From: Candidatus Saccharimonadota bacterium
GTDB taxonomy: Bacteria; Patescibacteriota; Saccharimonadia; Saccharimonadales; UBA4665
Reading direction: 5' to 3'
DNA length: 32,702 nucleotides
Assembly (NCBI GenBank): GCA_025928155.1
Contig: JAICKC010000018.1
Span: 1-32,702 of the forward strand
Shown here one piece after another: positions 1 to 32,702 of this stretch. A program made the translations under genes and the position numbers. The notes under the pieces are model-generated. The model was given only the letters and a program-made list of their open reading frames with translations, was not told where the DNA came from and did no database searches. Numbering within the stretch: position 1 is the stretch's first letter; the number at the start of each line of letters is the position of its first letter.

Positions 1-368
1 GCAAAGGCTTGCTGCAGCAAGTGGAAATACTCCGGTTCAGGCTCGTCTTCGGTGGCTTTGTGCAGCTGTTTGGTGAGTTCATAGCCGAGCATGGTGCGAT
101 TGATGTCTTGCACAATGTGTCCATAATGCGTCTGAAGCCGCGCTGATATCAGTGTACCAATTTCGCCACGGCCCCTGATAAACGTGATATTTGTCACGCT
201 GAAAAGCTCAATGCCGCCGGCCAGCTTGCTTTTGACTCGCCGCACGCCTTTGGCCATCAGCCGCAGCTTACCGTCCTGGGGCGTCAGCAATGTAATAATG
301 CGGTCAGCTTCGCCATAATCGGTGCGCGTGAGCACGATCGCGTCGGTAACATGTTGCGCTGCGTTCAT
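1..368 (-). CDS. recO: DNA repair protein RecO, N-terminal part (cut by window edge)
   Basis: Translating the minus strand from the ATG at 368 gives about 122 residues reading into the window edge with no stop. The start (DAIVLTRTDYGEADRIITLL, then a QDGKLRLMAKGVRR-like stretch and VKSKLAGG) is the typical N-terminal OB fold of RecO, which helps RecR load RecA on SSB-coated single-stranded DNA in RecF-pathway recombination repair. The ATG overlaps the TGA of the receiver-like gene upstream (ATGA, 365-368), so translation is probably coupled. The zinc-finger and C-terminal region lie outside the window. Family assignment is from recognised motif order; function is from the family. Confidence 0.88.
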   Translation of the reverse strand, partial: MNAAQHVTDAIVLTRTDYGEADRIITLLTPQDGKLRLMAKGVRRVKSKLAGGIELFSVTNITFIRGRGEIGTLISARLQTHYGHIVQDINRTMLGYELTKQLHKATEDEPEPEYFHLLQQAF

Positions 369-745
369 AGCGCTGCGGGTGCTATATGCCCCACGGCCTC
401 GCATAAGCCAGCCAGCGTCGTGGCGGGCTTATATAGAATGTTCCGCACGCCCAGCTCGCCGCGTAAAGTGGCCGCGAATGACAAGTCCTGCGGCAGCATA
501 AAGGTGTGCAGCAGCACCGGAATGTGCAGCCATTCGGGATAACTGCGGAACTCGTACAAAAACTCCACGCCGTTGTGGCTAGGCAAGAGCAGCTCCAGTA
601 CGACCACGTCCGGCGTATGTTCGTCGACCAAATGCACCGCCGTTTGTGCGCTGGTAGTATGTGCCACCGTGTGCCCTGTCTGCTCCAGCGCCGCGACAAA
701 GGTACGGGCCTGCAGGACGTCTGGTTCTACTAACAATACGTGCAT
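365..745 (-). CDS. Receiver-like protein lacking the phospho-acceptor Asp
   Basis: This is a 126-residue stand-alone protein with the CheY-like receiver fold. It shows the beta1 acidic patch (E7, D9), the beta3 strand ending VVVLELLLP where the phospho-acceptor Asp should be, T81 in the place of the conserved Thr/Ser, and K106 in the YKPA motif. Residue 51 is Glu instead of Asp, so classical phosphorylation is unlikely; a Glu here often mimics the phosphorylated state. There is no output domain. Its start shares one base with the stop of the kinase-like gene (TAATG at 743-747), and its stop overlaps the recO start, so the three genes form one coupled unit. It could still bind a partner protein; the partner is unknown. 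Confidence 0.8.
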   Translation of the reverse strand: MHVLLVEPDVLQARTFVAALEQTGHTVAHTTSAQTAVHLVDEHTPDVVVLELLLPSHNGVEFLYEFRSYPEWLHIPVLLHTFMLPQDLSFAATLRGELGVRNILYKPATTLAGLCEAVGHIAPAAL

Positions 746-1470
746 TACATTAACTGCAACTGCGCGCTCGGCTGCAGCGTCGCCGCCAGCCCCGAAAGTT
801 TATGATACCGCGCCACATGCAGCCGCGCTTCTAGCGATTGCAGTAGGCTATCCGCCACAAACACACCGGCCGCCGGACCATCTACCAGCTGCGGTAGTGG
901 CTGTCGAGCTGCGCCCTGCACCAAGCGTGCTCGGCGCAGGCTATCGACTCCCAGCTGCGCCGAACCGCTATACAGCCCCGCCACCGCACCATGCCGGCTG
1001 CGGTGGGCCATCAGATGCACCGGTGTGCGCTCTTCGGCCTCGGCCTGCGCCAGCACAAACACCTGACCTAGGCTTTCAAACGCCGATTGCAGCACCACTC
1101 GATCAGCAATCACCGGCTGCACGCGCGGCCCCGTATCGAGCTCCACGCCTACGCCATACTGGCGCGCAAATGGCACTAAGCGCTCAGCCGTATCGTAGAG
1201 CAGGCTCGAAACCGTAACCGCTTCCAGCTGCAGCGGCGTAATCTTACCCTGCACACGTAGACTAAGGGCATAACTCTCTACAAGGCGCAGTGACGAATCA
1301 GCGATTGCTCGCACGGTCTGCCAGTGTTCAAGCGTCGTCCCCGAATCACTCGCGACAGCCAGTTCGCTCAAACGAGATACGGTCAAAAACGGCCTGGTTA
1401 ACTGCTCGGCTAAACTTAAGAACAATCGTTCTTGGTCTTTAAGCTGTGCCCCTTTACCAACCTGCCGCAT
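745..1470 (-). CDS. Degenerate histidine-kinase-like protein (pseudokinase)
   Basis: The 241-residue product has the layout of a soluble HisKA plus HATPase_c pair without a sensor or membrane segment. Residues 17-40 match the HisKA dimerisation helix, but the H of the H-box (HELRTPL) is replaced by E22 (EQLTRPF). Around residues 120-140 the N-box helix has no Asn (ESLGQVF). The glycine-rich G1/G2 region near the C-terminus is reduced to GPAAGVF. Autophosphorylation therefore looks impossible. It is followed, with a one-base overlap, by a receiver-like protein that also lacks its phospho-site, then recO. No Shine-Dalgarno is obvious before the ATG. Assignment as kinase-derived is by spacing and residual motifs and is moderately sure; the role is unknown. 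Confidence 0.6.
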   Translation of the reverse strand: MRQVGKGAQLKDQERLFLSLAEQLTRPFLTVSRLSELAVASDSGTTLEHWQTVRAIADSSLRLVESYALSLRVQGKITPLQLEAVTVSSLLYDTAERLVPFARQYGVGVELDTGPRVQPVIADRVVLQSAFESLGQVFVLAQAEAEERTPVHLMAHRSRHGAVAGLYSGSAQLGVDSLRRARLVQGAARQPLPQLVDGPAAGVFVADSLLQSLEARLHVARYHKLSGLAATLQPSAQLQLM

Positions 1471-1515
1471 ACCGTTGTCGCCCCGCTGCTACCCCACTCG
1501 CTACTATCTCACAAT

Positions 1516-1521
1516 AGTATA
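1516..1521 (-). promoter_or_regulatory. Candidate -10 box for the kinase-like/receiver-like/recO unit
   Basis: Minus-strand TATACT lies 46 nt upstream of the 1470 start, predicting a leader of about 40 nt. No clear -35 box is visible. It is the only good -10 hexamer between this gene and the 3' end of the neighbouring gene at 1543. Confidence 0.45.
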
Positions 1522-1542
1522 CACGGCGGGGCTGGGGGTTGG

Positions 1543-2226
1543 CTACGGTGAAAACGTCAAGTTCGGCAAAATGTAAGTGTTAAAATCGGGCAGGTAATCA
1601 TTCGATTCGGTCCAGATTTCCAGCGTCGTACTACGCAGCGGCAGGAGTACCAGCGTACCAGTACCACCATTTGGTTGGCTGGGTACCACCGCACCGGTCA
1701 GTATCGTACCGACTATGTTTGGAACTTTCGGTAAGGCATAGGGCGCAGCCGTGATTTTACCACTGCTTATCCGGCTGGTTAAGCCGTTGAGTATGGAGCT
1801 ATAGGACTGTGAATTCACTTGCACGCGCAAGTTGTACGTTAGTTTAGAGTCAGTCGACGGCACGTAGCCCGGATGGAAATAGGCATCCACCGGCCGACTG
1901 GCATCGGTGGTGTCGACGTAGGCACTCCAGGTTTTCGGGTAACTTACCTTGAGGCTGCCGTACGCATCGGGACCATTATAGACCACTAACGGGTTTTTGG
2001 ACGCCTCGGCGTAGTCCTTTGCATCCTGGGCCTGCACCGTTTTAGTGTTAGCCGCTACGGCGATGGCTACTTTGGCGTCGACATTGTTTTTGTAATCCTG
2101 CTGGCTGCCATATGCCCAGACCGCAAAGCTGCCCACGCCTACAAATAAAAGAGCTAGAATAATCACTGGTATCAGCAGCACGTTAAGGTCGCCGTGCTCA
2201 CCGAAGTGTTGTTTCATACTGCTCAT
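1543..2226 (-). CDS. Membrane-anchored extracellular protein, unknown function
   Basis: The 227-residue protein has a short charged N-terminus and one hydrophobic segment at about residues 15-40 (LLIPVIILALLFVGVGSFAV), followed by a soluble domain with no further membrane segments, so it is predicted to be anchored with the bulk outside. The stretch GSLKVSYPKTWSAYV resembles the start of PsbP-like domains of bacterial lipoproteins, but I cannot confirm this. A second in-frame ATG three codons downstream is also possible; neither has a clear ribosome binding site. It starts 24 nt after the methyltransferase gene ends and may be the last gene of the xseA-xseB unit. No function is assigned. Confidence 0.7.
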   Translation of the reverse strand: MSSMKQHFGEHGDLNVLLIPVIILALLFVGVGSFAVWAYGSQQDYKNNVDAKVAIAVAANTKTVQAQDAKDYAEASKNPLVVYNGPDAYGSLKVSYPKTWSAYVDTTDASRPVDAYFHPGYVPSTDSKLTYNLRVQVNSQSYSSILNGLTSRISSGKITAAPYALPKVPNIVGTILTGAVVPSQPNGGTGTLVLLPLRSTTLEIWTESNDYLPDFNTYILPNLTFSP

Positions 2227-2250
2227 GGTAACCGAACTGCCGGCATTTTT

Positions 2251-2727
2251 CTAGTACCTATACAAGTATACGCCGGATTTTTCAGCCGCCGGTTTACGCC
2301 CGGAAATCTTAAACGCAAAGCTCGCCAGCGGCCTTTTGACCGTTTGCATACGTCCGTCCAACTTTGTCATAAACGGATTGAGCAAAAACACAAACACCCC
2401 GTCACACTCCGGCCACCGTACTCGCCAAAAATCGCCCCAGATAATCCGCACTTGTTTGCGGTAGCGCCGCGTACGTAGCCAGCTCACTGCAACCAAAAAC
2501 GGGTTGAGCTCGATGCCCACCACGTTCAGACCAGCCCGGACCGCCACTACCAGAACCTTGCCATCGCCGCTACCGAGTTCGAGTAGAGTTTGCCCTGGCT
2601 TCAAGTCCAATAGCTCCAGCGCTGCTTTAGCCTGCGCGTCGAGTGTCGGCACATAGGGTGCTCCGCGCAGTAGGACGCCGCCAAAGGCCAGTGCCAGCAC
2701 CAAAATGGCCGCGAACAGCCAGATCAT
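2251..2727 (-). CDS. Membrane-anchored class I SAM methyltransferase (FAM173/ATPSCKMT-like)
   Basis: The 158-residue protein begins with a single transmembrane segment (about residues 2-21) and continues with a small Rossmann methyltransferase. Motif I is LLELGSGDGKVLVVAVRAG, followed by GIELNPFLVAVSW; GDFWRV and VFVFLLNPFMTKL match the later motifs of the FAM173 family. That family includes mitochondrial lysine methyltransferases acting on ATP synthase subunit c and related targets; the target here is unknown. The start overlaps the stop of xseB by 4 bp (ATGA), so it is translated with the exonuclease VII genes, although a functional link is not obvious. The protein is short, and the C-terminus after the last strand is minimal. 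Confidence 0.75.
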   Translation of the reverse strand: MIWLFAAILVLALAFGGVLLRGAPYVPTLDAQAKAALELLDLKPGQTLLELGSGDGKVLVVAVRAGLNVVGIELNPFLVAVSWLRTRRYRKQVRIIWGDFWRVRWPECDGVFVFLLNPFMTKLDGRMQTVKRPLASFAFKISGRKPAAEKSGVYLYRY

Positions 2728-2921
2728 TCGCTGTCCGTGATGTGCTTTTTTACGACGATCTCGGCTTCGTTCAGGTACTTTTCCAGCTCTTCGACCAGCT
2801 TAAGACCGGCGGCGTGCAACGTAACCGCTTCATCTATCTGAATATCAGGGTCTTGCAGCTTGGCCACAATTTCTTCTAATTCGCTGGCCTTTTTACGGTA
2901 GTCAAAGGCGTCTTTGGTCAT
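2724..2921 (-). CDS. xseB: Exonuclease VII small subunit
   Basis: A 65-residue, mostly helical protein of the usual XseB size with the family pattern: F-Y-K-A-LEEIV-L, then the acidic DPDIQIDEAVTLHAAGLKL and a C-terminal helix. Several XseB copies bind one XseA to form exonuclease VII, which degrades single-stranded DNA from both ends in repair. The gene starts inside the end of xseA (4-bp ATGA overlap at 2918-2921) and ends inside the start of the methyltransferase gene, a coupling that suits the excess of small subunit in the complex. Confidence 0.92.
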   Translation of the reverse strand: MTKDAFDYRKKASELEEIVAKLQDPDIQIDEAVTLHAAGLKLVEELEKYLNEAEIVVKKHITDSE

Positions 2922-4039
2922 CCTGTTTTCTCCATTGATCCAATTGTAGCCCGCGCCGCGCCGTCACTCAACTGCAGCTCCACATTTGCACCGACCCGTA
3001 GGTCGCCAACCCGACGAATAAGCTTCCCTTCAGCGCGAACTAGCGCATAGCCGCGCTGCAGCGCGGCGGCCGGGTCGTAAGCTGCAAGCAAGCGTTTGTG
3101 CGCTTGTAAATTTGTCTCGGCGATGCGAAATACTGATTGTAGTTCATGATTCAAGCGCTCTTGTTGCCGCCCGATCCACTCACGGCGCTGACGCACTACC
3201 GCTTGTAGCCCACCGTTTAAACTCGCCCGCACTTCGCGCAGCTGGCTCAGTATAACGGTACGGTCGGGCGTGAGGAGCTCCGCCGCGTTGCTCGGCGTAC
3301 TAGCCCGCTGGTCGGCTGCCAGCTCCGCTAGACTGACGTCTACCTCGTGGCCAATCGCCACCAGTGTCGGCACGCGGCTGCCCGCCACCGCCCGCACCAC
3401 CCGCTCATCGCTAAATGCCGCCAGATCATCTGCACTACCGCCGCCGCGCGTCAGCACCAGCACATCAGGTACCTCCGACAGCGCGTTGACCGCTGTTATA
3501 GCTGACACGATTTGCGCAGCGGCCGGTTCGCCTTGCACCTGCACGTCAAAATGCTCCACCAGGACCCCACGCCAACGGGCGTTCAAGATCTTGAGAAAAT
3601 CGGCGTATGCTGCCGAGTTCCCGGCCGTCAGCAGCGCAACGCGCTGCGGGGGATACGGTAGCAGCCGCTTGCGCTCCGGCGCGAACAGCCCTTCGGTCTG
3701 CAGTTTCGCCACCAACAGGTCGGCCGCCTTGCGCAAGCTCCCCTCGCCTACAGGCATAACTGTCTGCACGTTCACGCTAAAACCGAACTGCGGATGTAGC
3801 CGCGGATTGCCGCTCACCCGCACTACCATGCCATCTTCCAGAGGCCCAGGCAACGCGTAGATAGTGCCAAAAAACCGCACGCTAGCCGCTTCGTCCTTGA
3901 GGTCGAAATAGACCCAACGGTTGCGGCTGACCCGGAAATTGCTCAGCTCTCCTTCGATGGCCACATACGGATACGCGACTTCGAGCGTCTCGTTCAAGTA
4001 TGCCACAAAGTCACTGACACTAAAGACTAAATCGCTCAC
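2918..4039 (-). CDS. xseA: Exonuclease VII large subunit
   Basis: The 373-residue protein has an N-terminal OB fold (SDLVFSVSDFVAYLNETLE; GELSNFR; YFDLKDEAASVRFF), then the XseA catalytic region with LLTAGNSAAYADFLKIL, DVLVLTRGGGSADDLAAFSDERVVRAVA and PTLVAIGHEVDVSLAELAAD, and a C-terminal coiled-coil region. Together with XseB it forms the ATP-independent single-strand exonuclease VII. At 373 residues it is shorter than the E. coli protein (about 456), mainly in the coiled-coil part. The start is GTG at 4039, with a good Shine-Dalgarno (GAGGAG) 8 nt upstream. It leads an operon with xseB and the methyltransferase. Confidence 0.95.
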   Translation of the reverse strand: MSDLVFSVSDFVAYLNETLEVAYPYVAIEGELSNFRVSRNRWVYFDLKDEAASVRFFGTIYALPGPLEDGMVVRVSGNPRLHPQFGFSVNVQTVMPVGEGSLRKAADLLVAKLQTEGLFAPERKRLLPYPPQRVALLTAGNSAAYADFLKILNARWRGVLVEHFDVQVQGEPAAAQIVSAITAVNALSEVPDVLVLTRGGGSADDLAAFSDERVVRAVAGSRVPTLVAIGHEVDVSLAELAADQRASTPSNAAELLTPDRTVILSQLREVRASLNGGLQAVVRQRREWIGRQQERLNHELQSVFRIAETNLQAHKRLLAAYDPAAALQRGYALVRAEGKLIRRVGDLRVGANVELQLSDGAARATIGSMEKTG

Positions 4040-4111
4040 AGTGAATTCTCCTCACTTTCTCCCTGTTGCTCCTTTGTAACCCCTGTGCCGCAAAAGGCGA
4101 GGAAAGCTCAC

Positions 4112-5167
4112 TCACGCCCGTTCTTCACCAGGCTTCCTGACTGCGTTCAGCGTCTGATGGTAGAAATAGTAGCCCGGCGGCAGTTGCACCAACGTATTCA
4201 GCACGCGGTACATCACGGTCACAGGCAGGCTCAGCCGCGACGGCACGCCAGTCGCAGTCAGCACCAGCGTCATTAGCCCTTCGTAAATCCCCACCCCGCC
4301 CGGCAGTACACTCACCAGCCCCGCAAAGTTCGCTACCGCGTAGGCCAGAATAACCGCGCCAAAATTCACTAGATGCCCAAACGCCAGGTACACCACATAT
4401 ACCGCTACCACTTCCCAAAAGTTGGCTAGCAGCGCCCACACAAATGGCGCCCTGAGCTTGCGCTTGTCACTCTGGATAAACATATAATTTCGGTGCAGAT
4501 CTTCGAAAACCGCCCGGGCCCGCTCCACGTTAATGGCGTCGCCCCGACCCCGCCGGAATCCGGCCAAAAATCTGTTCAGCGCCCGCGTCGCCCACGTAAA
4601 GAACCCGGCAATCCGCCGCTCACTGCCGATGATGTACGCAAAGCCAGCAGTGCCAATCACCAAAACGGTCGTCAGCATACCAGCTACCAGCAGGATGAGA
4701 CTGTTCATACGCCCCTCAATCGCCAGACAGAACAGCCCGAATACAATCAGCACCTCAAAGCTCAGGAAAAGCAGTACCAGCTTCAACAGCTGCACCACCG
4801 TCGCCTTAGCTCCAGTGATATCAGCCCCCCGCATGCGTACACCAAAGTAGCTGATGCCGGTTACACCACCGCTCGGAAAAACGTTATTGATAAAATTAAG
4901 CTCCAAACTCGCCGCGTAGAGCCGCCAGTATCCTAGATTGTTCTCAGTGATTGCAAACAGGCTCTTATACAGCCGAGCCTGCGCGTCATAATTCAAAAAC
5001 TCGACCGGGATTATCAGCAGCAACGCCCAGGCGTGCACTTTAAACAAATTCTCAAATGTATCGGCTAATTGGCCACGTATGGCCACGACCAGGAAAACGA
5101 GCGCCGCGAGGGTTATGAGGTTAACGATAAGCTTCCAGCGCCGCGCTAGGAATGAAGTTTCGGCCAT
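4112..5167 (-). CDS. LPG-synthase-like multi-pass membrane protein (UPF0104, flippase-type)
   Basis: The 351-residue protein has about eight hydrophobic segments and the signature layout of the lysylphosphatidylglycerol synthase transmembrane family: NNVFPSGGVTGISYFGVRMRG near residue 95, and AVANFAGLVSVLPGGVGIYEGLMTLVL near residue 280. These glycine- and proline-rich loops are typical of the family, which includes the flippase part of MprF, but no aminoacyltransferase domain is attached. It probably moves or binds a lipid-linked substrate in the cytoplasmic membrane; the substrate is unknown. Its ATG lies exactly 8 nt after a TATAAT box that overlaps the -10 box of the divergent gene at 5189, predicting a leaderless mRNA. 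Confidence 0.82.
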   Translation of the reverse strand: MAETSFLARRWKLIVNLITLAALVFLVVAIRGQLADTFENLFKVHAWALLLIIPVEFLNYDAQARLYKSLFAITENNLGYWRLYAASLELNFINNVFPSGGVTGISYFGVRMRGADITGAKATVVQLLKLVLLFLSFEVLIVFGLFCLAIEGRMNSLILLVAGMLTTVLVIGTAGFAYIIGSERRIAGFFTWATRALNRFLAGFRRGRGDAINVERARAVFEDLHRNYMFIQSDKRKLRAPFVWALLANFWEVVAVYVVYLAFGHLVNFGAVILAYAVANFAGLVSVLPGGVGIYEGLMTLVLTATGVPSRLSLPVTVMYRVLNTLVQLPPGYYFYHQTLNAVRKPGEERA

Positions 5168-5174
5168 AGTACAG

Positions 5175-5181
5175 TATTATA
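5175..5181. promoter_or_regulatory. Overlapping divergent -10 boxes, both leaderless
   Basis: The seven bases TATTATA hold TATTAT for the plus strand (5175-5180) and TATAAT for the minus strand (5181-5176). Each is followed by exactly 8 nt and then an ATG (5189 plus, 5167 minus). With the usual spacing of about 7 nt between a -10 box and the start site, both transcripts would begin at or next to their ATG. No consensus -35 is visible on either side. The two promoters cannot be opened independently by two polymerases at once. Confidence 0.65.
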
Positions 5182-5188
5182 CAAGGAC

Positions 5189-6433
5189 ATGAGTGCTAAT
5201 TCTGTTCAATCTGTGTGTATCCTCGGCCGCCAGCCAGCCCTGGGCCTAGCCGAACTCGAGAGCCTGTATGGTGCCGACGCTGTTTCGGTCGTAAATCCGC
5301 GGGTTGCGGGGCTAAACTTACATGCCAGCGAAGTTGATTTTGGCCGCTTGGGCGGCAGCACACGTGTTGCCCATGTGATGACCACGCTGCCAACTACCGA
5401 CTGGAAGGCTCTGGAACGCAAACTACCGGAGCTCATCACTGAGCTAGCCCTTACCTTGCCCGACGGCAAGATCCAGCTGGGCTTAAGCGCCTTCGGGCTC
5501 AAGATTTCGCCCGCCAAACTGAACGCCGCCGGCCTGACACTCAAAAAAACGCTGCGCACCCGCACCGACCGTTCGGTGCGCATTACACCTAACCCCGAAG
5601 TCGAGCTCAACACCGCGCAGGTGTTACACAACCACCTCACCAGTCCGACCGGTATCGAACTCTTGCTCATTGCCAGCAACAACGGAGACACTGTAGTCGC
5701 CCGTACCACTCAAACCCAAGATATCGACAGTTACACGCTACGCGACCGCGGCCGGCCTAAGCGCGACGCCCGCGTAGGTATGCTGCCCCCCAAACTAGCA
5801 CAGATCATTATCAACCTTGCCGGCACCCATCTTCCACCGAGTACGAAAACTGACCGCAGCCTACCATACAACCAACACCCGCCGCAGGCCCAACTGCTCG
5901 ACCCCTTCTGTGGCACCGGAGTGTTATTGCAGGAAGCCATATTGCTCGGTTACGCCGTACAAGGGACGGACATCGAACCACGCATGATCGATTACACTCG
6001 CACCAACCTCGACTGGGCAAACACTACTTTTAGAAACGCACCCGCTCCCTATACCCTAGAACAAGGCGACGCCACGACTCACCAGTGGAAGCAGCCCGTA
6101 GACCTCGTAGCCTGCGAAACGTACCTGGGCCGGCCATTCACTGCCAAACCCTCTTCAGAGGTCCTCGCCCAAACCGTCAGCGAAGTGAACCTTATACTCA
6201 AAAAATTCCTGCAAAATATACACGGCCAGCTGGTAAGCGGCACACGACTTTGTCTGGCCGTCCCCGCTTGGCAAACCGCTCCCGGTCAGTTCAAACATCT
6301 ACCCCTTATTGACCAGGTAGGCGAATTGAGGTATAATCGAGTGAGTTTAGAGCACGTTCAGGCCTCGCAGCTTCTTTATTACCGCGAAGACCAGATCGTA
6401 GCCCGCGAGTTATTAGTACTAACGAGGAAATAG
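5189..6433 (+). CDS. Trm11/TrmG10-like RNA methyltransferase with unusual catalytic motif
   Basis: The 414-residue protein has an N-terminal THUMP-like region (about 1-180), the linker RDRGRPKRDARVGMLPPKLAQIII found in Trm11/Trm-G10 guanine-N2 tRNA methyltransferases, and a Rossmann SAM domain with motif I DPFCGTGVLLQEA (238-250) and GTDIEPRMIDYTRTNLDW. These point to a tRNA guanosine methylase. The catalytic (N/D)PPY motif expected after the next strand is absent; residues 305-314 read DLVACETYLG. The enzyme may use altered chemistry, or be a lineage-specific variant. The stop is 2 nt before the rpmA Shine-Dalgarno region ends, so the two genes are co-transcribed. The start is an ATG placed 8 nt after a -10 box. 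Confidence 0.75.
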   Translation: MSANSVQSVCILGRQPALGLAELESLYGADAVSVVNPRVAGLNLHASEVDFGRLGGSTRVAHVMTTLPTTDWKALERKLPELITELALTLPDGKIQLGLSAFGLKISPAKLNAAGLTLKKTLRTRTDRSVRITPNPEVELNTAQVLHNHLTSPTGIELLLIASNNGDTVVARTTQTQDIDSYTLRDRGRPKRDARVGMLPPKLAQIIINLAGTHLPPSTKTDRSLPYNQHPPQAQLLDPFCGTGVLLQEAILLGYAVQGTDIEPRMIDYTRTNLDWANTTFRNAPAPYTLEQGDATTHQWKQPVDLVACETYLGRPFTAKPSSEVLAQTVSEVNLILKKFLQNIHGQLVSGTRLCLAVPAWQTAPGQFKHLPLIDQVGELRYNRVSLEHVQASQLLYYREDQIVARELLVLTRK

Positions 6434-6437
6434 CCAG

Positions 6438-6710
6438 ATGTCACACGTTAAAGCCGGCGGTACCGCCAAGAACACCCGAGACTCAGTCGGTCAACGCCTG
6501 GGCGTTAAGCTGTTTGGCGGCCAAAAAGTCAAAACTGGCCAGGTTATCGTGCGCCAAGTCGGCCTCACCAAGCGCGCCGGTGAAGGCACTTTTGTGAGTC
6601 GTAACTTCACCATCCATGCCGCCCGTGACGGTGTCGTCAAAATGACGACCCGCAAAGTCCGCACCTTCAGCGGACGCAGCGTTCCCCGCGTCGAAGTCAC
6701 TGTCGAGTAA
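6438..6710 (+). CDS. rpmA: Large ribosomal subunit protein bL27
   Basis: The 90-residue protein starts like E. coli L27 (SHVKAGGTAKNTRDS) and continues with QRLGVKLFGGQKVKTGQVIVRQ and GEGTFVSRNFTIHAARDGVVKM. L27 sits at the 50S peptidyl-transferase centre, where its flexible N-terminus contacts tRNA. There is no Firmicutes-type cleavable N-terminal extension. The usual RQRGTKFHPG loop is RQVGLTKRAG here. A Shine-Dalgarno GAGGAAA lies at the end of the preceding methyltransferase gene, 4 bp upstream. rplU (L21), its usual partner, is not adjacent. Confidence 0.95.
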   Translation: MSHVKAGGTAKNTRDSVGQRLGVKLFGGQKVKTGQVIVRQVGLTKRAGEGTFVSRNFTIHAARDGVVKMTTRKVRTFSGRSVPRVEVTVE

Positions 6711-6733
6711 TCGTACAACTTGTCGAACGTATT

Positions 6734-6760
6734 AAAAACCAGAGCCACACTCGGGTTTTT
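6734..6760. terminator. Bidirectional intrinsic terminator between rpmA and the receiver gene
   Basis: AAAAACC-A-GAG pairs with CTC-G-GGTTTTT around a CCACA loop: 10 pairs with one internal mismatch, A-tract on the left and T-tract on the right. It lies 24 nt after the rpmA stop and about 33 nt after the stop of the minus-strand receiver gene (6794), so it can serve both. Confidence 0.8.
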
Positions 6761-6793
6761 GTTCAAACTACATAGCTCTAAGGTCTGCCGTGA

Positions 6794-7180
6794 CTATTGG
6801 CTGAGATGGTATTTTATACGGTCGATAACGTCGCTTATCACTACTTGGGATTTTACAAGATAATCGTCGACGCCAAGCCCTTGGGCGCGCTGCTTGTCGC
6901 TCTCCTGACTGAGCGCCGTCAGCATGATAACTTTGAGATTGGCCGTTTCGGGAGTGTTACGCAGGATATCGAGCACGTCGAAGCCGCTGACCTTCGGCAT
7001 CATGGCGTCGAGCAGCACTAGGTCCGGCTTCTGCTCCTTGGCAGCCGCCAGCGCATCCTCCCCGTTCGCGACCCGCCTGACGTCGAAGCTCTCGGCCTTC
7101 AGGCGCATCATGTACACGTTGGCTAACGCATCGTCATCCTCGACCAATAGAATCTTTTTGCCGCTTAGGTCATCAGACAT
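6794..7180 (-). CDS. Stand-alone response regulator receiver protein
   Basis: The 128-residue protein is a single intact CheY-like receiver: acidic pocket E14-D15-D16, phospho-acceptor D58 in DLVLLDAMMP, T88 in VIMLTA, and K110 in DDYLVKS. There is no output domain, so it must act by protein contact. No histidine kinase with an intact H-box is in the window. It is the functional contrast to the receiver-like protein at 365-745. A TAGCAT box 7 nt upstream of the ATG is a possible leaderless promoter. Confidence 0.88.
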   Translation of the reverse strand: MSDDLSGKKILLVEDDDALANVYMMRLKAESFDVRRVANGEDALAAAKEQKPDLVLLDAMMPKVSGFDVLDILRNTPETANLKVIMLTALSQESDKQRAQGLGVDDYLVKSQVVISDVIDRIKYHLSQ

Positions 7181-7228
7181 ATAGCTTATGCTACCCTATT
7201 TTACCTCGGTAAGCAAACAATACCCGAG

Positions 7229-8833
7229 CTATTTTTTGAGCGCTTCAATAAAGCCGCGGAACATCGGATGTGCCCGGTTCGGCCGCGACTTAAATTCAGG
7301 GTGGTACTGGCTGGCAAGCAGGAACGGGTGATCCACACCCTCGATGACTTCTACCAGGCCGTTGTCAGGATTCATCCCTACAGCGCGGATTCCCCACTTT
7401 TCGTACTCCGGCACGTACTTGCCATTGGCCTCATATCGGTGGCGGTGGCGCTCTTCGATATCTTGTGTGCCGTACAGCCGCGCCGCCAGACTGCCCTCGG
7501 CAAAGTGACATGCGTAGTTACCTAGGCGCATAGTACCGCCGGTGTTCTCTAGCCCCTCCTGGCCGTCCATGGTAGCGATAACCGGGTGCGGCGTGGCAGG
7601 ATTCACTTCAGTCGTATTAGCGCCGTCGAGCCCACCCAGGCGGGCCGCGGCGATGACCATCATGTGCAGGCCGTAGCAAAGGCCGAGATATGGTTTTTTT
7701 TGCTGCAGAGCGTGCTGGGCGGCAATGATTTTGCCCTCTATGCCGCGACTGCCAAAACCGCCCGGTACCACATAGCCGTCTACCGTATCAAGTATCTGCG
7801 CCCGCTCTTCGGGGTGTTTATCTTCGAGCTCTTCAGCGTCAATCCACTTGATATTGACATTCACATCGTTTGCCCAAGCGGCTGATCGTAACGCTTCAAA
7901 TACAGACATATACGTATCAGTATTATCCAAGTACTTAGCCACCACTCCGACGATCACGGTACGCTTCTGTTCTGTCGTCGCCTTTTCTACAACGGCTCGC
8001 CAATCCGCCAGGTGTGGTTTTTCGTGCTCCAGCTGCAACTTATTACAGATGAAATCCGCTATGCCGGTGTCTTCGAGCGTCAACGGTACCTGGTAAATAG
8101 TCTGAGCGTTAGGCAGCAACGCGACAGCCTCTTCAGGGATAGCAGAGAACATACTGAGCTTACGAACAACCCCTACTGGCATCGGTTTTTCGGCGCGAGC
8201 CACCAGAACATCGGCGTTTATGCCAAAGCCGCGCAGTTCGCGCACAGCGTTCTGGGCCGGTTTGGTCTTGAACTCCTGGCTGGCGCCCAAAAATGGCACA
8301 TATACCACATGCACATACGCCACATTTTCGCGGCCCACACGGAAGCGCATTTCCCGCACTGCCTCAATAATCGCCAAGCTCTCGTAGTCACCGACGGTAC
8401 CGCCGATTTCAACAATATGTACCTCGTAGCCCTTGCTCGCCTTTAGAATCTCCTCTTGGAACGCGTTCGTAACATGGGGAATATACTGCACAGTGTGTCC
8501 GGCATAATTCCCTACTCGCTCGTCTTCGATGACCTTGTGAATAACCCGGCCGGCCATCATGCTGCTGGCCTGGGTCAGTTCTTGGTCGAGAAAGCGTTCG
8601 TAGTGGCCGAGGTCAAGGTCAGTTTCGGCGCCGTCTTTGGTTACAAAGCACTCGCCGTGCTCACGCGGGTTGAGCGTACCGGCATCGACGTTTAAGTAAG
8701 GGTCGATTTTTTGGATGTTTACCGAAAGCCCGCGGGCTTTTAAGAGATTTCCGATAGAGGCGGCGGTGATACCCTTTCCTAATCCAGAAAGCACACCACC
8801 AGTTACAAAAATAAACCTCGTGGGTTGGGCCAC
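7229..8833 (-). CDS. pyrG: CTP synthase
   Basis: About 534 residues, the usual PyrG length. The N-terminal amidoligase begins FIFVTGGVLSGLGKGITAAS and contains KIDPYLNVDAGT; the C-terminal glutaminase domain has VPGGFGSRGIEGK, the nucleophile Cys in YLGLCYGLHMM and the His/Glu pair in SQYHPEF. It converts UTP to CTP with ATP and glutamine. Two GTG codons are in frame (8842 and 8833). I prefer 8833 because AAAGAGGTGA, close to the full anti-Shine-Dalgarno complement, lies 5 nt upstream of it and would overlap the other start. It has its own promoter at 8859-8887. Confidence 0.97.
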   Translation of the reverse strand: MAQPTRFIFVTGGVLSGLGKGITAASIGNLLKARGLSVNIQKIDPYLNVDAGTLNPREHGECFVTKDGAETDLDLGHYERFLDQELTQASSMMAGRVIHKVIEDERVGNYAGHTVQYIPHVTNAFQEEILKASKGYEVHIVEIGGTVGDYESLAIIEAVREMRFRVGRENVAYVHVVYVPFLGASQEFKTKPAQNAVRELRGFGINADVLVARAEKPMPVGVVRKLSMFSAIPEEAVALLPNAQTIYQVPLTLEDTGIADFICNKLQLEHEKPHLADWRAVVEKATTEQKRTVIVGVVAKYLDNTDTYMSVFEALRSAAWANDVNVNIKWIDAEELEDKHPEERAQILDTVDGYVVPGGFGSRGIEGKIIAAQHALQQKKPYLGLCYGLHMMVIAAARLGGLDGANTTEVNPATPHPVIATMDGQEGLENTGGTMRLGNYACHFAEGSLAARLYGTQDIEERHRHRYEANGKYVPEYEKWGIRAVGMNPDNGLVEVIEGVDHPFLLASQYHPEFKSRPNRAHPMFRGFIEALKK

Positions 8834-8858
8834 GTCTCTCACCTCTTTACTCTTGAGT

Positions 8859-8887
8859 ACTATACCTGTTCCTAGCTAAACGAGCAA
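8859..8887 (-). promoter_or_regulatory. Promoter of pyrG
   Basis: On the minus strand TTGCTC (8887-8882), a 17-nt spacer and TATAGT (8864-8859) precede the gene, giving a leader of about 20 nt that holds the strong Shine-Dalgarno. Confidence 0.6.
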
Positions 8888-8905
8888 GTGGTTTATTATT
8901 ACTGA

Positions 8906-10132
8906 CTAGTGGGATTTGAGATAGTCGAGTGCAGCATTGAGCTGATTGTCAGTGCCGTCCTTGCCAGCGTCAGCGTCGTACTCCACTACCTGGTCCGGCT
9001 TAATGCCCTTGTGGTTAATGTTCGTACCATTCGGTGAGTACCATTTAGCAATCGTCACCTTGAACTCACTGCCATCGCTGAACGGAATTACGCTCTGTAC
9101 CACGCCCTTGCCGTAGCTCTGCTCGCCCATAATATAGGCGGCTTTGTTGTCACGCAGCGCGAGCGTAGTGATCTCAGAAGCCGAAGCCGAACCACCGTCT
9201 ATCAGCACCACAGTAGACATACCCTTCAGCGGATTAGTACCCGTTGCTCGTTCCGTATCAACGACTGTACTGCCGCGCCTTTCTTGCTCAACTGTCGCGC
9301 CCTGATCAAGCCACAGGCTGGCAATGTTGCGAGCCGAATCTACTTCACCCCCTGGGTTGTCGCGCAAGTCCAGTACTACCTTTTTGACACCGTGCGCTTG
9401 AAAGCCCTGAACGGCCTTTTGTACCAGACTGAACGTACCGTCACTGAACTGGCTGACCTGCAAGTAGCCCACATTGCCATCCAGGAGCTTGGATGTAGCC
9501 GTCGGTATCTGAATGGTGTCACGGGTGATCGTAAACGATAGTGCCTGGTCACCACGTACAATACCTAAGCTGACTTTGGTGCCCTTGTTGCCGCGGATTT
9601 TGCCCACCGCGTCGGCCACCGACATGCCGGCCGTGCTCTGGCCGTTAATAGTTGCAATGATATCTTTAGCCTGGATACCCGCCTTAGCGGCCGGCTGCCC
9701 TGGCAGTGGTGACATAATTATGATGTGCCCGTTCGCGTCCTGGTCAAGCTGCGCACCAATGCCTGATATACTCTGCCCCTGCAGCTCGCCGTTAAACGTC
9801 TGAGCCTCGCTGGGTGAGAAATATACGGTGTACGGATCCTTGGGCGCGTCGGCCAGGCCGTGTTTGAGGCCGTCGATTATCTGCGCCTGGGTGAGCTTGC
9901 CATCGTAATTTTGGCGAAGCACATCATAGAGTTGATTCAGGCTGGAGTAATCCAAGGTGTTGGACAGACCGGTCTCGTCGGCGTATTGCGCACGCGGCAG
10001 AAGACGCAAGTTGCCGCTGCCGTAAGCGGCACCCACGCAGAATATCGCAAATATACCAACCACCACGCCGCCGATTTGCAGCCCGCGGCGCACTTTGGCA
10101 TTTTGTGGCAATTTGATTTTAGGAAACCCCAT
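8906..10132 (-). CDS. C-terminal processing peptidase, S41A family, membrane-anchored
   Basis: About 408 residues from the ATG at 10132: a positively charged N-terminus, one transmembrane segment (about 17-38), a Ctp N-terminal helical part, a PDZ domain (about 120-205: ISGIGAQLDQDANGHIII...GQPAAKAGIQAKDIIATINGQ), and the S41 core with VVLDLRDNPGGEVD, IDGGSASASE (Ser317) and SYGKG (Lys342), the Ser-Lys dyad at the usual 25-residue spacing. It would cleave C-termini of proteins outside the membrane. In-frame starts further upstream (10141, 10258) lie at or beyond the candidate -10 box TATACT (10150-10145), so 10132 is chosen; the predicted leader is only about 5 nt. Confidence 0.9.
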   Translation of the reverse strand: MGFPKIKLPQNAKVRRGLQIGGVVVGIFAIFCVGAAYGSGNLRLLPRAQYADETGLSNTLDYSSLNQLYDVLRQNYDGKLTQAQIIDGLKHGLADAPKDPYTVYFSPSEAQTFNGELQGQSISGIGAQLDQDANGHIIIMSPLPGQPAAKAGIQAKDIIATINGQSTAGMSVADAVGKIRGNKGTKVSLGIVRGDQALSFTITRDTIQIPTATSKLLDGNVGYLQVSQFSDGTFSLVQKAVQGFQAHGVKKVVLDLRDNPGGEVDSARNIASLWLDQGATVEQERRGSTVVDTERATGTNPLKGMSTVVLIDGGSASASEITTLALRDNKAAYIMGEQSYGKGVVQSVIPFSDGSEFKVTIAKWYSPNGTNINHKGIKPDQVVEYDADAGKDGTDNQLNAALDYLKSH

Positions 10133-10165
10133 AACGTCCATACAAGTATACACGAACTTACGAGG

Positions 10166-10171
10166 TATAAT
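10166..10171 (+). promoter_or_regulatory. Consensus -10 box placing the transcript start at the fem-like ATG
   Basis: TATAAT is followed by AGGAACA and then ATG at 10179, a 7-nt gap. No -35 consensus is seen. Confidence 0.65.
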
Positions 10172-10178
10172 AGGAACA

Positions 10179-11183
10179 ATGAAGAACAGCTTGAGCGTGG
10201 CCGAATGCAGCGCGGAAGAATATGCTGCTACACTTGCTAAGCTAGCCACTAAAGACACCTCGCCACCTCTATTACAAGCCCCGTTCTACGGTGCTTGGCA
10301 ACAGCGTGACGGCAAACGAGTGGTGTATTTTATCGCCCACGATGGCACCACACTGGTAGCGGCCGGACTGGCCGTTAAGTACGACGCGCCGGGCGGTATC
10401 AGCTTCTTTTACTGTCCCTACGGGCCGGTCGCCGCAAAATGGACGCCGGAGCTTTTGGGTGCGCTGCGCGAGTTTTTTGCGCCCGTCGCTAAACGTGCCG
10501 GCGCTAGCTTTGTGCGGCTCGATAACTACCCTGACGGAGTAAGGCCGGTCGCCAATCATGTTGCCGTCACCGCCAGCCTGCAACCCCGCGCCGAATGGCT
10601 GCTCGACATCGCACCCGAGCAGAACGACATCTGGATGAGTATGCACAAACACGCACGTTATAACGTCCGTCTGGCTGAACGCGCCAGTGCTAAGTTGGAG
10701 TTTTTTGCGCCAGCCAAAGCACCGCTTGATACGTTCTTGGCACTCATGCAAACCACTGCCGGGCGCGACAGCTTTAGCCTGCAGCAACGTAAGTACTACG
10801 AGGCCGTGCTGCAATCAATACCGGCTGACAGTGGCTTTGTAGCGCTCTGCACCATAGACAATAAGCCAGCGGCCGTGGCACTTTTCGCCGCGTACGACGG
10901 TGTTATGTATTACATATTTGCCGGTTCGTCAAATGACTTCCGCAAGATCGCCCCACCCTATTTCATTATCTGGAACGCTGTTCTCGAAGCCAAAAAACGC
11001 GATTGGCACTCTCTGAACTTCGGCGGCATATCTGACAACGTCAAAGGCACCCATTTGAGCGGCGTCACCAGCTTTAAAAAGCGCTTTGGCGGCTACGAAG
11101 TTGCCCACCCCAATCCGATTGACCTCGTCTATAATCGCCCAAAATACACCGCCTTCCGGCTCTACAAACGCATCAAGCGCTAG
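10179..11183 (+). CDS. FemA/FemB-like peptidoglycan bridge aminoacyltransferase
   Basis: The 334-residue protein has the double GNAT-like layout of Fem ligases: PPLLQAPFYGAWQQRDGKRVVYF at the start, FFYCPYGPVA, FVRLDNYP, IWMSMHKHARYNVRLAERA mid-protein (equivalent to the Fem K-x-R-x-N-I region), then PPYFIIWNAVLEAKKRDWHSLNFGGIS and GVTSFKKRFGGYEV at the end. Fem enzymes use aminoacyl-tRNA to add cross-bridge residues to peptidoglycan precursors. The start at 10179 is preferred over an earlier in-frame ATG at 10095 because TATAAT at 10166-10171 is 7 nt upstream, predicting a leaderless mRNA. It is divergent from the processing protease, another envelope gene. Confidence 0.88.
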   Translation: MKNSLSVAECSAEEYAATLAKLATKDTSPPLLQAPFYGAWQQRDGKRVVYFIAHDGTTLVAAGLAVKYDAPGGISFFYCPYGPVAAKWTPELLGALREFFAPVAKRAGASFVRLDNYPDGVRPVANHVAVTASLQPRAEWLLDIAPEQNDIWMSMHKHARYNVRLAERASAKLEFFAPAKAPLDTFLALMQTTAGRDSFSLQQRKYYEAVLQSIPADSGFVALCTIDNKPAAVALFAAYDGVMYYIFAGSSNDFRKIAPPYFIIWNAVLEAKKRDWHSLNFGGISDNVKGTHLSGVTSFKKRFGGYEVAHPNPIDLVYNRPKYTAFRLYKRIKR

Positions 11184-11201
11184 CCACCGCAAACCCTGGG
11201 G

Positions 11202-11215
11202 GCCCTACGCAGGGC
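11202..11215. terminator. Weak hairpin between two convergent genes
   Basis: GCCCT-ACGC-AGGGC forms a 5-bp stem with a tetraloop in the 34-nt gap between the fem-like gene and the CHAP gene. No T-tract follows on either strand, so intrinsic termination is uncertain. Confidence 0.3.
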
Positions 11216-11217
11216 TG

Positions 11218-12360
11218 TTAGTCAAAGTAAATGTAAGTGAAGCTGGCAGCCTTGGCGGCGGAAACGAGCATCTCGCTGTAGTGCCCCGTGTAGTCGTAGT
11301 TATATTGACTTACATAGATGCTGCCGTCACCGTTTACCGCTTCAACCCACATAGCATGGCCAAAGGCACCCACGTTCCAGATAGCCACCGAGTCAGCCCG
11401 CGGCGTCGAGCCAGTCGGAATACCGGCGCCCCGGGCATCGCCCGGCCATTCGTTCGCGTTACCGCGGCCGCCCCAGTACGGCATGTAGCCGTAGTTTTGC
11501 TTAACTTTCCAGGCGGTGTAGCTTACACATTCACGGTTGTACATACCCCATGGATCGATAAGAGTGTCTTGCCCGGCATTGTCGAGATATGCCGGATAGC
11601 CACCGTGACCAGGATCACCAGCAACCACGTTACTGCCGAGTGTCTTGTTGGCAGCCGCCTGCTGGGCGCGGAGCTGAGCTATCTGGCTGCTATTAGCCTT
11701 GATTTGAGCGTTATAAGTAGCCTGTTGGCTCTGGTTGTAGGTGAGTAGCGCCGACTGTTGAGCCTGGGCGCCGGCCAATTGATTTTTTTGATCCTGCTCT
11801 TCGCTCAGCAGCTGGTCAACTTGCGCCTTCTTGGTCTGGAGCTCTTGCTGCAGCTCAGCGATCTTCTTAAGTGTATCCTGCAGCTTGTTCTGCACACTGG
11901 TACGATATTCCTGCTTGTCAACGAAATCACTCAAGTTTTTGCTGGTTGCCAGCATTTCGAGCGTACCGGGGGTACCGTCAACGTACATGGCCTTAACGTC
12001 ACTTGCCAGATAGGCCTTTTCTTGGTCGATTTGCGCCTGAGCATCGACAATCTGCTGCTGCAGACTGGCCTGCTGCGCGAGGTTGCCGTTGATGGATGCC
12101 TGCAGGCCGTTAATTTGGCCCTGTAGTTGGTTGATGGCGTCTTGGTAGCTGGCTGCTTGGGCTTGCAGGCCGTTCACCAGGTTGCGTGTATTGCTATTCT
12201 GTGCGTTCAGCGAGTTAATCTGGTCCTGGAAACTATCGGCCAATACCATCTGTACACTTGGGATAAAGCTGCCGCCCACCAATACCAAACCAGACACTAG
12301 CAAAGTGGCTTTGCTGCGCTTAGCTGCAATAGAGTGAGAGACTTTCGATGGTAATTTCAT
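11218..12360 (-). CDS. PcsB-like secreted coiled-coil CHAP peptidoglycan hydrolase
   Basis: From the ATG at 12360 the protein is 380 residues: a signal peptide (about 1-42, ending near VLADS), a long coiled coil rich in Gln (about 43-240), a hinge, and a C-terminal CHAP domain with Cys278 (NRECVSYTAWKV), His335 (GHAMWVEAV) and a polar residue near Asn354. CHAP enzymes are cysteine amidases or endopeptidases that cut peptidoglycan. Coiled-coil CHAP proteins of this shape (PcsB) are activated by FtsEX in streptococci, and ftsE-ftsX lie immediately upstream here. A terminator separates it from ftsX, so it is transcribed on its own. An upstream GTG at 12417 is in frame but would spoil the signal peptide. 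No clear ribosome binding site is visible. Confidence 0.88.
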   Translation of the reverse strand: MKLPSKVSHSIAAKRSKATLLVSGLVLVGGSFIPSVQMVLADSFQDQINSLNAQNSNTRNLVNGLQAQAASYQDAINQLQGQINGLQASINGNLAQQASLQQQIVDAQAQIDQEKAYLASDVKAMYVDGTPGTLEMLATSKNLSDFVDKQEYRTSVQNKLQDTLKKIAELQQELQTKKAQVDQLLSEEQDQKNQLAGAQAQQSALLTYNQSQQATYNAQIKANSSQIAQLRAQQAAANKTLGSNVVAGDPGHGGYPAYLDNAGQDTLIDPWGMYNRECVSYTAWKVKQNYGYMPYWGGRGNANEWPGDARGAGIPTGSTPRADSVAIWNVGAFGHAMWVEAVNGDGSIYVSQYNYDYTGHYSEMLVSAAKAASFTYIYFD

Positions 12361-12441
12361 AGTTTTTATTTTTAAAACTATCACTTTCAGTGTATCACGC
12401 TTGTGGTTTCCACTCAATCCTTACATCCCCTTTTCGGACAA

Positions 12442-12484
12442 AAAACCGCCAAGCATTTTGGATGTTTTCCAAGCTGGCGGTTTT
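12442..12484 (-). terminator. Intrinsic terminator after ftsX
   Basis: A 10-bp perfect stem, AAAACCGCCA with TGGCGGTTTT, encloses a 23-nt loop, and on the minus strand it runs into a T-tract. It begins 8 nt after the ftsX stop and lies in the gap before the CHAP gene, so the FtsEX transcript should end here. Confidence 0.75.
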
Positions 12485-12491
12485 GATTTAT

Positions 12492-13439
12492 CTAGCGTTT
12501 CGGCGTTTTGAATTTCAAGTACCTGCGCGTCGCAATAATTGACGATGCAGCACCTATAAATATACCAAGCGCAAGCTGTATTAGCAACAGCTCCCAGTAA
12601 CGATTTTCGAAAAACGACTGGCTGTAGCTTATATCCAGTAAACCGAAGCTGGTGGCCTGCAGCGAGCTAGAAGCCGTCACGAACACCGCGTTTATGATGA
12701 GCACCGAGATAATGGCCGAAAATATGCCGTAAATAATCGTCTCAACCACGAACGGTCCCCGGATGTACGAAGTACTGGCGCCGAGCAAGCGCATAATCTG
12801 CAACTCGTCGCGCCGGTTGAAAATCGCCATTTGGATGGTATTGAAGATGATTAGCACCGAGATAACCGCGAACACCACGACTGCCCCCGCCCCGACACGC
12901 CGCAAGATGTTGGTGGCGTGTGTAATTTTGGCAATCGCTTCGCGCCGGTCGCCACTGTCACTCGCCGGGTCGGACTGTAACTTGGCAGTATCGGGCTTTT
13001 CGATAAAGGCACGGATTTGGTCAATGTCGTTCAAGGTTCTTGGCTTGATTTTGATGGTGGCCGGCAGCGGGTTATCCGTCTCATTTATAGCCTGCAGCAA
13101 CTGTGTGTTACCCACGTTCTGGGCCTCGTACTGCTTGAGCGCGTCTTCTTTGGAGAGGTACCGCACATGCTGCACGGCCGGCAGTGACTTAAGCTGGCCC
13201 ACCAGCGATTGCGATTGCGCCGGTGTCACCGAATCTTTCAGGTACACCGACACATCTATCTTGTTTGTGATCTGCTGGACGGTATTACTGAACGTGGCGT
13301 TGACGATAACCGAAAAAAGTATGATGGTAAGTGTCACAATCATAATCGCCATCGCCGCGATGGCCAACCACATGTTACGCACAAAGTTCACCATACCGGT
13401 GCGGATAATGCGCGAAAAAGTAGTAAATTTAGCTCTCAT
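12492..13439 (-). CDS. ftsX: Cell division ABC transporter permease FtsX
   Basis: The 315-residue protein has the FtsX topology: cytoplasmic N-terminus, one transmembrane segment (about 22-48), an extracellular domain (about 50-185, starting ITNKIDVSVYLKDSVT and with YLSKEDALKQY), then three more membrane segments with the conserved FNRRDELQIMRLLGAS loop between the second and third. FtsX relays the ATPase cycle of FtsE to a cell-wall hydrolase outside; the coiled-coil CHAP protein encoded next is the obvious candidate. It starts 9 nt after ftsE ends and is co-transcribed with it. Confidence 0.94.
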   Translation of the reverse strand: MRAKFTTFSRIIRTGMVNFVRNMWLAIAAMAIMIVTLTIILFSVIVNATFSNTVQQITNKIDVSVYLKDSVTPAQSQSLVGQLKSLPAVQHVRYLSKEDALKQYEAQNVGNTQLLQAINETDNPLPATIKIKPRTLNDIDQIRAFIEKPDTAKLQSDPASDSGDRREAIAKITHATNILRRVGAGAVVVFAVISVLIIFNTIQMAIFNRRDELQIMRLLGASTSYIRGPFVVETIIYGIFSAIISVLIINAVFVTASSSLQATSFGLLDISYSQSFFENRYWELLLIQLALGIFIGAASSIIATRRYLKFKTPKR

Positions 13440-13448
13440 ATCGATCGG

Positions 13449-14168
13449 TTATTTCTTGGCCGCGGCAATATCAACCGCAATGGTAGCGCTGGTGTAATTA
13501 GCCCGCGCCTTGTCGCTGGCAATGCGGCCGTGGTCGATAGTCACCACGCGGCGTCTTAGCCGATTCACCACTTCCTGGTTATGCGTTGTCAGCAGCACCG
13601 TGGTGCCATATTTGTTGATTTTTTCGAGCACCTTTATAACGTCCCAGGCGTGCTTAGGGTCAAGGTTGCCGGTTGGCTCATCAGCAATCAGCACCTTGGG
13701 CTGGCGCACAATGGCGCGGGCAATCGCCACGCGCTGGCGCTCACCGCCGCTTAGTTCCATGGGCATGCGCTTTTCCTTGCCCTTCAGGTTTACGATGTCG
13801 AGCACTTTTGGTACAGTGTTGTTGATTTCTTTGGTGCTCACGCCCACGATTTCTAGGGCGAACGCAACGTTCTCGAATACAGTGCGGTTCGGCAGCAGCT
13901 TGAAATCCTGAAAAACGACGCCAATTTTGCGCCGTAGCAGCGGTATATCGCGGTCGCGCAACTTATCATAATCTATGCCGCCGACGATTATCTTGCCACT
14001 TGTGGGCCGCTCCTCGCGCGTCAGCAGTTTAAGCAGTGTGCTCTTGCCCGCACCGCTCTGCCCCACAATTATCACAAACTCTTTCGGCTCTACGTGCAAG
14101 CTCACACGGTCGAGCGCCGGCCCCAAATTTTTATTGTAGGTCTTCGTTACCCTGTCCAGCAAAATCAT
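13449..14168 (-). CDS. ftsE: Cell division ABC transporter ATPase FtsE
   Basis: From the ATG at 14168 the protein is 239 residues, starting MILLDRVTKTYNKN like other FtsE proteins. Walker A is GQSGAGKST (36-44), the Q-loop VVFQDFKLLPNRTV, the signature LSGGERQRVAIARAI, Walker B VLIADEPTGNLD and the switch His in LLTTHN. It pairs with FtsX to control septal peptidoglycan cleavage. In-frame starts further up (14222) lie upstream of TATAAT (14181-14176), which is only 7 nt from the 14168 ATG, predicting a leaderless mRNA. About 15 residues after the H-loop match family ends, with a short extra tail. Confidence 0.95.
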   Translation of the reverse strand: MILLDRVTKTYNKNLGPALDRVSLHVEPKEFVIIVGQSGAGKSTLLKLLTREERPTSGKIIVGGIDYDKLRDRDIPLLRRKIGVVFQDFKLLPNRTVFENVAFALEIVGVSTKEINNTVPKVLDIVNLKGKEKRMPMELSGGERQRVAIARAIVRQPKVLIADEPTGNLDPKHAWDVIKVLEKINKYGTTVLLTTHNQEVVNRLRRRVVTIDHGRIASDKARANYTSATIAVDIAAAKK

Positions 14169-14175
14169 TAGCACT

Positions 14176-14181
14176 ATTATA
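14176..14181 (-). promoter_or_regulatory. Consensus -10 box of ftsEX, 7 nt from the ATG
   Basis: Minus-strand TATAAT, then AGTGCTA, then the ftsE ATG at 14168. Transcription is predicted to begin at the start codon. Confidence 0.65.
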
Positions 14182-14303
14182 ACAATATGCTTGGCCAAGC
14201 GCCAGACAGGCTGATAGTACATGATACACCTGCCTAGCCGTAATCCCTCTTGCAGCCGCGCCGCGAACGGTAGTTTACTATGTGGTATTAAGGAGACAGT
14301 CTT

Positions 14304-14768
14304 ATGTCACGGATGAGACAAATCGGTAACCGCGAATGTGCCGCTTTAGGGCTCAGTTTTAGCCTTCTTGTGACTGGGCTGGGTGCAACAGCTTGTAGCT
14401 CAGGCACATGCCGGTCAGAACGGAGTATCAGTAGTGCCTACCGCGGAGACTCTGACCCAAGTGTTATTGAGGCTAATCAGAGAACATGGCGCTTAGGAAT
14501 TTTAGTCGCCACAATCCGACCACAAGCAGACATCGTTGTTGGATTTGAAGCACCAGACAGCCAGGATCGTTGGCACGATAGTCAGCCGGTTCCCAGCGCA
14601 GCAGCCAAGAGTATTCTATTAAAAATTGGCCGCGGTTCAGTAGAGTTCAGCACTCAGTACGAAGCCCCTGCTGGCTCAGCGGTATGCCAGAGGGCGCCTT
14701 TAACGACATTCGGCCCAGAACAACTTCTTAGCAAGCTGCCGAAGACCGCTGCAAACCCGTGGCCCTAG
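14304..14768 (+). CDS. Putative small lipoprotein, unknown function
   Basis: The 154-residue protein has a basic N-terminus, a hydrophobic stretch (about 13-30) and a lipobox-like GATA-C with Cys31, followed by a soluble region of unknown fold. The lipobox has Ala rather than Leu at -3, so lipidation is likely but not certain; otherwise it is a secreted protein. It has a strong Shine-Dalgarno (AAGGAG, 14290-14295, 8 nt from ATG) and a possible -10 TACTAT (14276-14281). It sits on the opposite strand between prfB and ftsE, genes usually adjacent, and its last 4 bases overlap the end of prfB. No homologue is recognised. Confidence 0.65.
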   Translation: MSRMRQIGNRECAALGLSFSLLVTGLGATACSSGTCRSERSISSAYRGDSDPSVIEANQRTWRLGILVATIRPQADIVVGFEAPDSQDRWHDSQPVPSAAAKSILLKIGRGSVEFSTQYEAPAGSAVCQRAPLTTFGPEQLLSKLPKTAANPWP

Positions 14769-15850
14769 GCATTAGAGAGAAAGTGTTCGAGGTAGGCCGC
14801 AATGAGTGGGCCGAGGTTGCCGCCCAAGATGTCGTCAGGGTCGGTGGACGTGTAACCCGTGCGCAGGTCTTTGATCTGCTTGTAGGGGTGCAGCACATAG
14901 CTGCGGATTTGGTTACCCCAGGCGGCTTGCTCACTCGGGCCTTTGAGGTCACTGACGTGCGCGGCATGTTGCTCAAATTGTAGTTGGGCGAGTTTACCAC
15001 GCAGAATGTGCAGCGCAGTCTCCTTGTTTTGCAGCTGGCTGCGCTCGTTCTGGATAGCCACCACGATGCCCGTGGGCAAGTGCGTCACACGCACGGCGCT
15101 GTCGGTGGTATTCACTGACTGGCCACCGTGGCCACCGCTGCGATAGACGTCAATTTTGAGATCTTTTTCGTCGATCTCGAGCTCTTCGGGTGCGTCAATC
15201 CGCGGTGTCACTTCCACTTTGGCAAAGCTGGTTTCGCGGCTTTCGGCATTGAAGGGACTTAAGCGTACTAACCGATGTACGCCGTGCTCGCCCTTCAGCT
15301 TGCCGTATGCGAATGGACCGCTTATCTCGAGCGTCACACTTTTGATGCCTGCTTCTTCACCAAGTGATTCTTCCATGGTGCTCACCTGCCAGCCCTCTTT
15401 TTCGGCATAGCGCACATACATGCGCAGCAGCATACTAGCCCAGTCTTGGGCGTCGGTACCACCGGCGCCGGCATGAATACTCAAAATAGCATCGTGACCG
15501 TCATACGGACCGTTAAACTTCAGCTCCTCTTTTAGAGCTGCAAAACCCTGTACAGAGTTTTGCAGCTGAACTTCCAGGTCAGCCCGCAGCGCTTCGTCCT
15601 CAAGGCCGGACAACTCCACTACATCTGAAATATTTTGCTTGAGCTCACGCCACGGCGTAATACGTTTTTCAAGCACCGCCTGCTCACGCACCACTGCCTG
15701 AGCGCGCTCGTTATCCTGCCAGAGGTCTGGCGCGGCAGCTTCCGCGTTTACCTCCCGCTGACGTGCCTCTAGCTTCTCAAAACCGATGCGCGTGAGCGCA
15801 TCAGCCACTAGCATTTGCAGCTCCAATGCTTCCGAGTGGAGCGCGCTCAT
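14765..15850 (-). CDS. prfB: Peptide chain release factor 2
   Basis: The 361-residue protein reads through in one frame with no programmed frameshift. It has the RF2 helical N-terminal domain, the anticodon-like SPF motif (RLSPFNAESRETSFA) that recognises UGA/UAA, and the catalytic GGQ in YRSGGHGGQSVNTTDSAVRVTH, followed by the conserved QNERSQLQNKETALHIL. RF2 releases peptides at UAA and UGA stops. Many genes here end in TGA, consistent with a standard code. It starts 4 nt after the M16 protease gene ends and closes the secA-M16-prfB unit. Confidence 0.96.
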   Translation of the reverse strand: MSALHSEALELQMLVADALTRIGFEKLEARQREVNAEAAAPDLWQDNERAQAVVREQAVLEKRITPWRELKQNISDVVELSGLEDEALRADLEVQLQNSVQGFAALKEELKFNGPYDGHDAILSIHAGAGGTDAQDWASMLLRMYVRYAEKEGWQVSTMEESLGEEAGIKSVTLEISGPFAYGKLKGEHGVHRLVRLSPFNAESRETSFAKVEVTPRIDAPEELEIDEKDLKIDVYRSGGHGGQSVNTTDSAVRVTHLPTGIVVAIQNERSQLQNKETALHILRGKLAQLQFEQHAAHVSDLKGPSEQAAWGNQIRSYVLHPYKQIKDLRTGYTSTDPDDILGGNLGPLIAAYLEHFLSNA

Positions 15851-15854
15851 CCAG

Positions 15855-17156
15855 CTATTCCCTTACGGCCGCATTCTGCCACAGCTCGACGATTTGTTCG
15901 TTTAACTGCGCAGCTACTTTGTCATCCACTTTACCATATACACCGAGCCCACCTAGTCCGTCAGTAAACATAGCCCGCGTTACGTCTACGATGGATTGTT
16001 TGGTCACAGCTTTGATCCGGTCCGGAATGGCATAATAGTCATCAACATATTCGTCGAAGAAATAGCGGCCGGTGTAGCCGCCAGCGGTCGCGGCCACCGT
16101 TTGCGCGCTGCGCTGGTAGCGGCCCAGTGAATAAGCCTGCGCGGCGGCGATGTCAGCCTCGGCCAGTTCCCCGCGGAAGAGGTTGCCTAGCTGTTCGGTC
16201 ACGATGTCGAACAGTGCCGCTGCGTTCTGGACCGACACCTGGCTACCGAACCACAAGTTACTGCTCAGCTTAATCTGCTGGAAACCGCTGTTCATGCCAT
16301 ACACTAGGCCACGTTCGCGAGCCGTGCCCAGGATCTTGCTGTACAGCGTCTCGGTCAGTATAGCGTTGACCAGCCCAAGCGCGTCCACCTCGCTCTCTTC
16401 AAGCCGGCGGTTCATAAAGCTGTCAATGTAGAAGTAGATCGTGTCAACACTGGCGTTCGGAATGCACACCGGTTTTTTTGGCTGCTTGACGACCTCGTCC
16501 GGCATGGCAAAACGTTCGCCGCGCGGCAGGTCAAGGTCTTCCAGCATGCGCATAATGGCACTCTTACGCTGCTTGTTGATGTTACCGGCAATGACAAAAC
16601 GCATGTTGTCGGTGGTGTGCGTGCGGCGGTAGTGCTCGCGCACGTCCTCAAGCTGCACGTTCTGCATGAGCTCCAGCCGCTCTTTGTCAGTTTCAGCCAC
16701 CAGGCCGTAGGCCTTGCGTGTGTTGGCGCCTAGGCTGCGATAGTGGTTGTTGGCACGAGCAGCCAACTCTTCGCGCACGTTGCCAAATTCGGCGTCAAAT
16801 TCTTCCTGCAAAAATAGCGGATGCTCAATGGCCAAGATAAGCAGTTTAAAGATGCGCTCCCACTCAAAATCAGCACACTCGGTTTCGTAAATGATGTCGT
16901 AGACGTCGGTGCTGGCATTGCTGTAGGCGCCATTTTGTTCAACAATAGCCTGAAATTCGCGAGCCCGCGGATAAATGTCGTTAGCACCGAGCAGCACGTG
17001 CTCCATCAAGTGTGGCGCTTCCCACTTGTCGCGCGCTACCAGGTATTCGCCGGCACGAAAGTTCAGGTATACATCGAGTACCGTGGCGTCTGGTACATGT
17101 ACCAGCAAGCCTTTAGCGCCATTTTGTAAAATTACTTCTTCAACAATGTGTTTCAT
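15855..17156 (-). CDS. M16 (pitrilysin/insulinase) family zinc peptidase
   Basis: The 433-residue protein has the inverted zinc motif HLMEH (49-53, HxxEH) and the distal Glu in NVREELAARANNHYR (129-130), about 76 residues on, so the metal site is complete. The second domain carries YGMNSGFQQIKLSSNLWFG and ends with a repeated M16 fold. It is a half-size, two-domain M16 enzyme that degrades or processes peptides; there is no signal peptide, so it is probably cytoplasmic. It lies 6 nt downstream of secA and 4 nt upstream of prfB in the same operon; no Shine-Dalgarno is visible, so it is probably translated by coupling to secA. Confidence 0.88.
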   Translation of the reverse strand: MKHIVEEVILQNGAKGLLVHVPDATVLDVYLNFRAGEYLVARDKWEAPHLMEHVLLGANDIYPRAREFQAIVEQNGAYSNASTDVYDIIYETECADFEWERIFKLLILAIEHPLFLQEEFDAEFGNVREELAARANNHYRSLGANTRKAYGLVAETDKERLELMQNVQLEDVREHYRRTHTTDNMRFVIAGNINKQRKSAIMRMLEDLDLPRGERFAMPDEVVKQPKKPVCIPNASVDTIYFYIDSFMNRRLEESEVDALGLVNAILTETLYSKILGTARERGLVYGMNSGFQQIKLSSNLWFGSQVSVQNAAALFDIVTEQLGNLFRGELAEADIAAAQAYSLGRYQRSAQTVAATAGGYTGRYFFDEYVDDYYAIPDRIKAVTKQSIVDVTRAMFTDGLGGLGVYGKVDDKVAAQLNEQIVELWQNAAVRE

Positions 17157-17162
17157 GTATGT

Positions 17163-19766
17163 TTATTTGCGCTTGCGGGCTTTTGTTTTACGCTGGCGTT
17201 CGGCCTTATTGGCCTTTTTACGCTTAGTACCGGTGCTCTTTGGCTTGGCAGCGTTCTTTTTGGCTGACTCAAAATCCTCTTCGTCGAATTGGGCCTCGCC
17301 CTCCAGTACTTCGCCGGCATTGCTAATAGAATTGCGTGCCGCGCGCGTCAGTTCAGTCTCGGTCGGCCGCTCCAGGTCCTCAGCCGCTATCGGCTCGGCG
17401 TGGAACAGCGCACGTACGACTTCGTGGCGCAGTGCTTGCTGCATCTCTTCGAAAATCAGCTGGCCACGGCGACGGTATTCCACGAGTGGGTCGCGCTGGC
17501 CTACACTCATCCAGTGGATGCCTTCGCGCAGGTGATCCATGTTCTCCAGGTGCTGCATCCAGAGATTGTCCAGGATCTGTAGGTAAATATCGCGTTCGAC
17601 TTTGCGCATAACTTCTTCGCCAAAGGCCGCTTCGCGCCCCTTATAAAATTCTTTGGCTTCCTCGAGCAATATCTGCTTGACCTTGTCGGTGCCGGCAGCG
17701 AATATACGGTCGAGCGCCGCTTCGTCGAATGGCAGCAGCTCGCGCACGGCCGGTTCAAAATCTTCGGTCGTACGAATAGGGCTGTCGGCCAACAAGTCCA
17801 CCTCATCTCGGATATATGCTTTGATGCGCTTGCTGATGTCGTCAGCTTTCAGAATTTCTCCGCGCATAGCATACGTGGCACGGCGGTGGCGGTTCATTAC
17901 GTCGTCGTATTGCACCACGCTCTTACGCTGATCAAAATGGAAGCCTTCGACCTTCTTCTGCGCATTTTCAAGCGCCCGGCTAATCACACGATTTTCGATA
18001 GGCGTCTCGTCGTCCACCCGCAACCGGTCCATAATGCCGGCCACACGGTCACCGCCAAAAATACGCATCAGGTCGTCCCCAGTACTCACATAGAACTGCG
18101 ATGTCCCCGGGTCGCCCTGGCGGCCGGCACGGCCACGCAGCTGGTTATCGATACGACGCGATTCGTGACGCTCCGACCCAAGCACGAATAAGCCGCCCAG
18201 ACCCTTCACGCCGTCGCCTAGCACGATGTCGGTACCGCGGCCGGCTATGTTGGTCGCGAGCGTTACCGCGCCCTTCTCACCAGCGCGGGCTACAATCCCA
18301 GCCTCGCGCTCGTTGTTTTTGGCATTAAGCACTTCATGCGCAATGCCGGCCTTCTTGAGCATATTGCCGAGTTTTTCGTTCTTTTCAATGCTGGCCGTAC
18401 CGATAAGCACCGGACGTCCCTCTTCGTGGAGTTCAGCCACCTGTTTGACAATCGCCTTGAACTTAGCACCTTCGTTACGGTAAATCCTATCAGTCAGGTC
18501 GGCGCGCGCCAGCGGCCGGTTGGACGGAATTTCCACCACATCCATCTTATAAATCTGGTGAAACTCTTCGCTCTCGGTCATAGCCGTACCAGTCATGCCA
18601 GCCAGCTTGTCGTACAGCCGGAAATAGTTCTGGAACGAGATGGTTGCGAGCGTCATTGACTCTTGCTGCACTTCTACGCCTTCTTTAGCCTCAATCGCCT
18701 GGTGCAGGCCTTCGTTGTAGCGCCGGCCAGCCAGCAGGCGGCCGGTGTGTTCGTCCACGATCACCACTTCACCGTCGTTGGTCACCACATAGTCTTTGTC
18801 GCGTTTGAATAGCGTCTGCGCACGCAGCGCCTGCTCTAAGTGGTAAATAGTACGGATGTTTTCGGTCGCATAAATGTTTTCGATGCCGAGGATTTTTTCG
18901 ACGCGGTCGATACCTTCGTCAGTCAAAATCACCGTCTTGCGCTTTTCGTCAACCTCGTAGTCGCTGGGTTTAAGCTGACGCACGGTACGAGCAAACTGCT
19001 CATAAGCATTACCCGGCGTAACACTCGGCGCGCTAATGATAAGCGGTGTGCGAGCTTCGTCGATAAGGATGGAGTCGGCCTCGTCTACAATGGCATAGTT
19101 CAGCTCGCGCTGGCGCAGCTGGTCAACTTCGCGCACCATGTTGTCGCGCAGGTAGTCGAAGCCGAATTCGTTGTTGGTACCATAGGTAATGTCGGCAGCA
19201 TAGGCGTCCTGGCGGCTGCAGGGCTTCAAGTGTTTGAACCGCGGGTCGTCATGGCTGTCATCTTTAAATTTCGGGTCGTAGATGTATGACGCATCAGGAA
19301 TAACTACGCCCACGCTTAAGCCCAGAAAACCATATACCGGACCCATCCAGCCCGCACCGACACGCACCAGATAGTCGTTGACAGTTACAAGGTGTGCGCC
19401 TTTGCCGCTGAGCGCGTTAAGGTAGAGCGGTAAGGTTGCCACCAGCGTCTTACCCTCACCCGTTTTCATTTCGGCTACACTGCCTTCGTGCAGTACCATG
19501 CCACCGATAAGCTGTACGTCGAAGTGCCGTTGGCCAATCGTACGCTTAGCCGCCTCGCGCACCACCGCGAACGCGTCCGGCAAAATCGCGTCGAGCGACT
19601 CTTTCTTAAGGCGTTTACGAAGCGCCTCTGTCTGAGCTTTCAGCTTCTCATCGGTCATCTTTTCGTACTTGGGTGCCAGGTCGTTGATCACCCGTACGCG
19701 CTTGCGCAGCCGCTTGATGGTCTTGGCCTGTGGGTCACCGAGCAACCTTTTCAGTAGCCTGTTCAT
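17163..19766 (-). CDS. secA: Preprotein translocase ATPase SecA
   Basis: The 867-residue motor of Sec export is full length. It shows the N-terminal helix, Walker A (MKTGEGKTLVATLP, about 100-113), the LVTVNDYLVRVGAGWMGPVYGFLGL motif, Walker B (AIVDEADSILIDEARTPLIIS), the VLIGTASIEKNE and ATNIAGRGTDIVLG helicase motifs, QLRGRAGRQGDPG, and the wing and scaffold region (VVQYDDVMNRHR; LEQ-like MQHLENMDHLREGIHW). The C-terminus is not the usual zinc-binding SecB-contact motif; it ends in about 30 residues rich in Lys and Arg. The leader has an odd start region (see the mini-ORF entry). It heads the secA-M16-prfB unit. Confidence 0.97.
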   Translation of the reverse strand: MNRLLKRLLGDPQAKTIKRLRKRVRVINDLAPKYEKMTDEKLKAQTEALRKRLKKESLDAILPDAFAVVREAAKRTIGQRHFDVQLIGGMVLHEGSVAEMKTGEGKTLVATLPLYLNALSGKGAHLVTVNDYLVRVGAGWMGPVYGFLGLSVGVVIPDASYIYDPKFKDDSHDDPRFKHLKPCSRQDAYAADITYGTNNEFGFDYLRDNMVREVDQLRQRELNYAIVDEADSILIDEARTPLIISAPSVTPGNAYEQFARTVRQLKPSDYEVDEKRKTVILTDEGIDRVEKILGIENIYATENIRTIYHLEQALRAQTLFKRDKDYVVTNDGEVVIVDEHTGRLLAGRRYNEGLHQAIEAKEGVEVQQESMTLATISFQNYFRLYDKLAGMTGTAMTESEEFHQIYKMDVVEIPSNRPLARADLTDRIYRNEGAKFKAIVKQVAELHEEGRPVLIGTASIEKNEKLGNMLKKAGIAHEVLNAKNNEREAGIVARAGEKGAVTLATNIAGRGTDIVLGDGVKGLGGLFVLGSERHESRRIDNQLRGRAGRQGDPGTSQFYVSTGDDLMRIFGGDRVAGIMDRLRVDDETPIENRVISRALENAQKKVEGFHFDQRKSVVQYDDVMNRHRRATYAMRGEILKADDISKRIKAYIRDEVDLLADSPIRTTEDFEPAVRELLPFDEAALDRIFAAGTDKVKQILLEEAKEFYKGREAAFGEEVMRKVERDIYLQILDNLWMQHLENMDHLREGIHWMSVGQRDPLVEYRRRGQLIFEEMQQALRHEVVRALFHAEPIAAEDLERPTETELTRAARNSISNAGEVLEGEAQFDEEDFESAKKNAAKPKSTGTKRKKANKAERQRKTKARKRK

Positions 19767-19783
19767 AAGACGTTCTTCGTCAT
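19763..19783 (-). promoter_or_regulatory. Possible six-codon leader ORF overlapping the secA start
   Basis: On the minus strand ATG-ACG-AAG-AAC-GTC-TTA-TGA ends with its TGA overlapping the secA ATG (ATGA). The only strong GGAGG (19788-19784) is 17 nt from the secA ATG, too far for normal initiation, and directly abuts the mini-ORF ATG. Coupled or reinitiating translation of secA is possible; it could also be coincidence. Confidence 0.3.
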
Positions 19784-19812
19784 CCTCCGTTAGTTTCAGT
19801 AAAGTTATCTAT

Positions 19813-19818
19813 ATTGTA
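19813..19818 (-). promoter_or_regulatory. Candidate -10 box of the secA unit
   Basis: Minus-strand TACAAT lies 46 nt upstream of the secA ATG and predicts a leader of about 40 nt. The flanking sequence is AT-rich, unlike most of the window. Confidence 0.4.
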
Positions 19819-19888
19819 CCCTCTTTATTCACACTTGGCGAGAGTATTTTATTGCTATCAAAACGGACTTTTGAAATAATGACACGAT

Positions 19889-20393
19889 ATGACAAGGGGC
19901 AAAACGGTAGCTAAGCCCTTCGAGTTTTATCCTCGAGGATCATTGCCTCGGGACTAAATAACACCTCTCTAGCCACCAAGCTCCCTATAACTTTCGTACC
20001 ACTACTGGTCGGGGATCCAGAGCAATCTCAGATCCTCTACTCTCGCGCCGTTGGAGCCAGTCTCGTTGTTGCTGGTAAAGCCTTCGAGGGGGCTGCAGTT
20101 TGCGCTAAGACGGGGGCGAGTATGCTCCAACATCGATTTCAGCTGACTTTCGGAATAGCACCAGCATAACTGAGCGCGGTGGCACGCCAAGCATTTTTGT
20201 GCTTGGCACAGAATTAGGCTCACGCGGATTGCTCACGCCAAGCGCAATATTCATGAATAGACTTGGCAGGGCGGCAATAGAATACTATCCGACCAGGTTG
20301 CCTCAGGTTATCATCCCTAACCCTCGATTTCACACTGGCAGCATTTCCAGAGCTGCAAGTCGTACCGCCCGATTTCTAGGACCAAGCCCGTAA
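19889..20393 (+). pseudogene. Probable frameshifted ORF between secA and hpf
   Basis: No intact gene fills the about 630-nt gap between secA and hpf. On the plus strand three protein-like segments follow each other in frames that step in the same direction: MTRGKTVAKPFEFYPRGSLP (19889-19957), then SGLNNTSLATKLPITFVPLL onward (open 19915-20169, no good start codon), then a segment open from 20109 and ending at 20393 that contains TERGGTPSIFVLGTELGSRG. Two indels would join them into one protein of about 165 residues. TGA-AATAAT at the 5' end resembles an extended -10 box 8 nt from the first ATG. I do not recognise the product. Indel errors in the assembly, or chance open frames, are alternatives. 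Confidence 0.4.
20186..20207. repeat. Perfect 8-bp hairpin inside the decayed ORF
   Basis: GCCAAGCA and TGCTTGGC flank a TTTTTG loop. The same CACGCCAAGC word recurs about 50 nt downstream (20233 region). No T-tract follows, so it is not an obvious terminator. Confidence 0.35.
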
Positions 20394-20394
20394 T

Positions 20395-20721
20395 CTAAGG
20401 ACGCGGCCAGGAAATTCGTCGACGGCGGCGTGGTAGAACTTTCAGCTGCTGCTCAATCTGCACCACTGCTACGTCAAGCGCAGCGTGCATGTGCAGGGTC
20501 GTTTCCTTAGCCATGCACTCATGCTCGCCAAGTGTCAGTACAATGCTGCAGGTATTGTACTTAGCCCCTTTGCTCGTCGTTTGCGTCAGTGACAGTTCGT
20601 AACCCGCTTCAGCCCGCAAGCGGCGCGGCACTTTGCGATTTAGTCTGGCCAGCTTGTGATGCGCATATTTTTCGAGTTCGTCCGTCAGCTCCAGACCTTT
20701 AGCCGCAATGTGCACCTTCAT
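20395..20721 (-). CDS. hpf: Ribosome hibernation-promoting factor (short HPF/RaiA type)
   Basis: The 108-residue protein begins MKVHIAAKGLELTDELEKYAHHKLARLNR, the typical HPF start, continues with the beta-strand region and ends with DVAVVQIEQQLKVLPRR, the conserved second helix. It lacks the C-terminal dimerisation domain of long HPF, so it is the short form that blocks the decoding centre of idle ribosomes. It lies 32 nt after serS and is probably co-transcribed; the gap and the serS stop contain a perfect 8-bp hairpin. No Shine-Dalgarno is visible. Confidence 0.92.
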   Translation of the reverse strand: MKVHIAAKGLELTDELEKYAHHKLARLNRKVPRRLRAEAGYELSLTQTTSKGAKYNTCSIVLTLGEHECMAKETTLHMHAALDVAVVQIEQQLKVLPRRRRRISWPRP

Positions 20722-20734
20722 AATTAGCTTAGAT

Positions 20735-20760
20735 ACTCTAAATCATTCTAGCTTTAGAGT
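20735..20760 (-). repeat. Hairpin spanning the serS stop and the hpf leader
   Basis: ACTCTAAA and TTTAGAGT pair perfectly around a 10-nt loop. The serS stop codon lies in one arm. No T-tract follows, so it could protect or process the serS-hpf message rather than end it. Confidence 0.4.
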
Positions 20761-22058
20761 TTATCAATACCGGCCATATAGGGCTGGAGCACCCTAGGCA
20801 CTCCTACGCTGCCATCAGCCTGTTGGTTGTTTTCGACGATCGCGGCCATAATCCGGTTGGTCGCAAATGCAGTCGCATCGTTGGTATGAACCAGCTCGAC
20901 CGTGCCGTTTGCTCGTCTGATGCGGGTCTTTAGGTCTCGTGCCTGGTAGTCAGTCATATAGTCAGCGGTGTGCGTTTCGCGGTATTTATGTTGCCCCGGG
21001 AACCAGCACTCAATATCAATACCGCGGGCGTTCGGCTTACCGATATCGGCCGTGCATTTTTGTAGCACATGATAAGGCAAACCAAGCTGCTGCACTAAAT
21101 ATTCCTGGATAGCTATCAACAACTTGTGCTCGTCCAGGCCGGTTTCGGGCGTGCTGAACACTTCCATTTCCAGCTTGTCGAACTGGTGCCAGCGCAACAT
21201 ACCCTCGGTGTCCTTACCGTAGGTGCCGGCTTCACGGCGAAAGCTCGTCAAAAAACCGATGTAGCGGATCGGGAACATATCTTCGGGCAGAATTTCGTTC
21301 CAATACATCGTGCAGAGTGTGTGTTCGGCGCTAGCCTGCAGCCACAGGTCGTCTTCCGGCAGCCCTGCCCGGTACGTCACCTCTTCGGCGTTCAGGCGCG
21401 CACTCGCTTTGTACGGCTCCGTACGGAGCATAGCCGGCGGCAAAACAGGCGTAAATGGCCGGGCGACTATGTGCAGATCATTTTCTTGTACAAGTTTGGC
21501 AATCACTGCCTCATCACCCAGAGTTTGCATAACATATTGTTCGATTGCCAGCTGCATCCGCACCAAGTTACCTTTGAGATAGCCGAACCGGCTGCCGGCA
21601 ATCTTGGCAGCCCGCTCCTTGTCGAGCATGTCGCGCGGCTCCAAAATCTCCCAATGGTTTTTAGGAGTAAAATCGAATTTACGTGGTTCGCCTACTGTCT
21701 TGCTGACGACATTTTCGTCTTCTGTAACCCCCACGGGCACATCGTCGAGCGGCATGTTTGGCACAGCCCGCAGCAGCTCATCGTATCGTTCATCGACTCC
21801 CTTGAGTTCAGTCTCACGCCCGGCAATATCCTGTTTGAGCTGTTTGCCCATGGCCACCTGTTCGGGCGTCGGCTTCTGGCCTTTCATGTCGGCCGTTAGC
21901 TGATTGCGCTTGGCCCGTAGCTCTTCCAGCTGCGTCAGTTTACTGCGGCGGTCACTATCCAGTCTTAGCAGTTCTGCGATGTCTACTTCGTAACCCTTTT
22001 GCTTGGATTTTTCGGCCACCACTACTGGATTGTCACGGATAAATTGAATGTCTAGCAT
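20754..22058 (-). CDS. serS: Seryl-tRNA synthetase (divergent)
   Basis: The 434-residue class II enzyme has the N-terminal coiled-coil arm (about 1-110), motif 2 in FRREAGTYGKDTEGMLRWHQFDK and motif 3 near the C-terminus, ending VPRVLQPYM. It charges tRNA-Ser. Several usually invariant positions differ: the TAE serine-binding motif is SAE (LQASAEHTL), the REISSCSNC stretch is RETHTADYM, and the motif 3 stretch HTLNGSGLAVGR is HTNDATAFATNR, keeping only the final Arg. Length and order are otherwise normal. A Shine-Dalgarno GAAGAGGG precedes the ATG. The unusually long leader is described separately. Confidence 0.93.
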   Translation of the reverse strand: MLDIQFIRDNPVVVAEKSKQKGYEVDIAELLRLDSDRRSKLTQLEELRAKRNQLTADMKGQKPTPEQVAMGKQLKQDIAGRETELKGVDERYDELLRAVPNMPLDDVPVGVTEDENVVSKTVGEPRKFDFTPKNHWEILEPRDMLDKERAAKIAGSRFGYLKGNLVRMQLAIEQYVMQTLGDEAVIAKLVQENDLHIVARPFTPVLPPAMLRTEPYKASARLNAEEVTYRAGLPEDDLWLQASAEHTLCTMYWNEILPEDMFPIRYIGFLTSFRREAGTYGKDTEGMLRWHQFDKLEMEVFSTPETGLDEHKLLIAIQEYLVQQLGLPYHVLQKCTADIGKPNARGIDIECWFPGQHKYRETHTADYMTDYQARDLKTRIRRANGTVELVHTNDATAFATNRIMAAIVENNQQADGSVGVPRVLQPYMAGIDKL

Positions 22059-22168
22059 ATTCCCTCTTCAAAAATCGTTAACTTGTTTGGTTACAAATAA
22101 AAGTAAAGTCTGCCGGCCAGGGCCGACGAACGACTTTGCGACAAACCCAAACGAGTCAACATGTTCAC
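22059..22168 (-). promoter_or_regulatory. Structured 5' leader of serS, candidate cis-regulatory RNA
   Basis: TATAAT at 22182-22177 puts the transcript start near 22169, leaving a leader of about 110 nt, the longest in the window. Positions 22160-22147 pair with 22090-22077 over 14 positions (one A-C mismatch, one G-U). Inside lies a second 6-bp stem (22137-22132 with 22110-22105, GACTTT/AAAGTC) and a GC-rich hairpin (22127-22112) with a four-base loop. The outer stem is followed by GATTTTTG and then the Shine-Dalgarno. No T-box sequence (AGGGTGGNACCGCG) is present, so this is not a classical T-box. The fold is by eye. Confidence 0.5.
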
Positions 22169-22176
22169 TGTCGCCA

Positions 22177-22182
22177 ATTATA
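22177..22182 (-). promoter_or_regulatory. -10 box of serS
   Basis: Minus-strand TATAAT; no clear -35. It faces the promoter of the divergent gene at 22231, whose candidate -10 boxes are TATAGT (22204-22209) or TATATC (22216-22221). Confidence 0.55.
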
Positions 22183-22230
22183 CCAGCTTGTTAGCAACTT
22201 CAGTATAGTTTGTGGTATATCTATACGGAC

Positions 22231-22725
22231 ATGAGTGAGCAAGCGAAGCAAATAGAGGCAAAACCAACGCGCCGCAGGTTCATCAAACCGAGCGAGCTAA
22301 TTATTGCAGTGGTGTTCACCGCAGTGGTGGCCGTGCTGACTATAACGCTAGCGAACAAACTAACACTTAAACACGACGTGACGAGCGCCCGTGCCGTCTC
22401 TGACAAAGTAATTACGAACATCAGCAAACGTGACGGGACCGCCATCCGCGCCCAGGGCTCACCCAAATTCCAAAAAACCTACACCGGCACCGAACTCACC
22501 CAGGATTTCCGGAGCGTTGAGGTAGCCACCCTCAAAACGCCCCAGCTCGACCGGCAGATCGTCGTCGACGCTCCCTCCGGCCGTATCGTCTACTTTGTGT
22601 ATAAATATACCGCACTCAAAGTGCCGTTTTACGTGCGCACCGCCGTACAGCACCAGTCCGGCCACTGGTATCTCACCAGCATTACTGGTAACATCAACGA
22701 AGCCGCGCTGACTGGCAACTACTAA
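22231..22725 (+). CDS. Membrane-anchored protein, unknown function
   Basis: From the ATG at 22231 the protein is 164 residues: a basic cytoplasmic N-terminus (KPTRRRFIKPSE), one transmembrane segment (about 21-42, LIIAVVFTAVVAVLTITLA), then an extracellular domain of about 115 residues rich in beta-strand patterns (VEVATLKTP, RIVYFVYKYTALKVPFYVRTAV, HWYLTSITGNI). The end resembles small export-linked domains that couple to transfer machinery, but no family is recognised. A start seven codons earlier (22210) is in frame but lies in the promoter region. It is divergent from serS. Confidence 0.7.
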   Translation: MSEQAKQIEAKPTRRRFIKPSELIIAVVFTAVVAVLTITLANKLTLKHDVTSARAVSDKVITNISKRDGTAIRAQGSPKFQKTYTGTELTQDFRSVEVATLKTPQLDRQIVVDAPSGRIVYFVYKYTALKVPFYVRTAVQHQSGHWYLTSITGNINEAALTGNY

Positions 22726-22741
22726 CCTGTCTATTGCGCAG

Positions 22742-23530
22742 CTATTTCTTTTTGGCGGCCTGCATTGCCCTGAGCGTTAGCTCGGTGCGTCGGCGCGCGT
22801 AGTCGCAGTGCTCGCACACCCCACCCATGATGCTTTCCCCCACCGGCGGCATATCGCCGTCCATACAGGCTTTCATTTCGTGCAAGGTTGGTTCGACCCA
22901 TTCGTCGTTGCCAGCGTATGGAATGAGCTTGGTGCGGAATTCCAGCCGGTCGCCGAACCCGTCCACATCCATCCGTGCATTGGTATATACAAAATAGCCC
23001 GTATCATTCACCGTGAAGCCGTTTTGGCGCAGCAGCCACTGGTATACTTCCATCTGCCGCTTGTAACTTATCTGCCAGCCGCTGTCGATACCCACATCTT
23101 TCTCTTTGCTGGTCGCTTTATAGTCCACCACGATCAGCTCGCCGTCCGCGTTTACCCACACATCGTCCACCGCACCGAACACATGCAGTTTTGTCGGCTG
23201 ATGCAGCGACACGACGCCAGTGAAGGTATACCGCCATGTATCGAGCTCTTTGTGCTGGAACGGCACCACGCCCTTGAGCTTGTTCGTGGTCATAATCGGG
23301 TGTGGCGTGCCAGCCGCACGGTGTACATCGAACTCTTTTTTGAACAGCTCATCGATAGTCTTGTTGATGTTAAACGGCGGCGAACTCGGTCGCGTAATTT
23401 TCAGCCGCACGTCCAGCCAAAAGCAGCGCGGACACTGCATATACAGCTCTATTTTTGACCGACTAACCTTAAACGGCGCGGACTGTCCCGGCCGGTACGG
23501 TTCCGACCGTTCCCTCCAATAATCACTCAT
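22742..23530 (-). CDS. Cas4-like PD-(D/E)XK nuclease with four cysteines
   Basis: The 262-residue protein has the RecB-type nuclease core: FGAVDDVWV (Asp122), LIVVDYKATS (Asp136, Lys138) and the QxxxY motif QMEVY (159-163). Cys33/Cys36 (QCPRCFW) and Cys239/Cys242 (CEHCDYARRR) flank the core and could hold an iron-sulfur cluster, as in Cas4 and AddB-type nucleases. No cas genes or CRISPR repeats are nearby, so it is probably a stand-alone repair nuclease. The start at 23530 is chosen over an earlier in-frame codon because TATACT (23542-23537) lies 6 nt upstream, giving a leaderless mRNA. Confidence 0.85.
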   Translation of the reverse strand: MSDYWRERSEPYRPGQSAPFKVSRSKIELYMQCPRCFWLDVRLKITRPSSPPFNINKTIDELFKKEFDVHRAAGTPHPIMTTNKLKGVVPFQHKELDTWRYTFTGVVSLHQPTKLHVFGAVDDVWVNADGELIVVDYKATSKEKDVGIDSGWQISYKRQMEVYQWLLRQNGFTVNDTGYFVYTNARMDVDGFGDRLEFRTKLIPYAGNDEWVEPTLHEMKACMDGDMPPVGESIMGGVCEHCDYARRRTELTLRAMQAAKKK

Positions 23531-23536
23531 TAATTT

Positions 23537-23572
23537 AGTATACCAGGAGTAGACATTCTGCCGTGCTACACT
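23537..23572. promoter_or_regulatory. Divergent pair of -10 boxes for the nuclease and Dabb genes
   Basis: Minus-strand TATACT (23542-23537) is 6 nt from the ATG at 23530. Plus-strand TACACT (23567-23572) with an upstream TG (extended -10) is 6 nt from the ATG at 23579. Both predict leaderless mRNAs. Confidence 0.6.
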
Positions 23573-23578
23573 GTGCCT

Positions 23579-23893
23579 ATGCGCATCAGACACACCGTTA
23601 TCTTCACCTTCTACCCTACAACGACCGAGGATGAAAAACAGGAAGTTATCGCCCGGCTGCAGGCCATGGGCGAATATCTAACCCGGGAGCTTAGGGTAAC
23701 AAACTGGGTAGTTGCTCGTCATATCCCAGAGACTTTCAATGCACGGCGTTCGCACCTTTTACAAGACGGCGTATTCCCCGATCTGGAGACTCTGCACCGC
23801 CATAGCGAATCTGAGGCTCACCACCATGTCGTTGAGCTGACACCAAAAGTTTGTGACTGGATGACCGTCGATACGGTCGTGCCTGACAACTAA
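23579..23893 (+). CDS. Dabb (stress-responsive A/B barrel) domain protein
   Basis: A 104-residue protein starting MRIRHTVIFTFYPTTTEDEKQEVIARLQAMGEYL, the typical opening of Dabb ferredoxin-like domains, followed by HSESEAHHHVVE. Such proteins form dimeric barrels and are often linked to stress or bind small molecules; no catalytic residues can be assigned. ATG at 23579 is preferred to the GTG two codons earlier because of its -10 spacing. Its 3' end overlaps the convergent RNA methyltransferase gene by 4 bp. Confidence 0.72.
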   Translation: MRIRHTVIFTFYPTTTEDEKQEVIARLQAMGEYLTRELRVTNWVVARHIPETFNARRSHLLQDGVFPDLETLHRHSESEAHHHVVELTPKVCDWMTVDTVVPDN

Positions 23894-25143
23894 GACTTCG
23901 GCCGAAGTACGGCGAGTGCTTCGATATGCGGGGTTTTAGGAAAGAAGTTGTAGACCTCGAAAAAGTCGATCTGGTAGCCAGCTTGTAAGAGTGCGAGGTC
24001 GCGAGCCTGCGTGGCCGGATTGCAGCTGAGATAGATAATTTGCGGTGGCCGCGCCTCCAGGCAGCGTTCGACAACCCTGGCGTGCAGCCCGGCTCGCGGC
24101 GGGTCAAGAATAACTGGCCGGTCGGCCACAACGTATTCCAGCGCCTTCTCGGTCGAGGCCTCAATTACTTTAGAATCTAAACTACTCTTCGCCTTGGCGT
24201 TCAGCCAGGCCATTTTGGCCGTAGCCGAGTCTAATTCCACCAGTTCTACCCGGTTTTTCGCTACACTCAGGCCGATGCTGCCGACACCAGCGTACATATC
24301 CACTGGGTCGCCTTGGCAGTGCTCGCGGATGCGCGTGAGCGCCTTCTCATAAATCGGCAGGTTTACCTGGAAAAAGCTTTCAACATCGTAGACAAACGCC
24401 TGCCCTAAAATTTTGTCCTGCAGCGTTACATCACCCAACTCATACAGCAGCCGCGTCGGCACGCTGGCCGGGCTTTTGGGGTCGCTGTAGTATACGCGCA
24501 GGCCTTTTATTTCATTCGGCCTTGATACTTTTGGCAGGCTGTCGACTTTTGTGTACAGCGCAGCTACTATATCACCACCTTGACTGCAGCGAACAATAAT
24601 TGTTTTCAAATCTCCTGCCCTCAAGTCCAATTTTTGCAGCCCCTTCAACACGGCGTCGGCACCCTTGTCCACCGCTGGCAGCGCCAACTCACTCCCATCT
24701 ACTATCTGCTTGCCATGACTGCCACGCCGGTGCAACGCCAAGTGCAAGCCACTTTCGTCACCCCAAAAGCTGTATTCCATTTTGTTGCGGTAGTGCCACT
24801 CCGCGCCGGCCGTTACGACTCCTTCAAAACCAGGCACAGCCACCCTTTCGTGGGCAAAAAGCTCGCGCACGATGTCGGCTTTGTGCTTATTTTCGGCTTC
24901 GATAGTCATCATTTGCCACGGACTGGTCGCCAGATAGTTTGCTTCGCGCGGAACCACGCGCTCGGATGAAGACTCTAAAACTTCCTCGGCAATCGCCTCG
25001 ACATAGCTTCGCTTTTTCTTAATAACTCTCACGCGCACCCGTTCGCCCGGCAGCGCATTCCACACAAAGACTTTACGGCCGTCAGCCAATACCGCGAGCC
25101 CCTGCCCACCGTGCACCAGCTTGGTAACTGTTACTTCTTCCAC
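23890..25143 (-). CDS. 23S rRNA (uracil-C5)-methyltransferase, RlmD/RlmCD family
   Basis: The 417-residue protein has an N-terminal TRAM domain (1-58), a central region with EWHYRNKMEYSF, and a C-terminal SAM domain with FFQVN, DMYAGVGSIGLSVA, VILDPPRAGL, the catalytic Cys in IIYLSCNPATQARDL, and PHIEALAVL as the terminal motif. The family makes m5U in 23S rRNA (or in tRNA, as TrmA-like members do); the exact position is not predictable. The iron-sulfur cysteines of E. coli RlmD are absent. The start is GTG at 25143, overlapping the end of the HAD gene by 13 bp, so the two are co-transcribed. Confidence 0.9.
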   Translation of the reverse strand: MEEVTVTKLVHGGQGLAVLADGRKVFVWNALPGERVRVRVIKKKRSYVEAIAEEVLESSSERVVPREANYLATSPWQMMTIEAENKHKADIVRELFAHERVAVPGFEGVVTAGAEWHYRNKMEYSFWGDESGLHLALHRRGSHGKQIVDGSELALPAVDKGADAVLKGLQKLDLRAGDLKTIIVRCSQGGDIVAALYTKVDSLPKVSRPNEIKGLRVYYSDPKSPASVPTRLLYELGDVTLQDKILGQAFVYDVESFFQVNLPIYEKALTRIREHCQGDPVDMYAGVGSIGLSVAKNRVELVELDSATAKMAWLNAKAKSSLDSKVIEASTEKALEYVVADRPVILDPPRAGLHARVVERCLEARPPQIIYLSCNPATQARDLALLQAGYQIDFFEVYNFFPKTPHIEALAVLRPKS

Positions 25144-25799
25144 GACGCCTCTATTATCCGCACAATGTCCGCCGGCTTATCTGCAAACCCGTCAGGTTCC
25201 AAGCCCTTCAGCTGCCCAGGGTCCGCAAAGCCCCACCCGACTGCCAGGCTGCGCACACCAGCCCGGGCAGCTGCCGTCACATCACCCATCTCGTCACCAA
25301 CATACCACACTGTTTTCCGTGGCAAACGGTAACGCACCAGCAGCTGCCGGATGAGCGCCGGCTTGCCGGTTATGCCGGCGCTGCTGCGGATAGCACGAAA
25401 ATGGCCCAACACCCCTTTCCGACGGAGTAAATGACGGATGTTGTGGCCACTGTTTGAGCTCGTGATAAATAGCGTGTACCCATCAGTGTGCAGCGCGCGG
25501 ATGGCCTCAATCATACCGTCGAATGGCTGCACGTGCTCCATATGTGCCCGCATCACCCGCCGACCCCTGAAGTAAGTAATCGGCATACGCCAAACGGGGA
25601 CGTCAAGGCGCAGTGCCAGACGCTTCATGGACATCGTACGAAACTCTTTGAGCTCTGCGGCACTGAAATCGGTGGTGTTGTGGCCCTCTTTCTTTAGGAA
25701 ATCGAACACGTACTCAAAGCTGTCGGCAATTGTGCCATCGAAATCAAAAATAACCGCCCGACGGCGGCTTCGGGCGCTTGCGTTTTCACCACTCGTCAT
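25131..25799 (-). CDS. HAD-family phosphatase, phosphoglycolate-phosphatase-like
   Basis: From the ATG at 25799 the protein is 222 residues. HAD motif I is DFDGT (Asp19, Asp21), motif II ITSSNSG, motif III the Lys in GITGKPALI, and motif IV VGDEMGDV. A helical C1 cap lies between motifs I and II. It is a small-molecule phosphatase of the Gph/PgmB type with unknown substrate. It overlaps the start of the rRNA methyltransferase gene. An earlier GTG at 25826 is in frame but falls inside the preceding terminator hairpin. Confidence 0.85.
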   Translation of the reverse strand: MTSGENASARSRRRAVIFDFDGTIADSFEYVFDFLKKEGHNTTDFSAAELKEFRTMSMKRLALRLDVPVWRMPITYFRGRRVMRAHMEHVQPFDGMIEAIRALHTDGYTLFITSSNSGHNIRHLLRRKGVLGHFRAIRSSAGITGKPALIRQLLVRYRLPRKTVWYVGDEMGDVTAAARAGVRSLAVGWGFADPGQLKGLEPDGFADKPADIVRIIEASWKK

Positions 25800-25814
25800 A
25801 GATACAAGCTTAAC

Positions 25815-25842
25815 ATATAAAGGCACTACTACCGGTAGCGCC
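25815..25842 (-). terminator. Intrinsic terminator after the nucleotidyltransferase-like gene
   Basis: On the minus strand GGCGCTAC and GTAGTGCC form an 8-bp stem (one G-T pair) around CGGTA, followed by TTTATAT. It starts 14 nt after the stop at 25856 and overlaps the likely promoter of the HAD gene. Confidence 0.55.
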
Positions 25843-25855
25843 AGAACCTCGAGTC

Positions 25856-26542
25856 TTAGCCTGCGCTACTAGTACTACTTGGCTTTACACCTAAAGCAGG
25901 GATCCTTCTGGTGATATGGACACGCTTACGTGTAGCCTCAGGGACTAGCTCGTGATAGATCCCCCGTACCGTGCCTTTTGCCCGGTACGCATACCTGCGA
26001 CTCAAGGCTGCGTGCATAGCATCAAACGGCTTAAGCAACTCTGGGTCCATTCGATCCGACTGACCGTTTAAAAAACTGTCGTAGCTCGCAGCGGACACCT
26101 TATCCTTTGGCCGCTGAACGAGCTGCATAGTATTAATTCTCCCCAAGACGTCGGGATGCAGTGTACGAATGGTGAAACCGTTTATCTTTGCCTCGTACGG
26201 GTCAAAGACTTCTGGGTACTTAACCTCTACTCGCAGGCTTGGATCGCGTGGGAATACAAGTTTCGATCCATCAGCCGTAATCCAGCGCTCAAAATTCACG
26301 TCAAGGTCACGCCCGCTCTTAACTTGTGGCAATCCGCCCCTGTCGCCAAGCCGTATGAGATCAATATCGCGTAATATCCCGCTGGGACGATGATTATCCA
26401 GCTCGACGCCCATCATTGCCGCGCGTGCTACCGACCCAACAATGCGTATTTCCGAATGTAAGGAGAGGTCAGCAGCCTCAGCAAAAAGCTCTTGGGCCGT
26501 ACTCGCTTCAGCCAAGGCGCCCTGTGCTTCTGGTAACAGCAT
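25856..26542 (-). CDS. Nucleotidyltransferase-fold protein, unknown substrate
   Basis: The 228-residue protein shows the Pol-beta-type pattern IRIVGSVARAAM (Gly36-Ser37) followed by ILRDIDLIRLGD (Asp59, Asp61), and a possible third carboxylate in the following strand (DLDVNFERWI or LRVEVKYPEVFD). The C-terminal half is helical and unassigned, with TLHPDVLGRINTMQLVQRPKDK resembling the helper helices of some nucleotidyltransferases. A role in modifying a small molecule, RNA or protein is possible. It lies between msrA and the HAD gene and has its own terminator. Confidence 0.62.
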   Translation of the reverse strand: MLLPEAQGALAEASTAQELFAEAADLSLHSEIRIVGSVARAAMMGVELDNHRPSGILRDIDLIRLGDRGGLPQVKSGRDLDVNFERWITADGSKLVFPRDPSLRVEVKYPEVFDPYEAKINGFTIRTLHPDVLGRINTMQLVQRPKDKVSAASYDSFLNGQSDRMDPELLKPFDAMHAALSRRYAYRAKGTVRGIYHELVPEATRKRVHITRRIPALGVKPSSTSSAG

Positions 26543-26591
26543 GAATAAACTCTACCATATTATTACTATAAACGCAATAAGCTCGTAGGGG

Positions 26592-27071
26592 CTACACTGG
26601 AACAAATGGCACCTGGCAGGCGCCGTGGCCGGTTTTTTCAGTGAATTTTTGGTGGAACTCCTCTGCTCTGTAAAACGGGCCGGCTTGGGTAATTTCGGTG
26701 ACGATTTTGCTATCGAATTTAGGCTGCAGCTCGTCCTTCACCCGCTCGGCAGTTTCTCTCTGCTCGTCGGTAGTATAGAAGATAGCGCTGCGATAGTTGT
26801 CGCCCATATCTGGCCCCTGGCGGTTCAGCTGCGTCGGGTTGTGCATGCGGAAGAACTGCTTCACTAGTGTTCCGTAACTGACCTTGGCCGCATCATATTC
26901 CATCCAGACTGCTTCGGCATGCCCGGTGGTGTGCATATTTACCTCGTCCCAGACTGGGTTTTCAGTCGTGCCACCTGTAAAACCCACAATGGTCTGCATC
27001 ACGCCCGGAATCTGGTCAAAGTAGTATTGCACACCCCAAAAACAGCCCGCCGCAAAAATTGCCTGCTCCAT
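26592..27071 (-). CDS. msrA: Peptide-methionine (S)-S-oxide reductase MsrA
   Basis: The 159-residue protein has the catalytic GCFWG (Cys10), VGFTGGTTENPVWDEV, TTGHAEAVWMEYD, FRMHNPTQLNRQGPDMGDNYRSAI and YRAEEFHQKF, all hallmark MsrA stretches. It reduces oxidised methionine in proteins, repairing oxidative damage. A second Cys near the C-terminus (GACQVPF, Cys152) can act as the resolving residue. No MsrB is attached or adjacent. The start has no clear Shine-Dalgarno; a TATAAA box lies about 40 nt upstream. Confidence 0.96.
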   Translation of the reverse strand: MEQAIFAAGCFWGVQYYFDQIPGVMQTIVGFTGGTTENPVWDEVNMHTTGHAEAVWMEYDAAKVSYGTLVKQFFRMHNPTQLNRQGPDMGDNYRSAIFYTTDEQRETAERVKDELQPKFDSKIVTEITQAGPFYRAEEFHQKFTEKTGHGACQVPFVPV

Positions 27072-27130
27072 ATCAGCGCCAGCCGCCCATCATGTATATG
27101 TTCATGTTTATAGCATACCAGCAGTCGGCG

Positions 27131-27922
27131 CTACCGACTATGTTCCTGCTGGAACGCCAGATCGTAGTCAAGTACTTGTTTCCAGGTGTCGACCGTCCCG
27201 GCCTGAAGGGCCGTCGCAAGCTGTTCGTGGTAGCGCAGGACTACACCGCGCAGCGCACCAAGCACCACTTCGCCTTCCGGATGCGGGAAAACGTAGCCAG
27301 ATACCAGCTCGACCTGTCCGAGCTGGTATTTTGTAAACCCTTCCAGCGATGGCGCCTTGGCAGGGTCGTAGACAGCTTGCAGCTCTTTGTACAGCATGTG
27401 TCCACGATACGGACCGCTCGGCCGGAATAATTCGCCGCCGACATCGGCGCTCGCCACGCTCAAAGCCATCTGTTCCGCCTCGTACGAGGGGTATTCAAGT
27501 TCGGTCGCTTTCTGGCCAACCAGCTTGCCATTTGTGTCAAAAGTTGGCTCGGTTCCCAGGATGGCTAAGGCGCCCGCCACAATGGCCGGCCTTGGGAACC
27601 TACGCAGCAAGCGCCGCTCAAACCACTCAGCACTCTCCCGCTCCATCACGCCGCGGGGCTTGAGCTGTACGAGGTCGTGTATCAGGGCAGCACCGTGGCC
27701 GGTTTCTTGCGTCAGCAGCGACAGGTCCAGGTGCGATGTCATGCGGTCAGTATCTTCGGCGACATATTTTGGGTGCCGCTGGTTATGGAACGGCAGGCAG
27801 CTGTAGTGCAGCGCCATCCTCATTACCGCTTCCTGGCCGGCCCGTCGTATGGTACGCATATGCCGGTACATAAGCGGGATGTCTTCGAGACGCTGTCCCG
27901 GTATGCTTTCGGTGTAACTCAT
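27131..27922 (-). CDS. HD-domain metal-dependent phosphohydrolase-like protein
   Basis: From the ATG at 27922 the protein is 263 residues. It has FHNQRHPKYVAEDTDRM (His46, His50), the GHGAALIHDL doublet (His82-Asp83) and a later Asp in SVASADVGGE, the H...HD...D pattern of HD hydrolases; the HNxxH opening resembles phosphodiesterase-type members. The substrate is unknown. A strong Shine-Dalgarno (AAGGAG, 8 nt) fixes the start; a much longer in-frame reading to 28120 runs through the divergent promoter and is rejected. It is divergent from a TrmB-like regulator and has an inverted repeat just before its Shine-Dalgarno. Confidence 0.75.
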   Translation of the reverse strand: MSYTESIPGQRLEDIPLMYRHMRTIRRAGQEAVMRMALHYSCLPFHNQRHPKYVAEDTDRMTSHLDLSLLTQETGHGAALIHDLVQLKPRGVMERESAEWFERRLLRRFPRPAIVAGALAILGTEPTFDTNGKLVGQKATELEYPSYEAEQMALSVASADVGGELFRPSGPYRGHMLYKELQAVYDPAKAPSLEGFTKYQLGQVELVSGYVFPHPEGEVVLGALRGVVLRYHEQLATALQAGTVDTWKQVLDYDLAFQQEHSR

Positions 27923-27935
27923 AGTAAATCTCCTT

Positions 27936-27953
27936 TGTGCGGTGTATCGCACA
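27936..27953. promoter_or_regulatory. Inverted repeat before the HD gene, candidate operator
   Basis: TGTGCG and CGCACA pair around a 6-nt spacer; with flanks the arms read TTGTGC and GCACAG. The half-site matches the repeat at 27991-28009. It lies just upstream of the HD gene's Shine-Dalgarno. Confidence 0.5.
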
Positions 27954-27990
27954 GTGAGCTTATCAGCTGTGGCGACGATGTGTATAACTG

Positions 27991-28009
27991 TTGTGCAAAA
28001 AGTGCACAA
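27991..28009. promoter_or_regulatory. Perfect palindrome before the TrmB-like gene, candidate operator
   Basis: TTGTGCAAAAAGTGCACAA has perfect 7-bp arms with a 5-nt spacer. It ends 6 nt before the TATTAT -10 box (28016-28021) of the TrmB-like gene, so bound protein would block that promoter. Confidence 0.55.
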
Positions 28010-28027
28010 ATAGTGTATTATAGAAGT

Positions 28028-28819
28028 ATGCACCCGAATACCGATGCCATACGCACCTACTTTGCCAAGCTCGGTCTCGAAGCGGAGATCGCCGACGTAT
28101 ATCTGGCGCTGCACGCCCACGGCCCCCAGACAATCTCAGAACTTTCGCGCACCTCGAAGGTAGAGCGGACACGTATTTACCGCCTGCTCGATAAACTTAC
28201 GGCCTCCAATCTTATAGAGGTAGAGAGCCACTATAGACGAGGCGTGATTAAACCGGCGCCGATTACCAATCTGAATATTCTGATCAGTCAGCGCGAGCAA
28301 GAGCTCAAAAACCTGCAAGACGAGCTGGGACTTATTGAGCAAGTGCTGGCTCGCAACTCCTTGAGCTCGCCTGCTACCCGTGCACAGTTCTACGAAGGTC
28401 CCGAGGGTGTCAAACAGATGTTTTGGAATCAAACCAAGAGCAAAACCGAAATCGTATCAATCTTATTTGAGAATATGCAAGTCAACACCAACAGCCGTTT
28501 CTTTGACCGTTGGGTCAGTGCCTGTAACAAGGCCGACCTGCGATTCCGCAGCGTTTTCGGCGATGAATTCATAAAAAGCCAACGGAAATGGTATACCGGC
28601 CGCACCAATGAACGCCTAAAGCACTGGGAAGGGCGTCGTATCGACCCCGCTAACTTAGCCGTCACGCATAGCACCATCATATACAACAATGTAGTAGCGT
28701 ATTTCAACTGGAAGGACGGCGAGGTGTTTGGCGTGGAAATTTATAACCCAGACATCGCGGACTCGCAGCGCCAGCTCTTTGAGCTGCTGTGGCAAAAGGC
28801 GCAACCTACTGACATCTAG
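28028..28819 (+). CDS. TrmB-family winged-helix transcriptional regulator
   Basis: The 263-residue protein opens with the TrmB-type helix-turn-helix (LGLEAEIADVYLALHAHGPQTISELSRTSKVERTRIYRLLDKL), then a short coiled coil (LISQREQELKNLQDELGLIEQVL) and a C-terminal domain starting ATRAQFYEGPEGVKQMF, seen in other TrmB-like bacterial regulators. The ligand is unknown. TATTAT (28016-28021) lies 6 nt upstream of the ATG, so the mRNA is probably leaderless. The perfect palindrome upstream suggests autoregulation, and the related repeat near the divergent HD gene suggests that gene as a second target. Confidence 0.85.
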   Translation: MHPNTDAIRTYFAKLGLEAEIADVYLALHAHGPQTISELSRTSKVERTRIYRLLDKLTASNLIEVESHYRRGVIKPAPITNLNILISQREQELKNLQDELGLIEQVLARNSLSSPATRAQFYEGPEGVKQMFWNQTKSKTEIVSILFENMQVNTNSRFFDRWVSACNKADLRFRSVFGDEFIKSQRKWYTGRTNERLKHWEGRRIDPANLAVTHSTIIYNNVVAYFNWKDGEVFGVEIYNPDIADSQRQLFELLWQKAQPTDI

Positions 28820-28833
28820 AAGAGCCTGTCGTC

Positions 28834-29136
28834 TTACTCTGTCACAGCAGCATCACGCCAGAACGCAATATAGCCGGAAAAATCTTTGTGTACGATGTCG
28901 ATGGCGCTCGGTTTAGGCTCGGGGTAACACCAGGCAGTGTCTTTGCTCCAGTCGTCGCCCTGGCCGACATCAAAGTATTGACACTCACCTTTCCACGGAC
29001 AAGTGTATGGCGTGGGGCTTTCGCGCAAAAACTCCTTGCGCACACTGCTTGGCGGAAAATACCAGTTCTGTTCGATATAGATTAAATCGTCTTTGTCGGC
29101 CTCGGCGATAACCTGGCCTTTCCACGTGACTTTCAT
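28834..29136 (-). CDS. DUF427 domain protein
   Basis: The 100-residue protein matches the DUF427 pattern: KVTWKGQVIAEAD, YFPPSSVRKEFLRES, CPWKGECQYFDV, AWCYPEPKPSAIDIVHKDFSGYIAFWRD. The family is small, beta-rich and widespread; its biochemical role is not established. A Shine-Dalgarno AAAGGAG precedes the ATG and TATACT about 25 nt upstream is a likely -10 box. It is convergent with the TrmB-like gene. Confidence 0.88.
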   Translation of the reverse strand: MKVTWKGQVIAEADKDDLIYIEQNWYFPPSSVRKEFLRESPTPYTCPWKGECQYFDVGQGDDWSKDTAWCYPEPKPSAIDIVHKDFSGYIAFWRDAAVTE

Positions 29137-29273
29137 AAGCTATTACTCCTTTTCTATTAAGTATACCCCGGTACCGTGGCGACCGCTAATACTGTGGTTC
29201 GACTGAAAATTCTCTTGCTTATTGCAGAGCGCTGGCCTACAGTAAAAATCATAACGAATGGGGGTTAGAGACC
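29137..29273. other. Divergent intergenic region, no further feature seen
   Basis: The 137 nt between the DUF427 gene and the membrane protein hold the DUF427 promoter near 29160 and, for the plus gene, a possible TAAAAATCAT -10-like stretch and a GGGGGTT before the ATG. No gene or strong hairpin is seen. Confidence 0.5.
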
Positions 29274-29840
29274 ATGGCCGACACAACAAACGGGCTAGAA
29301 GATAAGTTGAACGAACTCTTTGTAAAGAATGCACCGAAGCTGCCGGACGGTGGTAAGAAGGCGCTGGTGGCGTGGGCGCCCATACTGAGTCTTATTGTTG
29401 GCATCTTAACCCTGCTGTCAGCGTGGTCGCTATGGCACTGGGCACGGGCCACCGAAGGACTGGTTAACTACGCTAATACTGTATGTAGTGCCTACGCGGG
29501 CTACAGTTGCGGCGCACCGATGTCGCGCTATTCGGTGTGGCTATGGCTGGGCGTGCTGTTCCTGGCGGCTGAGGGCTTGCTATATGTCTTTGCCTACTCC
29601 GGTCTGAAAGACCACAAAAAACCGGGATGGAACTACCTGTATTACGGCGCGCTGCTTAACGTGGCTTACGGCGTGGTGAGTCTGTTTACTTCCTACGACG
29701 CGGCCGGCCACTTTGTGGGTGCGCTTATCGGTTCGGCTATTGGCTTTTACCTGTTGTTCCAGATCCGGAGTGTCTACCTCGACGGCAAGAAGCCGGTTGA
29801 GCCGGTACCTCCGAGGAGTGGCGACAAGCCCAAGAACTAG
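29274..29840 (+). CDS. Multi-pass membrane protein, unknown function
   Basis: The 188-residue protein has a soluble N-terminus of about 30 residues, four hydrophobic segments (about 32-55, 85-108, 120-140, 145-165) and a basic, proline-rich tail (KPVEPVPPRSGDKPKN). It has no recognised motif. A pair of cysteines lies in the loop between segments one and two (NTVCSAYAGYSCG). It is probably a lineage-specific integral membrane protein. Its end overlaps the convergent FMN reductase gene by 4 bp. Confidence 0.7.
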   Translation: MADTTNGLEDKLNELFVKNAPKLPDGGKKALVAWAPILSLIVGILTLLSAWSLWHWARATEGLVNYANTVCSAYAGYSCGAPMSRYSVWLWLGVLFLAAEGLLYVFAYSGLKDHKKPGWNYLYYGALLNVAYGVVSLFTSYDAAGHFVGALIGSAIGFYLLFQIRSVYLDGKKPVEPVPPRSGDKPKN

Positions 29841-30391
29841 CGAATGGTTTTGAAGAGCCGGGCGAATAACAGCAGCTCAGCGAACAATTTGCCAAGATTA
29901 CGGTCATAGCGTTCACGATGCTCTTCTTTTATGGTGCCGTCGGTGTTAAACATCTTATCGACATGTGGAAAATAGACGTCCCAACTGAGGGCCACCAAGC
30001 CAGTTTCGCGGATGGCGTTAAGCAGCGCCTCCACGGCGCGTACACCACCCCAGTTGCCGTCACTCGCCCCAGCAAAAGCCACTGGTTTGTGATTATAGAG
30101 CTGCAGCTCGCTGTCGAGCATGCGTTTTAGGCTGCCTGGGAAACTGTGGTTGTACTCTGGGGTAACGATGAAAAACGCGTCTGCCTTGGCCACGATTTCG
30201 GTGTAGCGCGGATCTTTACCTTCGAGATCGTTACCGTCGCCCGGGAAGTTAAAATCCACTGGATCTACGAAAATAACTTCGACATTTGGCAGTTTACGCG
30301 CAAAATCAGCTACATAGTGCGCTGCCTTGATAGATTCACGCTGTACCCGCGTCGTTCCGGCCAGCACCGCCACCGTGACTTTCTCATCCAT
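29837..30391 (-). CDS. NADPH-dependent FMN reductase family protein
   Basis: The 184-residue flavodoxin-fold protein has the phosphate-binding start VAVLAGTTRVQRESIKAA, the hallmark TPEYNHSFPGSLKRMLD, and GASDGNWGGVRAVEALLNAIRETG. These enzymes reduce FMN or quinones with NAD(P)H; the substrate here is unknown. Its start shares one base with the stop of the upstream zincin gene (TGATG), so both are translated from one message. Confidence 0.9.
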   Translation of the reverse strand: MDEKVTVAVLAGTTRVQRESIKAAHYVADFARKLPNVEVIFVDPVDFNFPGDGNDLEGKDPRYTEIVAKADAFFIVTPEYNHSFPGSLKRMLDSELQLYNHKPVAFAGASDGNWGGVRAVEALLNAIRETGLVALSWDVYFPHVDKMFNTDGTIKEEHRERYDRNLGKLFAELLLFARLFKTIR

Positions 30392-30768
30392 CAGCCCTTG
30401 CCCTCCAGTTTATGGATATCAGTATGATTCAAGCCGTAGTAATGCGCAATCTCATGCCACAGCGTGTGACGGATCGCCTCCTGCAGCTCACGCTCGGTAC
30501 TCGCCTGCGCGAGCAGCGGCAGCTTAAAGAGCGTAATCCTATCCGGCAAAAGGGCCTGTTTGCCTTGGCGCTGACTGAGCGGTACCCCTTGATACAGGCC
30601 AAGGAGCGTCTGGTCGTGCCGGAGTTGCAGCTCATAGCGCTGTTCGGGGGCGGGTTCATCGGCGAACAGTATAGCCACATTGCGCACATTGTCGCGGTGG
30701 GTCTTGGGCAAACTGTCGAAGGCTTGGCTAATAAGCTCCTGAAAGTGCTCGTCTGATATAGTTTGCAT
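30391..30768 (-). CDS. Small zincin-like metallopeptidase (HExxHxxGxxH)
   Basis: From the ATG at 30768 the protein is 125 residues with HEIAHYYGLNH (His105, Glu106, His109, His115) near the C-terminus. The length and position match the minimal metallopeptidase family (Zincin_1, formerly DUF1025). It has no signal peptide and is presumably cytoplasmic; the substrate is unknown. TACAAT (30782-30777) lies 8 nt before the ATG, giving a leaderless mRNA, so the earlier in-frame start at 30786 is rejected. It is coupled to the FMN reductase downstream. Confidence 0.85.
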   Translation of the reverse strand: MQTISDEHFQELISQAFDSLPKTHRDNVRNVAILFADEPAPEQRYELQLRHDQTLLGLYQGVPLSQRQGKQALLPDRITLFKLPLLAQASTERELQEAIRHTLWHEIAHYYGLNHTDIHKLEGKG

Positions 30769-30858
30769 CGTATAGCATTGTAGCACTCTGCTACTCCGAG
30801 TGCCAAAATAACCTTAGACGTAACTTTAAGCAATATATTTGCAAAAACATTAAAAGTA

Positions 30859-30887
30859 TTGACTAATTTGTTCTTATTTTGTATAAT
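30859..30887 (+). promoter_or_regulatory. Near-consensus sigma70-type promoter of the LPxTG protein gene
   Basis: TTGACT (30859-30864), a 17-nt spacer and TATAAT (30882-30887) make the best promoter in the window, in an AT-rich stretch. It gives a leader of about 55 nt with an AAGGAG 10 nt before the ATG. Confidence 0.8.
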
Positions 30888-30949
30888 GACTCCGTAATTC
30901 GGACTTCAAGCCTCACCGAGACTTCCAGCCCATAAGGAGTTTTCAAGAG

Positions 30950-31600
30950 ATGAAGAAAGTAATTGTTGCCGCTGCTACAGGTGTAACTACCTTGTTAAGC
31001 ATCGGTACCCTGACCGCTACCGCTTACGCCTGGCACCCTGCGGGTGTCATCAACAAGTCGGTACAAGATCAAACCACTAATAGTGCCGTAGTTGACGCCA
31101 ATGACGCTGCCGACGCTCTGACCGTTAACAGTGGCGATACTCTGGTATACACCCTCACAGTCAGCAACAAGGGCACGGCCGCCAGCAATGGCACCAACGA
31201 CATGGCCAAGACCGTCGTCACCGACACCTTGCCCGCCGGCCTGCAGCTAGTAGGCAGCACTCCGAACGCTAACCTGGGCACCATCAAGCCTGGTCAGAGC
31301 ATGACTGTCAAATATGCTGTGAAAGTCACCAGCACCAAAGACGGCGATGTCATTACCAACAAGGCCTGCTTTACTGGTAACAGTACCGTTGGGGACGCTC
31401 CGCAGAGCGGCTGCGACACTGCAGTCGTAAAAGTGCACGTCCCACCGACGCCGCCTGTTGTCCCACCGGCCACGCCGCAGCCGCCTGTGCTGCCCGACAC
31501 CGGTAACACTGCTCTGTCAGCGGGCCTGTTCGTGGCTGTCGCTACTATCTTGGGCTACGCACTCAATACGCTTCGCCTGAAGCTGCGCAGCAACGTATAA
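30950..31600 (+). CDS. LPxTG-type cell-wall-anchored DUF11-like surface protein
   Basis: The 216-residue protein has a signal peptide (cleavage likely after TATAYA, residue 27), one DUF11/immunoglobulin-like domain (about 45-160: SGDTLVYTLTVSNKGTAASNG, VVTDTLPAGLQLVGSTPNAN, LGTIKPGQSMTVKYAVKV), a proline-rich spacer (VPPTPPVVPPATPQPPV), and a sorting signal LPDTG with a hydrophobic helix and a basic tail. A sortase would cleave LPDTG and attach the protein to peptidoglycan. Two cysteines (ACFTGN, SGCDTA) could form a disulfide. The promoter, Shine-Dalgarno and terminator are strong, so it is likely abundant. No sortase is in the window. Confidence 0.88.
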   Translation: MKKVIVAAATGVTTLLSIGTLTATAYAWHPAGVINKSVQDQTTNSAVVDANDAADALTVNSGDTLVYTLTVSNKGTAASNGTNDMAKTVVTDTLPAGLQLVGSTPNANLGTIKPGQSMTVKYAVKVTSTKDGDVITNKACFTGNSTVGDAPQSGCDTAVVKVHVPPTPPVVPPATPQPPVLPDTGNTALSAGLFVAVATILGYALNTLRLKLRSNV

Positions 31601-31619
31601 ATCGAAAGCTATACGAACT

Positions 31620-31647
31620 AATCGCCACCTCCCAAGAGGTGGCGATT
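31620..31647 (+). terminator. Intrinsic terminator after the LPxTG protein gene
   Basis: AATCGCCACCTC and GAGGTGGCGATT form a perfect 12-bp stem with a CCAA loop followed by TCTG. It lies 20 nt after the stop and could also serve the convergent lysyl-tRNA synthetase gene. Confidence 0.8.
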
Positions 31648-31659
31648 TCTGTGTGCAGA

Positions 31660-32702
31660 CTAGCTCACTGTTCGCAAGCGCTCGAGCAGCCAGTCGCGCG
31701 GCAACATGCTCAGGAACCATCCGGCACGCGGGCCGCTCGCCTTGCCAATCAGTAGGCGATAGAGTGCTTGGAACATTTCCTTGGGCTGCAAGCCAATTTC
31801 GTCCTTGCAGGCGTAGATGGCCTGATGGAACCACACACCGTCTGCGTCGGCCGGCGCTTCAGCAGCCTTGCCCGCCAACATGCCGAACAGCTTTCTTTCC
31901 GCATCGGTGAACTCGCCGGCGTCCACGCTTTCACGAAGTGAAAATTTGAACTCCTCGGGTGCCCACGTGTCGAGCCAACTGCTGATAAACTGCAGCTCGC
32001 GGCGGATGGTGTCGGCCTGTCGCCCCGCCGTGTCGGCATGTTCTGTACGGCCAATCACTTCTAGTGTTTTGTCCGCATCACGCAGTGCGGCCTGGTAGCT
32101 CTCCACCAGGTGTGAAAACGGCACATTGCTGACGGTCGGCTCGTCCACGCCCAGCAGGCACAGTTCCAACAACTGGCGTTCGTCGTCAGTTTTGTTGGGC
32201 TTGGCCAGCAGCTCAGCAAACTCGTCAAACAGCCGTACCAACGCCTCACCCTCATCAAAGAACAGCAGTTTATCCGGCGCATAGCGCATCACGAAAAACC
32301 ACACGATTTCTGGCGGCAGAGTATTGAGCAGTTCAGTCGCCGTTATTGAGTCACCGGCGCTCTTGCTCATCTTTTTAGTCTGGCCAACTCGGTTAATGAA
32401 ATTGTAGGGCAGCGGAATCGGCGCCTCAGCGCCAAAGACCTCTTGCACCAGTACCTCACCAGTGTCGTACGAGCCACCTTTAGTGGCGTGATCGCGCCCA
32501 AAAGGTTCAGCCATAACGTGCATCAGCGACCAACGGGCGGGCCAATCGATACGCCAGTTCAGTTTCACCTCACCCTTGGCGTAGTTTGCCGTGCGCACAT
32601 TGCCATCTTTGTCGATATATTCGATGGTTTTTGCATTCGTGTCGATGGCTTTAAATTGGCAGTTTTTGAGGTAGCCCCCTTCGATAACCTGCACCGGCGA
32701 CC
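31660..32702 (-). CDS. lysK: Class I lysyl-tRNA synthetase, C-terminal part (cut by window edge)
   Basis: About 347 residues, open through the window edge; the HIGH motif is outside. The visible part has KLNWRIDWPARW, AEPFGRDHATKGGSYDTG and the KMSKS loop (QTKKMSKSAGDSIT), which identify the class I, archaeal-type LysRS rather than the common class II enzyme, followed by the alpha-helical anticodon-binding region. It charges tRNA-Lys. An internal GTG at 32694 is not taken as the start because the frame continues upstream (codons for S-P precede it). The stop at 31660 is close to the terminator of the convergent surface-protein gene. Confidence 0.93.
   Translation of the reverse strand, partial: SPVQVIEGGYLKNCQFKAIDTNAKTIEYIDKDGNVRTANYAKGEVKLNWRIDWPARWSLMHVMAEPFGRDHATKGGSYDTGEVLVQEVFGAEAPIPLPYNFINRVGQTKKMSKSAGDSITATELLNTLPPEIVWFFVMRYAPDKLLFFDEGEALVRLFDEFAELLAKPNKTDDERQLLELCLLGVDEPTVSNVPFSHLVESYQAALRDADKTLEVIGRTEHADTAGRQADTIRRELQFISSWLDTWAPEEFKFSLRESVDAGEFTDAERKLFGMLAGKAAEAPADADGVWFHQAIYACKDEIGLQPKEMFQALYRLLIGKASGPRAGWFLSMLPRDWLLERLRTVS

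Follow-up and report, generated by a model that had tools for sequence, protein, structure and literature searches.

A conserved pseudo two-component pair beside recO in Saccharimonadia, with intact relatives and a clamp-like kinase tail

Results

Gene arrangement at the locus

The window, which is the whole stretch of DNA analysed (32,702 nt), corresponds to positions 1-32702 of contig C6 in a 33-contig genome of 1.30 Mb. The first genes of the window encode the beginning of RecO, a stand-alone receiver and a kinase-like protein. They are preceded by five further genes whose order is shared by most of the named loci and by members of the class. Residue counts in the list refer to orthologues in the window's own family, f1.

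3..368, minus strand: N-terminal 122 aa of RecO, truncated at the contig end (RecO_N 72.4 bits; TIGR00613 70.8 bits)
365..745, minus strand: stand-alone pseudo-receiver, 126 aa (PF00072 match; model pLDDT 93.9; Foldseek matches to receivers, e.g. RR468 and DivK)
428..430, minus strand: Lys106 codon of the receiver (Lys in 86/88)
503..505, minus strand: Thr81 codon (Ser/Thr in 85/88)
530..577, minus strand: residues 57-72, a loop plus helix alpha3, where the receiver is most strongly conserved (G59, E65 and Y69 in 88/88)
593..595, minus strand: Glu51 codon GAG at the phospho-Asp position (Glu 84, Ala 2, Asn 1, Ser 1, Asp 0 in 88)
719..727, minus strand: Glu7-Pro8-Asp9, with Pro for the second metal-binding acid (Pro8 in 87/88)
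745..1470, minus strand: kinase-like protein, 241 aa, a pseudo-histidine kinase (fold model pLDDT 87.4, pTM 0.85; best Foldseek matches are histidine kinases; no Pfam kinase match)
748..762, minus strand: C-terminal tail QLQLM of the kinase-like protein, seen in the sequence
1405..1407, minus strand: Glu22 codon at the phospho-His position (Glu 76, Asp 5, Gln 3, Val 1, His 0 in the 85 sequences whose box could be read, two others being truncated)
1543-2226, minus strand: unnamed upstream gene
2251-2727, minus strand: methyltransferase-like gene
2724-2921, minus strand: presumably xseB
2918-4039, minus strand: presumably xseA
4112-5167, minus strand: presumably a flippase-like gene

The recO gene starts at an ATG at 368 and its remainder lies beyond the contig end. 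The receiver ORF shares 1 bp (base 745) with the kinase-like ORF and 4 bp (bases 365-368) with the RecO ORF, in agreement with an earlier note on this DNA that had placed the receiver between the two genes with overlaps of these lengths. From their sequences, we take xseB and xseA to be the exonuclease VII genes. We also noted a second stand-alone receiver at 6794-7180 (minus strand) with canonical acids and Asp (LLVEDDD, LLDAMMP). Many genomes have a weaker receiver match ~6-15 kb from the recO-linked receiver, which is only a candidate counterpart of the one at 6794-7180.

A receiver without the phospho-acceptor aspartate

The protein encoded at 365-745 matched Pfam Response_reg (PF00072) with 47.3 bits against a cut-off of 30.2, and this match, together with the alpha/beta fold seen in the model and by Foldseek, identifies a receiver fold. 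The catalytic residues are incomplete: Glu51 takes the place of the phospho-Asp and, of the two metal acids, Glu7 is kept and the second is Pro8. The earlier note had described Glu51 at the phospho-site with Thr81 and Lys106 retained, as the sequence bears out; the loss of the second acid of the metal pair (Glu7-Pro8) goes beyond it.

By score and context, a receiver orthologue was found in 88 of the 93 f1 genomes searched, covering ~38 of 41 genera; none was found in G022, G030, G040, G078 and G092. Asp51 is present in none of the 88, as expected for pseudo-receivers, and Glu51, whose conservation the earlier note had proposed to check, is indeed the rule in f1. Residue counts exclude records L009-L030, many of which are named copies of genomes already counted and one of which, L030, is a chance Pseudomonas receiver. 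The record titles of 18 among the receiver's 22 named relatives read Saccharibacteria, Saccharimonas or Saccharimonadales, so that the group is probably Saccharimonadales of the Patescibacteria. The operon was also seen in records L012 and L029, titled Chlamydiae and Parcubacteria, titles that may be wrong.

Glu7, G59, E65 and Y69 are invariant in the receiver alignment (Glu7 in 88/88), and G59, E65 and Y69 are likewise invariant across the 85-row alignment A1. The aromatic residue three positions before the conserved Lys is Tyr in 71/88 f1 receivers and Ile in the window. Positions 14, 17, 18, 21 and 22 on the alpha1 surface, the usual kinase-docking face of receivers, are variable, with the commonest residue found in 13 to 28 of the 88. 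In genus g14, position 51 is occupied by N, A, S or A in the receivers of L037, L055, L077 and L088, and the Lys is changed in two of them, while the alpha3 stretch is kept. Glu51 as a strict requirement was therefore rejected, given g14 and also family f10, where six of seven loci have Asp and one has Glu. As a hallmark, Glu51 holds for f1 but does not extend to the sister family f2 and the outgroups, where Asp is normal and the same operon carries an intact kinase and receiver.

A kinase-like protein without the phospho-histidine

No HisKA or HATPase_c Pfam match was obtained for any of the 85 f1 kinase-like proteins at E 0.01, and identification as a histidine kinase by these two profiles failed for the protein of the window, whose only NCBIfam match was VanS-O, far under its cut-off. 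Given that the Pfam kinase families miss it, the protein is probably annotated as hypothetical. The overall histidine-kinase fold is, by comparison, predicted: the model (pLDDT 87.4) consists of a helical hairpin and an ATPase-like domain, and the best Foldseek matches were HK853, ZraS, RetS and DivL (TM about 0.56 to 0.65). DivL (4q20) was also the one weak sequence match in a PDB search (E 0.16).

Kinase boxes were located by eye on an alignment that excludes proteins < 200 aa. The phospho-His is absent from all 85 f1 sequences in which its box could be read, and the usual nucleotide-binding residues are replaced. G165, Y167, G202, A206, G227 and Q237 are present in 87/87 f1 kinase-like proteins, and A102 is also invariant. 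On these residues the protein is a pseudokinase under selection, and the earlier note's description of the receiver's neighbour as a pseudokinase stands, with His in 0/85, the nucleotide-pocket motifs gone and a histidine-kinase fold predicted. In-frame TAG codons were seen within the kinase gene at G217:C27 and within recO at G698:C17.

Linkage to recO within a longer gene string

In f1, a kinase-like gene on the same strand adjoins the receiver in 87/88 cases, the one miss (L103) lying at a contig edge, and RecO adjoins it in 84/88, with misses at contig edges for L098 and L115 and away from edges for L096 and L101. The three-gene order that the earlier note had proposed to check is thus conserved in the family. 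In 53 of these 84, receiver and recO overlap by exactly 4 bp, as computed by a script that took the start codon nearest the aligned Met. Kinase, receiver and recO also occur in order in 39 of 40 chosen loci from 26 families and in 22 of 23 further recO loci, the remaining locus being cut.

The genes upstream are ordered as well. Their order is kept in the named loci (for the different genes, 18 to 20 of 21; from xseA to 1543-2226, 19 or 20 for each gene, with xseB in 19) and in class members including f2, f4, f30 and f32. Because the trio sits in this longer conserved string with xseA and xseB, its linkage to recO is weak evidence within the class, and once the string had been found, gene order was given less weight as a sign of a link to RecO. 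Of the module proposed in the earlier note, phosphorylation-free and tied to recombination repair, the first half is supported in that neither protein keeps the normal phosphotransfer residues; the tie to repair is the weaker half, as the recO linkage in the class belongs to the longer string.

Outside the class, kinase and receiver precede recO in 6 of 69 recO loci, picked by RecO score and some of them cut; three are from f71 and three from f82. In these six loci, the flanks examined, about 0.9 to 4.8 kb ahead of the kinase, showed none of the genes that lie upstream in the window. A trio without the string favours a real recO link, but the f71 and f82 trios may have one origin. Three f2 loci (L315, L321 and L323) have no detectable kinase or receiver before recO. 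At L148 (G340, f25), a degenerate kinase and receiver adjoin a flippase-like gene and recO was not found within 4.7 kb. RecF scored above the cut-off in 110 of 117 class genomes; the idea that the pair substitutes for RecF was therefore rejected, and clamp-to-RecO targeting need not depend on the pair.

Intact relatives and repeated loss of the phosphotransfer residues

A profile of the kinase-like protein matched in 271 of 392 class genomes at E 1e-5, a count that includes weak matches, perhaps to genes other than the recO-linked one. Intact pairs were found in f2, f4, f8, f14, f15, f30, f32, f71 and f82, most with a His box, N-box and GLGL in the kinase, and with Asp in the receiver. Sister families and outgroups have this trio too, there with His and Asp intact, which indicates a two-component pair that lost its chemistry. 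In a RecO tree of 96 rows (30 from f1), the lineages with intact pairs branch at the base, and the changed rows other than the f2 row L202 group together. This placement suggests that the intact His/Asp form was probably ancestral; both this tree and the 61-row tree below were built by a quick method, and many of their forks are weak. The kinases are long in f71, f82 and f32, where they carry PAS and mostly GAF domains, and bare in f30 and f2, a series that reads as a path from sensor kinase to bare kinase to pseudokinase.

Losses within f2 were seen in deliberately chosen low-scoring genomes. The pair was present at 19 of their 25 recO loci, three others being cut by contig edges and three having no detected pair. 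Among the 19, twelve lack the His and keep the Asp, and L311 is cut before the box. L318 retains His with Asn in place of Asp, and the f2 locus L202 lost both His and Asp separately, again with Glu. The 61-row RecO tree requires 6 changes of state for His and 3 for Asp, so that on the sequences compared the kinase His is a residue lost several times. For f10, six of seven loci carry Asp51 and a kinase without His; the seventh, L341 (G330), is the reverse, with His back in the kinase box and Glu51 in the receiver.

The initial 125 loci comprised 15 with His and Asp both kept, 109 with neither and one with Asp only; the 109 include L134, which is truncated ahead of the His box, and L137, whose sequence is gapped at the box. 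Strictly coupled loss was rejected with 171 loci (the 125, the loci of the 25 chosen low-scoring f2 genomes and the 23-locus recO set), of which 46 keep both, 110 keep neither, 14 keep Asp only (including L311, cut before the box) and 1 keeps His only.

A conserved C-terminal tail resembling clamp-binding motifs

The kinase C-terminus carries a loose motif, Qxx[LMIF][LIVFMW], in 167 of 173 proteins overall and in 86/87 from f1. The six misses are L115, L128, L208 and L164, L173 and L179; the last three are the f82 kinases beside recO, all of which lack the tail. As controls, none of 29 further HATPase_c proteins, taken from ten genomes, had the loose motif (by and large the best 30 of 95 matches, one of them incomplete); it was found in 5 of 266 other stop-to-stop ORFs >= 200 aa (related loci included) and in 5.8% of random 14-mers of the same composition. 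The first Gln of the tail is invariant (87/87 in f1, 30/30 in f2), and the tail is retained in the 12 low-scoring f2 kinases with a His box that was read and has no His.

The published clamp motif is, in the parts of the source examined, Q-aliphatic-x-[L/M][F/L], with Ile also tolerated at the last position (PMC11139829). The strict form occurs in 34 of 173 tails and in only 1 of 87 from f1, where tails end mostly in V or I. The window's QLQLM, ending in M, does not fit it. For intact kinases, the strict motif was present in 12/15 and 12/26 of two sets. Outside f1 the commonest tail is QLSLL (11/60), and L210 has an exact QLSLF. For comparison, the replicative polymerases carry Q-x-D-[LI]-F in 17/17 genomes, and DnaN and RecR were found in 10/10 genomes checked. 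Residues 231-240 of the model have a mean pLDDT of 85 and form a short helix at 236-239, which does not support the tail as a plainly disordered peptide. Whether the kinase tail binds the sliding clamp is, on these data, about an even call.

Discussion

The locus combines known parts in a new way: in a large group of very small, symbiotic bacteria, recO is accompanied by a conserved pseudo two-component pair that has intact relatives and whose kinase-like member ends in a clamp-like tail. The window's receiver stands alone, has a pseudo-kinase partner and precedes recO, unlike the DNA-binding regulators ChxR and RitR. It nevertheless shares with these two, and with HP1043 and FrzS, a receiver fold without phospho-Asp; in the sections examined of one source, Asp-to-Glu is the commonest change in such aspartate-less receivers, at 26% (PMC4395418). 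The FrzS pseudo-receiver binds SgmX through an alpha3-beta4-alpha4 face (PMC12632262, in part) that is partly conserved here. In PhoB D10A/D53E (PDB 2jb9), an entry whose title calls it constitutively active, a second acid is likewise lost and Asp changed to Glu, although this protein is a transcription factor carrying two mutations made in the laboratory and not a natural stand-alone protein. The kinase-like protein resembles DivL-type pseudo-histidine kinases (4q20 being among the Foldseek matches) in repurposing the histidine-kinase fold; DivL, as far as the material consulted describes it, is a large Caulobacter regulator of CckA, whereas here the protein is a bare 241 aa, its nucleotide-pocket motifs are gone and the receiver is also dead. 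The Pol II and Pol IV clamp-binding tails are likewise short Q-led C-terminal motifs (PMC11139829, in part), but the known motifs follow the strict pattern, whereas f1 tails end mostly in V or I and the window's in M. RecF-DnaN targeting of RecOR offers a functional parallel, RecF being proposed, in the parts of the paper examined, to bind the clamp and guide RecO/RecR to gaps (PMC10287930). RecF differs in being an ABC ATPase, and it coexists with the pair in most class genomes, so that the pair is no substitute for it.

The best explanation we can offer, which we put forward tentatively, is that a two-component pair gave up phosphorylation and now serves as a fixed adaptor between clamp and RecO. 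The probable ancestral form, as seen in sister families and outgroups, comprises a histidine kinase, a single-domain Asp receiver and RecO, in that order. In the derived form (f1 and about 20 other families), phospho-His and phospho-Asp are each replaced, mostly by Glu, with the second metal acid mostly Pro, the nucleotide-pocket residues lost and both proteins still under strong selection. Gene order, residue states, tail conservation and the likely polarity of change come from the sequences compared, whereas the clamp and RecO contacts and the active-like shape described next are inferred. A dimer of the kinase-like protein would dock on the DNA sliding clamp by its C-terminal QxxL-hydrophobic tail and hold the receiver, which Glu51, with Ser/Thr81 and Lys106, would keep active-like. 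The conserved alpha3 face of the receiver would then contact a partner, of which co-translated RecO is the likeliest, thereby placing or restraining RecO at replication-associated gaps. Phosphorylation would switch this contact in the intact form; in the pseudo form the contact would be constitutive. The adaptor proposal draws on the likeness to PhoB D10A/D53E, on phosphate mimicry by Glu and on the FrzS alpha3-beta4-alpha4 face. By analogy, mimicry of the active state by Glu51 is plausible; the sections of the literature examined describe Glu as a possible partial mimic of phosphate that is often insufficient alone (PMC12632262; PMC4395418).

The step from gene order to function is where a different account has some force. 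The pair might have nothing to do with RecO, being a decayed two-component system with another partner, and the recO adjacency might simply reflect a string inherited whole. The ordered upstream genes in the named loci and in f2, f4, f30 and f32 fit such an account, as do the three f2 genomes with recO and no detected pair and the pair without a nearby recO at L148. The f71 and f82 trios, which lack the string in the flanks examined, and the 4-bp coupling of receiver and recO in 53/84 argue the other way, and we regard this account as possible but somewhat doubtful. That the pair consists of pseudogenes on their way out is, in comparison, highly improbable. Repeated loss of the His and the pair's absence from three f2 genomes would be expected of decay, but orthologues with invariant columns (E7, G59, E65 and Y69 in the receiver; A102, G165, Y167, G202, A206, G227 and Q237 in the kinase) persist in ~38/41 genera, and these columns already contradict decay for f1.

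The adaptor proposal also depends on an active-like receiver and a clamp-bound tail, and each of these can be read otherwise. The altered receiver pocket could be structural only, and the protein might be controlled by how much partner is available or by some other ligand, a possibility raised for other pseudo-receivers. The N, A or S that stands in for Glu51 in four otherwise conserved g14 receivers, the toggling of D and E in f10 and the Ile at the usually aromatic position of the window's receiver are consistent with a receiver that is not locked on, and Asp-to-Glu alone often fails to activate, according to the parts examined of PMC4395418. The joint retention of an acid at 51, Ser/Thr81 and Lys106 in nearly all 88 receivers speaks against this reading, to which we give slightly less than an even chance. 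For the tail, packing within the kinase-like protein or binding to the receiver or RecO would account for the poor fit of f1 tails to the strict motif and for the confident helix at 236-239. The invariant first Gln, the prevalence of QLSLL outside f1 with the exact QLSLF in L210, and the persistence of the tail where the His is gone point instead to the clamp, and the chances that the tail does not bind it appear evenly balanced.

In the literature searched, outside which most subscription papers lay, we found no earlier description of a pseudo two-component pair beside recO and none of a kinase with a clamp-binding motif. The examined parts of the TM7x transcriptome paper (PMC10768705) contain neither 'response regulator' nor 'histidine kinase' and do not name RecO.

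In many families the two altered partners are found side by side in one operon, and living relatives keep the active version. The locus is thereby a natural experiment in which the same receiver is found with Asp, Glu or neither, and its kinase partner either has or lacks the His. A broader scenario, which we consider rather unlikely as a whole, is that a histidine kinase rides the clamp and passes its signal to RecO by way of a bare receiver, such that loading of the recombination machinery would be under two-component control, and that many lineages later hard-wired this system, mostly with Glu for both phospho-residues, leaving a constitutive clamp-RecO adaptor. We know of no earlier two-component link between the replication machinery and RecO; if the tail does bind the clamp, this pair would, to our knowledge, be the first.
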